Assembly (NCBI RefSeq): GCF_004363235.1
Contig: NZ_SNYW01000011.1
Span: forward strand, 124,001-188,000
Source: Dongia mobilis
Lineage (GTDB): Bacteria; Pseudomonadota; Alphaproteobacteria; Dongiales; Dongiaceae
Reading direction: 5' to 3'
Length of the DNA: 64,000 nucleotides
Each line of letters starts with the position of its first letter. Position 1 is the first letter of the stretch. Under the pieces are notes generated by a model. That model saw only the letters and a program-made list of their open reading frames with translations, had not been told where the DNA came from and made no database searches. Positions 1 to 64,000 of the stretch are shown here, one piece after another. The translations under genes were made by a program, and so were the position numbers.

Positions 1-586
1 GATCGACGCGGTTCTGGTCCAGCTTGATGATCTTCGGCTCGACCGCGGCAGCGAAGCGGCCATTGCGGCGATAGAGATCGAGCAGACGCTTCACGTCGGA
101 CTGGACGCGGCCCTGGGTATAGACGACGCGGGGGCGGAGCTGGATTTCGTTCTGCAGTTCTTCGTCTTCGAGCTTGTCGTTACCTTCGAAGGCGATGCGG
201 TTGATGATTGGATTTTCGGCCACCTGCACCACCAGCGCGTTCCCCTCGCGCCGGAAATTGACGTCGGCGAACAGACCGGTCGCGAAGAGGTTCTTTAGTG
301 CCCGGTCGATGGCACGGGCATCGAACGGATCGCCCGGATTGATCGCCATGTAGGAACGGACCGTATCCGGCTCGATGCGCTGGCTGCCCTCGATGCGGAT
401 CTCCATGATCGGATCGCCGGAGCCGATCGATTGCGCTGCCGCCGGCCGGACGGACCCGCCCTGCACCAGCACCGCCAACATCAAGACCGCAGCCGCCACG
501 GCCCAGGCCGCAAGGCGCAAGCGGCCAGGCCCCGCGCAGACACTGGCGCCAAATTGCTTACGCACAAGAGCCATATTACGCATCAT
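1..586 (-). CDS. bamA: Outer membrane protein assembly factor BamA, N-terminal part (cut by window edge)
   Basis: BamA is the central subunit of the BAM complex, which folds beta-barrel proteins into the outer membrane. Only the first 195 codons are present: an N-terminal signal region with a hydrophobic stretch (about residues 25-40) and an alanine-rich end, followed by POTRA-type sequence. POTRA hallmarks include EIRIEGSQRIEPDTV, the repeated FDARAIDRALKNLFATGLF unit, and the next domain starting INRIAFEGNDKLEDEEL. The gene follows rseP by 4 bp, the usual rseP-bamA order. Three in-frame ATGs (586, 583, 574) compete; none has a strong Shine-Dalgarno and I took the first. The barrel lies beyond position 1. 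Confidence 0.93.
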   Translation of the reverse strand, partial: MMRNMALVRKQFGASVCAGPGRLRLAAWAVAAAVLMLAVLVQGGSVRPAAAQSIGSGDPIMEIRIEGSQRIEPDTVRSYMAINPGDPFDARAIDRALKNLFATGLFADVNFRREGNALVVQVAENPIINRIAFEGNDKLEDEELQNEIQLRPRVVYTQGRVQSDVKRLLDLYRRNGRFAAAVEPKIIKLDQNRVD

Positions 587-590
587 CCGG

Positions 591-1730
591 TCAATTAAAA
601 AGCGCGCGGAATTTTTCGCCGACTTCCAAATAAACCAAGTCGTTCCATGTGGCAAACAACATCAGGCTAAGTACCATCGCCAAACCGATTTTCAGCCCCC
701 ATTCCTGCGCCCCATCACTGAGGGGACGCCCCCTCACCGCCTCGACCACGTAATAGGCCAGATGCCCGCCATCGAGCATGGGGACCGGGAAGAGATTGAT
801 CAGGCCGAGGTTGATCGACAGCAATACCGCCAGACTGACCAATGACAGGAAGCCGAACTTCGCCACTTCGCCCGACATGTCGGCGATGCTGAGAACGCCC
901 CGAATCTCGTCGGCCGAGCGCACCCCGGTGATCATCTGCCAGATACCTGTCAGCATGCTGGCGGCGATCCGGTAAGTTTCACCGGCCGCTTCGACCGCAG
1001 CGTCGATCGGGCCGAGTTCGGCCGTGATTCCCTCGCTCTTGCTGACGATGCCAAGGCGGCCGATGCGCTGCTCGTTGCCGAAGATATCCTTCTCCACCAC
1101 GATCTGCGGCTGCACATCGATTGTCAGGTCCGCCTCGCCGCGCCGGATCGAAAGGGTCAGCGGCCGGTCGAGATTGAGCTGGACGACGGCGGCCACGTCC
1201 TCGAACCGGTCCGTCGCCTGGCCGTTGATGGCCGTGATCCGGTCGCCCGGGAGAAGCCCGGCCTCCTGGGCCGCGGACGGCACCACGACTTCGTCGATCG
1301 TCGGCGCCCGGTAGGTCTTGCCATAGCTGACATAGAGGACGCCAAGCACGACCACGGCGAACAGGAAATTGGCGGCGGGACCCGCGGCCACGATGGCGGC
1401 CCGCTGCCAGACCGTCTTGTGGGCAAACGAGACCTTGCGGTCGGCCTCGCTCATGTCCTTGGGCTCGCCCTCGCCGCCCTCCAACTCGTTTGCGGCCATG
1501 CCGAACATGCGGACATAGCCGCCCAAGGGCAGCAGGCTGAACTTCCAGCGGGTGCCGTGCTTGTCGGTGATCCCGAAGATCTCGCGGCCGAAGCCGATGG
1601 AAAACACCTCGACCCGCACGCCGCAGAGCCGCGCCACCAGGAAATGACCCATCTCGTGCACGAAGACCAAGGGCGTCAGCAGCACCAGAAACCAGAAGCC
1701 ATTGCGCGAGATCTCGGCGAAGATATCCAT
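591..1730 (-). CDS. rseP: Site-2 intramembrane zinc metalloprotease RseP
   Basis: Inner-membrane S2P protease of 379 residues that cleaves transmembrane segments such as anti-sigma factors and signal peptide remnants. The zinc motif HEMGH is at residues 25-29 in the first membrane helix, and the second active-site motif LDGG is at 319-322, after a hydrophobic C-terminal helix pair. A PDZ-like region (GLLPGDRITAINGQ) lies between them. The family usually runs 360-450 residues, with one or two PDZ domains; here one is evident. AGGG seven bases before the ATG supports the start. The gene sits between dxr and bamA. Confidence 0.96.
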   Translation of the reverse strand: MDIFAEISRNGFWFLVLLTPLVFVHEMGHFLVARLCGVRVEVFSIGFGREIFGITDKHGTRWKFSLLPLGGYVRMFGMAANELEGGEGEPKDMSEADRKVSFAHKTVWQRAAIVAAGPAANFLFAVVVLGVLYVSYGKTYRAPTIDEVVVPSAAQEAGLLPGDRITAINGQATDRFEDVAAVVQLNLDRPLTLSIRRGEADLTIDVQPQIVVEKDIFGNEQRIGRLGIVSKSEGITAELGPIDAAVEAAGETYRIAASMLTGIWQMITGVRSADEIRGVLSIADMSGEVAKFGFLSLVSLAVLLSINLGLINLFPVPMLDGGHLAYYVVEAVRGRPLSDGAQEWGLKIGLAMVLSLMLFATWNDLVYLEVGEKFRALFN

Positions 1731-1775
1731 TCCAATTCCCTGATTTTAAAATTTTTTTTGAAGCGCCGGCGAAGC

Positions 1776-2990
1776 CTATGCCGCGTTGCGGCGGCGTGCG
1801 CTGATTTCCTCGGCGGCCGCTTCGCGGGCGGCGCGGTCGGTCTCGATGACATCGCCGATGCTGCCCAGCCCACCCTGCGGCAGGCGGAGCAGAACCTTTT
1901 CGACCACGGCGGCAATGTCCGTGAAGCGGATTTCGCTGCCGAGGAAGGCCGCCACCGCCACTTCGTTGGCGGCGTTGAGAATGGTCGGCGCCCGACCACC
2001 GGCCTTGAGTGCTTCCCGCGCCAGGCGCAGCGCCGGAAATCTTGTAGGATCAGGCGCTTCAAAGGTGAATTGCGCAGTCTTGGCGAAGTCCAGACGGGCC
2101 GAGGGAGCCGGGATTCGGGCCGGCCAGCCAAGGGCATAGGCGATCGGCGTGCGCATGTCCGGGGTACCCAGCTGCGCCAAGACCGAGCCGTCGGTATAGG
2201 CGACCATGGAATGGATGACCGATTGCGGATGCACCAGGATCTCGATCCGATCCTCCGGCAGGCCGAACAGGTGGTGGGCCTCGATCAGTTCCAGCCCCTT
2301 GTTCATCATCGAGGCGGAATCGACCGAGATCTTGGCCCCCATCGACCAGTTGGGATGGGCGACGGCCTGGGCCGGGGTCATCTCCGCCATCTCGGCCACA
2401 CTCTTGGTCCGGAAAGGGCCGCCGGAGGCCGTCAGGATGATCTTCTCGATCGCATCGCGCCGGTCGAAGTCGAATACCTGAAAGATGGCGGAGTGCTCGG
2501 AATCGACCGGCAGCATCACCGAACCGCTGGCCGCCACTTCCTTCATCATCAGATCGCCGGCGCAGACCAGCGTCTCCTTGTTGGCAAGGCCGATCATGGC
2601 GCCGCGGCGGACAGCGGCCAAGGTCGGCTCAAGGCCAGCGGCCCCCACGATCGAGGCCATCACCCAATCGGCCGGGCGCTCGGCCGCCTCAATGACGGCG
2701 GCCCGGCCCGCGGCAATTTCGATCCCGGTCCCGGAGAGGCCATCCTTCAGCCGGTCGTAATTCTCGGCCTTGCCGGTGACGGCGAGGCGAGGTTTCAGCC
2801 GGCGCGCCTGCTCGATCAGGAGGTCGACATTGCCATGGGCGGTCAGCGCCTCGACCCGGTAGCATTCGGGGTCGCGCTCGATCATGTCGATGGTGTTGCA
2901 CCCCACCGATCCGGTGCAGCCCAGGACGGTGACACTGCGGGGGTCGCTTTTGCTGGGGGCCCGGTAACCGGGCGCGCCACTTATAGCCAT
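1776..2990 (-). CDS. dxr: 1-deoxy-D-xylulose 5-phosphate reductoisomerase
   Basis: Dxr performs the first committed MEP-pathway step, converting DXP to MEP with NADPH and a divalent metal. The 404-residue protein has the nucleotide-binding loop GCTGSVG (24-30) and the metal-binding motif PVDSEHSAIFQ (161-171, ligands D163 and E165). A second motif, NKGLELIEAHHLFG, carries the third acidic ligand. The start codon lies inside the end of cdsA (10-bp overlap), so translation is probably coupled. The AT-rich 45 bp between dxr and rseP hold no clear terminator. Confidence 0.97.
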   Translation of the reverse strand: MAISGAPGYRAPSKSDPRSVTVLGCTGSVGCNTIDMIERDPECYRVEALTAHGNVDLLIEQARRLKPRLAVTGKAENYDRLKDGLSGTGIEIAAGRAAVIEAAERPADWVMASIVGAAGLEPTLAAVRRGAMIGLANKETLVCAGDLMMKEVAASGSVMLPVDSEHSAIFQVFDFDRRDAIEKIILTASGGPFRTKSVAEMAEMTPAQAVAHPNWSMGAKISVDSASMMNKGLELIEAHHLFGLPEDRIEILVHPQSVIHSMVAYTDGSVLAQLGTPDMRTPIAYALGWPARIPAPSARLDFAKTAQFTFEAPDPTRFPALRLAREALKAGGRAPTILNAANEVAVAAFLGSEIRFTDIAAVVEKVLLRLPQGGLGSIGDVIETDRAAREAAAEEISARRRNAA

Positions 2991-3874
2991 GACAGCACAC
3001 TGCCTTTGCCAAAATAATCCAACAGGGCGACCGCCACCGATACCGTCAGCAGCCCGTCGACCCGGTCCAGCACGCCCCCATGGCCCGGGATTATATGGCT
3101 GCTGTCCTTCATGCCAAAGCGTCGTTTGAAGGCGGATTCGACCAAGTCGCCCGCCTGCTCTATCACAGCGAGCAGCCCGCTCAAAATCATTAAATTCCAG
3201 ACGCTTGGACCATCAAGCCACCAGGCAGCAAGAAATCCGGCCAGAGCCGCAGCCGCTACCCCGCCAAGAAGCCCGGCCCAGGTCTTGTTCGGCGAGATGC
3301 GCGGCGCCAGCTTGGGGCCGCCGATGCTGCGGCCGGCGATATAGGCGCCGGTATCCGTGGCGATCACCAGGGCGAGGATCCAGGCCAGGGTTTCGATCCC
3401 GAGGCCGGTGACCGGGTCATCCCGCAGCCGCAGCAGTGCCAGGCTGGGAATGGCGACATAGAGCAGGCCGAGCGGGAACCACACGGCGCGACGGCGATGG
3501 GCGGGCCAGGCCACGATGAGGGCGACCAGCGCACCGCAGAGCACCAGCAGCCAGACCGGAAGGTCGATTGGCAGCGGCCGCGGCGCCCGTTCAACCAGCA
3601 GGATGCTCACGGCCAGGGCAGCCAGGACCAGGCCCGGCATGGCCCAGTCGCTGACCGGCAGGCGCGCCGCCGGCGTCGGGTCGTCCGGGTTGCGCCGGCG
3701 CCCGGCAATGCGGGCCCACTCCCAGGCCATCAGCCCGGCGAACAGGATGACCAGGGCATCGAACCAGGGCCGACCCAGCCAGATGGCAGCGGCCACCACC
3801 GGGATCAGGACTAGGGCAGACAGAATCCGGGTAACCAGATTGGATGGGCCGGGCCGGCTATTGGGCGGCGCCAT
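2981..3874 (-). CDS. cdsA: Phosphatidate cytidylyltransferase
   Basis: CdsA makes CDP-diacylglycerol from phosphatidic acid and CTP in the inner membrane, the entry to all phospholipids. I start at the ATG at 3874, giving MAPPNSRPGPSNLVTRILSA and 297 residues, 17 bp inside uppS; the longer upstream reading is the shifted frame of uppS. The sequence is a string of hydrophobic helices. The C-terminal family signature is intact: AFKRRFGMKDSSHIIPGHGG followed by VLDRVDG. It follows uppS and overlaps dxr, the usual alphaproteobacterial order. Confidence 0.95.
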   Translation of the reverse strand: MAPPNSRPGPSNLVTRILSALVLIPVVAAAIWLGRPWFDALVILFAGLMAWEWARIAGRRRNPDDPTPAARLPVSDWAMPGLVLAALAVSILLVERAPRPLPIDLPVWLLVLCGALVALIVAWPAHRRRAVWFPLGLLYVAIPSLALLRLRDDPVTGLGIETLAWILALVIATDTGAYIAGRSIGGPKLAPRISPNKTWAGLLGGVAAAALAGFLAAWWLDGPSVWNLMILSGLLAVIEQAGDLVESAFKRRFGMKDSSHIIPGHGGVLDRVDGLLTVSVAVALLDYFGKGSVLSWL

Positions 3875-4610
3875 AGCGCCGGCTCCGGCCCTGATACTCC
3901 GCGATCGCCGCCTGCAGATCGTCGATGCCGAAATCGGGCCAGTGCTTGTCCAGGAAGACGAACTCGGCATAGGCACATTGCCAGAGCAGGAAGTTGCTGA
4001 TGCGCTTCTCGCCGCTGGTGCGGATCAGCAGATCCGGGTCCGGCATGCCGGCGGTCAGCAGGAAGCTCTCGAAGGCGGTTTCGTCCAATTCGCCGGGACT
4101 GACCTCGCCGCGTTCGGCCGCCTGCAGCAGGCGCCGCGCCGCCAGCACGATCTCGGCGCGGGCGCCATAGCTCAGCGCCACCGTCAGGACCAGGCGGGAA
4201 TTGCCAGCGGTGCGCCCCTCGGCCGCCTCGATCAGGCGGACGACATCGGCACCCAGGCGCTCGCGGTCGCCGATCACCTTGAGGCGGACGCCGTTCTGGT
4301 GCAGTTCATCGATCTCGCGGTTGAGATAGAGCTTGAGCAGCCCCATCAGATCGTCGATCTCGGCCGCCGGCCGCTTCCAGTTTTCCGACGAGAAGCCGAA
4401 CAGGGTGAGGTAGTCGACGCCGCATTGCGCGGCACCCTTGACCGCCTGGCGCACGGCTTCGGCCCCGTAATTGTGGCCGACTGTACGCGGCAGGCCGCGC
4501 GCCCTCGCCCACCGCCCGTTGCCGTCCATGATGATGGCGACATGGCGTGGCGGCGGCACTTCGCCCGCCGGCTGGTTCAGGACCTCGGCTATGCGGCGGG
4601 GCTGGTTCAA
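3858..4610 (-). CDS. uppS: Undecaprenyl diphosphate synthase (cis-prenyltransferase)
   Basis: Makes C55 undecaprenyl diphosphate, the lipid carrier for peptidoglycan and O-antigen, from FPP and IPP. The 250-residue protein has the catalytic motif MDGNGRWA (D29) and RTVGHNYGAEAVR near the N-terminus. The SSENWKRP motif follows, and the C-terminal block LLIRTSGEKRISNFLLWQ with FLDKHWPDF completes the fold. The start lies 2 bp after the frr stop, so the ribosome-binding site is inside frr. Confidence 0.96.
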   Translation of the reverse strand: MNQPRRIAEVLNQPAGEVPPPRHVAIIMDGNGRWARARGLPRTVGHNYGAEAVRQAVKGAAQCGVDYLTLFGFSSENWKRPAAEIDDLMGLLKLYLNREIDELHQNGVRLKVIGDRERLGADVVRLIEAAEGRTAGNSRLVLTVALSYGARAEIVLAARRLLQAAERGEVSPGELDETAFESFLLTAGMPDPDLLIRTSGEKRISNFLLWQCAYAEFVFLDKHWPDFGIDDLQAAIAEYQGRSRRYGAAQ

Positions 4611-4612
4611 GG

Positions 4613-5170
4613 TCAGACCTGCAGGATTTCCTTTTCCTTGGTGGCCAGTGCCTCGTCGACCTTCTTCACATGCTCGTCGGTCAGCTTCTGCATCTGGTCG
4701 GCGAGCTTCTTGTGCTCGTCCTCGGAAATCTCGTGGTCCTTTTCCAGCTTTTTCAGGTAGTCCATACCGTCGCGGCGCACATTGCGGACAGCGACACGGC
4801 CCTGTTCGGCATATTTGTGGGCGATCTTGGTCAGTTCCTGGCGGCGCTCCTGCGACAGTTCCGGTAGGGGCACGCGGACCGTATTGCCGTCACTGGCCGG
4901 GTTGAGGCCGAGGCCGGAATCACGGATCGCCTTTTCGACGGCAGAGACCATACCCTTGTCCCAGACCTGGACGGTGATCATGCGCGGCTCCGGCACGCTG
5001 ACCGTGCCGACCTGGTTCAACGGCATGGTGCTGCCATAGGCGCTGACCTGCACGGGGTCGAGCAGGCCGGCCGAGGCGCGGCCGGTGCGCAGGCCGCCGA
5101 ACTCCTTGCGCAGGGCTTCGAGCGCGCCGTCCATGCGGCGGCTGAAATCGTTGAGGCGCGGATCGGTCAT
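4613..5170 (-). CDS. frr: Ribosome recycling factor
   Basis: RRF splits the post-termination ribosome together with EF-G. The ATG at 5170 gives [20 protein letters not shown] and 185 residues, the standard length. Typical family segments are [19 protein letters not shown], the central [20 protein letters not shown] and a charged helical C-terminus ([15 protein letters not shown]). The open frame extends far upstream, but that part is the shifted frame of pyrH. A 20-bp gap separates it from pyrH, the usual partner. Confidence 0.97.
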
Positions 5171-5190
5171 GGTGCTGTCTCCTCGTCTTC

Positions 5191-5997
5191 TTATTCCGCC
5201 GCGGCGCGGTCGCCGATCACGGTATAGCGGCCGTGGCCCTGCATCACCTCGGCGAACATGCCCGGCGTATGGATGGAAAACACGATGATGGGTATGCCGT
5301 TGTCGCGCGCCAGCGCGATCGCCGTCGCATCCATCACCTTGAGATTGCGGCTCAGGACATCCTGGTGGCTGAGCTGCTGGTAGCGCTCGGCATCCTTCTG
5401 GATCTTGGGATCGGCGCTGTAGACGCCATCGACCTTGGTGCCTTTCAGCAGCGCCTGGCAGCCCATTTCGGAGGCGCGCAGGGCGGCGGCCGTGTCGGTG
5501 GTGAAATAGGGGTTGCCGGTGCCGGCGGCGAAGATCACGACGCGGCCCTTCTCCAGATGCCGCACGGCGCGGCGGCGGATATAGGGCTCGCAGACCGATT
5601 GCATCGGTATGGCGGAGAGAACGCGGGTATCGACGCCCAGCTGCTCGAGCGCGTTCTGCATGGCGAGCGCGTTCATGATGGTGGCCAGCATGCCCATGTA
5701 ATCGGCCGAGGCGCGCTGCATGCCCTCGGAAGCACCGGCAATGCCGCGGAAGATGTTGCCGCCGCCGATGACGAGGCAGCATTCGACGCCCAGCGCATGG
5801 ACCTCGCGCACTTCCTTGGCGACCCGGTTCACCGTCGCCGGTTCCAGGCCGTAATCGCGGCTGCCCATCAGGGCCTCGCCGGAAATCTTCAGGAGAACGC
5901 GCTTGTAGAGCAGGCCCTCGGCCGGGTTGGCAGGCGCATGAAGGGCATGGGTCTCGCCGGAAGCCTCATCGCCCGAAGCCGCACCAGCCATGGACAT
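5191..5997 (-). CDS. pyrH: UMP kinase
   Basis: Phosphorylates UMP to UDP; hexameric bacterial type of the amino acid kinase fold. Key segments are KISGEALMG (phosphate loop), [12 protein letters not shown], and [21 protein letters not shown] start at the ATG at 5997 (268 residues) because AGGGAGG lies eight bases upstream. This leaves an unusually long N-terminal extension of about 30 residues ([15 protein letters not shown]...) before the core, so a later start cannot be excluded. It is followed by frr. Confidence 0.95.
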
Positions 5998-6175
5998 GCC
6001 CTTGCCTCCCTGCCTCTTGCCCTGTGGGACCGGCCGCCTGGACGGCGACCGCTCCTGCAATCCGGGTCGAACTATACACCGATTCGGCACGGCGGAAGCC
6101 GCGCGGCGTCACACCCGGCGTGACGCCCTGATCGGGGTTTCCGGCGCCGCCATGCGGCGGATCCGGGACCGCGGT

Positions 6176-6203
6176 CCCGGGCCGGGCAGACGCCCGGCCC
6201 GGG
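6176..6203 (-). terminator. GC-rich stem-loop between tsf and pyrH
   Basis: A perfect 12-bp inverted repeat (6176-6187 with 6192-6203) closes a 4-nt loop nine bases after the tsf stop. No T-run follows, so it is not a classical intrinsic terminator. More likely it stabilises the tsf 3' end or partly attenuates read-through into pyrH. The structure is seen directly; the role is inference. Confidence 0.45.
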
Positions 6204-6212
6204 CTGCCACGA

Positions 6213-7136
6213 TCAGGCCTTCAACTGGGCCGCGACCTCGGAAGCGAAATCCTTCTCTTCCTTCTCGATGCCCTCGCCCAGCGCCATGCGGACGAAGCCG
6301 GTCAGCTTCACCGGGGCACCGACTTCCTTGGCAGCCTTCTCGACCACCTGCTTCACCCGGCTCTCGCCGTCGATGACATAGACCTGCTCGAGCAGCACCA
6401 CTTCCTCGTAGTATTTCCGGAGGCGCCCCTCGACCATCTTGGCGATGATTTCCTCGGGCTTGCCGGACGCGCGCGCCTGCTCGGACAGCACATCACGCTC
6501 GCGCTCCAGCGCCGACTGGTCGACGCTGGCGATGTCGAGCGATTGCGGGTTCGCAGCCGCAACATGCATGGCGATCTGCTTGCCCAGCGCCTGCAGCTTG
6601 GCAGCATCGCCGGTCGATTCGAGGGCCACCAGCACGCCGATCTTGCCCATGCCCGGGGCGACCGAGTTGTGGATGTAGGAAGCCACCACGCCATCCTTCA
6701 CGGAGAGCTGCGCCGCGCGGCGCAGGTTCATGTTCTCGCCGATGGTGGCAACCAAATTGGTCAATTTTTCGGCAACGGTGACACCACCATCGGGATATTT
6801 CGCGGCCTTCAGCGCCTCGATGTCGCCGCCGGCCAGCGCCAGCTTGGCGACGGCCGCCACGAAACCCTGGAACTGGTCGTTGCGGGCGACGAAATCGGTC
6901 TCGGCATTCACTTCGACCAGGGCGCCGGCCTTGCCTTCGGCGGCGGCACCGACCAGACCCTCGGCAGCGACGCGGCCGGCCTTCTTGGCGGCGGCGGCGA
7001 GGCCCTTTTTGCGCAGCCAGTCGACCGCAGCCTCGATGTCGCCGTTGTTCTCGGCGAGCGCCTTCTTGCAATCCATCATGCCGGCACCGGAGGTTTCGCG
7101 CAGCTCCTTCACGAGCGCCGCAGTAATCTCGGCCAT
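6213..7136 (-). CDS. tsf: Translation elongation factor Ts
   Basis: EF-Ts is the nucleotide exchange factor for EF-Tu. The 307-residue protein opens with [20 protein letters not shown] and the family motif [20 protein letters not shown] (UBA-like domain). The core motif [13 protein letters not shown] is next, and the repeated dimerisation domain follows. The ATG at 7136 is the only sensible start. It lies downstream of rpsB, the near-universal bacterial arrangement, with a 110-bp spacer containing a hairpin. Confidence 0.98.
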
Positions 7137-7187
7137 GCTTCTATCCTTTCGTCACTAACCTGGGATCTGGGGAAATGCTTGATATGG

Positions 7188-7228
7188 CAATGGGGTCCGG
7201 GGCGCAGGCGGCGCACCGAACCCCATTG
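7188..7228 (-). terminator. Stem-loop in the rpsB-tsf spacer
   Basis: CAATGGGGT (7188-7196) pairs perfectly with ACCCCATTG (7220-7228), with a further CGG/CCG pairing inside. No T-tract follows on the minus strand. A hairpin at this place could set the S2:EF-Ts ratio by partial attenuation or processing, as known for the E. coli rpsB-tsf operon. The role here is inferred. Confidence 0.45.
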
Positions 7229-7246
7229 TCGGGTACGATCTCCGCC

Positions 7247-8032
7247 TTAGGCGGTGGCAGCCTGATCGGCGCCCTCGCCCGCCGGCGGCAGCTGCTCGGC
7301 CGGCAGTTCCTCGGACTCGCCGATGTCGCGGCCCGTGGTGATCGCTTCCTGCTGCAGGCCGTCGAGGACGGCGCCGGAGAAGAGATCGAGGTAGAGCGAG
7401 ATGGCGCGAATCGCGTCATCATTGCCCGGCACCGGGTGGTTGATGCCTTCCGGCGAGGAATTGGAATCGAGGATGGCGACGACCGGGATGCCCAGCTTGT
7501 TGGCTTCCTTGACGGCGAGCGATTCCTTGTTGGTGTCGATGATCACCAGGATGTCCGGCTGGCCGCCCATGTCCTTGATGCCGCCCAGCGCCCGCTCCAG
7601 CTTGTCGCGGTCGCGGGTGAGCATCAGCAATTCCTTCTTGGTCAGGCCGACGGTGTTGGTGGTCAGCTTCTCCTCGATCTCGCGCAGGCGCTTGATCGAC
7701 TGGGAAATGGTCTTCCAGTTGGAGAGCATGCCACCCAGCCAACGGTGGTTGACGTAATACTGGCCGCAGCGCTTGGCGGCTTCCGCGACCTTGTCGGAGG
7801 CGGCGCGCTTGGTACCGACGAAGAGGACGCGACCGCCGGCCGCGGCGACGTCGCGCACGGTCTTGATCGCCTGCTCGAGCAGCGGGGCGGTGTATTCGAG
7901 ATTGATGATGTGAATGCCGTTGCGAACGCCGAACAGATAGGGAGCCATCTGCGGGTTCCAGCGACGGGTATGGTGACCAAAGTGCACGCCAGCTTCCAGG
8001 AGCTGGCGCATGCTGAAGGTTGGCAGCGCCAT
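7247..8032 (-). CDS. rpsB: Small ribosomal subunit protein S2
   Basis: Ribosomal protein S2. The ATG at 8032 ([20 protein letters not shown]) is preceded by AAGGA with an 8-base gap. An in-frame TTG two codons upstream is open but poorly spaced. The protein is 261 residues with family signatures [34 protein letters not shown] and [10 protein letters not shown]; the last 25 residues are an acidic, alanine/glutamate-rich tail. It is first in the rpsB-tsf-pyrH-frr run and has its own promoter upstream. Confidence 0.97.
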
Positions 8033-8168
8033 TTTCAAAGTCCTTTTCCGGTTAAGCCTCTGCGGGTTTTGCGGTTTAAGTCCAAGGACTTAGACCACCG
8101 GAGCGAAGTCTGCCGGGATGTCTCCCCGGACAGCGCGCGAACCCGCATGCGGTTTTGTTAGCGGGGGT

Positions 8169-8197
8169 TATCTACAGGGCTCGGGGGGAAATGGCAA
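8169..8197 (-). promoter_or_regulatory. Predicted sigma-70-type promoter of rpsB
   Basis: On the minus strand TTGCCA (8192-8197), a 17-bp spacer and TAGATA (8169-8174) form a good -35/-10 pair. This predicts a leader of about 130 nt before rpsB. The leader contains CCGGGGAGACATCCCGG and the palindrome CCGCATGCGG, which could fold for S2 autoregulation (inference). Confidence 0.55.
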
Positions 8198-8207
8198 GGG
8201 GCGAACA

Positions 8208-8227
8208 ATGTTGATATTTTTCAACAT
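8208..8227. repeat. Inverted repeat upstream of the rpsB promoter
   Basis: ATGTTGA (8208-8214) and TCAACAT (8221-8227) form a perfect 7-bp inverted repeat around TATTTT, 10 bp upstream of the rpsB -35 box and 87 bp after the dnaE stop. It could be an operator, an AT-rich activating element or a weak dnaE terminator; the T-run needed for a terminator is poor. Confidence 0.4.
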
Positions 8228-8313
8228 GTTAGATAACCACGGAAACCATCTTGGCATAGATGCATCAACTAGGCCCGCCTGCACAGGGCATCAGAAACTG
8301 AATCCGGCGTCCA

Positions 8314-11300
8314 TCACGTATCCATCACCTCGAGGACACCCGGTATGGCGCGGATGGCGCTGCGGAGCTGGGGGGAGACGGCGATGCGGTCGCGCAAGAC
8401 GACATCGACCTCGCGCTTCTGTTCGGGCAAATCGAGGATGAGTTCGATCTTGCCTTTGCCGCGCCCGGCCTTGCCCAGGATCTGGCGGATGCCGTCGACG
8501 GGGCCAGGTTCCTTGAGGAAGATCTTGAGGCCGGCCGCCGTGGCCGCCGCCGCCTGATCGAGGCTGGAGACCTCGTTCACCATCAGGCGCAGCCCGCCCT
8601 CCTCCTCCTGGCGGCAATCGACCGAGAGCAGCAGGGCACGGCCCGGCTCCAGCATCTCGCGCGCGGCGGTGAGCCGTTCAGAAAAGATCGTCGCCTCATA
8701 CATGCCGCTGGCATCGGTCAACTGGATGAAGGCGAAGCGGTTACCCTTCTGCGAGGTGCGCTCCTGCTTGCCGACCACCAGCCCCGCCACCTTGGCGCGG
8801 CTGGTGCCGCGGCTTTTCAGCCATTGCGGCAGATCGGCGAAGGAGACAACGTCGAGGCGCTTCAGGCTGGCGCCGTAGGAATCCAGCGGGTGCGCCGAGA
8901 GATAGAAGCCGATGGCGTTGAACTCGTGCTGCAGCCGCTCCATCGGCAGCCAGTCCGGGATGGGCGGCAAAGTAAGGCGCACCTGGGCGGTCTCGGCGAA
9001 CATGCTGGATTGCGACGAGCCCCGCGCCTCATGCGCCGCCGCCGACTGGCGCAGCATCTGCTCGACGCTGTCGAAGACCTGGCGGCGGTTGGGGTTGAGG
9101 CTGTCGAAGGCGCCAGCCAGAACGAGATTTTCAAGCTGGCGCTTGTTGAGGCCCTTGGGATCGATGCGCTCGCAGAAATCCTCGAGGCTCTTGAAGGGCC
9201 CGCCCTCGGCGCGGACGCGCACCATCGCCTCGACCACGCCCATGCCGACATTCTTCACGGCCCCCAGGGCATAGCGCACGGCAAGTGATCCATCCGCCTG
9301 TTGCTCGACGGCGAAGGTCGGTGCCGATTTGTTAACATCCGGCTGCAGCAGCTTGATGCCGAGATGATTGAGCTCCTGGCGGAAGACATTGAGCTTGTCG
9401 GTATTGCCCATGTCATAGGTCATCGAGGCGGCGAAGAACTCGACCGGGTAATTGGCCTTCAGCCAAGCCGTCTGGTAGGAAACGAAGGCATAGGCGGCGG
9501 CATGGCTCTTGTTGAAGCCGTAGCCGGCGAACTTGTTGACCTGGTCGAAGATCTCGGCCGCCTTGTCGGCCTTGACGCCACGCTCGACGGCGCCGTCGAC
9601 GAACAGCTTGCGCTGGGCCTCCATCTCCTCCTTGATCTTCTTGCCCATGGCGCGGCGCAGCAGGTCGGCGCCGCCCAGGCTGTAGCCGGACAGCACCTGG
9701 GCGATCTGCATGACCTGTTCCTGGTAGATCATGATGCCGAAGGTTTCCTTGAGGATGCCTTCGAGCGAAGGGTGCAGGTAGTCTGGCTCCTCGCGACCGT
9801 GCTTGCAGTTGATGTATTTCGGGATGTTGTCCATCGGGCCGGGGCGATAGAGCGCCACCACGGCGATGATGTCCTCGAAGCGGTCGGGCTTCAGCTTACG
9901 AAGCACGTCGCGCATGCCGGAACTTTCCAGCTGGAACACCCCGGTCGCATCGCCTTTGCCCAGCATCTGAAAGGTGTTCTCGTCATCGAGCGGCAGATGG
10001 TCGATGTCGAGTTCGATGCCGCGCTGCTTCAGCAGCTGGTCGGCCGTGCGCAGCACGGAAAGCGTCTTCAACCCCAGGAAATCGAACTTGACGAGGCCCG
10101 CCTTCTCGACATCCTTCATGTTGAACTGCGTCACCGGCATATCGGAGCGCGGATCGCGATACATCGGCACCAGCTGGTCCAGCGGCCGGTCGCCAATCAC
10201 GACACCGGCGGCGTGGGTCGAGGCATGGCGATAGAGGCCTTCCAGCTTCATCGCCACTTCCATCAGGCGCTTGACCGCCGGATCCTCGTCCATGGCATTG
10301 CGCAATTGCCGCTCGCCCTCGATCGCATCCTTCAGGCTGACCGGATTGGCCGGGTTGTTGGGGATGAGTTTCGAAAGCCGGTCGATCTGGCCATAGGGCA
10401 TCTGCAGCACGCGGCCCACGTCGCGCACGGCGGCGCGGGCCTGTAGCTTGCCGAAAGTGATGATCTGTCCGACCTTGTCGCGGCCATAGCGCTCCTGCAC
10501 GTGGCGGATCACCTCTTCTCGCCGGTCCTGGCAGAAATCGATGTCGAAATCCGGCATCGAGATGCGCTCCGGGTTGAGGAAACGCTCGAACAGCAGGCCC
10601 CAGCGCAGGGGATCGAGATCTGTGATGGTGAGCGACCAGGCGACCACGGAGCCGGCGCCCGAGCCGCGCCCCGGTCCCACCGGGATGCCCTGCGCCTTGG
10701 CCCATTGGATGAATTCGGCGACGATCAGGAAATAGCCGGGAAAGCCCATCTGGATGATGACGCCGAGTTCGAATTCCAGGCGCTCGCGATAGGGCTTCTC
10801 CGCTTCCGGCGTCAGGTTCATGACGGCCAGCCGCTTGTCGAGGCCGGCGCGCGCCATCTCGCGCAGCGCTTCGTCCTCGCTCTTGCCGTCGGAAAAGGCC
10901 GGCAGGATCGGCTTGCGCGCCGGCGGCATATAGGCGCAGCGCCGGGCGATCGCCAGGGTGTTCTCGATCGCCTCCGGCAGATCGGCGAAGAGAACGCGCA
11001 TCTCGGCCGCTGTCTTGAAGCGATGCTCGCGCGTCACCTTGCGCCGGTTGCTCTCGGCGACATAGGTGCCGCCGGCGATGCAGAGCAGCGCGTCATGGGC
11101 CTGGTACATGCCCTCGTCGCTGAAATAGACATCGTTGGTGGCAACCAGCGGCAGGTCGAATTCATAGGCAAGGTCGATGAAGCTGTCCTCGCTGCGCGCC
11201 TCCTCCTCCATGCCGTGGCGCATCAACTCGATATAGAAGCGCCCCGGGAACATCGCGGCGAGTCGCTGCGTCATCGCGCGCGCCTCGACATCCTGTCCCT

Positions 11301-11748
11301 CCAGCAGCAGGCGGCCGACGAGGCCCTTTGGGCCACCGGACAGCGCGATCAGCCCGGCCGCATGCGAGCTCAGCACATCAAGTCCGACCTGCGGCGCCGT
11401 GCCCGGCTCGCCTTCGAGATAGGCGCGGCTCGTGAGCTTCATCAGATTGGCATAGCCGGTCTCGTCCTGGACCAGGAGGACGATCTGGTCGGGGGCCGGA
11501 ATCTGCACCTGGTGCTGTTCGCGCGGCCGGGCGATGCCAAGCTGGCAACCGGTGATGGGCTGGATTCCGGCATCCTTGGCGAGGCCGGTGAATTCCATGG
11601 CGCCGAATAAATTGCCGGTATCGGTCACTGCCACCGCCGGCATGGAATTGCGCTTGCAGAGCTCGATCAGCTGCTTGTTCTTGATCGCCCCTTCCGACAG
11701 GGAATAGGCGGAATGGACGCGCAGATGGACAAAATCAGCATGCGGCAT
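8314..11748 (-). CDS. dnaE: DNA polymerase III alpha subunit
   Basis: Replicative polymerase, 1144 residues from the ATG at 11748 (MPHADFVHLRVHSAYSLSEG). The N-terminal PHP domain begins HLRVHSAYSLSEGA. The polymerase core includes the GPGRGSGAGSVVAW loop and the catalytic acidic motif PDFDIDFC. The finger region with YQEQVMQIAQVLSGYSLGGA follows, and the C-terminal part carries helix-hairpin-helix and OB-fold (KVAGLVVGKQERTSQKG) modules. The open frame upstream of 11748 is low-complexity and runs into an intergenic terminator, so it is not coding. No strong Shine-Dalgarno is visible. Confidence 0.97.
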   Translation of the reverse strand: MPHADFVHLRVHSAYSLSEGAIKNKQLIELCKRNSMPAVAVTDTGNLFGAMEFTGLAKDAGIQPITGCQLGIARPREQHQVQIPAPDQIVLLVQDETGYANLMKLTSRAYLEGEPGTAPQVGLDVLSSHAAGLIALSGGPKGLVGRLLLEGQDVEARAMTQRLAAMFPGRFYIELMRHGMEEEARSEDSFIDLAYEFDLPLVATNDVYFSDEGMYQAHDALLCIAGGTYVAESNRRKVTREHRFKTAAEMRVLFADLPEAIENTLAIARRCAYMPPARKPILPAFSDGKSEDEALREMARAGLDKRLAVMNLTPEAEKPYRERLEFELGVIIQMGFPGYFLIVAEFIQWAKAQGIPVGPGRGSGAGSVVAWSLTITDLDPLRWGLLFERFLNPERISMPDFDIDFCQDRREEVIRHVQERYGRDKVGQIITFGKLQARAAVRDVGRVLQMPYGQIDRLSKLIPNNPANPVSLKDAIEGERQLRNAMDEDPAVKRLMEVAMKLEGLYRHASTHAAGVVIGDRPLDQLVPMYRDPRSDMPVTQFNMKDVEKAGLVKFDFLGLKTLSVLRTADQLLKQRGIELDIDHLPLDDENTFQMLGKGDATGVFQLESSGMRDVLRKLKPDRFEDIIAVVALYRPGPMDNIPKYINCKHGREEPDYLHPSLEGILKETFGIMIYQEQVMQIAQVLSGYSLGGADLLRRAMGKKIKEEMEAQRKLFVDGAVERGVKADKAAEIFDQVNKFAGYGFNKSHAAAYAFVSYQTAWLKANYPVEFFAASMTYDMGNTDKLNVFRQELNHLGIKLLQPDVNKSAPTFAVEQQADGSLAVRYALGAVKNVGMGVVEAMVRVRAEGGPFKSLEDFCERIDPKGLNKRQLENLVLAGAFDSLNPNRRQVFDSVEQMLRQSAAAHEARGSSQSSMFAETAQVRLTLPPIPDWLPMERLQHEFNAIGFYLSAHPLDSYGASLKRLDVVSFADLPQWLKSRGTSRAKVAGLVVGKQERTSQKGNRFAFIQLTDASGMYEATIFSERLTAAREMLEPGRALLLSVDCRQEEEGGLRLMVNEVSSLDQAAAATAAGLKIFLKEPGPVDGIRQILGKAGRGKGKIELILDLPEQKREVDVVLRDRIAVSPQLRSAIRAIPGVLEVMDT

Positions 11749-11806
11749 GGCGGGACTCGGGATTGTCTTCCCGGATGTTAGGACATACCGGGCGGCCCGA
11801 GCGAGC

Positions 11807-11849
11807 AAAAGAAAACCCCCATCGGCCGACAGAGAAGGTCCGATGGAGG
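11807..11849 (-). terminator. Rho-independent terminator after the 233-residue gene
   Basis: On the minus strand CCATCGG pairs with CCGATGG, each extended by CC/GG with a one-base bulge, followed directly by GGTTTTCTTTT. This is a typical intrinsic terminator about 90 bp after the stop at 11942. It separates that gene from dnaE. Confidence 0.7.
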
Positions 11850-11941
11850 TCGAGGCGACCGCAGCCGGGCTTGGGGGAAGGCTGCGGCGGAGCCCGGCAG
11901 ATGGGGACCGGGCCTGAGGGTCTGTCAGCGCTTGGGCGGGC

Positions 11942-12643
11942 TCACTGCCAGGGGGTCGTGAACAGGGCCGCAAGGCCACCCGGCATCTGCTCGGCCGCCG
12001 GAGCGCCGAACCCATAGCTCATGGGGGTATCCGGCTCGCTCCAGGCAAAGCGACGGGCCTGGGGATAGTGCCGGCCGTCAACGCTGGGCGGCACCAGATC
12101 GAGGGTGAGCGCGCCGCCGCCGCTGGCCATCAGGCGCAATCCGCCTTCCGCCGGCAGCGAGGTCAAAGCGAAAACTCGGCCGAGGGGTGTTGCCCCTTGG
12201 CGCAGTGCCAGCCGGCGCGCGTCGGCCACGTCCTGGGCATCGCGGATCGGCATCCATTCAAGGATTCCATTGGCGGCAAACCTAGCGGCCGCCACCTCGC
12301 CCGCGGCAAAAAGTGCGCCGAGTTCCAGCTGCCGCGGCAATTCGCGGGCGACGATCACCCGATATAGAATCACCTCCGCATCCACATCGATCGCATAGGC
12401 CAGCGCGTTGTCGAGGTCGAACAGGGCGGTGCCAATGCCGAGCCTCTGCCGTGCCAGGCGCTGCCAGGCCTGGGCTGCATCCCGCGCCGCAGCGGGCTGG
12501 CGCCGCACCAGGTCGATCTCGTCGCCGCCATCCAACAGACGCTCGCGGCGCAGTTCGACGATTTCGGTCAGGGTGGGGGCCAATGTCCAGGGCGTGGATT
12601 TGGCGGCGCTGGCGAGATCGATTGCCGGGGATTGAAGGGTCAT
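11942..12643 (-). CDS. Hypothetical protein, possible phosphate-regulon member
   Basis: I do not recognise this 233-residue protein. It has no signal peptide or membrane segment. It is leucine/alanine-rich with an N-terminal helical region (PTLTEIVELRRERLLDGG, RQPAAARDAAQAWQRLARQR). A central part rich in hydrophobic strands (AEVILYRVIVARELPRQLEL) follows, and the C-terminus is proline/glycine-rich. GGAGG eight bases before the ATG at 12643 fixes the start. It lies downstream of phoX on the same strand, has its own 163-bp upstream region with a Pho-box-like repeat (12772-12789), and ends in a clear terminator. Regulation by phosphate is therefore the best functional hint; the biochemical role is unknown. 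Confidence 0.8.
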   Translation of the reverse strand: MTLQSPAIDLASAAKSTPWTLAPTLTEIVELRRERLLDGGDEIDLVRRQPAAARDAAQAWQRLARQRLGIGTALFDLDNALAYAIDVDAEVILYRVIVARELPRQLELGALFAAGEVAAARFAANGILEWMPIRDAQDVADARRLALRQGATPLGRVFALTSLPAEGGLRLMASGGGALTLDLVPPSVDGRHYPQARRFAWSEPDTPMSYGFGAPAAEQMPGGLAALFTTPWQ

Positions 12644-12687
12644 GGCGCAATCCTCCACCAGGGTTCAGGAACCAGCCTGCGATGCAC

Positions 12688-12714
12688 CGGCCCCGGAAAA
12701 TCGCTCCGGGGCCG
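12688..12714 (-). other. 10-bp hairpin in the leader of the 233-residue gene
   Basis: CGGCCCCGGA (12688-12697) pairs perfectly with TCCGGGGCCG (12705-12714) across a 7-nt loop. No T-run follows. It lies between the Pho-box-like site and the start codon, so it would be in the 5' leader, or could protect the 3' end of a phoX transcript. Confidence 0.4.
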
Positions 12715-12771
12715 AGCATCCTCTCTGGCGAACAATCTGCCCGATTCCGGTTGCCGCCATCTTGCAACGCC

Positions 12772-12789
12772 ATGACACGTTGATGACGG
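12772..12789 (-). promoter_or_regulatory. Pho-box-like PhoB site upstream of the 233-residue gene
   Basis: The minus strand reads CCGTCAT-CAAC-GTGTCAT, a 7-4-7 direct repeat matching 12 of 14 fixed bases of the PhoB consensus CTGTCAT-N4-CTGTCAT. It lies 18 bp after the phoX stop and 128 bp before the next start codon. The repeat is seen directly; PhoB binding is inferred. Confidence 0.6.
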
Positions 12790-12806
12790 CGACTTCCGGT
12801 GCGCGA

Positions 12807-14756
12807 TCAGGCGCCGATCTCGCCACCGTCATCCTTGGTAATGGCGACGACGCTGGGCCGGGGCGGCATGCCGTCCTTGAAGTCGGGCCAGCGCGTGCTG
12901 GGATTCTGGAAATTGGAACCGTCCTCGTCGCCCGGATGCTGCACGGCGACGAACAGGGTTTTGCCGTCCGGCGTGAAGGCCGGGCCGCAAAGTTCGGCGC
13001 CGCGCGGACAGCCGAGGAAGTGGCGCGTCACCGCCCTTCCCTCGCCTTCCGTCTCGGTCACCCAGAGACCGTCATGGACGCCGTGATCCGGGAAACCGTC
13101 GGTCGAGATCCACAAACGACCAGATGCATCGAAGGCGATGTTGTCCGGGTTGGCGAACCAGCCCGCATCGCTGACTTCGCCACCATAGATGGCTTTCGCC
13201 TCGGGGTCCTTCGGGTTGCCGGCCTGGATGAAAGCGTTCCAGGTGAACCGGTCGGCGGCGTGGTCCGCCCTGCCATCCTTCATCGGCGGCACCATCTCGA
13301 CGATGTGACCCCAGATGTTCTTTTCGCGCGCATTGGCGGCATCGACCTGTTCGGCCTTGCGCTTGTCGTTCTTGGTGAGGACGACATAGACCTTTCCGGT
13401 CTTGTCGCTGGCTTCGATGTCCTCCGGCCGGTCCATCTTGGTGGCTTCGAGGAGATCGCCTGCCCGGCGCGCCTCGATCAGCACGTCGGCCTGGTTCTTG
13501 AAGCCTTTGGCCTCGGTCAGCGGCCCCTCGCCGAAGGTGAGCGGCAGCCAGGTGACATTGCCATCGGCATCCAGCTTGGCAACATAGAGCGTACCGTCAT
13601 CAAGCAGCGTCGAATTGGCGCGCCCGGCCGCCGGATCGAAGGTGCCGCTGCTGACATATTTGTAGACATATTCGAATCGCTCGTCGTCGCCGGTATAGAC
13701 GACGAGGCGATTGTCGCCGTTGATTACCGTGGTCGCCGCCTCGTGCTTGAAGCGGCCGAGCGCCGTGTGCTTCTTCGGCATCGAGGCGGGATCATAAGGA
13801 TCCACTTCCACGATCCAGCCGAAACGGTTGGGCTCGTTCGGCTCCTTCGAGATGTCAAAGCGGTCCGCGAACTTGCCCCAGGCATAGGAGGGTTCGCCCT
13901 TGATGCCCATGCGCTTGGCGTTGGCAGCCTCCGGCGTCGCTTCCGGGTCGCCACCGAAGTACTGATGAACGTTCTCTTCCGCGGTCAGGATGGTGCCCCA
14001 GGGCGTCCAGCCGCCGGCGCAGTTGTTCATGGTGCCCAGCACCCTGGTGCCGGTGGCGTCGGCCGCAGTCTTGAGGCGGGCGTCACCGGCCGCCGGCCCG
14101 ACCAGTTCCATTTCGGTCGCCAGCGTGATGCGGCGATTGAGGCGGCTGTCCGGCACCGCCGACCAGCCATTGCCGTCGCGCTTGACCTCGACCACGCTGA
14201 GGCCGTGACCGGCCTGCTCATAGGCCGCCATCTCGGCGGTGGTTGCTTCCAGCGCCGCCTTGCCGTCTGCGAATCCGGGGAAGATCATGTGGGCGTCGGT
14301 GTATTCGTGATTGACCACGAGCAGGCCATGATCGCTGGCGCCGGAACCTTCCGGCAGCGGGCAGAAATGCACGAAATCGCAATTGTAGCCGAACTGGCCG
14401 GCCTGGGCGGCGGCATCATGCTTCAGCGGATCAAAATCCGGCGCCCCGGCGATGATCGGATCGCCCCAGCGCAGCAGCGTCTTCGCCGTATAGCCCTGTG
14501 GGACGTGCAGGTTCTCGTCATAGGCATGGGGGATTTCCGCGAAGCCAAGCTTCGGCGCGGCGGCGGCGCCACGCGGATTGATACCGACACCGATGGCGCC
14601 GATGGCGGCGCTGGCCATCAGCCCCTTGAGGGCATCGCGGCGCGACAGACGGACCCGGATAAGGTCGCTGAGCGCCGGACCCGCGCTGGGGTTGGACGGA
14701 TTGTTGTCGTCCTCGTTGTTGATATGAACCGGCGTGCGGTAATGACGATCGGTCAT
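12807..14756 (-). CDS. phoX: PhoX-family phosphatase (DUF839), Tat-exported
   Basis: A 649-residue exported protein of the PhoX/DUF839 family, metal-dependent phosphatases that release phosphate from organic esters in the periplasm. The ATG at 14756 has AGGAGG eight bases upstream. After a hydrophilic leader, the twin-arginine motif LSRRDALKGL precedes a hydrophobic stretch (about residues 60-75) and an alanine-rich cleavage region. Family segments include LLVVNHEYTDAHMIF, NNCAGGWTPWGTILTAEEN, GWIVEVDPYDP, VYTGDDERFEYVYKYVS and PDNIAFDASGRLWISTDG. A Pho-box-like repeat lies upstream. The symbol is assigned at family level; substrate range is not visible. Confidence 0.88.
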   Translation of the reverse strand: MTDRHYRTPVHINNEDDNNPSNPSAGPALSDLIRVRLSRRDALKGLMASAAIGAIGVGINPRGAAAAPKLGFAEIPHAYDENLHVPQGYTAKTLLRWGDPIIAGAPDFDPLKHDAAAQAGQFGYNCDFVHFCPLPEGSGASDHGLLVVNHEYTDAHMIFPGFADGKAALEATTAEMAAYEQAGHGLSVVEVKRDGNGWSAVPDSRLNRRITLATEMELVGPAAGDARLKTAADATGTRVLGTMNNCAGGWTPWGTILTAEENVHQYFGGDPEATPEAANAKRMGIKGEPSYAWGKFADRFDISKEPNEPNRFGWIVEVDPYDPASMPKKHTALGRFKHEAATTVINGDNRLVVYTGDDERFEYVYKYVSSGTFDPAAGRANSTLLDDGTLYVAKLDADGNVTWLPLTFGEGPLTEAKGFKNQADVLIEARRAGDLLEATKMDRPEDIEASDKTGKVYVVLTKNDKRKAEQVDAANAREKNIWGHIVEMVPPMKDGRADHAADRFTWNAFIQAGNPKDPEAKAIYGGEVSDAGWFANPDNIAFDASGRLWISTDGFPDHGVHDGLWVTETEGEGRAVTRHFLGCPRGAELCGPAFTPDGKTLFVAVQHPGDEDGSNFQNPSTRWPDFKDGMPPRPSVVAITKDDGGEIGA

Positions 14757-14828
14757 CGCGTGAGCCTCCTTTGTCAAAGCGATCACCGGCGATTTACCGC
14801 CGCATTATGTCGCTCTGAAAAAGCTTCG

Positions 14829-14846
14829 ATGACGAGCCAGTGACAG
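14829..14846 (-). promoter_or_regulatory. Pho-box-like PhoB site upstream of phoX
   Basis: The minus strand reads CTGTCAC-TGGC-TCGTCAT, matching 11 of 14 fixed bases of CTGTCAT-N4-CTGTCAT. A -10-like CATAAT lies at 14804-14809, 19 bp after the repeat; this is longer than the roughly 10 bp of E. coli Pho promoters. The site is between the lolD stop and the phoX start. Confidence 0.55.
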
Positions 14847-14860
14847 TCGCTGCCGAAGAA

Positions 14861-15571
14861 TTAGGCAGTGACCAATTCTCCGTCACGCAGCGTCACCGCC
14901 CGGTCCATTTTTTGCGCGATATCAAGATTGTGCGTCGCAATCAGCGCCGCCACGCCGAGATCATGCACCAGGTCGGACAGCATCCGGAACACCGCATCCG
15001 AGGTATGGTGGTCCAGATTGCCGGTCGGTTCATCGGCCAGGAGGATGCCCGGCGCATTGGCAAGTGCCCGGGCGATGGCGACGCGCTGCTGCTCGCCACC
15101 CGAGAGCTTGCCGGGTCGATGGCCGAGGCGCTGGCCGAGGCCGACCCGCTCCAGCAATTCCCGGGCACGTGGCTCGGCGGCGCGGCGAGTCTCGCCGGCG
15201 ATCATCTGCGGAATGACGACGTTTTCCAGCGCCGAGAACTCCGGCAGCAGGTGGTGATACTGATAGACGAAGCCCATTTTCTCGCGGCGGATACGGGTCC
15301 TGGCATCGTCGCCGAGGGCGGCCGTCGCCTGGCCGTCGACCAGAATCTCGCCGCCCGACGGTTTCTCCAGCATACCGGCGATGTGCAGCAGGGTCGACTT
15401 GCCGGAACCGGAAGGACCGATCAGCGCCACCATCTCGCCGCGCCGCAATGTCAGGTCGGCATGCCGGATGACTTCCAGCCGACCGCCATCGGCCTGGGGA
15501 AAGCTCTGCCGGATATCCTTCAACTCGAGGACAACATTGCCGTTCTGGGCGTGACCGCTTCCCCTACTCAT
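14861..15571 (-). CDS. lolD: Lipoprotein-releasing ABC transporter ATPase LolD
   Basis: ATPase of the LolCDE-type complex that extracts lipoproteins from the inner membrane and hands them to LolA. The 236 residues contain Walker [10 protein letters not shown] (52-60), signature LSGGEQQR, Walker [13 protein letters not shown] and the H-loop IATHN. The start overlaps lolC by 8 bp, so translation is coupled. It is last in the proS-lolC-lolD run. Confidence 0.95.
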
Positions 15572-16811
15572 AGCGGAGAGCCTCCACCGGATCGAGGCGG
15601 GCTGCCCGCCAGGCCGGATAGATCGAGGCCAGCAGGGTAAGGACCAGCGACATCGCCGAGATCATCACGACCTCGAGCGGATTGACGATGGCCGGCAGTT
15701 TGGAGAGGAAATAGATCGTCTCGTTGAAAAGGTCGGTGCCGGTCAATCCTTCCAGGAATCGCCGGATGGTTTCGATATTGTAGGCAAAGGCGGTGCCCAG
15801 CGCGCAGCCGAGGATGGTGCCGACGATGCCGATGCTGGCCCCCGACAGCAGGAAGATGCGCAGGATCATGCCCTTGGTCGCCCCCATGGTGCGCATGATG
15901 GCGATGTTGCGGCCCTTGTCCTTCACCATCATGATCTGCCCGCTGATAATGTTGAAGGCGGCGACGATGATGATAAGGGTGAGGATGAGGAACATCACGT
16001 TGCGCTCGACCTCAACCGCGGTGAAGAAGGGACGGTTCGCCTCCTGCCAGTCACCGATGTAATAGGCCGGGCCGACAGCTGCCGAAACCGCACGCTTGAT
16101 CGCCGGCACCTGGTCGATATCCGCCGCCATCACCTCGATATTGCTGGCTCGTTCGCGCAGCTTGAAATAGATCTGCGCCATCTCCATGCCGATGAAGCCG
16201 ATCGTGTTGTCGTACTGGTACATGCCGACATTGAACAGGCCGACCACTTTGAAGGTCTTCATGCGCGGCAGCGCGCCGCCGATGGTGATGGCGATGTCGG
16301 GCGAGATGGCGGTGATCTCGGCGCCGATACCGACCCCCAGCGACCGCGCCATGGCCTCGCCGATGATGATGCCGTCGGGATTGCGCAGGCCGTCAAGCGT
16401 ACCGGCGATCATGCCGTCGGCGATCAGCTTCTTGGTCCTGAGATCCTCGAGCCGTACACCCCGCAGGATGGCGCCGGTGCCGCCCTCGTTGACGGTGAGG
16501 AAGACCTGCCCCTCGACCAGCGGAATGGCCGAGGCGACACCCGGCAGCCCGCGCAGTGAATCAGTCATGCGGGCATAGTCCGGAATGCCCTGTGACCCGC
16601 CATTGACCGAGAGATGCGCATTGAAACCCAGGATCCGGTCCAGCAACTCCGCCCGGAACCCGTTCATCACCGACATGACCACGATCAGCGTCGCCACACC
16701 CAGCGCGATACCGAGCAGCGAGAACCCGGCGATGACCGAAACGAAGCCTTCCTGGCGGCGCGCGCGCAGATAGCGCATCGCCACCAGGCGTTCGAAGGCC
16801 GAGAAGATCAT
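15564..16811 (-). CDS. lolC: Lipoprotein-releasing ABC transporter permease LolC/LolE
   Basis: Inner-membrane permease of 415 residues with the MacB/FtsX topology. An N-terminal helix ([20 protein letters not shown]) is followed by a periplasmic domain of about 200 residues. Three C-terminal helices follow, beginning [19 protein letters not shown] and ending [20 protein letters not shown], the conserved end that docks to the ATPase. Alphaproteobacteria use a single LolC/E homodimer partner for LolD, and only one permease is present here. The ATG overlaps the proS stop (ATGA). Confidence 0.93.
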
Positions 16812-18136
16812 GCGCCCTGCCTTGAAGCCAGCTTGTTCAGCGCCGCTTCGGCCGAGATTTCCTCGACGGCGCCGGTCTTGCGGGTCTTGAACTCGACCTC
16901 GCCCTTGGCGGCGCCACGCGGGCCGATCACGACCTGGTAGGGCAGGCCGATGAGGTCCATCTGCGCGAATTTCTCGCCGGCGCGGACATCACGGTCATCA
17001 TAGAGCACCTCGACGCCGGCCCTGGTCAGCCTGGCATAGAGGTCGTCGGCCATCGGCGTGGTCGCAGCATCGCCGGCCTTCAAATTGACGAGCCCGACCT
17101 TGAAGGGGGCGACACTCTCCGGCCAGACGATGCCCTTGTCGTCGTGGCTGGCCTCGATGATGGCGCCGACCAGGCGCGAGACGCCGATGCCGTAGGACCC
17201 CATATGGACCGAAATGGTCTGGCCGTCCTGGGTCTGTACCTGGGCCTTCAGCGGCTCGGAATACTTGGTGCCGAAATAGAAGATGTGACCCACCTCGATC
17301 CCGCGCGCCTCGACCTGGCGGTCCTTGGGCAGGGCGCCGAAACGCGCCGCGTCATGCTTCTCGTCGGTGGCGGCGTAATCGGTCGTCCACTGCTTCACCA
17401 GTGGCTCGAGGTCGCTGTCATAGTCGATGTCGAGCGAGAGCACATCGCGTTCGATGAAGCTCCTGTCGCAGAAGACGGCGCTTTCGCCGGTATCGGCGAG
17501 GATGATGAATTCATGTGAGAGATCGCCGCCGATGGGGCCGGTATCGGCCGCCATGGGGATCGCCTGCAGGCCCATACGCGCGAAAGTGCGCAGATAAGAA
17601 ACGAACATCTTGTTGTAGGCCCGGCGCGCCCCGGCCGCATCGAGGTCGAAGCTGTAGGCGTCCTTCATCAGGAATTCGCGGCCGCGCATGACGCCAAAAC
17701 GGGGGCGCACCTCGTCGCGGAATTTCCACTGGATGTGATAGAGCATCTTCGGCACATCGCGATAGCTCTTCGCCGAATTGCGGAAGATCTCGGTGATGAG
17801 TTCCTCATTGGTGGGGCCGTACAGCATCTCGCGGTCGTGGCGGTCGGTGATGCGCAGCATCTCCTTGCCGTAATCGTCATAGCGGCCGCTTTCGCGCCAG
17901 AGGTCGGCCGACTGGATGGTCGGCATCAGCAATTCCTGGCACCCGGCGCGGTCCTGCTCCTCGCGCACGATCTGTTCGATTTTCTTCAACACCTTGAAGC
18001 CCAGCGGCAACCAGGAATAAATACCTGAACTAGCCTGGCGCACCATGCCGGCCCGGAGCATCAGGCGATGCGACACGATCTGGGCCTCGCTGGGGTTTTC
18101 GCGCAGCGTGGGCATGAAAAACTGGCTGGAACGCAT
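16808..18136 (-). CDS. proS: Prolyl-tRNA synthetase, short type without editing insertion
   Basis: Class II synthetase charging tRNA-Pro. From the ATG at 18136 ([20 protein letters not shown]) it has 442 residues. Motif 2 is [20 protein letters not shown]; the catalytic core ends [15 protein letters not shown] and the anticodon-binding domain follows. At this length the roughly 180-residue INS editing domain of E. coli-type ProRS is absent, as in other alphaproteobacteria. Those organisms rely on separate Ala-tRNA(Pro) deacylases. AAGG eight bases upstream supports the start. Translation is coupled to lolC. Confidence 0.95.
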
Positions 18137-18216
18137 GGGATGAGCCTTGTCGGGATGGGTTTTGCGGATGCGGCCGGACTTTAGGGAAAGAGCCCTTATC
18201 TGTCCACAAGCGGGCA

Positions 18217-18618
18217 TTATTTGGGCGGGTAATATTCCCGGCAGAGTTCCGCCAGGGCAGCCGTTTCCGGGTCGCCCAGTAATTGTCCCTCGTAATAGAC
18301 CTGATCGCCCTTGACGATGACCGTCCCCACTTGGGCCTCGGCATTCCAGAGCACGGAATTGGCCGGGATATGGAAGCGGTCCTGGACCAGGACCTCGATC
18401 GGAATAACGATGATCTCCGGCACCTTGATATTATAGCCGCCGCCGAGATCGGCCGGCGCCACGGGCCGCCCATGGGCATCCACCCCCGGCTGGTACTCGA
18501 CCCCCGGCGCCTGACGGTACCGGACCAGCCGGTCGCAATCCCGCTTCGAGACGGCCACATCCGCCGAAGCCGGGCCAGCCAGCAGGAAAAGGGGCAGAAG
18601 GATCATCAGGGCTTTCAT
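18217..18618 (-). CDS. Small secreted hypothetical protein
   Basis: A 133-residue protein with a clear Sec signal peptide ([19 protein letters not shown], cleavage near residue 20), so probably periplasmic. The mature part has two cysteines, one early ([10 protein letters not shown]) and one near the end ([10 protein letters not shown]), which could form a disulphide. It also has a [14 protein letters not shown] strand-rich centre. I do not recognise a family. It lies between the RNase J gene and proS on the same strand, 80 bp before the proS start. Confidence 0.75.
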
Positions 18619-18672
18619 GGGACCAGTCTAGCAAGTCCGGTGCCGCGAGGCGAATGACGCGGTCGTGAGCCA

Positions 18673-20337
18673 TCAAACCCGGATCAAATGCACCTTGGTG
18701 ATCGGCTTCTTGTCATAGGTGCGGTGGAACCAGCGCCGCGCGGCAAGCCGGACCGCCTCGGCAAGCTCGGAATCGTCGCCGCGCTTGGTCCTGGGCATCC
18801 CCTCCATGGCGTCCGCCACCTCTTCGGCGATTGCCGCCACCGCCTCCCCCGCCGCCGGCTCGTCCAGCAGGCCATCCAGCGAGACCTTGGCCGGAACCAG
18901 CGGCTTGCCGGCATGATCCACCACCAGCGAGACCAGGATGACGCCGTTGAAGCTCATGCGGTGGCGGTGGCGGATGGCCTCGCTGTCGGCCGGGACCAGC
19001 GCCTTGCCATCGAGGGCGAGGCGGCCGGAGGGCACCCTTGCCACCGTCTCGACCGGGCCGGGGGCAAGGCGGATCAACATGCCGTTCTCCGGCGCCAGCG
19101 CTTCCGGTACCTGGCACGCCTTCGCGAACTTCACGTGTTCCTGGATGTGCCGCGCCTCGCCATGGACCGGCAGTGCCACACGCGGGCGCACCCAGTGGTA
19201 CATCTCGGCCAGTTCGTCCCGCGCCGGATGGCCCGAGACATGGACATGCTCGTCGCGATCGGTGATCACCTCGATGCCGCGTCTGGTAAGATCGTTCTGC
19301 AGACGGTTGATGGAAAGCTCGTTCCCCGGAATCACGCGCGAGGAGAAGATCACGGAATCGCCCGGCTCCAGCGTCACATGGGGATGCTCGCCGCGCGCGA
19401 TGCGGGTCAGCGCCGAGCGTGGCTCGCCCTGGCTGCCGGTGCAGATCATCAGCACGTTCTCGCGCGGGAAATAGCCGACATCATGCTCGTCGACAAAGGG
19501 CGGCAGATCGGTGAGATAGCCGTTCTCCTGTGCCGCCTCGACCATGCGCCACAGCGAGCGGCCGACGAGGGCGCAATGGCGGCCATGGGCCTCGGCCACC
19601 TTGGCGATGGTCTCGACGCGGGCCAGATTGCTGGCGAAGCAGCCGATGGCGACCCGGTTGTCCAGGCGCCCGACCAGTTCCATCAATGAAGCGCGGACGT
19701 CCGCCTCGGAGCCGGACGTCCCCTCGACGAAGACATTGGTGGAATCGCAGATCATGGCGAGGACGCCGCCCTGCCCCAGCGCGCGCAAGGCCACCTCGTC
19801 GGTGGTCGGCCCCACCAGCGGCTCCGGGTCCAGCTTCCAGTCGCCGGTATGCAGCACGGCGCCCAAGGGCGTCCGGATCACCACGGCGTTGGGTTCCGGG
19901 ATCGAATGGGTCAGGGTGATGAGCTCAACCTCGAACGGGCCGATGGTCGATTTCCCCGACATCGGGATGATGGTGATCTTCGCCTCGCGTTCCAGCCCCG
20001 CCTCGGCCAGTTTCCGCTTGAGGACCGAAGCGGTGAACGGCGTCGCATAGAGCGGACAGCGCAGGCGCGGCCAGAGATAGGGCACGGCGCCGATATGGTC
20101 CTCATGGGCATGGGTCAGCACGATGCCGACCAGGTCATCCGACCGCTGGTCGATGAATTGCGGGTCGGGCATGACGACGTCGATGCCGGGGACCGAATCG
20201 TCGCCGAAGGAGATGCCGAGATCGACCATCAGCCATTTGCCGGCATGGCCGTAGAGGTTGAGGTTCATGCCGATCTCGCCGGACCCGCCCAAGGGCAGGA
20301 ACAGCAATTCGTCGTCGCGCGGAGACAGGGAATTCAT
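18673..20337 (-). CDS. rnj: Ribonuclease J
   Basis: Metallo-beta-lactamase/beta-CASP nuclease with 5'-3' exo- and endonuclease activity in mRNA decay and rRNA maturation, 554 residues. The metal motif THAHEDH is at 75-81. Other family pieces are FLPLGGSGEIGMNLNLYG, LHTGDWKLDP, SDSTNV-type MICDSTNVFVEG and VHVSGHPARDEL. The ATG shares one base with the coaX stop (TGATG), so translation is coupled. Placement after nuoN-birA-coaX is conserved in Rhodospirillales. Confidence 0.95.
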   Translation of the reverse strand: MNSLSPRDDELLFLPLGGSGEIGMNLNLYGHAGKWLMVDLGISFGDDSVPGIDVVMPDPQFIDQRSDDLVGIVLTHAHEDHIGAVPYLWPRLRCPLYATPFTASVLKRKLAEAGLEREAKITIIPMSGKSTIGPFEVELITLTHSIPEPNAVVIRTPLGAVLHTGDWKLDPEPLVGPTTDEVALRALGQGGVLAMICDSTNVFVEGTSGSEADVRASLMELVGRLDNRVAIGCFASNLARVETIAKVAEAHGRHCALVGRSLWRMVEAAQENGYLTDLPPFVDEHDVGYFPRENVLMICTGSQGEPRSALTRIARGEHPHVTLEPGDSVIFSSRVIPGNELSINRLQNDLTRRGIEVITDRDEHVHVSGHPARDELAEMYHWVRPRVALPVHGEARHIQEHVKFAKACQVPEALAPENGMLIRLAPGPVETVARVPSGRLALDGKALVPADSEAIRHRHRMSFNGVILVSLVVDHAGKPLVPAKVSLDGLLDEPAAGEAVAAIAEEVADAMEGMPRTKRGDDSELAEAVRLAARRWFHRTYDKKPITKVHLIRV

Positions 20338-21110
20338 CAGCCGCGGTTCCGGCGGTAGATCTCGACCAACCCGCGCATGGTGATATCCGGGTCGAGATGC
20401 GTGATGACCGGCGTCTGGCCGTGGAACAGCGGCGCCAGGCCACCCGTGGCCACAACGTCAAGCGAACCGCCGAACTCCTCGCCGATGCGCTTCACCATGC
20501 CCTCGATCAGGCCGACATAGCCCCAGAAGATGCCGGACTGCATCGCCTCGGTGGTACTCTTGCCGATGACGCGGCCGGGGCGCTCCACCACGATGCGCGG
20601 CAGCATGGCGGTGGCGCTGTGCAGGATCTCGACCGAAAGCACGATGCCGGGCGCGATCGCGCCGCCGATATAGTTTCCCTCGCCATCGACCACGTCGAAA
20701 GTGGTCGCCGTACCGAAATCCACCACCACCAGCGGCTTCCGGTAGGTCAAATGGCCCGCCACCGCATTGGCGAGGCGATCGGCGCCGACGGTCGAGCTTG
20801 GAATGTCCATCTTGACCTCGATGCCCAGCTTGACGCCCGGATCGCCAACGACCAGCGGCTTGGTCTTGAGGTGTGCCTCGCACAGCATGTTGAGGTGGAA
20901 GAGCGATTGCGGCACCACGGTGGCGATGATGGCAGCATCGATATCGGCAAGGCGCAGGCCCTGCATCGTCATCAACTGGTTGAGCCAGACGACATACTGG
21001 TCGGCAGTGCGTCCGGCCTCGGTCTTGATGCGCCAGTCGCCCAGGGGTTTCTCGCCGTCATAGACGGCGAATTTGACATTGGTGTTGTTGGCATTGATGG
21101 CAAGCAGCAT
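20337..21110 (-). CDS. coaX: Type III pantothenate kinase
   Basis: First step of CoA synthesis (pantothenate to 4'-phosphopantothenate). The 257-residue ASKHA-fold protein has the catalytic-base motif GADRLANAVAG and the phosphate motif VVDFGTATTFDVVD. The GGAIAPGI loop is also present. The first motif is unusual: it reads LAINANNTN where the family normally has LAIDxGNTN, so the conserved Asp and Gly are both Asn. The nucleotide sequence confirms AAT and AAC codons. It lies between birA and the RNase J gene. The family is certain; full activity is less so. Confidence 0.92.
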   Translation of the reverse strand: MLLAINANNTNVKFAVYDGEKPLGDWRIKTEAGRTADQYVVWLNQLMTMQGLRLADIDAAIIATVVPQSLFHLNMLCEAHLKTKPLVVGDPGVKLGIEVKMDIPSSTVGADRLANAVAGHLTYRKPLVVVDFGTATTFDVVDGEGNYIGGAIAPGIVLSVEILHSATAMLPRIVVERPGRVIGKSTTEAMQSGIFWGYVGLIEGMVKRIGEEFGGSLDVVATGGLAPLFHGQTPVITHLDPDITMRGLVEIYRRNRG

Positions 21111-21136
21111 CGTTCTTCCCCTGATCTTCCAGCAGC

Positions 21137-21874
21137 CTAGGCGGGTGCGAAGAAGATGTCACCCGCGGCGATGCGGCGAATGACACCGGTTTCGGTTTCC
21201 AGCAGCAGCGTGCCGTCAGGCTCGATCCCGGCGAAGGTCCCGGCTGCCTCCTCGCCGCCCAGCCTTGCCAGGATGCGCGCCCCCAGCCCCTGGGCATGGC
21301 GCAGCCATTCCTCGCGCAGGGCAGCAAAGCCGTCATCCTGCCAGCGTTGATAGAGCGGCTGGAACTCGGCCAGCAGGAGATCCAGCGCCCGGTCCGGCGG
21401 CAGGGCCGGCCCGCCCGCCGCAACCAGATCGGTGGTGGGATAGAGCGCTCCGGCCGGATGATGACGCAGGTTGACGCCCATGCCGAGCACCAGCCAGTCC
21501 GGCCGCGTCGGCTCCGGGCCACCGGATTCCAGCAGGATGCCCGATATCTTGGCGCCACCGACCAGCACGTCATTGGGCCATTTCAGCGTCACCGGTTGCG
21601 CCACCAGGGCGCGGACCAGATTGCCGATGGCCAGCGCCGCCACGAAGCCGAGGGTCGCCGCCTCGGCCGCGGGTTTGCGAGGGCGCAGCAGGATGGAGAC
21701 ATAGAGATTGCCGGGTTCCGAGGTCCAGCTGCGTCCGCGACGACCGCGACCGCTGAGCTGCCGGTCGGCGCGCAGCACGAGGCCAGCGTCGCCCCCCTCG
21801 GCCGCACGCTGCTTCAGCGCATCATTGGTGCTGCCGATCTCCGCAACGGATTCAACCCGGAAGATGAGCGACAT
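21137..21874 (-). CDS. birA: Biotin--[acetyl-CoA-carboxylase] ligase, monofunctional
   Basis: Attaches biotin to carboxylase carrier domains via biotinyl-AMP. The 245 residues contain the biotinyl-AMP loop SGRGRRGRSW, the substrate motif GSTNDALKQ and KWPNDVLVGGAKISGILLE. No N-terminal helix-turn-helix is present, so this is a group I ligase and not a biotin operon repressor. It sits directly after nuoN and before coaX, the conserved alphaproteobacterial neighbourhood. Confidence 0.94.
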   Translation of the reverse strand: MSLIFRVESVAEIGSTNDALKQRAAEGGDAGLVLRADRQLSGRGRRGRSWTSEPGNLYVSILLRPRKPAAEAATLGFVAALAIGNLVRALVAQPVTLKWPNDVLVGGAKISGILLESGGPEPTRPDWLVLGMGVNLRHHPAGALYPTTDLVAAGGPALPPDRALDLLLAEFQPLYQRWQDDGFAALREEWLRHAQGLGARILARLGGEEAAGTFAGIEPDGTLLLETETGVIRRIAAGDIFFAPA

Positions 21875-21898
21875 CGGACCCCGGTCGGTCAGCGGGAA

Positions 21899-23338
21899 TC
21901 AACCGGCAAAGAGCGAATCCGCCGCCGCGGTGGAAAGCTCGATCACCGGTCCGCCGGCAAGGAAGCCGAAGCTGATCACCACGACCGAGGCGATGAGGAC
22001 CGCGCGCAGGGTGCCGGGCACCCGGTCGAACGGCGTCGTCGCCGGGTCGAAGAACATCACCTTGACGATGCGGATGTAGTAGAACGCCGAGACAACGCTG
22101 GTCAGCACGCCGATGACGGCAAGGCCATAGAGGCCGGCGGCGATCGCCGCATTGAAGACGAAGAACTTTCCGAAGAAACCGGCCAGCGGCGGTATGCCGG
22201 CCATCGAGAACATGAAGATGGCAAGTGCCACGGCAAGGCCGCGCTGCGACTGGCTGAGGCCGGCAAGATCCGAAATCTCCTCGACGCCCTGGCCCTGGCG
22301 GCGCATCGCCATGATCACGGCGAAGGCGCCGATCGTCATCACTACATAGATCGCCATATAGAGCAGCAGGCCGTTGATGCCGGCGGCGGTACCCGCAGCA
22401 AGCCCCACCAGGGCGTAGCCGACATTGCCGATCGAGGAATAGGCCATCAGGCGCTTGATGTTCTTCTGCGCGATGGCGGCAACCGCCCCCAGGATCATCG
22501 AGAGCACCGCCACCACGACGATGATCTGGCGCCACTGGTCGTCCATCTCGCCGAAGGGTCCGATGAGGACACGCGCGAAGAGCGCCATGGCCGCCACCTT
22601 GGGCGCCGCCGCGAAGAAGGCAGTGATCGGAGTCGGCGCGCCCTCATAGACGTCCGGCGTCCACATATGGAACGGGACCGCCGAGATCTTGAAGGCAAGG
22701 CCGGCGCAGAGGAAGACGAGGCCGACGATGAGACCGAGCGAGGGCTCGCCCGCGAGGGCGGCCGCCAAGGTCTCGAAGCTGGTCGAGCCGCTGAAGCCGT
22801 AGATCAGCGAGGAACCGTACAGCAGCATGCCGGAGCTCAAGGCACCCAGCACGAAATATTTGAGGCCGGCCTCGGTCGACTTCACCGTGTCGCGGCGAAT
22901 GGCGGCGACGACATAAAGCGCCAGCGACTGCAGTTCGAGGCCGACATAAAGCGCGATGAGGTCGTTGGCCGAGATCATCAGCGCCATGCCGAGTGAGGCC
23001 AGCAGCATGAGGAGTGGCAGTTCGAAGCGCACGACACCGTCCCGCGCCATCTGGTCGAGGGCGACGATGATGGCGACCGCGGCAGCCCCGAACGCCACGA
23101 TCTTGGCAAAGGCGGCAAAGGCATCCGCCACGAAGAGGCCGTTGAAGGCGAGGCCGGCGGCGCCATCCGTCGCGGTGAGTGCGATGGCGATGACGAGCGA
23201 GGCGACGCTGGCCCAGCCGATGAGGCGGGTCGAGCGGTCGCCGCCCCAGGCGCCGAGTACCAGCAGGGCAAGGCTGGCCACCGCCAGGAAGATTTCGGGC
23301 CGGGCGAGGCCGAGATTGAGGCTGACGAAGGACTCCAT
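21899..23338 (-). CDS. nuoN: NADH-quinone oxidoreductase subunit N
   Basis: Antiporter-like proton-pumping subunit of complex I (ND2 family), 479 residues of hydrophobic helices. Family segments are LYVGLELQSLALYVVAAIRR, VPFHMWTPDVYEGAPTPITA and KRLMAYSSIGNVGYALVGL. These carry the conserved Glu and Lys residues of the proton channel. It is the last complex I gene in the operon; birA follows after 24 bp. Confidence 0.97.
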   Translation of the reverse strand: MESFVSLNLGLARPEIFLAVASLALLVLGAWGGDRSTRLIGWASVASLVIAIALTATDGAAGLAFNGLFVADAFAAFAKIVAFGAAAVAIIVALDQMARDGVVRFELPLLMLLASLGMALMISANDLIALYVGLELQSLALYVVAAIRRDTVKSTEAGLKYFVLGALSSGMLLYGSSLIYGFSGSTSFETLAAALAGEPSLGLIVGLVFLCAGLAFKISAVPFHMWTPDVYEGAPTPITAFFAAAPKVAAMALFARVLIGPFGEMDDQWRQIIVVVAVLSMILGAVAAIAQKNIKRLMAYSSIGNVGYALVGLAAGTAAGINGLLLYMAIYVVMTIGAFAVIMAMRRQGQGVEEISDLAGLSQSQRGLAVALAIFMFSMAGIPPLAGFFGKFFVFNAAIAAGLYGLAVIGVLTSVVSAFYYIRIVKVMFFDPATTPFDRVPGTLRAVLIASVVVISFGFLAGGPVIELSTAAADSLFAG

Positions 23339-23356
23339 GACTGCTCTGCCCTTGCC

Positions 23357-24937
23357 TTATTGCGAACCGGCGGCCGGCGCCGCGGCTTCAGATTGTTCCA
23401 TGGCCAGCGCCGGCGCGATCAGCGCCGCGTCGAGGCCGCCCTCGGCAACTGCCTCCATGCGCGGACCGTAATCGCGCACGAAGGCCTCGACCGTGGGGCC
23501 GAAGATCGAGGTGAAGCTGACCGGATAGATGCCCATCCAGAAGACCAGGATAACCAGCGGCGCAAACACCGCCTTCTCGCGCCAGGACATGTCGGCCATC
23601 GCCCTGACGTCATCCTTGGTCAGTTCGCCGAAGACGACGCGGCGATAGAGCCACAGCATGTAGGCAGCGCCGAGAATGAGGCCGGTGGCAATGAAGAGAG
23701 CCACCCAGGTACTGTCCTGGAACACGCCCACCATGATCAGGAATTCGCCGATGAAGCCGGCTGTCCCGGGCAGGCCAACCGAGGCCATGGTGAAGATCAG
23801 GAAGACGAAGGCGTAGCGCGGCATGTTGTGGACCAGGCCGCCATAACGCGCGATCTCGCGGGTATGGAGCCGGTCATAGATGACGCCGACGCAAAGGAAG
23901 AGTGCGCCGGAAACGACACCGTGGGCCAGCATCTGGAACAGTGCCCCCTCAATGCCCTGCTGGTTCATCGAGAAGATGCCGGCGGTGACGAACCCCATAT
24001 GCGCGACCGAGGAATAGGCGATCAGCTTCTTCATGTCCTCCTGGGCCAGCGCCACCAGCGAGGTATAGATCACGGCGACAATGCTCAAGGCATAGACCAG
24101 CGGCGTGAAATAGGCCGAAGCCTCGGGCAGCATCGGGATCGAGAAGCGCAGGAAGCCATAGGCACCCATCTTCAGGAGCACGCCCGCCAGGATCACCGAA
24201 CCCGCCGTCGGCGCCTCGACATGGGCGTCCGGAAGCCAGGTATGGACCGGCCACATCGGCACCTTGACCGCGAAGGAGGCGAACAGCGCCAACCACAGCC
24301 AGAATTGGATGTCCGGATCGAAGGTGAAGGCCATCAGGGTCGGGATGTCCGTCGTTCCCGCGAGCTGGTACATCGCCAGGATGGCGAGCAGCATGAGGAC
24401 CGACCCGGCGAGCGTGAACAGGAAGAACTTGATCGCCGAATAAACCCGGCGCGGCCCGCCCCAGATGCCGATGATGAGATACATCGGGATGAGCACGCAT
24501 TCGAAGAACACATAGAAGGTGACGAAGTCGAGGGCGCAGAAGGTGCCAACCATCAGCGTCTCGAGCCCCAGGAACGCCACCATGTATTCCTTCACCCGCT
24601 TCTCGATCGTCTCCCAGCTCGCCAGGATGCAGATCGGCGTCAGCAGGGTCGAGAGCAGCACGAAGGTCATCGATATACCGTCGACGCCCATGTGATAGTT
24701 GATGCCGAGCGCCGGCAGCCATTCCACCTGTTCGACGAACTGGAAGCCCTCGACCGTGCGGTCGAACTGGAACCAGATCACCAGCGAGACGGCAAAGGTG
24801 ATGAGCGAGGTCCACAGCGCCACATAGCGGGCATTGCGCGCCACCGCCGCCTCGTCCCCCTTGAGGATGAGGATCAGCGCCGCGCCCACGAGCGGCAGGA
24901 AGGTGGTCAGGCTGAGGATGGGCATGCTGCTGCTCAT
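23357..24937 (-). CDS. nuoM: NADH-quinone oxidoreductase subunit M
   Basis: ND4-family proton-pumping subunit, 526 residues. Conserved segments are [20 protein letters not shown] (channel Glu), [20 protein letters not shown] and [20 protein letters not shown]. The C-terminus has an extra alanine-rich tail of about 25 residues. It lies between nuoL (7-bp gap) and nuoN. Confidence 0.97.
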
Positions 24938-24944
24938 CAGGGTC

Positions 24945-26900
24945 TCACTTACCGAAAGCGAAGATGTACCAGGTGACCAGCGCGACGATGCCGATCAGCA
25001 TGACGAAGGCGTAGTGGTAGACATAGCCGGTCTGAAGGCGCGCGAACCTCTTGGCGAGGTAGTCGCCGGTCAGCCAGGCAAAGCCGTTGATGGCGCCGTC
25101 GACGATGGCCCCGTCGCCGCCCTTCCACAGGAAGCGGCCGAGGACGAGGGCCGGCCGCACGAAGAGCGCGTCGTAGATCTCGTCGAAATACCACTTGTTG
25201 TAGGAAAGCAGATAGAGCGGCCGCAGCGCCCCCGCGACCGCCGCCGGCAGGCCCTTCTGCACCATATAGGCATAGCTCGCCAGGGCGATGCCGGTGAGAC
25301 CGGCAAAGAGCGGGATCAGCTTCACCCAGAGCGGCACGTTGTGCGCCTCGTGCGGGACATGATTGGTGGCGGCGAAATGCACCGCCTGGCCCCAGAACTC
25401 GGCCATGTGATGACCGACGAAGCTCTCGTACCAGATGATGCCCGCACCGAGAGCACCCGCCGCCAGCACGAAGAGCGGCGCCAGCATCACCCAGGGGCTC
25501 TCATGGACGTGATGCATGACCTCGTGGCTGGCCCGCGGCTGGTTGTGGAAGGTGAGGTAGATCAGGCGCCACGAATAGAATGCGGTCATGACGGCGCCGA
25601 TGATGCCGAGCCAGAAGGCATACATGCCGACCCCGCTATGCGCCGCAAAGGCCGATTCCAGGATGCTGTCCTTGGAATAGAAGCCGGCGAACCCATAGAC
25701 GCCGGGAATGCCGACGCCGGCCAGGGCCAGGTTGCCGATCCACATCAGGCCATACGTGATGGGGATGAGCTTGTAGATGCCGCCCATCTTGCGCATGTCC
25801 TGCTCGCCCGACATGGCATGGATCACCGAGCCGGCGCAGAGGAACAGCAGCGCCTTGAAGAAGGCGTGGGTGAAGAGGTGGAACATGGCGGCGCCATAGG
25901 CACCCACACCGGCGGCGAAGAACATGTAGCCAAGCTGCGAACAGGTCGAATAGGCGATGACGCGCTTGATGTCGTTCTGCGTCAGACCGATGGTGGCGGC
26001 GAAGAAAGCAGTGGAGGCGCCGACGATCGTCACTACATCCTTGGCGATGGGCGCGTATTCGAACATCGGGGAGAGGCGGCAGACCATGAAGACGCCGGCC
26101 GTCACCATGGTGGCGGCATGGATCAGGGCCGAAACCGGGGTCGGACCCTCCATCGCGTCGGGCAGCCAGGTGTGCAGGAAAAGCTGCGCCGACTTGCCCA
26201 TGGCACCGATGAAGAGCAGCAGGCAGAGCGCCTCCAGCGTTGGCACCTGATAGCCGAGGAAATCGAAACTCGGCGGCACGTTGCCGGTCAGCACCGCGTC
26301 GAAGACCGGCTTGAACTCGACCGTGCCGAAGACCAGGAAGACGCCCATGATGCCGAGCGCGAAGCCGAAATCGCCGACCCGGTTGACCAGGAAGGCCTTG
26401 ATCGCGGCCGCATTGGCACTGGGCCGGTCGAACCAGAAGCCGATGAGGAGATAGGAGGAAAGGCCGACGCCTTCCCAGCCGAAGAACATCTGGATGAAAT
26501 TGTCGGCCGTCACCAGCATCAGCATGCAGAAGGTGAACAGCGTCAGGTAGGCCATGAAGCGCGGCACCGACTTGTCGTGGTGCATGTAGCCGATCGAATA
26601 GACATGCACCATGGCCGAGACGGTGTTGACCACGATCAGCATCACGGCGGAAAGCTGGTCGATGCGCACCGCCCAGGCGGCGCGGAACGTGCCGGTCTCG
26701 AACCAGGTGAAGATCTCGGTCGTGCGCGCGACGCCGCTGCCGGTCACGTCGAAGAAGACGATCCAGGAAAGCACCATGGCCAGCAGCATGAGGCCCGAGG
26801 TGATGTACTGCGCGGCATGGTCGCCGAGGCGGCGGTTGCCGAGACCGACGATGAGAGCGCCCAGCAGCGGAAGGGCGACGATGGCGACGTCGATATTCAT
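24945..26900 (-). CDS. nuoL: NADH-quinone oxidoreductase subunit L
   Basis: ND5-family subunit of 651 residues with the long C-terminal lateral helix that braces the antiporter-like subunits. Signature segments are [60 protein letters not shown] and [17 protein letters not shown]. The C-terminal region contains [15 protein letters not shown]. One base separates it from nuoK. Confidence 0.97.
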
Positions 26901-26901
26901 G

Positions 26902-27210
26902 TCAGCCCTTCATCATGTTGACGTCCTCGACGGCGATCGAGCCGCGGGAACGGAAGAAGACGACGAGGATGGCAAGGCCGATCGCGGCCTCGGCCGCGGC
27001 TACGGTTAGGACCATCATGGCAAAGACCTGGCCGACCATGTCCTGCAAGAAGGCCGAGAAGGCCACCAGATTGACGTTGACGGCCAGCAGCATCAGTTCG
27101 ACCGACATCAGGATGATGATGACGTTCTTGCGGTTGAGGAAGATGCCGAAAATGCCGATCGTGAACAGGATCGCCGACAGGGTGAGGTAGTGCTCGATGC
27201 CGATGGTCAT
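26902..27210 (-). CDS. nuoK: NADH-quinone oxidoreductase subunit K
   Basis: Small membrane subunit (ND4L family), 102 residues with three helices. Helix 2 contains the conserved Glu in [20 protein letters not shown]; helix 3 contains the second Glu ([18 protein letters not shown]). It lies between nuoJ and nuoL. Confidence 0.97.
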
Positions 27211-27213
27211 GGC

Positions 27214-27816
27214 TCAGACCCCCTTCCCCGTCGGAACCTTCTTCAGCTCGACCGAGTTGCGGCTGCGCGCGACCTGGTCGCCGATGCGCTGGCGCTTGAC
27301 GCCGCTGCGGTCGCGATGGGTCAGCACGATGGCGCCCATCATCGCCACCAGCAGGACGAGACCGGCCACCTGGAAGAGATAGAAATACTGCGTGTACATG
27401 ATGTTGCCGAGCGCCTCGGTATTGGTCGCCTCGGCAAGTGCCGGCGTCGGCGCGGCGGCGGGCGCGGTGCCGAGGCTGCTGCCGGCGACCACGAAGATGA
27501 GTTCCGCCGCCAGGATGATGCCGATGACGGCGCCGATCGGCAGGTACCGGACGAAGCCCTGGCGCAACTCGACGAAGTTGATGTCCAGCATCATGACGAC
27601 GAAGAGGAACAGCACCGCGACGGCGCCGACATAGACGACCACCAGCATCATCGCCAGGAACTCGGCGCCGATGAGGACGAACAAAGCGGCCACGTTGAAG
27701 AAGGTCAGGATCAGGAACAGCACCGAATAGACCGGATTGCGGTTGCCGACCACCAGCAGCGCCGACATGACGGCGACCGCGGCAAAGACATAAAAGGCGA
27801 TGGTCTGGACGATCAT
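27214..27816 (-). CDS. nuoJ: NADH-quinone oxidoreductase subunit J
   Basis: ND6-family membrane subunit. The ATG at 27816 (MIVQTIAFYVFAAVAVMSAL) gives 200 residues with five helices; the longer open frame upstream belongs to nuoI in another frame. Characteristic segments are VYVGAVAVLFLFVVMMLDI (the pi-bulge helix) and FQVAGLVLLVAMMGAIVLTH. A periplasmic-side loop rich in Ala/Pro (APAAAPTPALAEA) is specific to this protein. Confidence 0.96.
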   Translation of the reverse strand: MIVQTIAFYVFAAVAVMSALLVVGNRNPVYSVLFLILTFFNVAALFVLIGAEFLAMMLVVVYVGAVAVLFLFVVMMLDINFVELRQGFVRYLPIGAVIGIILAAELIFVVAGSSLGTAPAAAPTPALAEATNTEALGNIMYTQYFYLFQVAGLVLLVAMMGAIVLTHRDRSGVKRQRIGDQVARSRNSVELKKVPTGKGV

Positions 27817-27844
27817 CTCAAAAACTCTCCCCCCACCCTCACCG

Positions 27845-28333
27845 TCAGCGATAGGGCGCGTCGGCGGCGATATTGCCGGCGATCTCCGCCTCCCAGCGCT
27901 CGCCGTTCCTGAGCAGCTTTTCCTTGTTGTAGAACAGCTCCTCGCGGGTCTCGGTGGCAAACTCGAAATTCGGTCCCTCGACGATGGCATCGACCGGGCA
28001 GGCTTCCTGGCAGAAGCCGCAATAGATGCATTTCGTCATGTCGATGTCATAGCGGGTCGTGCGCCGGCTGCCATCGTCGCGTGGTTCGGCCTCGATGGTG
28101 ATGGCCTGGGCCGGGCAGATCGCCTCGCACAGCTTGCAGGCAATGCAGCGTTCCTCGCCATTAGCATAGCGGCGCAGCGCATGCTCGCCGCGGAAGCGGG
28201 GCGAGAGCGGGCCCTTCTCGTAGGGATAGTTGATCGTCACCTTCTCCTTGAACAGGTAACGGAAGGTGAGCGCCATGCCGGAGAGCAATTCCTTCAGCAG
28301 GAAGCTTTTCAGCGTGCGGTCAATGGCGGACAT
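27845..28333 (-). CDS. nuoI: NADH-quinone oxidoreductase subunit I
   Basis: Peripheral-arm subunit (TYKY) with two [4Fe-4S] clusters N6a and N6b. From the ATG at 28333 it has 162 residues, with ligands C63-C66-C69-C73 and C102-C105-C108-C112 in [12 protein letters not shown] and [18 protein letters not shown] six bases upstream fixes the start; 10 bp separate it from nuoH. Confidence 0.97.
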
Positions 28334-28343
28334 GATCCACTCC

Positions 28344-29420
28344 TCAATCGCTGGCCGGCTCGGTGGATTCCACCGCGCTGGCTGGCAGGGCATTATTCTT
28401 CTTGGGCAAGCTGTCCGTCGCAATCAGCACACCGGCAGTGATAACCACCATGGCGAGCGAGAGCGGCAGGAACACCTTCCAGCCAAGGCGCATCAGCTGG
28501 TCATAGCGATAGCGCGGGAAGGTGGCGCGTACCCAAATGAAGGTGAAGGCGACGAAGCTGGCCTTGAGCGCGAACCAGATCCAGCCGGGGATCCAGGTGA
28601 AGGGCGCCACATCGAACGGCGCCTGCCAGCCGCCCAGGAACAGCAACGCGGTCATGGCGCTCATCAGCCAGATATTGGCATATTCGCCGAGGAAGAAGAG
28701 CGCGAAGGTGAAGGCCGAGTATTCCGAGAAATAGCCGGCGACCAGTTCCGATTCCGCTTCCGGCAGGTCGAAGGGCGGACGGTTGGTCTCGGCCAACGCC
28801 GAGATGTAAAACACCACGAACATCGGCAGCAGCGGAATGCAGAACCACCAATCCGCCTGTGCCTTGACGATGTCGTTGAGGTTCAACGAGCCGACGCAGA
28901 GCAGCACGGTCACCAGCACGAAGCCGATCGAGACCTCGTAGGAGACCATCTGCGCCGCCGAGCGCAGCGCACCCAGGAACGGATATTTCGAGTTGGAGGC
29001 CCAGCCGGCCAGCACGATGCCGTAGACGCCCAGCGACGAGATGGCGAAGAGATAAAGGATGCCGACATTGAGGTCGGCCAGCACTACGCCGTCATCGAAG
29101 GGGATCACCGCCCAGGCGATCAGCGACAGGATGAAGGTGATCATGGGGGCGACCACGAAGGCAACGCGATTGGCGCCCGAGGGGATGATGGTTTCCTTGA
29201 ACAGCAGCTTCACGCCGTCGGCGATCGGCTGCAGCAGGCCGAAGGGACCGACGACATTGGGACCGCGGCGAATCTGCATCGCCGCCATCACCTTGCGCTC
29301 GGCCAGGGTCAGATAGGCGACCGCGAGCAGCAGCGGCACGATGATGCAGAGGATCATCAGCACCGTGAAGATGGCGGTGCCGAGATAGTCGCCGAAGGTG
29401 GATGTAAAGAACTCAGCCAT
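28344..29420 (-). CDS. nuoH: NADH-quinone oxidoreductase subunit H
   Basis: ND1-family membrane subunit forming part of the quinone chamber, 358 residues. Conserved parts are [36 protein letters not shown] and the acidic loop [20 protein letters not shown]. The C-terminus is a polar tail ending [12 protein letters not shown]. Its start overlaps nuoG by 8 bp. Confidence 0.97.
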
Positions 29421-31479
29421 GGGTCCCCGTCTTTCCGCCCGCGGCCGGCAGCACGAAACGCTCGGTGCATTGCGCCATGGTCGCCGAGGCGCGGCTGATC
29501 GGATCGGTCATGTAGTAATTCGAAACGGCCGGCTTGAAGGCGTCGCGCGTGGCCTCGCCGCTGCCGCCGAAGCTGCCCCAGGCGGCGGGCTCAATGGCGC
29601 CGATGCGCTGGAAGCGCGGGAAAGCCTGGTAGAGCTTGCGCCGCAGCTGGTCGAGATTGTCATAGCCGAGTTTCTTGCCCAGCACCTCGGAGAGGGCGCG
29701 CAGGATGCTCCAATCCGCCTTGGCATCGCCCGGCGGGAAGATGGCAAGACGGCCCAGCTGCGCGCGGCCTTCCGTGTTCATATAGGTGCCGTCCTTCTCG
29801 GTATAGGCGGCACCGGGCAGTACGACATCGGCGCGATGGGCGCCGCGGTCGCCGTGATGGCCCTGATAGATGACGAAGGCCGAGCCCAGTCGGTTGGTGT
29901 CGATCTCGTCGGCGGCCAGCAGATAGACGATGTCGATCTCGCCCTTCTGCGCACCCTCCAGAATGCCGTTCACATCACGCCCGCCAGCCTGCGGCACGAA
30001 GCCAAGCTCGAGGCCGGCGACGCGGGCAGCAGCGGTATGGAGAACGTTGAAGCCGTTCCAACCGTCGCGCACGACATTCGCAGCTTCGGCGAGCTTGCGC
30101 GCAAGGGTCAGGATCGCGGCGCCATCGGGACGCGCCAGCGCGCCCTGCCCTAGGATGATCATCGGCGCCTTGGCATTCTTCAGCGCCTCGGCAAAGCTGT
30201 GGTTGCCCTTGGCGAGATCGGCCAGCGTCTCCGGTCCCGCACCCAGAATTTCGACCGGATAGGTCAGATCGCCGACAGCACCAACGCTCGCAACCTTCAG
30301 GCCACCCTTCAGATAGCGCTTGCGGATGCGGGCATTGATCACCGGCGCTTCCCAGCGCGGATTGCTGCCCACCAGCAGGATCGCATCGGCCCGGTCGATG
30401 CCGGCGATAGTGCTGTTGAAGAGGTAGGAAGCGCGGCTGCCGGCATCGAGCTGCGCGCCGTCCTGGCGGCAGTCGATATTGGGCGAGCCAAGCGCCGTCA
30501 TCAATTCCTTCAGCGCGAACAGGCTTTCGGCATCGACCTGGTCACCGGCGATAGCGGCCATGCGCCGGCCCTCACTCGCCTTCATCCTGGCGGCAATGGC
30601 GTCAAAGGCCTCGGCCCAGCTGGCGGCGCGCAGCTTGCCGTTCTCGCGGATGAAGGGGCGGTCGAGGCGCTGGCGGCGGAGGCCGTCGACCCAGAAGCGC
30701 CCCTTGTCGGCCAGCCACTCCTCGTTCACGTCCTCATTGATGCGCGGCAGGATGCGCAGCACCTCGCGACCGCGCGAGTCGATGCGCACATTGACGCCCA
30801 CCGCATCGGAGACGTCGATCGATTCCGTCTTGGTCAGTTCCCAGGGTCGCGCCGTGAAGGCATAGGGTTTCGAGGTCAGGGCACCCACCGGGCAGAGGTC
30901 GATGAGATTGCCGGAAAGCTCGGAGGCGATCCCCTTCTCGACATAGGTGGTGACTTCCATGTGCTCGCCGCGCGAAACGGCGCCGAGCACCTCGACGCCG
31001 GCCACCTCGGTCGCGAAGCGGATGCAGCGCGTGCATTGGATGCAGCGCGTCATCTCGGTCTTCACCAGCGGCCCGAAATCCTTGTCGGTGACGGCGCGTT
31101 TCTCTTCCTGGTAGCGCGAGAAGCTCTTGCCGAAGGCCATGGCCTGGTCCTGCAAGTCGCATTCGCCGCCCTGGTCGCAGATCGGGCAATCGAGCGGATG
31201 GTTGATCAGCAGGAATTCCATGACGCCCTTGCGCGCCTTCTGCACGATGGGGCTGTCGGTCTTGATTACCATGCCTTCCGCCACCGGCATGGCGCAGCTG
31301 GCGATCGGCTTCGGCGCCTTCTCCTGCTCGACCAGGCACATGCGGCAATTGCCGGCGACCGACAGGCGTTCGTGATAGCAGAAGCGCGGGATTTCCTTGC
31401 CGGCGAGTTCGCAGGCCTGCAGCACGGTGATCCCGGCCGGCACCTCGATCTCAATCCCGTCGATGGTCATCTTCGGCAT
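29413..31479 (-). CDS. nuoG: NADH-quinone oxidoreductase subunit G
   Basis: 75-kDa-type subunit of 688 residues, part of the electron wire in the peripheral arm. Cluster ligands visible are C34, C45, C48 and C62 for the [2Fe-2S] centre; H94, C98, C101 and C107 for N5; and C146, C149, C152 with a later CPVGAL cysteine for N4. The C-terminal half is the molybdopterin-oxidoreductase-like domain without cofactor. It lies between nuoF and nuoH. Confidence 0.97.
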
Positions 31480-31491
31480 GGTACTTAACCC

Positions 31492-32775
31492 CTACTCAGC
31501 CGCCTGACGGCCGCGGAAGGCGCGCATGCGCTCCTCCACCACCGGGCGGAAATGACGCATCAGGCCCTGGATCGGCCAGGCTGCCGCATCGCCCAGCGCG
31601 CAGATGGTGTGGCCTTCGATCTGCTTCGAAATGTCGAGCAGCATGTCGATCTCGCTGGGGTCGGCGTTGCCCTTCACGAAACGGGTCATGATGCGGAACA
31701 TCCAGCCCGTTCCCTCGCGGCAGGGCGTACACTGGCCGCAGCTCTCATGCATGTAGAAATGCGCAAAGCGCGTGATCGCCTCGATGAGGTCGGTCGACTT
31801 GTCCATGACGATGACTGCCGCCGTGCCCAGGCCCGACTGCACCGCACGCAGGCTGTCGAAATCCATCAGGATGTCGTCGCAGATATGCTTGGGCAGCATC
31901 GGCACCGACGAGCCGCCGGGAATGACCGCCAGCAGATTGTCCCAGCCGCCACGCACACCGCCGCAATGCTTGTCGATCAACTCGCGCAAGGGGATGCCCA
32001 TCTCCTCTTCCACGTTGCAGGGCTTGTTGACATGGCCCGAGACGCAGAAGAGCTTGGTACCGACATTCTTCGGCCGGCCGAGGCCGGCGAACCAGGATGC
32101 GCCGCGCCTGAGGATGGTCGGCGTCACCGCGATGGTCTCGACATTGTTGACCGTGGTCGGGCAGCCATAGAGGCCGACCGCCGCCGGGAAGGGCGGCTTG
32201 AGGCGCGGCTGGCCCTTCTTGCCCTCGAGGCTTTCGATGAGGGCCGATTCCTCGCCGCAGATATAGGCACCTGCACCGCGGTGCAGGTAGACGTCGAAAT
32301 CGTAACCGGAGCCGCTGGCGTTCTTGCCGATGAGGCCGGCGTCATAGGCCTCGTCGATGGCGGCCTGCAGGTGCATTGCCTCCTGGTAGAACTCGCCGCG
32401 GATATAGATATAGGCCGCGACGCAACGCATGGCGAAGCCACCGACCAGGCAACCCTCGATCAGCATGTGCGGGTCAAAGCGCAGGATCTCGCGGTCCTTG
32501 CAGGTGCCGGGTTCCGATTCGTCGGCATTGACCACGAGATAGGAGGGGCGCCCGTCCGATTGCTTCGGCATGAAGGACCATTTCATGCCGGTCGGGAAGC
32601 CGGCGCCACCACGGCCGCGCAGCTCCGAGGCCTTGATCTCGTCGATGATCTTGTCGGGGCCGACTTCCAGCAGTGCCTTGGTGTTGTCCCAGATACCGCG
32701 CCGCCGCGCACCGGCCAGACGCCAATCGTCCTGGCAGTAGATGTTCTTGAAGATGCGATCCTTGTCCTGGAGCAT
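31492..32775 (-). CDS. nuoF: NADH-quinone oxidoreductase subunit F
   Basis: 51-kDa-type subunit that binds NADH and FMN and carries [4Fe-4S] N3. The nucleotide motif [11 protein letters not shown] is at 53-63. The FMN region [17 protein letters not shown] and the cluster motif [15 protein letters not shown] are intact, with the fourth Cys in [11 protein letters not shown]. The ATG at 32775 overlaps the nuoE stop (TGATG) and has GGAGG six bases upstream. An in-frame GTG one codon earlier is too close to that site. Length 427. Confidence 0.97.
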
Positions 32776-33416
32776 CACTTGCCTCCCGTCAGGTCGCGCG
32801 AGATGTCGTAGGAGATCGGGATGTCCTTGAGCGTGGTCGGCCCGCCCTCCGCCATCGAGGCGCGGCGGCCGTTCTGCGGACCGGTCTGCGGCTTCCTGCC
32901 GGCGGCCAGTTCGTCCAGCACCTTGCCCAGCGTCTCCGGCGTCAGATCCTCGTAGAAATCGTCATTGATCTGCACCATCGGCGCGTTGCAGCAGGCGCCG
33001 AGGCACTCCACTTCCATGATCGAGAAGAGACCGTCCTTGGTCACTTCCTTCATGCCGACGCCAAGGCGCTGCTTCAAATAGTCGGTGAGGTTGTCGGAGC
33101 CGCGGAGCCAGCAGGGCGTCGTGCGGCAGACCTGGATCAGGTATTTGCCCACGGGCTGCAAGTTGTACATCGTGTAGAAGGTGGCGACCTCGTAGACCCG
33201 GATAGGCGCCATGTCGAGGAGGCGCGCGATCTCGTCCATCGCCGCCCGCGGCAACCAGCCATGCTGGCGCTGCGCCAGATCGAGAAGCGGCATCACCGCC
33301 GAGCCCTGGCGGCCCTCCGGATATTTGGCGACGATCTTCTTCACCTTCTCCAGGTTCTCTGGCGTGAAGGCGAAGCTGTCCGGCTGGACCACATCGGTGT
33401 TTGCTGCAGCACTCAT
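32775..33416 (-). CDS. nuoE: NADH-quinone oxidoreductase subunit E
   Basis: 24-kDa-type subunit with [2Fe-2S] N1a; ligands C97, C102, C138 and C142 are in place (CRTTPC and [10 protein letters not shown]). At 213 residues it has a tail of about 40 residues beyond the core ([20 protein letters not shown]...), a common alphaproteobacterial extension. It overlaps nuoD by 4 bp (ATGA). Confidence 0.96.
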
Positions 33417-34591
33417 CTGTCGATCTCACCGAACACGATATCAAGGGAACCCAGGATCGCCACGGAATCGGCGAGCATGTAGCCCTTGCACAGGAAATCC
33501 ATCGCCGCGAGATGCGGGAAACCGGGCGCCCGGATCTTGCAGCGATGCGGCTTGTTGGTGCCGTCTGACACCAGATAGACGCCGAATTCGCCCTTGGGCG
33601 CCTCGACCGCGGTATAGGTCTCGCCCGCCGGCACGTGGAAGCCCTCGGTATAGAGCTTGAAGTGGTGGATGAGCGATTCCATCGACTGCTTCATCTCGCC
33701 GCGGCTGGGCGGGGTCACCTTGTGGTCGGTTGAGCTGGCGGGGCCGCCCGGCATCTCCTTGATGCACTGGCGCACGATCTTCAGGCTTTCGCGCATCTCG
33801 GCGACGCGCACCAGGTAGCGGTCGTAGCAATCGCCGTTCTTGCCGACCGGGATGTCGAAATCCATGCGGTCATAGACCATGTAGGGCTGCGCCTTGCGCA
33901 AATCCCACGGCACGCCGGACGCGCGCAGCACCGGGCCGGTGAAGCCCCAGGCGATCGCATCCTCGGCCGAGACCGGGCAGACATCCACCAGGCGTTGCTT
34001 GAAGATGCGGTTGTCGGTCAGCAGCGTCTCCATGTTGTCGACGATGCCGGGGAATTGCTCGCTCCAGTCCCAGATGTCCTCCAGCAGGCCCGCCGGCAGG
34101 TCCTGGTGCACGCCGCCCGGCCGGTAGTAGGCCGCATGCAGGCGCGCACCCGAGACGCGTTCGTAGAATTCCATCAGCAGCTCGCGCTGCTCGAACACCC
34201 AGAGGAACGGCGTCACCGCGCCTACATCCATGGCATAGGCCGGGATGTTGAGGAGATGGTTGAGGATGCGCGTGATCTCGTCGAAGAGGACGCGGATATA
34301 CTGGCCGCGCAGCGGCACTTCCAGGCCCAGCAGCTTTTCGACGCCGAGCACGAAGGCATGCTCCTGGCACATCGGGCTGACGTAGTCGAGGCGATCGAAA
34401 TAGGGGATCGCCTGGGTATAGGTCTTGTATTCGATCAGCTTTTCGGTGCCGCGATGCAAGAGGCCGATATGCGGATCGACGCGGCGCACGACTTCGCCGT
34501 CCATCTCCATGACCATGCGCAGCACGCCATGGGCCGCCGGGTGCTGCGGCCCGAAATTCATGGTCATCGGCTTGATCTGTACTTCGGCCAT
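33413..34591 (-). CDS. nuoD: NADH-quinone oxidoreductase subunit D
   Basis: 49-kDa-type subunit of 392 residues, related to the large subunit of NiFe hydrogenases, forming the quinone site with NuoB. Signature segments are [40 protein letters not shown] and the C-terminal [11 protein letters not shown]. It is separate from nuoC (not a nuoCD fusion); its ATG shares one base with the nuoC stop. Confidence 0.97.
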
Positions 34592-35223
34592 CAGTTCGTC
34601 TTTCCAGCCGGGGATTCGGTTGCCTTCTCGTCGCCGGGCAGGACCGGCCGCGGCTGCAGCATGCCCTCCCAGGGCGAGAGGAAGTCGAAGGAGCGGAACT
34701 CCTGCACCAGCTTCACCGGTTCGTAGACCACGCGCTTCTGCGCCTCGTCATAGCGGACCTCGACATAGCCGGTGAGCGGGAAGTCCTTGCGGAAGGGATG
34801 CCCCTCGAAGCCGTAATCGGTGAGGATGCGCCGCAGGTCCGGATTGCCCTCGAAGAAGATGCCATAGAGATCATAGGCCTCGCGCTCGAACCAGGCGGCA
34901 GCGGGATAGATGCCGACGGCGCTCGGCACCGCCTCGTCCTCGCCCACCGCCACCTTCACGCGGGCCCGCGTGTTGTGCTTCAGGCTGAGGAGATTGTAGA
35001 CCACGTCGAAACGCGCGGCGCGCTCGGGGTAATCGACGCCACAGACATCGACCAGCATCTTGAAGAGGCATTTCGGATCGTCGCGCAGGAAGCCGAGCGC
35101 GCGCTCGAGGCGCGCAGCCGGCACATGGACCATCAGTTCGCCCAGCGCCACTTCCGTGCGCAGCACGGCATCGCCCAGCGAGGCCGAGATGTGATCCGAC
35201 AATTCGCGATAAGCATCGGTCAT
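34591..35223 (-). CDS. nuoC: NADH-quinone oxidoreductase subunit C
   Basis: 30-kDa-type subunit of 210 residues. The family motif is [20 protein letters not shown], followed by [19 protein letters not shown] and [20 protein letters not shown]. The C-terminus carries a short polar extension. It lies 51 bp after nuoB. Confidence 0.96.
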
Positions 35224-35274
35224 GATGGTATGGCCCTACCCTTCCCTGGCACCGTTCGAGTTCCCGCGCCCGCT

Positions 35275-35826
35275 TCAGCGCGCGATCGTCGAGGTGCGCC
35301 GGATCTTTTTCTGCAGCTGCAGGATTCCGTAGACGAGCGCCTCGGCCGTCGGCGGGCAGCCCGGGACATAGACGTCGACCGGCACGATGCGGTCGCAGCC
35401 ACGCACCACGGAATAGGAATAGTGATAATAGCCGCCGCCATTGGCGCAGGAACCCATGGAGATGACCCAGCGCGGCTCGGCCATCTGGTCATAGACCTTG
35501 CGCAGGGCCGGGGCCATCTTGTTGGTCAGCGTACCGGCGACGATCATGACATCGGACTGGCGGGGGCTGCCGCGCGGCACCACGCCGAATCGGTCGAGGT
35601 CATAGCGGGCCATATAGGCGTGCATCATCTCGACCGCGCAGCAGGCCAGGCCGAAGGTCATCGGCCACAGCGAACCGGTGCGGGCCCAGTTCACCAACTT
35701 GTCCATCTGCGCGACGACGAAGCCCTTGTCCTGCAATTCGTCGGTCACCTGGGTGATGACCCGGTCCTGGGCCGGGCCCGGACGCAGGATCTGACTGCTG
35801 GCTGGTACCATCTGGGGCTGGCTCAT
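35275..35826 (-). CDS. nuoB: NADH-quinone oxidoreductase subunit B
   Basis: PSST-type subunit carrying [4Fe-4S] N2, the donor to ubiquinone. The unusual tandem cysteines C62-C63 ([12 protein letters not shown]), C127 ([16 protein letters not shown]) and C157 (VPGCPP) are all present. It has 183 residues. It lies between nuoA and nuoC. Confidence 0.97.
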
Positions 35827-35845
35827 CTGGCTACTCCCACTCCCC

Positions 35846-36211
35846 TTATTCCCACTCCAGGGCGCCCTTCTTCCACTCGTAGATGAAACCCACGGTGAGA
35901 ACGCCCAGAAAAATGATCATCGACCAGAAGCCGAACAGCCCGATATTCCCGAGCGAAACCGCCCAGGGGAACAGGAAGGCGACTTCCAGGTCGAAAATGA
36001 TGAAAAGGATGGCGACAAGATAGAAGCGGACGTCGAACTGGCGGCGGGCGTCGTCGAACGCCTCGAAGCCGCATTCATAGGGCGACAGCTTCTCGGAATC
36101 GGGGTTCTGCTTGCCGAGGAGGAGCGAGGCAGCGACCATCACCAGGGTGAGGCCGGTCGCGATCAGCAGGAAGAGCAGGATCGGCAGATATTCGATCAGT
36201 AGTTCATCCAT
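35846..36211 (-). CDS. nuoA: NADH-quinone oxidoreductase subunit A
   Basis: ND3-family subunit with three helices, first gene of the nuoA-N operon. The ATG at 36211 gives [20 protein letters not shown] and 121 residues, preceded by AGGAAGG. The conserved loop [20 protein letters not shown] is intact. The 249 bp upstream, before tRNA-Asp, must hold the operon promoter. A -10-like TATAGT lies at 36345-36350 on the minus strand but no convincing -35 goes with it. Confidence 0.96.
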
Positions 36212-36460
36212 CCCCAGATGCCTTCCTCGGCCGTTTCCCCGCGCCACCAGCGGGCGGGCCGCTATCGGTGGCGTCCTTTACGCCATCATTTCGCAGCGCA
36301 AAAGACCCAAATTGCGGCAGGTGCCGCGATTCCGGGCGCGGCACACTATAAAGAGGTTAACGCGGCCAAGAAAGGGCAAAAACCACCCTAAAGCCCCGTG
36401 AAATGGGCGCGAATGGGCTGGTAAAGATTTGACGAAAAAAAGAAATTTGGAATGGGAATA

Positions 36461-36537
<77 letters not shown>

Positions 36538-36838
36538 GCAGGACGAGGACATCAGCTGCTGGCAGCTGCGTTCGTTCGGCGGGGCAGCATGTACTGCAAG
36601 CCCTGCGGAGCTGTCAACACGAATGCGTCGCCACCGCTGGCAAGCCGCCGCAAATAATCCATGGCCGCGCCGCGCGGAAAGGCGGATGATCCAGCGGAAT
36701 AATGCCTGTTCCAGCGCAGGTTTTGCGCGGCTCGACCGTGAAACAAGGCTCGGACGCGGTGGCCGTGATCCGCGGTGAGCCGCATCCGGTCAATTTTCGT
36801 AGTCAGCCTTGTCCCGGACCGATTTGTGAAGTGAGCCC
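36538..36838. other. Intergenic region between tRNA-Asp and the RND operon
   Basis: About 300 bp between diverging units. I find only the tRNA-Asp promoter (below). No open frame with a ribosome-binding site, and no clear promoter for the RND genes, could be identified. Confidence 0.5.
36588..36617 (-). promoter_or_regulatory. Predicted promoter of tRNA-Asp
   Basis: On the minus strand a perfect TTGACA (36612-36617) and TACATG (36588-36593) are separated by 18 bp. Transcription would begin about 43 nt before the mature tRNA 5' end. Confidence 0.5.
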
Positions 36839-37945
36839 ATGCAGCCGCCAGCCCGATCCCGCCTGCCCCGCCTGATTGCCGTGGGCGTCCTCGCCTTGCT
36901 TGGCGGCGGGCTCTATTTGCTCCGCGACCACATGCCGGACTGGCGTCCAGGCGACCTGCTGCCGGCTTCCAACGCCGCCCCGGCCCGGCCGGCCGCAAGC
37001 CCACCCGCGGTGCCGGTCTATGTCGCGACGGCCCAATCGGAAACCCTGATTCGCCGGACCCGGGCGGTGGGCACCCTGACCGCCTCCGACCGCGTCACCA
37101 TCAGCCCGGAAATCGCCGGCCGCGTCGTCAGCATTTCCGACAAGGAGGGCGCAACTGTCAGGGAGGGCGACCTGTTGGCCGAGTTGGACACGGCGATCTA
37201 CCGCGCCCAGATTGCCGACGCCACCGCCAAGAAGGTGCTGTGGGAGGCCAATGCCGAGCGCGCCCGCAGCCTGATGGCCAAGGGCGCCGGCACGCCAAAG
37301 GCCCTGGACGAGGCCATCGCCGAGCTCAGCATGGCCGAGGCGGCGCTCAATCTCGCCAACGCAAATCTGGCCAAGACCCGCATAACGGCGCCCTTCGGCG
37401 GCGATCTCGGTCTCCGGCAGGTCAGTATCGGCGAGTATTTGAGCCCCGGCCAGGCGATCTTCACCCTGTCACGCATCGACCTGCTCAATGTCGATTTCAC
37501 GCTGCCGCAGACGGAACTCGCCATCATCCGTCCCGGCACCCCGGTCGGAATCCGCACAGACGCCTTTCCGGGCGAATCTTTCACCGGGGCCATCGTCGCG
37601 GTTGATCCCAACCTCGACCCGACATCGCGGGCAGTTTCGATCCGCGCCACGATCGACAATCCCGGCGGCCGCCTGAAACCCGGCCTGTTCATCGAGGTTG
37701 ATATCGAGGCCAGCCAGATTGCCGATGCGGTGACCGTGCCGGAAGAAGCCCTGGTCGCCCGCGGCGACCGCGTTTTCGTCTATGTGGTGACGGATGGACG
37801 GGCCGATCTGGTCCAGGTCGAGACGGGGCTGCGCGAATCCGGCAAGGTGCAGATCGTCAGCGGCCTGGCTGCCGGCGCCGTCGTCGTCACCGACGGCCAG
37901 ATCAAGCTGCGCCCGGGCGCCGAGATCAAGATCGTCGAACCCTAG
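36839..37945 (+). CDS. RND efflux periplasmic adaptor (membrane fusion protein)
   Basis: A 368-residue HlyD/AcrA-type adaptor. One N-terminal hydrophobic anchor (IAVGVLALLGGGLYLL) is followed by a proline/alanine linker. A beta-barrel/lipoyl part (TISPEIAGRVVSISDKEGAT), a short coiled-coil hairpin (about 100-165) and the second lipoyl half (ANLAKTRITAPFGGDLGLRQ) follow. No lipobox cysteine is present, so it is membrane-anchored and not a lipoprotein. It connects the permease encoded 9 bp downstream to an outer-membrane channel encoded elsewhere. Substrates are unknown. Confidence 0.92.
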   Translation: MQPPARSRLPRLIAVGVLALLGGGLYLLRDHMPDWRPGDLLPASNAAPARPAASPPAVPVYVATAQSETLIRRTRAVGTLTASDRVTISPEIAGRVVSISDKEGATVREGDLLAELDTAIYRAQIADATAKKVLWEANAERARSLMAKGAGTPKALDEAIAELSMAEAALNLANANLAKTRITAPFGGDLGLRQVSIGEYLSPGQAIFTLSRIDLLNVDFTLPQTELAIIRPGTPVGIRTDAFPGESFTGAIVAVDPNLDPTSRAVSIRATIDNPGGRLKPGLFIEVDIEASQIADAVTVPEEALVARGDRVFVYVVTDGRADLVQVETGLRESGKVQIVSGLAAGAVVVTDGQIKLRPGAEIKIVEP

Positions 37946-37954
37946 GAGACGGCC

Positions 37955-40900
37955 ATGCGCCTGCCCGAGCTTTGCATCCGCCGTCCTGTCTTCGCCACGG
38001 TCATCAACCTCATCGTCCTGCTGGTCGGCATGATCGCCTATGACCGCCTGGCCGTGCGCGAATATCCCAATATCGATGAACCCATCGTCAGCGTGCGCAC
38101 CGATTTTCGTGGCGCCTCGGCCGAGATCATCGAGATCCAGGTGACCCAGCCGCTGGAGGAAAGTCTCTCCGGCATCGAGGGCATCGACTTCATATCATCC
38201 ACCAGCCGCGCCGAATCCTCGCGTATCTCGATCACCTTCCGCCCCGACCGCGACATCGACTCCGCCGCCGCAGATGTGCGCGATCGTGTCTCGCGCGCCC
38301 GCGGTCGCCTGCCCGCCGATGTCGAGGAACCGATCATCGCCAAGGTCGAGGCCGACGCGCAGCCGATCATCTGGATGGCATTCACCAGCGAGCTTGATTC
38401 GCCGCTGCAGATTTCGGATTACGTCGAGCGCTTCGTCAAGAACCGGCTGCAGACCCTGACCGGCATTTCGGAGGTGCGCATCTTCGGGGAGCGCAAACCG
38501 GCCATGCGAATCTGGCTGAAGCCGGAACGGTTGGCCGCCTTCGCCCTCACCGTCCAGGATGTCGAAAGCGCCATTCGCGCGCAGAACCTGGAGATGCCCG
38601 CCGGCACCATCGAAAGCCAGGCGCGCGAATTCTCGGTCCTCTCCGACACCTCGATCAGCACGCCCGAGCAATTCGCCGCCATCATCGTCGGCCGGTCCAA
38701 CCAGGCCCTGGTGCGCCTGGGCGATGTCGCCGATATCGCGCTCGGCGCCTATAGCGACGACGTGCGCGCCCGCATCAACGGCAAATCCGGCGTCACCCTC
38801 GGCATCATCAAGCAATCGACCGCCAATCCGCTCGATGTCTCCAATGCGATCCGCGCGGCCCTGCCGGGTATCCAGGAATCCCTGCCACCGGGGATGAATC
38901 TGGAACTCGCCTACGATTCCTCGACCTTCATTGCCCGTTCGATCGACAACGTCTATCGCACCATCGGCGAGGCGGTCGTGCTGGTGCTGCTGGTGATCGT
39001 GTTCTTCCTGCGATCGGTACGGGCCACCATCATTCCGCTGGTGACCATTCCGCTCTCGCTGGTCGGCGCCTGTGCGCTCATGTATGCGATGGGCTTCACC
39101 CTCAACACCCTCACCATGCTTTCCTTCGTGTTGGCGATCGGCCTTGTCGTCGACGACGCCATCGTGATGCTGGAGAACATACACCGCCACATCGAGGAGG
39201 GGCTCTCGCCGCTCAAGGCGGCACTCGTGGGCAGCAGGGAAATCGCCTTTGCCGTGCTGGCAATGACCATCACCCTGGCCGCGGTCTACGTGCCGGTGGC
39301 GCTGCAAACCGGCCGCACCGGCAAGCTGTTCACCGAATTCGCGCTGACGCTTGCCGGCGCCGTGCTGATCTCCGGCTTCGTCGCCCTCACCTTGTCGCCG
39401 ATGATGTGCGCCAAGCTGCTGCCAGACCGCGAGCACGAGAAACACGGGCCCATCTACCGCGCGATCGAGGCCCTGCTCGATGCGCTGACAGCCGGCTATC
39501 GCGCCAGCCTGCAATTCTGCATGAAGGTCCGCTGGTTGATCGTCCTGCTGCTGCTGGGCGTCGCCGCCTCGGCCATCTGGCTGGTCGCCGGCCTGCGCCA
39601 GGAGCTGACCCCGGTCGAGGATCGCGGCCTGCTGTTCGCCTCGGTGACCGGGCCGGAGGGGGCGACTCTCGACTACACCTCGCGCTACGTCGAAAAACTG
39701 GAATCGATCATCGCCCCGATTCCAGAAGTAAACGCCTTCAACACTGTCACCGGCAACATCAGCCCATCGCAGGCGATGGCGCCGATCCGCCTGAAGCCAT
39801 GGGAAGAGCGCGAACGCAAGTCACGCGAGATCGCCGCCTCCTTGCGCGGGCCACTGAACGAGCTTCCCGGCGTGCGCGCAGTGGTCAACGTGCCGCCTTC
39901 GCTCGGCGGACGACCGAACCAGAAGGCGGCCGAAATCGTCATCCTCAGCACCGGCACCTACGAGGAACTGGATGCGGTCGCCCAGGCGATGGTCGAGGCG
40001 GCCGATGCGGATCCGCGGATCGCCAATCCGGATTCCGACCTCAAACTGTCAAAGCCCGAGATCCGGCTGTCGGTCGACCGCGACAAGGCGGCCGATCTCG
40101 GCATCGACGTGGACCGCATCGGCGCCACGATCGAGACCCTGCTGGCCGGTCGCGACGTCACCCGCTTCAAGCGCGACGGCCGCCAGTACGAGGTCCTGGT
40201 CCAGGTGGACAACCGCGCCCGCACCACGCCGGACCAGGCCAAGCTGATCTATGTCCGCGCCGCCGGCGGTGCGATGGTGCCGCTGTCCAATCTGGTATCA
40301 ATCCGCGAGACGGTGGCACCGAAGGATCTCAACCGCTGGAACCAGTTGCGCGCGGCGACGATCTCGGCCAATGCGGCCCCTGGCTATACTTCGGGCGAGG
40401 CGCTGCAGGCACTGCAGGAAATCGCCGTACAGACGCTGCCGGGCGGGATGCAGATCGACTATGCCGGCCAATCGCGGGAGTTCATCTCCTCGACCCAGAG
40501 CGGCGTCACGGTCTTCCTGCTGGCGCTGGCCTTCATCTATCTGGTGCTGTCGGCGCAGTTCGAGAGCTTCCGCGATCCGTTCGTCATCATGCTGACGGTG
40601 CCGCTGGCCGTGACCGGGGCGCTCATCGCCATGCACCTCACCGGGGGCACGCTCAACGTCTACAGCCAGATCGGGCTAGTCACCCTCATCGGCCTCATCA
40701 CCAAGCACGGCATCCTGATTGTCGAATTCGCCAACCAGCGACGCGACTCCGGTGCCGACCGCATCGAGGCAGCGATTGACGCAGCGGTCCTCCGCCTGCG
40801 TCCGATCCTGATGACCACTGGTGCCATGGTGCTGGGCACCATTCCCCTGGCACTGGCGGAAGGCGCCGGTTCAGAATCGCGTCAGGCAATCGGCTGGGTG

Positions 40901-41059
40901 ATTGTCGGCGGCCTCACCTTCGGCAGCTTTTTCACGCTGTACGTCGTTCCGGTGGCCTATTCGCTGATCGCCGCGCGCGTCAGCGGATCAGTTGATCGGC
41001 AATTGTCTGATCAAGACCCTGTGCCGCCAGGTGATCGCGGAACAGTGCCAGCCGAGTGA
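37955..41059 (+). CDS. RND efflux permease (HAE1/AcrB family)
   Basis: Proton-driven inner-membrane exporter of 1034 residues with the duplicated 6+6 helix plan and two large periplasmic loops. Helix 4 has the proton-relay aspartates in VLAIGLVVDDAIVMLENIHR. The second half ends in the repeat GLITKHGILIVEFANQRRDS, and ALMLSPMMCAKLL-type sequence follows helix 6. AGGAG precedes the ATG by six bases. The last 80 bp overlap, tail to tail, the cupin gene on the other strand. The resulting C-terminal tail (after SLIAARVSG) is hydrophilic and unusual. No TolC-type gene or regulator is adjacent. Confidence 0.94.
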   Translation: MRLPELCIRRPVFATVINLIVLLVGMIAYDRLAVREYPNIDEPIVSVRTDFRGASAEIIEIQVTQPLEESLSGIEGIDFISSTSRAESSRISITFRPDRDIDSAAADVRDRVSRARGRLPADVEEPIIAKVEADAQPIIWMAFTSELDSPLQISDYVERFVKNRLQTLTGISEVRIFGERKPAMRIWLKPERLAAFALTVQDVESAIRAQNLEMPAGTIESQAREFSVLSDTSISTPEQFAAIIVGRSNQALVRLGDVADIALGAYSDDVRARINGKSGVTLGIIKQSTANPLDVSNAIRAALPGIQESLPPGMNLELAYDSSTFIARSIDNVYRTIGEAVVLVLLVIVFFLRSVRATIIPLVTIPLSLVGACALMYAMGFTLNTLTMLSFVLAIGLVVDDAIVMLENIHRHIEEGLSPLKAALVGSREIAFAVLAMTITLAAVYVPVALQTGRTGKLFTEFALTLAGAVLISGFVALTLSPMMCAKLLPDREHEKHGPIYRAIEALLDALTAGYRASLQFCMKVRWLIVLLLLGVAASAIWLVAGLRQELTPVEDRGLLFASVTGPEGATLDYTSRYVEKLESIIAPIPEVNAFNTVTGNISPSQAMAPIRLKPWEERERKSREIAASLRGPLNELPGVRAVVNVPPSLGGRPNQKAAEIVILSTGTYEELDAVAQAMVEAADADPRIANPDSDLKLSKPEIRLSVDRDKAADLGIDVDRIGATIETLLAGRDVTRFKRDGRQYEVLVQVDNRARTTPDQAKLIYVRAAGGAMVPLSNLVSIRETVAPKDLNRWNQLRAATISANAAPGYTSGEALQALQEIAVQTLPGGMQIDYAGQSREFISSTQSGVTVFLLALAFIYLVLSAQFESFRDPFVIMLTVPLAVTGALIAMHLTGGTLNVYSQIGLVTLIGLITKHGILIVEFANQRRDSGADRIEAAIDAAVLRLRPILMTTGAMVLGTIPLALAEGAGSESRQAIGWVIVGGLTFGSFFTLYVVPVAYSLIAARVSGSVDRQLSDQDPVPPGDRGTVPAE

Positions 41060-41465
41060 ACACGTCCTCGAATCCGGTCTGGCGGCCGGCGGAATCGGTA
41101 TAGACCAGCGAGCCGGTGGTCACGAAGAAGGTCTTCATGCCGCGCATCTCGTCGGCGACCAGCGTATGGAGTTCGCCAGGCGGTTCGTAGATGAAGCTGC
41201 CGGTTTCCGCCACCCAGTCATGCTCCAGATAGCGCCAGGCACCGTCCAGCACGAAGGCATGCACCGGCGACGTGTGGTAGTGGCAGGCAAGGGATCCGCC
41301 CGGCTTAACCTTCAGCACATTCGACCAAGCGCCCTTCGAGCAGTCGAACATCAGCGGCCGGAAACTGACCCCGCCATGCAGCGGCACCCAAAGGGGATCG
41401 TCATCCGACACATGCTCGACGATTTCCGACATCACGTTGACGCTGGCATAGGTCCTGGCGGTCAT
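40980..41465 (-). CDS. Cupin protein, 2,4'-dihydroxyacetophenone dioxygenase-like
   Basis: A single-domain cupin of about 161 residues. The metal motif is in SLACHYHTSPVHAFVLDGAW (His ligands) and the second cupin motif is GSFIYEPPGELHTLVADE. The pattern resembles the 2,4'-dihydroxyacetophenone dioxygenase family, non-haem iron enzymes cleaving a C-C bond, but the substrate here is unknown. Candidate starts are ATGs at 41504, 41465 and 41432, none with a good ribosome-binding site; 41465 is a compromise. The stop lies inside the end of the RND permease gene. Confidence 0.82.
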   Translation of the reverse strand: MTARTYASVNVMSEIVEHVSDDDPLWVPLHGGVSFRPLMFDCSKGAWSNVLKVKPGGSLACHYHTSPVHAFVLDGAWRYLEHDWVAETGSFIYEPPGELHTLVADEMRGMKTFFVTTGSLVYTDSAGRQTGFEDVFTRLALFRDHLAAQGLDQTIADQLIR

Positions 41466-41541
41466 GGTCTCGCTTTCGGCTGGCCCGGTTCGGGTGCCGA
41501 TCATAGCGAAGCCGTGCCGCCATGCCTATCGGCTCGAATGC

Positions 41542-42522
41542 TCAGCCGAACGCTCTTTCCTTTCGCGCCGTCAGGACCAGCGAGACCACCACGCCACCGA
41601 CCAGAAGGCCGAAGGTGACGCCCAGCGAAATAGCCGGATCCATCTTGCCGAAGAACTGGTTGTAGAAGATCTTCCCGCCGATGAAAATCAGCACCAAAGA
41701 CAGGGCGTATTTTAGGTATTGGAAGCGGTGCACCATTGCCGCCAGCGCGAAATAGAGGGCGCGCAGGCCGAGAATGGCAAAGATATTGCTGGTATAGACG
41801 ATGAAGGGATCGGTGGTGATGGCGAAGATGGCCGGCACCGAATCGACCGCAAAGATGAGATCGGCAAATTCGACCAGCATCAGTGTCAGGAACAGCGGCG
41901 TCGCCCAGAGGCGCAATTTGCCCGTCTTCGGGTCCGGCAGGCGCACCAGGAAACTCTTGCCGTGCAGTTCCGGGGTGACCCGCATATGGCGGCGCAGGAA
42001 TCGCAGCAGCGGATTCTCGCCGATGTCGTGACCATCGCTGGAAACGAACAGCATCTTGATGCCGGTAAAGACCAGGAAGGCGCCGAAGATATAGAGCACC
42101 CAGTGGAACTCGCTGACCAGCGCGGCACCGAGGCCGATCATGATTGCGCGCAGCACGATGACGCCGAGGATGCCCCAGAACAGGACGCGATGCTGGTAGA
42201 GCCGCGGAATGGCGAAATAGGTGAAGATCAGGGAGATGACGAAGACATTGTCGAGCGACAGGCTCTTTTCCACCGCGAATCCGGTGAAGAAGTTCAAGCC
42301 CGCCTCCGACCCCAGTTGCCACCAGACCCAGGTGCCGAAGGCGCAGGCAATGCCGATATAGCCCGCCGACAGCCACAGGCTTTCGCTGACGCCGATTTCG
42401 CGTTCCTTGCGATGCAGCACGCCCAGATCGAGGGCGAGCAGGACGACGACGATGGCGAGGAAGACGAGCCAGAGCCAGAGCGGCTTGCCCATCAGCACGG
42501 ATTCCAGGACTGCGATTTCCAT
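41542..42522 (-). CDS. TerC-family integral membrane protein
   Basis: A 326-residue polytopic protein of the TerC/Alx family, linked in other bacteria to manganese export or tellurite resistance. Family hallmarks are the acidic helices EKSLSLDNVFVISLIF and MLVEFADLIFAVDSVPAIFA, followed by YTSNIFAILGLRALYFALAA. The ATG at 42522 is preceded by GGAGG; the open frame further upstream is not supported. I looked for a manganese (yybP-ykoY) riboswitch in the 180-bp leader and saw no matching core. Confidence 0.9.
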   Translation of the reverse strand: MEIAVLESVLMGKPLWLWLVFLAIVVVLLALDLGVLHRKEREIGVSESLWLSAGYIGIACAFGTWVWWQLGSEAGLNFFTGFAVEKSLSLDNVFVISLIFTYFAIPRLYQHRVLFWGILGVIVLRAIMIGLGAALVSEFHWVLYIFGAFLVFTGIKMLFVSSDGHDIGENPLLRFLRRHMRVTPELHGKSFLVRLPDPKTGKLRLWATPLFLTLMLVEFADLIFAVDSVPAIFAITTDPFIVYTSNIFAILGLRALYFALAAMVHRFQYLKYALSLVLIFIGGKIFYNQFFGKMDPAISLGVTFGLLVGGVVVSLVLTARKERAFG

Positions 42523-42702
42523 GGCCCCTCCAGGCAGATCTCCAGAAGGCGCCGCGGCCGCGCCGGATTTGACTTCCCTTGTCCGACATCGCCGCCGACG
42601 CCTCAGCGGCCAGAGGGGCCCGGACACGCGCTCAGCACGCGTTGTGGGTCAAATAGAGCCGGCGGAAAGTGTTTCAAGGGGCGAAAGCGAAGATTCCGCG
42701 GC

Positions 42703-43572
42703 TCAGGCAAGTGCGACCGGGCGGCGCGGCCAGGTCGCCACGGCAATGGCGCCCAGGATAATGGCCCCACCCAGATAGACACTGCCGGCCGGCACCTCCC
42801 CATGCACCAGGAAGACCCAGAGCGGGTTGAGAATGGCGTCGGCAAGCGAGATCAGCACCATCTGGACCGCCGGAACGTAGCGCGCGCCGCGCATGAAGAG
42901 GACCAGTGGCAGGGCCAGTTGGAAAACGCCCATCAGGCCGATGACGGCGAGCGAGCGACCGTCGATTGGCTGCAATCCGATGACTAGTAACACCACCAGG
43001 AAGATGCCGAAGCCGCCGATGATCAATGCCGGTTCCATGGCGACGTCGTGATAGCGCCGCAAGGTGACACTCTGCCCCGCGAAGCACAGGGCCACGATGA
43101 CGGCAATCAGGGCGCCGGAAAGGCCGGTCAGCGATGCCCCGGCCTCGCCAAGGGCGACGATCGCGACGCCGGCCAGGGCGGCAATGATGGCGATGAAGAC
43201 CTTGAGTCCGGTCCGTTCCTTCAGCCACAGCCTAGCCAGTACGGCGGCGAAGAGGGGCGAGGTTGCAGCAACGCAGGACACCGCCGCAACGCTGGCCAAC
43301 TGCATCGCCGCGATATAGAGCGACGAGCCGATGCCGAAGAAGCAGGCAGTCGCGACGAGGGCAAGCGGTGCTGCGCGCCGGAAATGCCCGGTTACCTCGC
43401 GGCCATGGAGCAGCACCATCCAGACAAGCAGGGAAAGCGCCGTGCTGAGGCCGCGCCAGGCGTTGAGGGTCCAGGGGTCGATCTCGGGGACATAGCGGAT
43501 GAAGACGCCGCTGAGACTCCAGAACAGGGTGGCACCACCGACCAGCAGCACCCCCTTCAAGGCGTTGGACAT
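42703..43572 (-). CDS. EamA/DMT-superfamily transporter
   Basis: A 289-residue membrane protein with about ten helices in two EamA repeats. The first starts GVLLVGGATLFWSLSGVFIR and the second contains SLTGLSGALIAVIVALCFAG. It ends with YLGGAIILGAIAVATWPRR. Such proteins usually export small metabolites or amino acids; the substrate is not evident. It diverges from hutU, sharing a 143-bp regulatory region with the operator there, so co-control with the hut genes is possible. Confidence 0.88.
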   Translation of the reverse strand: MSNALKGVLLVGGATLFWSLSGVFIRYVPEIDPWTLNAWRGLSTALSLLVWMVLLHGREVTGHFRRAAPLALVATACFFGIGSSLYIAAMQLASVAAVSCVAATSPLFAAVLARLWLKERTGLKVFIAIIAALAGVAIVALGEAGASLTGLSGALIAVIVALCFAGQSVTLRRYHDVAMEPALIIGGFGIFLVVLLVIGLQPIDGRSLAVIGLMGVFQLALPLVLFMRGARYVPAVQMVLISLADAILNPLWVFLVHGEVPAGSVYLGGAIILGAIAVATWPRRPVALA

Positions 43573-43644
43573 CGTCCCCTCGGTTTCGACTAGGTATTTG
43601 ACATTAAACTGTTTTTGGCGGCATCGCCAGCCCGATTGCGCGGG

Positions 43645-43673
43645 TTGTCAGGGACCTTGGTGCGTGCTAATGT
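43645..43673 (+). promoter_or_regulatory. Candidate hutU promoter
   Basis: TTGTCA (43645-43650), a 17-bp spacer and TAATGT (43668-43673) form a weak promoter. Its -10 region runs into the HutC-like operator, so a bound repressor would block initiation. Confidence 0.3.
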
Positions 43674-43690
43674 CCATACATGTATATACA
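43671..43690. promoter_or_regulatory. HutC operator-like tandem site upstream of hutU
   Basis: TGTCCATACA and TGTATATACA lie head to tail. The second is a perfect palindrome of the HutC type (TGTA-N2-TACA). The site ends 25 bp before the hutU start. A related tandem lies upstream of hutF at 52097-52116. Confidence 0.65.
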
Positions 43691-43715
43691 AGTTGTCGCC
43701 CGAGGGATCTGAGCC

Positions 43716-45383
43716 ATGACCGCTGCTGCCAACCAACGCATCGTCCGCGCCGCGCGCGGAACCCAGCTCACCGCCAAGTCGTGGGCAACCGAAGCGCCCT
43801 TGCGCATGCTGATGAACAATCTCGATCCCGAGGTGGCGGAGAACCCGGGCGAACTGGTCGTCTATGGCGGCATCGGCAAGGCGGCCCGCAACTGGGCCTG
43901 CTTCGACAGGATCGTCGAGACGCTGCGCCAGATGGAAGGCGACGAAACCCTGTTGATCCAGTCGGGCAAGCCCGTCGGAGTCTTCCGCACCCATGAGAAT
44001 GCGCCCCGGGTGCTGCTCGCCAATTCGAACCTGGTGCCGCATTGGGCCAATTGGGAACATTTCCGTGAACTGGATGCCAAGGGCCTGATGATGTACGGCC
44101 AGATGACGGCAGGCTCCTGGATCTATATCGGCAGCCAGGGCATCGTGCAGGGCACCTATGAAACCTTCGTCGAGGCCGGGCGCCAGCATTACGGCGGCGA
44201 TCTCAAGGGCCGCTGGATCCTGACCGGGGGCCTCGGTGGCATGGGTGGGGCGCAACCGCTCGCCGCCACCATGGCCGGGGCCTCGATGCTGGCAGTGGAA
44301 TGCGAGCCGTCGCGCATCGAGAAACGGCTGGAAACCCGCTATCTCGACGTAAGGGCGGATTCGCTCGACCAGGCGCTGGCGATCCTTGAAAAGGCCAGGA
44401 AAGACGGCAAGGCCGTTTCCGTCGGCCTGCTCGGCAACGCCGCCGAGATCTTCCCGGAGATCGTGCAGCGCGGCCTGCGTCCCGACATGGTGACCGACCA
44501 GACCAGTGCCCATGATCCGCTGAACGGCTATCTGCCTGCCGGCTGGTCCCTCGCCAAGGCCGCCGAAATGCGCCAGAAGGAACCGGCCGCCGTGGTCAAG
44601 GCCGCCAAGGAATCGATGGCGATCCAGGTGCGCGCCATGCTCGATTTCCATGCCATGGGCATCCCCACCTTCGATTACGGCAACAACATCCGCCAGATGG
44701 CCAAGGAAGTCGGCGTTGCCAACGCCTTCGACTTCCCGGGCTTCGTGCCGGCCTATATCCGCCCCCTCTTCTGCCGCGGCATCGGTCCCTTCCGCTGGGT
44801 TGCCCTCTCGGGCGAAGCCGACGATATATACAGGACCGACGCCAAGGTGAAGGAGTTGATCCCCGACGATCGGCATCTCCACAACTGGCTCGACATGGCG
44901 GGCAGCCGCATCAAGTTCCAGGGTCTGCCGGCGCGCATCTGCTGGGTGGGCCTGGGTCAGCGCATGCGCCTCGGCCTCGCCTTCAACGAGATGGTCAGGA
45001 AGGGCGAATTGAAGGCGCCCATCGTCATCGGCCGCGACCATCTCGACTCCGGCTCCGTCGCCAGCCCCAACCGCGAGACCGAGGGCATGAGGGACGGCTC
45101 CGATGCCGTTTCCGACTGGCCGCTCCTCAACGCGCTGCTCAACACCGCGTCTGGCGCCACCTGGGTCAGCCTGCATCATGGCGGCGGCGTCGGCATGGGC
45201 TTCTCGCAGCATTCCGGCATGGTGGTGCTATGCGACGGCTCGGCCGAGGCCGACCGGCGCCTCAAGAACGTGCTCACCAACGACCCCGGTACCGGTGTCA
45301 TGCGCCATGCCGATGCGGGCTATGAAAGCGCCATTGAATGCGCGCGCGAACAGGGGCTAAATCTGCCGATGATCAACGGCTGA
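43716..45383 (+). CDS. hutU: Urocanate hydratase
   Basis: Converts urocanate to 4-imidazolone-5-propionate using bound NAD+ as electrophile. The 555 residues match the usual length. Conserved segments are [19 protein letters not shown], the Rossmann region [20 protein letters not shown], and the active-site cysteine in [20 protein letters not shown]-terminal [19 protein letters not shown] completes the match. GAGGGA eight bases upstream supports the ATG. It is first of hutU-I-D-G. The codons ATA and AGG near 44825 are unusual for this gene and create a half-operator-like TATATACA. Confidence 0.97.
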
Positions 45384-45400
45384 CGGAAGCCCACGCGCGC

Positions 45401-46624
45401 ATGAACTGGGACCTGCTGCTGACCGATTGCCGTGCCGCCACGATGTCGCCGGGCGCCCTCGCCTATGGCGCCATCGAGGATGCCGCGATCGGCATCGCCG
45501 AGGGCCGCATCGCCTGGATCGGCCGGCGCCAGGATATGCCGAAGGCGATCGTCAAGGAAGCGGCCAGGCTGGGCGGCCGCTGGGTGACGCCGGGTCTGAT
45601 CGACTGCCACACGCATCTGGTCTATGGCGGCGACCGCGCCGCCGAATTCGAACTGCGCCTGAAGGGTGCAAGTTATGAGGAAATCGCCAAAGCGGGCGGC
45701 GGCATCGCCTCGACCGTCAAGGCGACGCGAACTGCCGGCATCGAGGATCTCGTCGCATCCGCGGCGCTGCGCCTCGCTGGCCTGATGGGCGAAGGGGTGA
45801 CGGCCATCGAGATCAAGTCCGGCTATGGCCTCGATCTCGAGAACGAGCGCAAGCAATTGCGCGCGGCGCGGCGCCTCGGCGAGGCGGGCCTCGTCACGGT
45901 GCGCACCACCTGCCTTGCCGCCCATGCCCTGCCGCCGGAATTCGCGGGCGACAGCGACGGCTATATCGAGGCTGTCTGCACCGACATCCTGCCCGCGATC
46001 GCCGCCGACAAGCTGGCCGATGCGGTCGATGCCTTTTGCGAGAAGATCGCCTTCACGCCGGCGCAGACGCGGCGCGTGTTCGAAACCGCGCGAGGTCTGG
46101 GTCTGCCGGTCAAGCTGCATGCCGAGCAATTGTCGGACCAGGGTGGGGCGCAACTCGCGGCCGAGTTCAGCGCCATCTCCTGCGACCACCTGGAATATGT
46201 CAGCGAGGCCGGCATCGCCGCCATGGCGAAAGCCGGCTCGGTGGCCGTGCTGCTGCCCGGCGCGTTCTATGCCCTGCGCGAGACCAAGCTGCCGCCTGTC
46301 GACGGATTCCGGCGGGCCGGCGTGCCGATGGCGCTTTCGACCGACCACAATCCCGGCACCTCGCCGACCCTCTCGCTGCTGCTGATGCTCTCCATGGGCT
46401 GCACCTTCTTTCGCCTGACGCCGGAGGAAGCCCTCACCGGCGTCACGCGCCATGCGGCACAGGCGCTCGGCCTGGGGGCCAGCCACGGCCAGCTCAAGCC
46501 CGGCATGGCTGCCGATCTTGCCATCTGGTCGGTCGAGCGCCCGGCCGAACTCGGCTACTGGTTCGGCGCCAACCCTTGCGCCGGCATCGTCAAGAATGGC
46601 GGCTGGGTGAAACGATGCGCATAA
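45401..46624 (+). CDS. hutI: Imidazolonepropionase
   Basis: Hydrolyses imidazolonepropionate to N-formimino-L-glutamate; amidohydrolase fold, 407 residues. The metal motif [14 protein letters not shown] is at 67-80 (H70, H72); later ligands are in [10 protein letters not shown] and STDHNPGT. The start at 45401 (MNWDLLLTD) is 17 bp after hutU; the upstream open frame lies inside hutU. It overlaps hutD by 10 bp. Confidence 0.97.
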
Positions 46625-47208
46625 CGAAGCTGGCCGATGTCGACTACCGCCGGATACCCTGGAAGAATGGCGGCGGCTCGACCCTCGAATTGGTGCAGGA
46701 GCCGGCGCCGGATGGCGGCTTCAACTGGCGCCTCTCCATCGCCGATGTGGCGACACCCGGCCCCTTCTCGACCTTCGCCGGTATCGACCGGCATATCATG
46801 CTGATGGAAGGCAACGGCATGGTGCTGAGCTTCGCCAACGCAGCGCCGCCGGTGGTGATCGCCAAGCCGCTGCGCCCGCATCCCTTCCAGGGTGACTGGC
46901 AGACCGATTGCCGCCTGATCGCGGGCGCCATCCGCGATTTCAACGTGATGGTGCGCCGCCATTGGGGCCGCGCCGCCGTCAACGGTTTCGACTTCCAGGA
47001 GGGCCAGAAACTGACCCTGGCGGTGGCGCCGCTCACGCTGATCCATCTCTATAGCGGCACGGCGGCTTGCGCCGGCGAAACCCTGGCGGACGGCGACACG
47101 CTGCGCCTTGAAGCCGACAGCGCCGAGACGACCAGCCTCGCTGTCACCAGCGCAAAGGCGCGTATCGTCGTCGTGTCGCTGAAGGCGCATGAAGAGGGTG
47201 CCGCGTGA
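46615..47208 (+). CDS. hutD: HutD family protein
   Basis: A 197-residue cupin-like protein of the HutD/Ves family. In Pseudomonas HutD modulates hut expression, probably by sensing a pathway intermediate. Family segments are [40 protein letters not shown] and RDFNVMVRR. It starts inside the end of hutI and its stop overlaps the hutG GTG, so the three are translated as a unit. Confidence 0.93.
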
Positions 47209-47990
47209 CGATTGCCTACGACTTCATCCCCGGTGCTTCCCCGCTCCTCATCAGCATGCCCCATGTCGGTACCGAGCTGATGCCCGAGGTCGCTGCCGGC
47301 CTCAGCGAGCCAGCAAAAGGCCTCTGCGACACCGACTGGCATCTGCCGATCCTCTACGATTTTGCCAGTGAGCTTGGTGCCGGCCTGCTGATCGCGCGCT
47401 GGTCGCGCTTCAACATCGATCTCAATCGTCCGTCGGACGACAAGCCGCTCTATGCCACGGCGACCACCGGGCTCTATCCGGATGTTCTCTTCGACGGCAC
47501 GCCGCTGTACGAACCCGGCCGGGAACCATCGCCCGCCGTCCGCGCCCGTTATCTCGCCGAGATCTGGCAGCCCTATCACGACCGCCTCGCCGCCGAGCTC
47601 GCCGCCCGCAAGAAGGCGCATGGCCATGCCGTGCTGTTCGACGCACATTCGATCAAGGGCCATGTGCCGCGCCTGTTCGCGGGCGACCTGCCGGATTTCA
47701 ACATCGGCACCAATTCGGGTGCGAGCTGTGCCGAACAGCTGACAGCGCGCCTCGCCGCCGCCTGTGATTCGTCCGGCTATACCCATGTGGTCAACGGCCG
47801 CTTCAAGGGCGGCCACATCACCCGCCAATACGGCAGACCGGCGGATGGCATCCATGCCGTGCAGCTGGAACTGGCGCAACGCACCTATATGCGCGAGGCA
47901 CCGCCCTTCGACTATCTGCCGGAAGTGGCGGCCCGCGTGCGTCCGGTCCTGAAGCGTTTCGTCGAGATCCTGGCTGGCTGGCGACCCTGA
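47205..47990 (+). CDS. hutG: N-formylglutamate deformylase
   Basis: Hydrolyses N-formyl-L-glutamate to glutamate and formate, the last step of the five-step pathway. The 261 residues carry FGase-family metal and substrate motifs LLISMPHVGTELMP, RWSRFNIDLNRPSDD, AVLFDAHSIKGHVPRLF and a C-terminal GGHITRQYG. It has a GTG start overlapping the hutD stop. Presence of hutF in the same locus confirms the formylglutamate route. Confidence 0.96.
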   Translation: MTIAYDFIPGASPLLISMPHVGTELMPEVAAGLSEPAKGLCDTDWHLPILYDFASELGAGLLIARWSRFNIDLNRPSDDKPLYATATTGLYPDVLFDGTPLYEPGREPSPAVRARYLAEIWQPYHDRLAAELAARKKAHGHAVLFDAHSIKGHVPRLFAGDLPDFNIGTNSGASCAEQLTARLAAACDSSGYTHVVNGRFKGGHITRQYGRPADGIHAVQLELAQRTYMREAPPFDYLPEVAARVRPVLKRFVEILAGWRP

Positions 47991-48048
47991 CCCGTTCCAA
48001 GTGGGATTGGCCCTTGCCGGGGCACCGGCGGCGGCGTAATCATCAGCC

Positions 48049-48468
48049 ATGTTTCGCGCGACACTTTTCAAGGCGATGCGGCGCCGGTCCTTCTGGCCAG
48101 CCCTGATCCTGGGCTACGTGCTGCTGTTCCAGGCGATCCTGGGATCGGCGGCGGCAAGCGCCCATGCCTTCGCCATGGCGCAGCAGGACGCGCTGGGCAT
48201 CGCCATGCTGTGCATCGAGGACGGTGTCGACGGGCGCCTGCCGGCCGATCCCGCCACCCAGGCGCCGGCCGGCGATTGCATCAACTGCAAGATCGCCTGC
48301 GCTGCCGGCATCGCTCTGCCGGCGGTGACGCCACCGGAGCTGGCAGCGCTTTTTCTGATCGCCCGGGTCGAGGCGCACCACCATGCCATCAACGCCGACG
48401 CGGCATTGCCGCGTGCGGCGCTGTTCGATTCCGACCTCCCCAGTCAGGCCCCACCGGCCGGCATCTAG
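48049..48468 (+). CDS. Small membrane-anchored Cys/His protein, DUF2946-like
   Basis: A 139-residue protein with one N-terminal hydrophobic segment (PALILGYVLLFQAILGSAAA), an exported-type topology. A cysteine cluster CINCKIAC and a histidine cluster AHHH follow in the second half. This resembles the DUF2946 group found beside PepSY and metal-uptake genes, but the match is by pattern only. Neighbouring it is a PepSY-TM gene on the same strand, supporting a shared metal or haem-related role. No Fur-like box could be identified. Confidence 0.65.
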   Translation: MFRATLFKAMRRRSFWPALILGYVLLFQAILGSAAASAHAFAMAQQDALGIAMLCIEDGVDGRLPADPATQAPAGDCINCKIACAAGIALPAVTPPELAALFLIARVEAHHHAINADAALPRAALFDSDLPSQAPPAGI

Positions 48469-48535
48469 CCAGTCAACTCCCGCTAGATCCAGCAACCGGC
48501 ATGCCAGGCGGCATGCCAGCCTATGGGGCAATCTC

Positions 48536-49894
48536 ATGTCACAATCGACTCTCGCCGATCGTGCGACCGCACCGTCGCCGCTCTATCGCGCCATCTGGCG
48601 CTGGCATTTTTATGCCGGCCTCCTGGTGATTCCTTTCATGATTCTGCTCAGCGTCACCGGCGGAATCTATCTGCTCAAGGACGAACTCAATTCTCTCTTC
48701 TATTCCGACCTCCTCAACGTGGAAGCGAAGGCGGGCGACTACCTGCCGCCGTCTGCCATCGTCGCTGCCGCGCGCGAAGCCAGGGCCGGAATGGTCACGG
48801 CCTATATCGCGCCGGCAACGCCCGATGCCTCGGCCGTCGTCACCGTCAAGACGGAGCTGGGCAAGCAACGGGTCTATGTGGACCCCTATTCCGGAAACGT
48901 CTTGGGCTCCATGAGCGACAGCGGCTTTGCCAATACGCCCTTCATGAAGCTGGTGCGCAAGATCCACAGCCTCGACTATTTCGGCTGGGTCGCTAATCGC
49001 GTCATCGAACTCGTGGCCGGCTGGGCCATCGTGCTGGTCGTCAGCGGCATCTACCTGTGGTGGCCGCGCGGCAAGGATGTCGGCTCGTTCAAGATCCGCA
49101 GCGGGGCCAAAAGGCGGCCCTTCTGGCGCGACCTGCACGCGGTCACCGGTCTTTACACCGGCTTCTTCATTGTCTTCCTCGCGATCACCGGTCTGCCCTG
49201 GTCGGGATTTTGGGGCGACAAGGTGAACACCTATGCCAATCAGGCCGGTCTTGGCTATCCGACCGGTTATTGGGAGGACGTCCCGCTATCCACCATTCCG
49301 ATGCAGGAAGCGATGACCCAGGTGAACTGGACCCTGGAAAATGCACCGATGCCGCAATCGACGCCGACGGGCAAGGCCGCCTTCGGTCTCGATCAGGCGG
49401 TGGCCATGTTCGACCGGATGGGCATCGCCAGGGGCTACGTGGTCGACCTGCCGCAGGGCCCCGAAGCGGTATATACGGCTTCGGTCTATCCGGATGACAT
49501 CGCCGCCGAGCGGATCATCCATGTCGACCAGTACAGCGGCAAGGTGCTGTTCGATGCCGGTTTCGCCGATTTGGGACCGGTTGGTCAGGCGATCGAATGG
49601 GGCGTCAGCGTGCATATGGGTCAGGAGTTCGGGCGCATCAACCAGCTCGTCATGCTGGCGGCCTGTTTCGCCATCGTGCTGATGTCGGTTTCGGCTGTCG
49701 TCATGTGGTGGAAGCGACGGCCCAAGGGCACGCTGGGCGCACCGCGCTATCCCAGCGACTATCGCGTCGCACGCGGGGCCATCATCATCCTGGCGCTACT
49801 TGGCATCGCCTTCCCGCTGGTGGGCCTGTCGATCATCGTGGCGCTGGCCCTGGATTTCCTGCTGCCGCGGGCCTGGCGGCCGAAAGTGGCATAG
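48536..49894 (+). CDS. PepSY-associated TM protein (PiuB-like)
   Basis: A 452-residue inner-membrane protein with the PepSY_TM plan. Helix 1 follows WRWHFYAGLLVIPFMILLSV. A PepSY-like periplasmic unit ends QRVYVDPYSGNVLGS. A central helix pair carries WRDLHAVTGLYTGFFIVFLA, then a second PepSY unit (RIIHVDQYSGKVLFDAGF) and terminal helices. Conserved His residues in the helices are typical of the PiuB/siderophore reductase group, which may bind haem. It usually accompanies a TonB receptor; none is here. The ATG at 48536 has GGGG eight bases upstream. Confidence 0.88.
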   Translation: MSQSTLADRATAPSPLYRAIWRWHFYAGLLVIPFMILLSVTGGIYLLKDELNSLFYSDLLNVEAKAGDYLPPSAIVAAAREARAGMVTAYIAPATPDASAVVTVKTELGKQRVYVDPYSGNVLGSMSDSGFANTPFMKLVRKIHSLDYFGWVANRVIELVAGWAIVLVVSGIYLWWPRGKDVGSFKIRSGAKRRPFWRDLHAVTGLYTGFFIVFLAITGLPWSGFWGDKVNTYANQAGLGYPTGYWEDVPLSTIPMQEAMTQVNWTLENAPMPQSTPTGKAAFGLDQAVAMFDRMGIARGYVVDLPQGPEAVYTASVYPDDIAAERIIHVDQYSGKVLFDAGFADLGPVGQAIEWGVSVHMGQEFGRINQLVMLAACFAIVLMSVSAVVMWWKRRPKGTLGAPRYPSDYRVARGAIIILALLGIAFPLVGLSIIVALALDFLLPRAWRPKVA

Positions 49895-50019
49895 GCCGCC
49901 GCCTTTCCCGTCACGGCATGCTGCCGGCGGTCATGGCGTGATCGCCGGCAGCGTGAATTCCGTTGCCAGAATGGCCCGCTGCATGCCAATCATTGCCAAC
50001 TGTCCCAAATGTGGCGATC

Positions 50020-50697
50020 ATGTTCCTGACATCAGGTTGCGTCGGCCAGGCGTTTGCCCTCGGCCTGTTCTGCGCGGTTCTTGGCGGTTTCGTCTCGCCA
50101 TCCAGCGCACAATCAGGCATCGACTTTCACAGCGTCGTCACCCTTCAGGACATGCGCCAGTTGATCATGACGCAGTTTCCGCTGGGCACAGACCGCCAGA
50201 CCTTGCGCAATGCTTTCGTGGATGGCGGCAAGGCCACCTTGCGCGAACACCCCAGCCGCAAGGGGTCGGAGAAATACCTCTACGACATCAATCTCTGTCG
50301 CATTTATGTCTGGCGCTGGAACATCTCGGCCGATTTCGATGCCAACGGCCGCCTGCAGCAGGCCTATATCAACGGCTTTGCCGTCTTCCCCGACGGAATC
50401 ACCGTCCCGCCCGTCGCCCCCGATGCCGCCCACCAGGCGACCCAGAAGATCAGCGAGATGCAGCGGCCCCGGCCGGAGGCCGATCGCGGCGAGAAATCAC
50501 TGGCCTATATGCTGCTCGACCTCGACGGCAATCCGGCAACGATCGAGGACCAGTCGCTGCTCGGCACCGGCCCCAGCCGTGCCGACCCCGGCAATCTCGG
50601 CAAGACGGTCAATTACGACAACGTCGATCCCTGGCGCTCGATTTTCGATCCGGATGCGGCCGATTTCATTGCGCCCTATGCGGGCAACTGCCCCTGA
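50020..50697 (+). CDS. Secreted hypothetical protein
   Basis: From the ATG at 50020 a 225-residue protein with a signal-like N-terminus (hydrophobic AFALGLFCAVLGGF, cleavage near SSAQ). The mature part contains DMRQLIMTQFPLGTDRQTLR, a segment of the kind seen in small outer-membrane lipoprotein-like domains. A single cysteine sits in YDINLCRIYVWRW. The second half is rich in Pro/Asp. I do not recognise a family. An in-frame ATG at 49963 is possible but places the signal peptide internally. Confidence 0.7.
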   Translation: MFLTSGCVGQAFALGLFCAVLGGFVSPSSAQSGIDFHSVVTLQDMRQLIMTQFPLGTDRQTLRNAFVDGGKATLREHPSRKGSEKYLYDINLCRIYVWRWNISADFDANGRLQQAYINGFAVFPDGITVPPVAPDAAHQATQKISEMQRPRPEADRGEKSLAYMLLDLDGNPATIEDQSLLGTGPSRADPGNLGKTVNYDNVDPWRSIFDPDAADFIAPYAGNCP

Positions 50698-50714
50698 TCG
50701 CCTGTAGCTGAGAC

Positions 50715-52079
50715 CTAGATCGCGGCCTTCACCGCCGCGGCGAAGGCGCGGCCCGCTTCGATCTCGTCGGCGTGGCGGCCGTCCTGCACGACCCATTGGC
50801 CGCCGACCATCACATCCTTCACCATGCGGTTGAGGCCGGCGAACAGCCAGCGGCCGAGAATGTCGTCGCCCGCGATGTGGGCGAGCAGCGGATGCTGGCC
50901 ATCGAGCACCACCAGATCGGCGCGCTTGCCGGGGGCGATCGCCCCCATCTGCTGGCCCAGCGCCTGCGCGCCGCCATCGAGCGCCGCGCGATAGAGATAG
51001 CCGGCGACATGCTGGCCGGCCGGGCCATGCAAGCGGTTGCGCCGTTCGGCTTTCAGGCGCTGGCCGTATTCCAGCCAGCGCAATTCCTCGACGACGCTCA
51101 GTGAAACGTGGCTGTCGGAGCCAATGCCCCAGCGCCCGCCCTGATCGGCAAAAGCGATGGCGGGGAAGAAACCGTCACCGAGATTGGCCTCCGTCGTCGG
51201 GCAGAGGCCGGCAATGGCACGGCTCTTGACCATCGCCGCCACCTCGTCCGGTTCGGCATGTGTCGCATGGATCAGGCACCAGCGTGCATCGACGTCGACA
51301 TTTTCGTAGAGCCACTGGATCGGCCGCCGCCCGCTCCAGGCAAGGCAGTCATCGACTTCCTTTTGCTGCTCGGCGATATGAACATGGATCGGGCGGTCGT
51401 CACCGCTGCTGGCCAGCACGGCCTGGATTTCGTCCAGCGTCACCGCGCGCAGCGAGTGGAAGCAGAAGCCGAGGCGGCGGCCGGGTGCCCGGCAATCCCG
51501 GATCAGGCCTTCCTGCAGCTTAAGGTACTGGTCGGTCGTATGGATGAAACGGCGCTGGCCGTCGCTGGGGGCCTTGCCGCCGAAACCGCCATGCGCATAC
51601 ATCACCGGCAGCAGCGTGATGGCGATGCCGGTCGCCTCGGCCGCCGCGAGGACGCGCTGCGACATCTCGGTGGGGTCGGCATAGGGCCGGCCGTCAACGT
51701 CGTGATGCAGGTAATGGAATTCGGCCACCGCGGTATAGCCGCCCTTCAGCATGTCGATATAGAGGTAGCGCGCGATCGCCTCGACCTGGTCTGGGTCGAG
51801 GCGCCCGACCAGGCGGTACATCAGATCGCGCCAGGTCCAGAAGGAATCTTCCGGGTTGAGGGCGATTTCGGCGAGGCCGGCCATGGCGCGCTGGAAGGCG
51901 TGGGAATGCAAATTCGGCATGCCGGGGAGGACCGGGCCCTGGGCGATCTGGGCGTCCGGCGGCGCGGCGGTACCGGGGGTCACCCGGGTCACCATGCCCG
52001 CTGCATCGCATTCGATGAGGACCTCGTCGGCCCAGCCCTGCGGCAACAGGGCCTGGGCGGCATGGATGGCTTTGGGCAT
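50715..52079 (-). CDS. hutF: Formimidoylglutamate deiminase
   Basis: Converts N-formimino-L-glutamate to N-formyl-L-glutamate and ammonia; amidohydrolase fold, 454 residues from the ATG at 52079. The metal motif is NLHSHAFQRAMAGL (H58, H60); substrate and metal residues follow in HVHIAEQQKEVDDC, HATHAEPDE and GIGSDSHVSLSVVEELRW. GGGAAG upstream supports the ATG; an in-frame GTG five codons earlier is open. It is divergent from hutC, and the operator lies 18 bp upstream. Confidence 0.95.
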   Translation of the reverse strand: MPKAIHAAQALLPQGWADEVLIECDAAGMVTRVTPGTAAPPDAQIAQGPVLPGMPNLHSHAFQRAMAGLAEIALNPEDSFWTWRDLMYRLVGRLDPDQVEAIARYLYIDMLKGGYTAVAEFHYLHHDVDGRPYADPTEMSQRVLAAAEATGIAITLLPVMYAHGGFGGKAPSDGQRRFIHTTDQYLKLQEGLIRDCRAPGRRLGFCFHSLRAVTLDEIQAVLASSGDDRPIHVHIAEQQKEVDDCLAWSGRRPIQWLYENVDVDARWCLIHATHAEPDEVAAMVKSRAIAGLCPTTEANLGDGFFPAIAFADQGGRWGIGSDSHVSLSVVEELRWLEYGQRLKAERRNRLHGPAGQHVAGYLYRAALDGGAQALGQQMGAIAPGKRADLVVLDGQHPLLAHIAGDDILGRWLFAGLNRMVKDVMVGGQWVVQDGRHADEIEAGRAFAAAVKAAI

Positions 52080-52096
52080 GGTACTTCCCGGCACGC

Positions 52097-52116
52097 TGTC
52101 TATACAGGTATATCTA
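52097..52116. promoter_or_regulatory. HutC operator-like tandem site between hutF and hutC
   Basis: TGTCTATACA and GGTATATCTA lie head to tail. Read on the minus strand the first is TGTATAGACA, 9 of 10 bases of the palindrome before hutU. Together with the site at 43671-43690 this argues for one repressor controlling hutU-G, hutF and hutC itself. Confidence 0.6.
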
Positions 52117-52223
52117 TGTGGGATTCAGCTCGCCCTGTCGAGTCACGCTGTCGAGTGATGCTGGCGGATGGGGTAAAGCTGGCGCGCCACGTTTGCGGCA
52201 GAAACCCGAATCGCCAGAGACCG

Positions 52224-52943
52224 ATGAACCAGGAAATCATCCCCCACTACGAGCGTGTCAAACGCCTGATCGTCGAGCGCATCAAAGCCGGCACCTGGCG
52301 GCCGGGCGACCGCATTGCCTCCGAGGCGGAGCTGGTGAAGGCGCTGGGGGTGAGCCGCATGACGGTGAACCGGGCGCTCCGGGAAATGACCCTGGACGGG
52401 ACCCTTACCCGCGTCCAGGGGGTCGGCACTTTCGTCGCCGCCCAGAAGCCGCAGGCCGCCCTTTTTGAAGTGCGCAACATCGCCGAGGAAATCGCCGAGC
52501 GCGGCCATGAGCATGAGGCCGACGTGCTGAAGCTGGAGGCGCTGCCGGCGCCGGACGAGATTGCCCGGACTTTCGCCATGCGTGCCGGAACCCGGGTATT
52601 CCATTCCGTGCTTCTGCACCGCGAAAACGGCCTGCCCGTCCAGATCGAGGATCGCTATGTCGACCCGCGCGTTGCACCGGGATACCTGGAGCAGGATTTC
52701 ACCCGGCAGACCCCTTATGTCTACCTGACCCGGGTGGCGCCCATTTCGGAGGCCGAGCATGTGATCGAGGCAGTGCTGACAGCGCCCTGGGAGCGCAAGC
52801 ATCTGAAGATCGAGGCGAACGAGCCCTGCCTGCAGCTGACCCGCCGCACCTGGTCCGGCGGCAAGCCGGTCAGCCAGGTGCGTCTGCTCTACCCCGGCAG
52901 CCGCTATCGCCTCTCCGGGCGCATCGCGCCGAAATCAGGCTAG
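52224..52943 (+). CDS. hutC: Histidine utilisation repressor HutC (GntR/HutC family)
   Basis: A 239-residue regulator. The winged helix is at about 10-72 (IASEAELVKALGVSRMTVNR recognition region, then VQGVGTFVAAQ). A UTRA ligand domain from about residue 85 ends LTRRTWSGGKPVSQVRLLYP. Urocanate is the known inducer in the family. The ATG at 52224 is chosen by family N-terminus; the ribosome-binding site is weak. It ends in a 4-bp convergent overlap with the next gene. Confidence 0.94.
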   Translation: MNQEIIPHYERVKRLIVERIKAGTWRPGDRIASEAELVKALGVSRMTVNRALREMTLDGTLTRVQGVGTFVAAQKPQAALFEVRNIAEEIAERGHEHEADVLKLEALPAPDEIARTFAMRAGTRVFHSVLLHRENGLPVQIEDRYVDPRVAPGYLEQDFTRQTPYVYLTRVAPISEAEHVIEAVLTAPWERKHLKIEANEPCLQLTRRTWSGGKPVSQVRLLYPGSRYRLSGRIAPKSG

Positions 52944-53641
52944 GCGCGAATCACCAGCAGGGTCTGGCGGATGCCGTCCCGTTCACCCTCGATCAGCGGG
53001 GCAAAGCTGATATCCGCGTCGGGCGCCAGCTTTCGCGCCACCTTCTCGATCAGGCTCCGGGGGCTTGACCAGGCCAGGCCAGACAATTGCCGCCGTTCGG
53101 CGCTTTCGGGGAAATGCACCAGGGCGATACTGCCGGGCGAGAGCAGCGAAACGATGCTGCCGATATAGGAATCGAGCCGGGCCTCGGGGACCTTGGAGCA
53201 GACATGCCAGGACGCGACGAAGCGCGGCTTGTCGGCGCGGACCCTGGCCAGCGTTTCCGGGTTGATGACGCCAAGCTTGGGCGCCTTCTCGCGCACGAAA
53301 TCTGCGTCCATGCCCTGCAGGCCGAGTTCGTAGAATTCGGCGGTGATGTCGACACCCCAATACTTGCCGGGCTCGAGATAACCGATCAATGCCTCGCCGA
53401 GTCGCAGCGAGCCGCAGCCGTAATCCACCGCCACGTCACCGGGCTGCAGGCCATAGCGCTTCAGGAAGTCCAGCAACTCGGTCTGGGCGCGCACGGGGCG
53501 CGATTTCGGCCCGATGGCCGGATGTCCGGCGCCGCGAACTTTCCGCATCACCGCATGGACATAATAGTCCTCGTAAGGGGCAAACGGGTTGCGCAGGCGC
53601 CAGGAAAGATAGCGCTTGGTCCCACGCCACCAGCGCTTCAT
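52940..53641 (-). CDS. Class I SAM-dependent methyltransferase-like protein
   Basis: A 233-residue protein. The SAM motif I is GDVAVDYGCGSLRLGEALIG; the acidic end of strand 2 is in YWGVDITAEFYEL, and strand 4 reads RFVASWHVCSKV. The N-terminus is very basic (MKRWWRGTKRYLSWRLRN). Substrate is unknown. AAGGA seven bases before the ATG at 53641 decides the start over upstream ATGs. A weak promoter TTGGCT-N17-TAGGTT precedes it. Confidence 0.82.
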   Translation of the reverse strand: MKRWWRGTKRYLSWRLRNPFAPYEDYYVHAVMRKVRGAGHPAIGPKSRPVRAQTELLDFLKRYGLQPGDVAVDYGCGSLRLGEALIGYLEPGKYWGVDITAEFYELGLQGMDADFVREKAPKLGVINPETLARVRADKPRFVASWHVCSKVPEARLDSYIGSIVSLLSPGSIALVHFPESAERRQLSGLAWSSPRSLIEKVARKLAPDADISFAPLIEGERDGIRQTLLVIRA

Positions 53642-53749
53642 GTTGAATTCCTTGGACAAACTCACTCCCCTGGGATGTGCCGCCCGGCAGGCCAAATCGG
53701 CCGGGAACCTAAACAGTTTCATGCCCACAGCCAAGGACGAAAGCAGGCC

Positions 53750-53763
53750 TTTGCCGCGGCAAA
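53750..53763. repeat. 14-bp perfect palindrome upstream of the methyltransferase gene
   Basis: TTTGCCGCGGCAAA is fully self-complementary; a third copy of the half-site (TTGCCGC) follows at 53765. It is operator-like and lies between the CRP-type site and the methyltransferase gene. No matching regulator is known. Confidence 0.4.
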
Positions 53764-53816
53764 CTTGCCGCAGGGTCCGTGCCCCGGCCTGGTCGTCACC
53801 GGTGGGCCGGCGGCAA

Positions 53817-53832
53817 TGTGACCCGGATCACA
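53817..53832. promoter_or_regulatory. Perfect CRP-type palindrome
   Basis: TGTGA-CCCGGA-TCACA matches the CRP core consensus TGTGA-N6-TCACA exactly. Its centre (53824.5) lies 41.5 bp before the start point predicted from the -10-like TATGTT at 53854-53859, the class II activator position on the plus strand. CRP or another member of that family is implied; the sequence alone cannot say which. Confidence 0.7.
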
Positions 53833-53865
53833 GACGGCCGGCACGGGCGGTCCTATGTTTGCTCG

Positions 53866-53950
53866 CATGAAGCGGGGTTCACCCAACCGTCCCCATCCCC
53901 GCTTCAGATCGCGGGCGCCCGATGCCATCCCCATCGGGCGCCCGCATTCA
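53866..53950 (+). ncRNA. Candidate small RNA with two perfect hairpins
   Basis: Directly after the predicted start lies hairpin A, TGAAGCGGGG (53868-53877) pairing with CCCCGCTTCA (53897-53906). Four bases on is hairpin B, a 14-bp perfect stem (53911-53924 with 53932-53945) closing a CCATCCC loop. ATTCATT follows, a weak uridine tail. Both loops are C-rich and could pair with G-rich Shine-Dalgarno sequences (inference). No protein with a ribosome-binding site fits this stretch. The family is not one I recognise, and the 3' end is uncertain. Confidence 0.5.
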
Positions 53951-54013
53951 TTCCGGCCCCCTTCGATCCGGTCGCGACAAGCTGATCCCCGGGGCCGCAA
54001 GCCGCCAATTCGC

Positions 54014-54042
54014 TTGCCCCGCCCCCGCCCCGGGGCTAAAGA
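54014..54042 (+). promoter_or_regulatory. Candidate promoter of tRNA-Thr
   Basis: TTGCCC (54014-54019) and TAAAGA (54037-54042) are 17 bp apart, predicting a start about 8 nt before the mature tRNA. Confidence 0.35.
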
Positions 54043-54056
54043 AGCCGGGCTCTTTG

Positions 54057-54131
54057 GCCGGCATAGCACAGCGGTAGTGCAGCGGTTTTGTAAACCGAAG
54101 GTCGGGGGTTCAAATCCCTCTGCCGGCACCA
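54057..54131 (+). tRNA. tRNA-Thr (anticodon TGT)
   Basis: A 75-nt cloverleaf. Acceptor GCCGGCA pairs with TGCCGGC, discriminator A, encoded CCA; D-stem GCAC/GTGC; anticodon loop TTTGTAA (TGT); T-loop TTCAAAT. A T-run (54132-54136) follows the CCA. Confidence 0.96.
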
Positions 54132-54166
54132 TTTTTCAGGCCGCCCACAGCAGGGGATCCAGACTC

Positions 54167-55075
54167 TTGGACAATGTCGCCACTACATCCGGCCGCACTG
54201 AGTCGGTCCGGGTCAAGAATGAACAGGCGGTCTTTAACCATTATAATGCCGGCTGGTCCCGCTACCTTGCGGTCGCCGAGGCAGCCTATGCCGAGGAAGG
54301 GCAGAACCTCGCCCGCATCCTCAGCCGCTGCCTGGCCGAACGCGGCAACGCCCCGCGCAAGCAGCGCGGCAAGTACCGCCCGACGGTCGGCGGGGAACCG
54401 CTGTCGGATCGGGTCAACCAGGCAGCCCACCTCGCCTATTACGCGGCCGTCATGCTGGAGGAAATCCGCGCCCGCGTTCCGGCCAGTACCCAGCGCATCA
54501 TCGAGATGGGGTCCGGCTGGGGTGCCGTCATCACCGGCCTGTGGCTCGGCGGCGCGCCGCGGGATGCGGAATACTGGGCGCTTGAATACACCGATGCCGG
54601 CCAGGAAGTGACGAAACTCTTCGCCCGGGCCGAACCGCGCTTTCGCCTGCAGACCCGCCATTTCGACTACCACAAAGCGGATTTCTCGTACCTCACCGAG
54701 AAACTGGAGACGGTCGTCTACAGCACCTATTCGATCGAACAGATCACCTTCATCAAGGATGAATTGATCGACCGGATCATGGCCATTCCGGGCTTCACGC
54801 GTTGCGTCCACATCGAGCCCGTGGGCTGGCAGGTGGAACCGGATGCGATCATCATGAAACTCGACCGGCTGGCGAAAAAACTGGGCCTCAAGGCACTGAA
54901 CCAGGCGACGGCTTCGGCTCGGCGTTGCTGGCGCCATGGCAAGAACCGCAACCTGCTGGAGACCCTGCGGCGCTACGAGAAGGCGGGCAAGATCGTGATC
55001 GAGAAAATCGATCGCGACCTGGTCGCCAACGATCCGCTCAATCCCGGCACGCTGGTGGTGTGGCGGCGCGCTTGA
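54167..55075 (+). CDS. Class I SAM-dependent methyltransferase-like protein
   Basis: A 302-residue protein with motif I RIIEMGSGWGAVITGLWLGG, acidic strand-2 end YWALEYTDAGQE and a strand-4 region TVVYSTYSIEQITFI. The N-terminal third is helical (about 20-110). The product resembles no specific family I can name. No ATG lies near the natural start. TTG at 54167 with GGGGA nine bases upstream is the best choice, only 35 bp after tRNA-Thr, so the two may share a transcript. The open frame continues upstream through the tRNA, which is accidental. Confidence 0.72.
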   Translation: MDNVATTSGRTESVRVKNEQAVFNHYNAGWSRYLAVAEAAYAEEGQNLARILSRCLAERGNAPRKQRGKYRPTVGGEPLSDRVNQAAHLAYYAAVMLEEIRARVPASTQRIIEMGSGWGAVITGLWLGGAPRDAEYWALEYTDAGQEVTKLFARAEPRFRLQTRHFDYHKADFSYLTEKLETVVYSTYSIEQITFIKDELIDRIMAIPGFTRCVHIEPVGWQVEPDAIIMKLDRLAKKLGLKALNQATASARRCWRHGKNRNLLETLRRYEKAGKIVIEKIDRDLVANDPLNPGTLVVWRRA

Positions 55076-55084
55076 GCCGCTACC

Positions 55085-55882
55085 CTATTCCCAGTCGCTG
55101 AGGCCGTAATCTGCCAGCAGGGCGGCCAGCGAGCCGTCCGCCCGCATCGCCTCCATCTGCCGTTCAAGTGCCGCGGCCAGTTCCTCCGAATCGGGTCGCC
55201 TGGGGGAAAAAGCGATGTGCAGGGTCAGGGGCGCAAGGCATCCGGCGGTCTTGATTTCATCCGCCCGTCCCGCCTGCTTGGCGACGAACCGAATGACTGC
55301 CTCGCTGTCGAGAATGGCGTCGACGCGCCCGCGCAACAGCAGGCCGACATTCTTTTCCGCCCCCTCGTCATCGCGGCTGGCGACGACAGTCCCGCCGGGA
55401 CCGTCATGCGCGTCGACATAGGCATCGATCGGCCCCTCGTCATGGGTGTAGCCGGCGACGACGCCCAGCAGTACCTCGTTCAGCGAGGCAGGGCCGCGAT
55501 AGGCCCACATGCTGTCCCGTCGCACGAAGAAACAATCGTGGTCGCGTCCGAGCGGGACGCTCAGCACGAGGCCCTGCGACTCCAGCGGTGTCGCGCCGAT
55601 CACCGCGTCGATCCTGCCATCGGCCACTTCTTCAAGCGCACGGTCCCATGGCATCAGCTGGTAATCGGCCTCATGGCCGGCCGCAGCCAGCGCACGCGCC
55701 GCCAAATCCACCATGTAACCGGGGCGCGGATCTTCGGGCATGCAATTGTAGGGACACCAGTAATCGGCCCGCAAACGGATGGTGTCGGCAGGCGCCGCCG
55801 CCGGAAAGGCGGCAAGCAGCACGCCGGCGACCATCATGAGGCCGCACAATCCGGATCGACGCCGCATGTCCCGCCAATCCAT
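55085..55882 (-). CDS. Periplasmic solute-binding protein (family 3)
   Basis: A 265-residue protein of the amino-acid-type SBP_bac_3 family. A signal peptide (hydrophobic GLMMVAGVLLAAFPAAA) is followed by a start of fold DTIRLRADYWCPYNC. The typical segments PRPGYMVDLAARALAAAG, DGRIDAVIGATP and LLRGRVDAILDSEAVIRFVA come next. GGGAA eight bases before the ATG supports the start. No permease or ATPase is nearby, so it is an orphan binding protein or serves a signalling role. Confidence 0.85.
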   Translation of the reverse strand: MDWRDMRRRSGLCGLMMVAGVLLAAFPAAAPADTIRLRADYWCPYNCMPEDPRPGYMVDLAARALAAAGHEADYQLMPWDRALEEVADGRIDAVIGATPLESQGLVLSVPLGRDHDCFFVRRDSMWAYRGPASLNEVLLGVVAGYTHDEGPIDAYVDAHDGPGGTVVASRDDEGAEKNVGLLLRGRVDAILDSEAVIRFVAKQAGRADEIKTAGCLAPLTLHIAFSPRRPDSEELAAALERQMEAMRADGSLAALLADYGLSDWE

Positions 55883-55963
55883 CCGATCGTTTCCCGGTCA
55901 GACTCACCAGCCCTGCGTCATGATCGGCCGGTCAGCGGATCGCGTCAATCGAAGGCTGGATAT

Positions 55964-56197
55964 CTAGGGACGCCAGAAGGGTTTCTGTATCTCGTTTTCC
56001 GCCTCGCCGGGAGTGAGGCCGATATCCTTCAGCAGATGCGCGTCCATCCGGGCAAGAGCGCGGCGCACGCGCTGTCGCTCTGCCCAGAGAAACAGAAATT
56101 CTTGAAATTCAGCGATCCTGTCAGCAAACCAGCCCCAGCTGGTATTGGTATTGGCGCCGATTCCGCACTGCCGACCGGCCATGCCTGCCGTAACCAT
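55964..56197 (-). CDS. DUF1127 domain protein
   Basis: A 77-residue small protein whose last 40 residues form the DUF1127 motif: RALARMDAHLLKDIGLTPGE, then AENEIQKPFWRP. Such arginine-rich proteins are common in alphaproteobacteria; one, CcaF1 of Rhodobacter, binds RNA. GAGG seven bases before the ATG supports the start. Confidence 0.85.
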   Translation of the reverse strand: MVTAGMAGRQCGIGANTNTSWGWFADRIAEFQEFLFLWAERQRVRRALARMDAHLLKDIGLTPGEAENEIQKPFWRP

Positions 56198-56669
56198 TCT
56201 TGAACCTCATGCTTGGTGCCCAGCCGCGATCGGGCTGGCATCGATGCCGGTTTGTCGCCGGCGGCCGCGTGGGGGTTCACGGGGCGGAGGCACGCGCTGC
56301 TCGGCCCGTGGCGGGCCAAGACCAAGCCCGAAGCAACAAAAAGGGCGGCCGCCGCAACGAACCGCCCTTTTCAGTAAGGAATCTCGGGTGACCGTCCGCG
56401 CGGAGTTGTGACGCCCACCACAGCGAACCCACGGGATCGGGGGGGATGACTGTAAGGTTCGCGTCAGAAATGATATCAAACCGCCCCATGCATGCACTGG
56501 AAACCGGACGCACTCGCCGTCCCCTCACGAAATCGTGACCCGTGCCAGCTTCGTGCCGGGAACCCCCGCGGCCCGGCTCCGTTATGATCATCGCTGGCAG
56601 CCAAAGGGCGCAAGCCAAGCCTGCCAGGCCGGATTATCGAAACCGTTCGACGCACTGATTTTACTGGAA
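56198..56669. other. Intergenic region between DUF1127 and hemerythrin genes
   Basis: A 470-bp gap between diverging genes. It holds the DUF1127 ribosome-binding site, a 6-bp hairpin (CCAGCC/GGCTGG, 56220-56238) and the strong two-sided terminator described separately. No convincing open frame is present, so the terminator may close a small RNA or attenuate the DUF1127 leader. Confidence 0.5.
56338..56372. terminator. Two-sided intrinsic terminator without an adjacent gene end
   Basis: AAAAGGGCGG (56339-56348) pairs perfectly with CCGCCCTTTT (56362-56371). The T-run is five long on the minus strand and four on the plus strand. It works in either direction on paper, yet no annotated gene ends here. 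Confidence 0.75.
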
Positions 56670-57071
56670 ATGTACACACTCACGCCTGCAATGCTGACGG
56701 GCATCGCCCAGCTTGATGCCGAGCATCACGACCTTGTCGCTGCCATCAACCAGCTGCGGGCGGCGGAAGCAGACGGTACGGCCTCGGATTGTGGCAAGCA
56801 ATTGCGCCGGTTCCGCGATCTGCTCGCCACGCATTTCGAGAGCGAGGAAATCTATCTGCGCCTCCTGAACTACCCCTGGGCCGGCCATCATGCCGATCAC
56901 CACGGCAGTATCCTGACGATGCTGGACCAGTTGCAGGAGGCACTCCTGGGCGGCGAGCGCCAGCCGGGCGGGATCGCCGAGGAATGCTATAGTGAATTGC
57001 TCGGCACGGTCCTGACCATGGATCTGCGCTTCCTCAATTGGCACCAGGAGCTGCAATCCCGGTCGCGGTGA
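56670..57071 (+). CDS. Bacteriohemerythrin-like protein
   Basis: A 133-residue four-helix hemerythrin domain that would bind O2 or NO at a di-iron site. Ligand candidates are H19 (LDAEHHDLVAAIN), H55 and E59 (ATHFESEEIYL), H74 and H78 (AGHHADHHGS) and H125 (NWHQEL). The last Asp ligand of the usual HIxxxD motif is replaced by Ser130. Start is uncertain: the ATG at 56670 has no clear ribosome-binding site and a GTG at 56535 is open. Its last 38 bp overlap the LysR gene. Confidence 0.8.
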   Translation: MYTLTPAMLTGIAQLDAEHHDLVAAINQLRAAEADGTASDCGKQLRRFRDLLATHFESEEIYLRLLNYPWAGHHADHHGSILTMLDQLQEALLGGERQPGGIAEECYSELLGTVLTMDLRFLNWHQELQSRSR

Positions 57072-57981
57072 GGCTCTGGGTTGCGCCCGACTGGCTCCTT
57101 TCCCTGACGACATCAAGCAGCGCCCGCAACGCAGGCGGCACGGCGCGGTGACCCGGAAAATAGATTGCCAGGGCTTCCGCAGCCGGCATCCAGGTGCCGA
57201 GAATTTCCTGCAGTTGTCCGGCAGCGAGGGCGGCTTCCGCGGCCGGGCTGGCGACATAGGCGATGCCCAGCCCGCGGATAGCGGCCTCCACCATCAGTTC
57301 CTCGTCGTCCAGGATCACGCTTCCGGCGGTATCGACCGTCAGGACCCGCCCCGCCCGCGCGAACTCCCAGCGATAGAGCCTGCCACCCGGCATGCGGTGG
57401 CCGAGGCAGCGATGCGCTCTCAGATCCTCGGGCGTTTTCGGCGCGCCGGCGCGGGCGAGATAGCCGGGCGAGGCGACGCAGGCGAACCGCACCGGCTCCC
57501 CCAGGACTAAGGCGATCATATCGCGCGGAATGGAATCGACCAGGCGTATGCCGGCATCGAACCCGGCCGATACGATGTCGACCAGCCTGCCATCTACCAC
57601 AAGGTCAACGACGACATCCGGTGAGCGATCCGCCAATGCCGGCAGGATATCGCGGACCAGGCGTGCCGCCGCGAGGCGCGGCGCGCTTACCCGGACCGTG
57701 CCGGCGACGCGGCCGCGGAACGCTGCGACGCTCTCGATCGCCTCGTCCAGCGCGTCAAGTGCCGGTTGCAGGCGGGCGAGCAGGCGGTAGCCGGCCTCGG
57801 TCGGCGCCACGCTGCGGGTGGTGCGATTGAGGAGACGCACCCCCATGCGTTCCTCGAGCGCCCGCATCGCGTGGCTGAGGGTCGAGGGGGCTGTGCCGAG
57901 TTCGTCCGCCGCACGGCGAAAGCTGCGATGGGTTGCGACCGCCACAAAGGCGGCGAGGTCATTGATCGAGGGCCGGATCAT
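57034..57981 (-). CDS. LysR-family transcriptional regulator
   Basis: A 315-residue regulator from the ATG at 57981 (MIRPSINDLAAFVAVATHRS). The winged helix is FRRAADELGTAPSTLSHAMR followed by RTTRSVAPTEAGYRLL, and a LysR substrate domain follows (about 90-295). It diverges from the Rid gene by 105 bp, the usual arrangement of a LysR regulator and its target. Long open frame upstream is antisense to the Rid gene. Confidence 0.93.
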   Translation of the reverse strand: MIRPSINDLAAFVAVATHRSFRRAADELGTAPSTLSHAMRALEERMGVRLLNRTTRSVAPTEAGYRLLARLQPALDALDEAIESVAAFRGRVAGTVRVSAPRLAAARLVRDILPALADRSPDVVVDLVVDGRLVDIVSAGFDAGIRLVDSIPRDMIALVLGEPVRFACVASPGYLARAGAPKTPEDLRAHRCLGHRMPGGRLYRWEFARAGRVLTVDTAGSVILDDEELMVEAAIRGLGIAYVASPAAEAALAAGQLQEILGTWMPAAEALAIYFPGHRAVPPALRALLDVVRERSQSGATQSLTATGIAAPGAN

Positions 57982-58001
57982 TGATGGGAATTTTGCATCA
58001 A
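57981..58001. promoter_or_regulatory. Inverted repeat in the LysR/Rid intergenic region
   Basis: TTGATG-N9-CATCAA is a perfect inverted repeat and contains the T-N11-A core of LysR boxes. It touches the LysR start codon, so it could mediate autoregulation and control of the divergent gene. Confidence 0.4.
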
Positions 58002-58086
58002 CGCACGCCCATTTCAACGTCTTATTGTCGGAATAGCGGCGCCTTATTTCGAGGTTTGTAACCCCACTTCTAAGAGGACACCCGAC

Positions 58087-58509
58087 ATGACACAGACCAA
58101 AGCAACATCCGCCGTCAAATCGGCAAGGCGCGACGCCGTCATTCCCGCCGACCGTCACGCGCTCTACGACGCCCACAAGTATTCCGCCGCCATCCGTGTG
58201 GGCGATCTGCTGTTCGTTTCCGGCCAGGTCGGCGCCCGCCCCGACGGCTCGCCGGAGCCGGTCTTCGCCGACCAGGTGCGCCGGGCTTTTGCCAATCTGA
58301 AGGCCGTGCTGGCGGCTGCAGGGCTCAGCTTTGACGACGTCGTCGACGTGACCTCTTTCCACACCGATCCAGAAAATCAACTGGAGACCGTGCTCGCCAT
58401 CCGCGCCGGGGAGATCGGCGAAGCGCCCTATCCGAGTTGGACAGCTGTGGGCGTCAACTGGTTGGCCGGGTTCGATTTCGAACTGAAGGCAATCGCACGG
58501 ATTCCGTGA
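58087..58509 (+). CDS. Rid-family (YjgF/YER057c/UK114) protein
   Basis: A 140-residue chorismate-mutase-like fold of the Rid family. Segments are GDLLFVSGQVGARPDGSPEP, FANLKAVLAAAGLSFDDVVD and FELKAIARIP. The Arg that binds the substrate carboxylate in imine deaminase RidA (R105 in E. coli, PARSCV) is missing; the equivalent is PSWTAV. This places it in a Rid subgroup not expected to deaminate 2-aminoacrylate. AGAGGA eight bases upstream fixes the start. Confidence 0.9.
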   Translation: MTQTKATSAVKSARRDAVIPADRHALYDAHKYSAAIRVGDLLFVSGQVGARPDGSPEPVFADQVRRAFANLKAVLAAAGLSFDDVVDVTSFHTDPENQLETVLAIRAGEIGEAPYPSWTAVGVNWLAGFDFELKAIARIP

Positions 58510-58551
58510 TCCCGGGCGTATTGCGGCGGGAGCGCACCGCCTCGGCGGCGC

Positions 58552-58626
58552 TGGTGAGCCGGGCGGGGTTCGAACCCGCGACCCTCTGATTAAAAGTCAG
58601 ATGCTCTACCGCTGAGCTACCGGCCC
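58552..58626 (-). tRNA. tRNA-Lys (anticodon TTT)
   Basis: A 75-nt cloverleaf on the minus strand with encoded CCA. Acceptor GGGCCGG pairs with CCGGCTC, discriminator A; anticodon loop CTTTTAA (TTT) on a TCTGA/TCAGA stem; T-loop TTCGAAC. Confidence 0.97.
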
Positions 58627-58751
58627 TTCACCAATCAAATGCGGCGGCGTTCCAATCCCATTATTGGGCGGAAATTGCAAGCTTCGATCGCGCCGGCGGG
58701 ATCGCCAGATGCCGCCAGCGCGGCGAAGAATTAAGCCGCAAAATCAAATAA

Positions 58752-59261
58752 CTATCGGCCTTCCCTAAAAACCTTCTGCAAGGCGGCGTTGACCCGGGGA
58801 GAGACGAATTCGTCGATTTTCCCGCCCAACCGCCCGATCTCCTTGACGAAGCGGGAGGAGATGAATTGCTGGCGCTCCGAGGCCATCAGGAAGACCGTCT
58901 CCACCGCCGGGTTGAGGCGAGCGTTCATGCCGGCCATCTGGAACTCGTATTCGAAATCGGAGACGGCGCGAAGGCCCCGGATGATGAATTGCGCCCCCAC
59001 TTCCTCGACGAAATGCATCAGCAAGTTGTCGAAGGGCCGCACCTCGACATTGGCGCCGTCGAGCCCGTTGCGGGGATCCGCCACCTCCTCGCGCATGAGG
59101 GCAATGCGCTCCTCGATGCCGAGGAGCGGGCCCTTCCCGGCATTGGTCGAGACGGCAATAATCAGCCGGTCCGCCATCAGGGCAGCCCGGCGGATGATAT
59201 CCATATGCCCGTTGGTGACCGGGTCGAAGGTCCCCGGATAGACACCGATCCTCTGCGCCAT
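58752..59261 (-). CDS. coaD: Phosphopantetheine adenylyltransferase
   Basis: Fourth step of CoA synthesis (4'-phosphopantetheine + ATP to dephospho-CoA). The 169 residues contain the nucleotidyltransferase motif GTFDPVTNGH (10-19), FIIRGLRAVSDFEYEFQMA and the ISSRFVKEI C-terminal motif. It lies 98 bp downstream of gyrA on the same strand, a common alphaproteobacterial pairing. Confidence 0.97.
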   Translation of the reverse strand: MAQRIGVYPGTFDPVTNGHMDIIRRAALMADRLIIAVSTNAGKGPLLGIEERIALMREEVADPRNGLDGANVEVRPFDNLLMHFVEEVGAQFIIRGLRAVSDFEYEFQMAGMNARLNPAVETVFLMASERQQFISSRFVKEIGRLGGKIDEFVSPRVNAALQKVFREGR

Positions 59262-59359
59262 CTTGCCCCCTGCCCCCGCTTTTACCTCGGTCTCAGACCC
59301 TGGACCTGGCCGCCTGGCCTGCCGGCCACGCGGCTTCTGCCCTCGAAATCCGGCCCGCC

Positions 59360-62176
59360 TTATTCCGGGGCGCCCTCTGCCCCATCCCCTGCACCGGCAT
59401 CCCCAGTTCCGGCAGGATCTGGCTCGGCCACCGTTTCGCCGCCCTCGGCCTCGGTATCCTCGCCCTCATCCATCATGTCCGGCATGTGGGCGACGGCGAC
59501 CACCTGCTCATCCTCGGCCACCGTAAAGACCTTGACCCCCTGGGTCTGGCGCCGGGCGACGCGGATGTCGTGGACCGGGCAGCGAATGAGCTGGCCGCCA
59601 TCGGTCACCAGCATGATCTGGTCATCGTCGGTAACGGTGAAGGAGGTGACGACATGCCCGTTGCGGGCCGACATTTCGATATTGGCGACACCCTGCCCGC
59701 CGCGCCCGGTCAGGCGGTATTCATAGGCGGATGTGCGTTTGCCATAGCCCTTGGCAGTGACGGTGAGGATGAGTTCGTCCTTTGCCTCGAGCTCGGCAAA
59801 GCGCTCGGGGCTCATCTCGGCGCCCGGGGCCGTCACCTCCTCCGCCTCGGGGCTGCTTTCGGCCAATTCGCCCTCTTCGCCCGACGCGGCCGCCAGTTCG
59901 CGGCGCTTCTGGGCGGCAAGGCGCAGATAGGCATCGCGTTCCTCGGTATCGACCTCGATGTGATTGAGGGTGGTCATGGAAACCACGTGGTCGCCCGCCT
60001 CCAGCCGGATGCCGCGGACACCGACCGAATCGCGCCCGGCGAAGACGCGCACATCGGTCACGGGGAAGCGGATCGCCTTGCCGCTGCGGGCGGCGAGGAG
60101 AATGTCGTTCTCCGCCGTGCAGACGGCGACGCCGATCAGGCGGTCCCCCTCGTCCAGCTTCATCGCGATCTTGCCGTTGGCGCGCACGTCGACGAAATCG
60201 CTGAGCTCGTTGCGGCGCACATAGCCGCTGGCCGTCGCGAACATGATATGGCTGTCATGCCAGGTGGATTCATCCTCCGGCAGGGGCAGCACGGTCGAGA
60301 TGGTTTCGCCCTCGGACAGCGGCAGGATGTTGACCAGCGCCTTGCCGCGCGCCTGCGGATTGCCGAGCGGCAGGCGATAGACCTTGGTCTTGTAGACCAT
60401 TCCCTTGGTCGAGAAGAACAGGACCGGCGTATGGGTGTCGGCCACGAACAGCTTGGCGACGAAATCCTCGTCGCGCGTCGACATGCCGGCGCGGCCCTTG
60501 CCGCCGCGACGCTGGGCCCGATAGGTCGAGAGCGGCACCCGCTTGATATAGCCGCCATGGGTCACGGTGACGACCATGTCCTCGCGCTGGATCAGGTCCT
60601 CGATGTCGTGCTCGAACTCGTTCTCCTCGATCGAGGTGCGGCGGGGCGAACCGAACTGCGCCTTCACCGCAATGAGTTCGTCGGTCAGGATCTTGAGGCG
60701 TTTCGGCCGGCTTTCCAGCGTTTCGAGATGGTCGGTGATCTCGCCGGCGAGGCCGTTCAGTTCCTCGGCGATCTTCTCGCGCTCGAGCCCGGTGAGGCGC
60801 TGCAGCCTCAGATCGAGGATCGCCTTGGCCTGAGCCTCGGAGAGGCGGTAGGTGAGTTCCTCGGTCAAGGGATGCAGCGGATCGTCGATCAGGCGGATGA
60901 GCGGCGCCACATCGGCGGCCGGCCAGTCACGCCCCATCAGGCGCTCCTTGGCGACCTGCGGGTCCGGCGCGGTACGGATCGCCTGGATCACCTCGTCGAT
61001 ATTGGCGACCGCGATGGCAAGGCCGACCAAGACATGCGCCCGCTCGCGCGCCTTGCCGAGCTCGTAGACCGTGCGCCTGGTGATCACCTCCTCGCGAAAG
61101 GCGACAAAGGCGGCAATCACGGATTTCAGGTTCAGCATCTCCGGCTTGCCGCCGTTGAGCGCCAGCATGTTGACGCCGAAGGAGGTCTGCAGCGGGGTGA
61201 AGCGGTAGAGCTGGTTGAGGACCACATCGGCCATGGCGTCGCGCTTCAGTTCAACGACAACGCGCACGCCGTCGCGGTCGCTTTCGTCGCGCAGATCGGC
61301 GATGCCCTCGATGATCTTCTCGCGCACGCATTCGGCCATGCGCTCGATCATGCGCGCCTTGTTGACCTGGTAGGGCACCTCGGTGATGACGATCGCCTCG
61401 CGGTCCTTGCGGATCTCCTCGATCGCGGTGCGGCCACGCATGACGACCGAGCCCTTGCCGAGGTGGTAGGCCTCGCGGATGCCGTTTCGCCCCAGGATGA
61501 CGCCGCCGGTCGGGAAGTCCGGGCCCGGCACGATGCGGATAAGCTCGTCGATGCTGATCTCCGGGTTCTCGACATAGGCGCAGCAGGCGTCGATCACCTC
61601 GGACAGATTGTGGGTCGGGATGTTGGTCGCCATGCCGACGGCGATGCCGCCGGCGCCGTTCACCAGCAGATTGGGAAAGCGCGCCGGCAAGACGACGGGT
61701 TCCAACTCACGGTCGTCGTAATTCGGCTGGAAGTCGACCGTTTCCTTGTCGATGTCCTCGAGCAGCGCCTCGGCCGCCTTGGAGAGGCGGGATTCGGTGT
61801 AGCGCATCGCCGCCGCCGGATCGCCGTCCATCGAGCCGAAATTGCCCTGGCCGTCGATCAGCAGGACGCGCAGCGAGAAATCCTGCGCCATGCGCACCAG
61901 GGCGTCATAGATCGCCTGGTCGCCATGGGGATGGTATTTCGCCATGACGTCGCCGACCGCGCGGGCCGATTTCTTGAAGCCCCCGGAGGAGGAGAACCCG
62001 CCCTCGCTCATGGCATAGAGGATGCGGCGATGGACCGGCTTCAGGCCGTCGCGCACATCGGGCAGCGCGCGGGAAACGATGACGCTCATCGCGTAATCGA
62101 GATAGGAGCGCTTCATCTCCTCTTCGATGGTGATCGGCGCGATGTCGAATCCGGGCGTGGCGGGCGTTTCGGTCAC
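59360..62176 (-). CDS. gyrA: DNA gyrase subunit A
   Basis: Breakage-rejoining subunit of the type II topoisomerase that introduces negative supercoils, 938 residues. Catalytic Tyr126 lies in MRYTESR, the GyrA box in [10 protein letters not shown], and beta-pinwheel repeats follow. The C-terminus is a long acidic tail (about 40 residues rich in Glu, Asp, Gly). At the position of E. coli Ser83 (residue 87) there is Gln; the Asp87 equivalent (D91) is kept. The start is GTG at 62176; an in-frame ATG 20 codons later would remove the normal N-terminal arm. Confidence 0.97.
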
Positions 62177-62242
62177 TGGAAATTATGCCTTGCGATTCAA
62201 TGTTTTAATGGCCGTCTCGGCATCCCCCGAAACCGCGTGCGG

Positions 62243-62271
62243 AAGATAGCAGATCGGCCCCGGCCGAACAA
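62243..62271 (-). promoter_or_regulatory. Candidate gyrA promoter
   Basis: On the minus strand TTGTTC (62266-62271), a 17-bp spacer and TATCTT (62243-62248) predict a leader of about 60 nt. Confidence 0.4.
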
Positions 62272-62316
62272 CATAAGCGCGGCGGTTTTCGCACCGGCGA
62301 TTTGCCTAAAAAACCC

Positions 62317-62359
62317 AATAAAAACAAAGGCCCGCCGGGTTCCGAGGAACGCGGCGGGC
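62317..62359 (-). terminator. Rho-independent terminator after the DUF1127-like gene
   Basis: GCCCGCCG pairs with CGGCGGGC, with an inner GTTCC/GGAAC extension around a GA loop, followed on the minus strand by CTTTGTTTTTATT. It ends the transcript of the gene at 62438 and insulates gyrA. Confidence 0.8.
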
Positions 62360-62437
62360 GCAAGTCAGGGATGTTCGGGAGAATCCGGCCGGGATCAGGC
62401 GATCAGCGGCCGATTCGGGGGCCATAAGGATGCGGCC

Positions 62438-62680
62438 TCAGGCCGCCTTCGGGCCCCCGAAATCCGTGGCGAAATCGTTCGCGACGCGACCGCCGAAACG
62501 GCCGCCGACCCGCGGCAGATCGAAGGCATAGAATTCAGCCGGGGCGCGCATAAGCCGGTTGGCCGGATCGCGCAGCAGGCCGATATCGTCCAGGAGCCGG
62601 TCATCGCAATCCGACAGGACGGTCTCCAGGCTGGGCGAGATCGCCCTGGCACGGCTGCGGAAAAAGAGACGGGTCAGCAT
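62438..62680 (-). CDS. Small DUF1127-like protein
   Basis: An 80-residue protein, MLTRLFFRSRARAISPSLET at the start, with the DUF1127-like centre LSDCDDRLLDDIGLLRDPAN and a longer C-terminal tail than usual (about 35 residues, Gly/Phe-rich). GGAGA six bases before the ATG decides the start. It has its own terminator, and a tandem 16-bp repeat lies immediately upstream. Confidence 0.75.
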   Translation of the reverse strand: MLTRLFFRSRARAISPSLETVLSDCDDRLLDDIGLLRDPANRLMRAPAEFYAFDLPRVGGRFGGRVANDFATDFGGPKAA

Positions 62681-62696
62681 GGCGGTTCTCCGACGA

Positions 62697-62728
62697 TCTG
62701 GTTTGGCGTCACTCTGGTTTAGCGTCAC
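62697..62728. repeat. Tandem 16-bp direct repeat upstream of the DUF1127-like gene
   Basis: TCTGGTTTGGCGTCAC (62697-62712) is followed at once by TCTGGTTTAGCGTCAC (62713-62728), one mismatch, and a partial third copy TCTG. The array starts 17 bp upstream of the start codon, where a regulator or ribosome could act. Confidence 0.7.
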
Positions 62729-62810
62729 TCTGTCGCAGGAATGGCTGCTTCGGTTCGCCCATCCTGCACAGATCGCTCTGTTCTCCTTAAAATAGGGCGT
62801 TTCCGGCACC

Positions 62811-62839
62811 TTGACACGCGATACTTAGTAACGAATACG
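62811..62839 (+). promoter_or_regulatory. Candidate promoter of the GcvA-like LysR gene
   Basis: A perfect TTGACA (62811-62816) and AATACG (62834-62839) are 17 bp apart. Transcription would start at or beside the ATG at 62847. Confidence 0.4.
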
Positions 62840-62854
62840 TTTAGCCATGCTAAA
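62840..62854. repeat. Inverted repeat across the upstream LysR start codon
   Basis: TTTAGC-CAT-GCTAAA is a perfect 6-bp inverted repeat enclosing the ATG at 62847, just after the -10-like element. It is suited to an autoregulatory operator or an RNA hairpin. Confidence 0.4.
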
Positions 62855-62891
62855 TCCGCCCGGTCCCCTGTCGCCCCTATCGAGCCGCCGC

Positions 62892-63791
62892 ATGGCCTCC
62901 CTGCCCGGCTTGCGCGCCTTCGAGGCCGTGGCACGCCTGGGATCCGTGCGCCAGGCGGCGGCAGAACTCCATGTGACGCCGGGCGCCGTCAGCCAGCAGG
63001 TCAAGGCGCTGGAGGCCGAGATCGGCGCGGCCCTGGTGCAGCGCCACGGCACCGGGCTGGTCCTCACCCGCATGGGCCAGGAAGTGAAGGACGATCTTGC
63101 CCAGGCCTTCCGCCTGCTGGGGCGCGTCTCCGATCGCCTGCGGCGTGGCATGAAGGGCCTCTCGCTGCGCCTGCGGATCGAGGACCCGGCGCTGGCCGCC
63201 AACTGGCTGCTGACCCGCCTGCAGCGCTATCGCGCCCGGGCGGACAGCGTCGACGTGGTGCTGGAGACGGCTACCAGCTGGGCGACGCTGGAGCCGGACG
63301 CGTTCGATTTCGACTTCCGCTTCGGCCTCGGCGACTGGCCGGATGTGGTGGCGCACCGTCTTTTTGCCGACGAGGTCTATCCGGTCTTCAGTCCGAAGGT
63401 GCTGGCACGGGCACCACTCACCGACCCGGCCGATCTCAAGCACCACACCCTCCTCCACCTCGACTGGAGCGGGCAATCCTACATCTGGCCGGACTGGCAG
63501 GCCTGGCTGCGCGCCGCCGGGATCGAGGACGTGGATGCGACGCGCGGCATCCATTTCACGGATTTCGCACTTTGCCTGCAGGCCGCGGTGGCCGGCCAGG
63601 GGGTGGCGTTGGGCACCACCGGCGCCGTCGCCGACCTCCTCGCCGAAGGGCGCCTGATCTGCCCGTTCGAAAAGAGCATCACGACCCCCTTTGCCTATTA
63701 CATCGTGCATGCGCCCGACGTGTTAAAGCGGCCGGAAGCGCAGGCCTTCCTCAACTGGATCCTGGAAGAAGCGAAGGCGACCGAGATCTAA
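62892..63791 (+). CDS. LysR-family regulator, GcvA-like
   Basis: A 299-residue regulator from the ATG at 62892 (MASLPGLRAFEAVARLGSVR), which matches the N-terminus of the GcvA group. An ATG 15 codons earlier (62847) is open and may be used. The winged helix is VRQAAAELHVTPGAVSQQVK. The effector domain includes ETATSWATLEPDAFDFDFRF and a GVALGTTGAVADLLAEGRL segment typical of GcvA-like proteins. Its target is unknown. It diverges from the DUF1127-like gene and ends in a 4-bp convergent overlap with the next gene. Confidence 0.92.
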   Translation: MASLPGLRAFEAVARLGSVRQAAAELHVTPGAVSQQVKALEAEIGAALVQRHGTGLVLTRMGQEVKDDLAQAFRLLGRVSDRLRRGMKGLSLRLRIEDPALAANWLLTRLQRYRARADSVDVVLETATSWATLEPDAFDFDFRFGLGDWPDVVAHRLFADEVYPVFSPKVLARAPLTDPADLKHHTLLHLDWSGQSYIWPDWQAWLRAAGIEDVDATRGIHFTDFALCLQAAVAGQGVALGTTGAVADLLAEGRLICPFEKSITTPFAYYIVHAPDVLKRPEAQAFLNWILEEAKATEI

Positions 63792-64000
63792 TCCAGCGCC
63801 GCGATGAGTTTAGCCGCCAGGGCAGGCGCCTCGGCCGGCGCTAAACGCGGCCATTCTTCCCCTAACAGAGCTTTGAGGGCGACCGCGCATTTCTCGGTGT
63901 AGATCACCGTGCCGTCCTTTTCGATGGCGCTGATGCCGTCGAAGACCAGGGCAGAGGCGTTGATGCCGAGGGCGTGTTCCAGAGGCCAGTCCGGCGGCAA
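63788..64000 (-). CDS. C-terminal part of an unidentified protein (cut by window edge)
   Basis: An open frame of 70 codons continues past the window edge; only the end of the gene is seen. The residues (LEHALGINASALVFDGISAI, then EKDGTVIYTEKCAVALKALL and an alanine-rich end) do not match a family I know. The frame is supported by codon bias and by its tight convergent pairing with the LysR gene. Confidence 0.55.
   Translation of the reverse strand: MPPDWPLEHALGINASALVFDGISAIEKDGTVIYTEKCAVALKALLGEEWPRLAPAEAPALAAKLIAALD

Follow-up and report, generated by a model that had tools for sequence, protein, structure and literature searches.

Positions 53817–53951 of the window (the whole 64,000-nucleotide stretch of Dongia mobilis DNA analysed here) very probably hold a genuine small RNA (sRNA) gene with a CRP-type promoter, and the sequence is best read as defining a new family of sRNAs of a familiar type, whose two loops are C-rich and whose CRP-type promoter is class II-like. 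A DNA search, a loop pattern, two covariance models (R1 and R2) and a pattern joining palindrome and loop together gave 15 copies in 11 of the 17 genomes of the family. Transcription, the activator, the base-pairing mechanism and any metabolic role are what we infer from these features. Individual genomes are denoted by labels such as G005, followed where needed by the letter of the copy (a or b).

Architecture of the locus

The arrangement of operator, −10-like element and hairpins, which is beyond chance, comprises the following features on the forward (+) strand of the window, the operator being given without strand.

53817–53832, no strand: CRP-type operator TGTGA-N6-TCACA (TGTGACCCGGATCACA, then GACG to 53836), centred at 53824.5; perfect in 15/15 copies.
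53854–53859, +: −10-like element TATGTT, its first base 29.5 nt past the operator centre.
53866–53867, +: predicted transcription start (C53866 or A53867), from the −10 spacing.
53867–53951, +: predicted small RNA of about 85 nt; it matches R1 with 113.9 bits, a model built partly from this very interval.
53868–53906, +: hairpin 1, of 10 bp with a 19-nt loop, from folding (arms TGAAGCGGGG at 53868–53877 and CCCCGCTTCA at 53897–53906); both sides changed in 7 of 10 pairs among 14 copies.
53878–53896, +: loop 1, C-rich and containing CACCCAACCGUCCCCAU; CCGUCCCCA is kept in 15/15 copies.
53911–53945, +: hairpin 2, of 14 bp with the 7-nt loop CCATCCC, a probable intrinsic terminator, from folding, covariation and the U runs of divergent copies (arms GCGGGCGCCCGATG at 53911–53924 and CATCGGGCGCCCGC at 53932–53945).
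53925–53931, +: loop 2, CCAUCCC in the RNA; CAUCCC is kept in 15/15 copies.
54057–54131, +: tRNA-Thr(UGU), the downstream neighbour in the six genomes with copy a; 1.3 kb away in G001.

The palindrome, the TATGTT hexamer and both hairpins had been reported in a preliminary description of this DNA, and direct reading of the window located each of them where it had been placed. The transcription start that it predicted at 53866 is defined less sharply: C53866 fits the spacing, and A53867 fits equally well, because the distance from the −10 element to the hairpin varies by one base among relatives. The interval folds with a z-score of −6.3 when taken as 53860–53955 and −7.8 when taken as 53866–53956, and in neither case was any of 200 shuffles as stable.

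Copies in related genomes

The DNA search covered 96 genomes and the exact loop pattern the 17 genomes of the family. All seven genomes of the window's genus are positive, with 11 copies between them and two copies in four of the genomes, the latter offering a natural example of how sibling sRNAs evolve. Elsewhere in the family, three of the four genomes of genus g4 and the one genome of g7 are positive; the family search found no copy in the five genomes of g2, g3, g5 and g6, nor in G016 of g4, a genome that is 68% complete. A strict-pattern scan of genome contigs from 84,980 species returned eight stretches, with the record titles Dongia (placed in Rhodospirillales by NCBI), Rhodospirillaceae bacterium and Proteobacteria bacterium. 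Among 385 sampled genomes of the class, model and pattern matched solely in the five of the same genus and neither detected the element in the 380 outside it, the model search here being one with R1 under strict filters, which may miss copies as diverged as that of G009.

The copies of G005 and G009 were recovered by a covariance model that lacks the palindrome, and both carry it. Those of G012, G013 and G015 were first found by a pattern that included the palindrome; R2, built without it, also scores all three, of which only G012 lies outside its training set (E 5.2e-4). Up to an E value of 1, R2 gave 31 matches, made up of the 15 copies, five matches that overlap known copies on the antisense strand and 11 weak ones (E 0.066 or more), all 11 of which were inspected and lack the palindrome. 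Antisense matches were excluded from the alignment, and a match to the palindrome-plus-loop pattern in G004 (C90), which lacks the loop-1 sequence despite having a palindrome and was not listed by R2, was dropped.

The preliminary description had made its proposal depend on conservation of the palindrome and the stems in relatives; all 15 palindromes are perfect, and the stems have undergone compensatory changes. This conservation also bears on whether the element could be a mere pair of terminators, or a dispersed palindromic repeat, beside a chance operator. Palindromic, GC-rich stems and the presence of two copies in four genomes would suit such an origin, which is nevertheless highly improbable, since each of the 11 positive genomes holds one or two copies and since the operator and both loops are kept, at near-constant spacing to the −10-like element, in 15/15 copies.

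Conserved fold of the RNA

In a 14-copy pair-counting alignment, which had been fitted to the structure of the model and is biased in its favour, both sides had changed in 10 of the 24 stem pairs and in 28 cells (5.0 and 6.5, respectively, in shuffles), and 98.1% of cells pair. None of 500 shuffles reached any of five measures, and controls in which the structure was slid along the same alignment gave at most three pairs with both sides changed. The stems of these 14 copies, as aligned to the model, therefore carry the compensatory base changes of a structured RNA. Within the 10 closest copies alone, covariation was not significant (62/500 shuffles).

Stems vary more than loops across the family. 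The first stem of G005, of 9 bp, is differently built, and those of G009, G012, G013 and G015 are largely different in sequence, with loops that are the same or nearly the same. Folded singly, the copies of G005, G009 and G012 have z-scores of −4.2, −3.4 and −3.4, weaker than that of the window; for G012, 2 of 200 shuffles were as stable, and the centroid fold of G005 is without hairpin 1. The minimum-energy folds of five single copies each contain the two main hairpins, some with small extra pairings in the 3′ flank. Sixteen nucleotides of loop 1 are the same in all 11 copies of the genus, and both loops share the core CC[A/G]UCCC; the two conserved loops point to the likely seed of the sRNA.

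Hairpin 2 is probably an intrinsic terminator, because in the five divergent copies (G005, G009, G012, G013 and G015) it is followed by 4 to 6 consecutive U; the tail after hairpin 2 in the window, AUUCAUU, is weak as a terminator U run. A small protein gene could in principle begin at the ATG at 53868, which is present in 10 of the 11 copies of the genus, but it is hardly credible: changes of 1 nt in the length of loop 1 shift the frame (G001b and G006b), the ATG is missing in G005 and substitutions preserve pairing. The frame-shifting indels exclude a coding reading of the element.

Gene surroundings

Copy a sits between a conserved gene and tRNA-Thr in 6/6 genomes; the G003 version of this conserved gene has no Pfam match and looks methyltransferase-like by eye. 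In 4/4 genomes copy b precedes msrB and shares its strand, with 131–153 nt between loop 1 and the first ATG in the msrB frame (MQ...), the msrB assignment resting on Pfam and NCBIfam for the G003 protein and on blastp to that protein for the other three. These two settings are what a cis-acting leader or attenuator of the downstream gene, driven by the same promoter, would predict, with tRNA-Thr as the partner in the window and msrB at copy b. As a general account of the element this is improbable: the downstream partner is not the same between copies, and hairpin 2 has the form of a terminator. The 1.3 kb that separates tRNA-Thr from the element in G001 means that this tRNA is not a required partner. 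In G009, G012 and G013, which belong to two other genera, the next gene, eda, is convergent with the element, which can therefore stand alone and is not a leader there. A sole role as a leader of tRNA-Thr or msrB was rejected on these convergent eda copies and the tRNA distance in G001. The dedicated RNA of about 85 nt envisaged in the preliminary description gains support from the terminator-like hairpin 2 and from the copies whose next gene points the opposite way.

The operon in G009 has the order edd-glk-eda, and in G015 the element is convergent with a flavin reductase gene, which follows eda. At the eda loci of G008 and the seven genomes of the genus, each taken as 3.6 kb, the full palindrome was not found; in four of the eight (G001, G003, G004 and G008) there is CCGTCCCC or CCATCCCC in isolation. 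A metabolic link via eda is a lead only. One might imagine a CRP-controlled carbon-state sRNA particular to the family, which would have begun beside the Entner–Doudoroff operon (edd-glk-eda) and then moved and duplicated within Dongia, one copy becoming an msrB leader. We regard this history as doubtful; if true, a single promoter–hairpin cassette would serve both in trans, as an sRNA, and in cis, as a leader.

Promoter and candidate activators

The operator, extended to TGTGA-N6-TCACAGA, is present in 15/15 copies with 12 different N6 sequences. Across six orthologous loci, identity is 100% in the half-sites, 61% in N6, 55% in the spacer and 74% in the −10 element, with 31% in the 50 bases upstream and 38% in the 20-base tail (the flank range being given as 31–52%); conservation among these six copies is concentrated in the half-sites, −10 element, stems and loops. 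Every one of the 15 copies has a −10-like hexamer at 29.5 or 30.5 nt from the centre of the operator; it conforms to TANNNT at these distances in 11 and is looser in four. The hexamer is TATGTG at 29.5 nt in G004a, TTAACT in G013 and TTTACT in G015, both at 30.5 nt, and TTTACT at 30.5 nt in G009, where TACTCT at 32.5 nt is a second candidate. Class II CRP-dependent promoters have their activator centred near −41.5; with the start predicted from the −10 spacing, the geometry here would be class II CRP-like.

The window's own genome contains eight perfect TGTGA-N6-TCACA sites versus none for a reversed control pattern. Four of the eight read TGTGAA-N4-TTCACA and four, including that of the sRNA, begin with TGTGAC; the two operator types perhaps reflect two regulators. 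A clear regulon or theme was not found among the other seven sites, using mechanical open reading frame (ORF) calls. A place near an ABC-transporter permease gene is shared by G005, G012 and G013 (matched by blastp, the permease label being assigned by eye), which is only suggestive.

Conservation of the operator allows the likely type of activator to be named. The same genome has ten matches to the cNMP-binding domain, and two CRP-like proteins were judged by eye to have CRP-type recognition helices. The first has its best match in PDB chain 3i54_A of the Crp/Fnr family (E 1.1e-38), which we take to be Mycobacterium tuberculosis Crp, the aligned helices reading TREAINK and SRETVNK, respectively. 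The recognition helix of the second is RETVNR. CRP is the best NCBIfam model for both, yet at 98.7 and 74.6 bits they fall short of the curated cut-off of 266. A perfect TGTGA-N6-TCACA lies 11–26 nt upstream of the predicted TTG start of the first gene (L109 1849–2621, on C1 of this genome), and its autoregulation is possible. A third protein, for which FnrL is the best NCBIfam model (below the cut-off), has the helix ETVSR, which we would expect to read a different site. Either of the first two, the CRP-like proteins, could be the activator of the sRNA.

Proposed mechanism and target searches

We propose that an activator of the CRP subfamily would bind TGTGA-N6-TCACA at about −41.5, a class II-like position, and help RNA polymerase to start at 53866/53867. 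Folding of the resulting RNA of about 85 nt would give two hairpins, each with a C-rich loop that displays the common core; the second would also act as terminator. The most likely partners of the loops would be G-rich sequences (GGG[G]AYGG) at the translation starts of several mRNAs, which would mostly be repressed while the activator is on, and the two loops might serve as redundant seeds. Taken alone, the base-pairing step is moderately probable.

The loop-1 complement TGGGGACGG, followed after 2–13 nt by ATG, has 80 matches in nine genomes (5 to 14 each). The reversed pattern has 17, and is only a rough control, since its ATG is reversed too. In a partial search, in which 30 of the 80 matches were made into loci, no convincing orthologous target set emerged among the 29 that were translated. 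A set spanning G001, G003 and G004 was rejected, since by eye the ORF behind the ATG in G004 looked like an antisense frame. In G006, an O-methyltransferase-like gene carries TGGGGACGG, complementary to loop 1, before its start codon; the full site is missing from the G001 orthologue. In each of these two genomes, G001 and G006, the gene (L119 and L120; the label was assigned by eye) is preceded by a CRP-type operator. Duplex energies of the four msrB leaders with both loops did not go beyond the range spanned by 65 ORF starts taken mechanically from the window; the highest, for G004b, departs from the mean by about 1.5 to 1.7 standard deviations. The target searches were partial and yielded nothing convincing, and for this reason the mechanism is put forward as a proposal.

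A genuine sRNA that works via a protein, or that titrates another RNA, instead of pairing with ribosome-binding regions, is a less likely alternative. It would account for the identity of 16 nt of loop 1 in 11/11 copies of the genus, which exceeds the need of a short seed, and for the lack of a conserved mRNA target in the limited searches; against it, the anti-Shine–Dalgarno (anti-SD) sRNAs of the alpha-r14 family use C-rich motifs in hairpin loops, according to extracts of their description (PMC10746234). The element opens CRP-type control at the post-transcriptional level to direct testing in this alphaproteobacterial branch.

Comparison with known RNAs

No family of Rfam 15 lies over the element at or above its gathering threshold, so that identity with a known Rfam RNA was rejected; the preliminary description, too, had not recognised the family. 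The best sub-threshold matches, on the same strand and over both hairpins, are FsrA (RF02273; 27.1 bits against a gathering score of 80) and Burkholderia ncS035 (RF02870; 21.7 bits against 79), and in our judgement the likeness consists in C-rich loops only. Elsewhere in the window, on the reverse strand, matches above the gathering score were obtained for terC RNA (RF03067; 42574–42631, 52.8 bits) and rpsB sRNA (RF01815; 8029–8151, 46 bits).

CyaR and other enterobacterial CRP-activated sRNAs have a CRP site upstream of the small RNA gene. CyaR belongs to another class of bacteria and was set against the Dongia RNA by way of the Rfam search alone, in which nothing matched. Among the titles listed by literature searches (in one of them 20 of 13,656), none concerns this twin-hairpin RNA, and the single paper listed for Dongia together with sRNA deals, from its title and the start of its abstract, with a Bacillus strain. 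The element supplies an sRNA family for this lineage.

The CcsR or cuckoo RNAs share the C-rich motif of the alpha-r14 sRNAs. As far as extracts of their descriptions go, this group (NfeR1 and CcsR1–4) resembles the Dongia element in being short hairpin RNAs with C-rich motifs in unpaired regions. Membership was rejected, the defining motif CCUCCUCCC being absent from 15/15 Dongia-family copies. In the alpha-r14 sRNAs, the extracts report, hairpins keep repeated C-rich anti-SD motifs unpaired, with variable stems and a constant motif, and the NfeR1 loops have been shown to pair with G-rich translation-start regions (PMC10746234). GsrN of Caulobacter is likewise described, in the part of its report used here, as pairing a C-rich loop with a G-rich mRNA leader (PMC5869019); the comparison with the Dongia RNA is by description only, and GsrN differs in belonging to the sigma-T/EcfG stress response and in activating katG translation through one loop. 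Alpha-r14 RNAs, in the same extracts, have three hairpins, each with the motif, whereas the Dongia element has two main hairpins. Its CRP-type operator further sets it apart from NfeR1, given there as controlled by LsrB/NtrC (PMC10746234), and from CcsR, which an extract of a second report places with a DUF1127 gene under RpoHI/RpoHII (PMC10253847).
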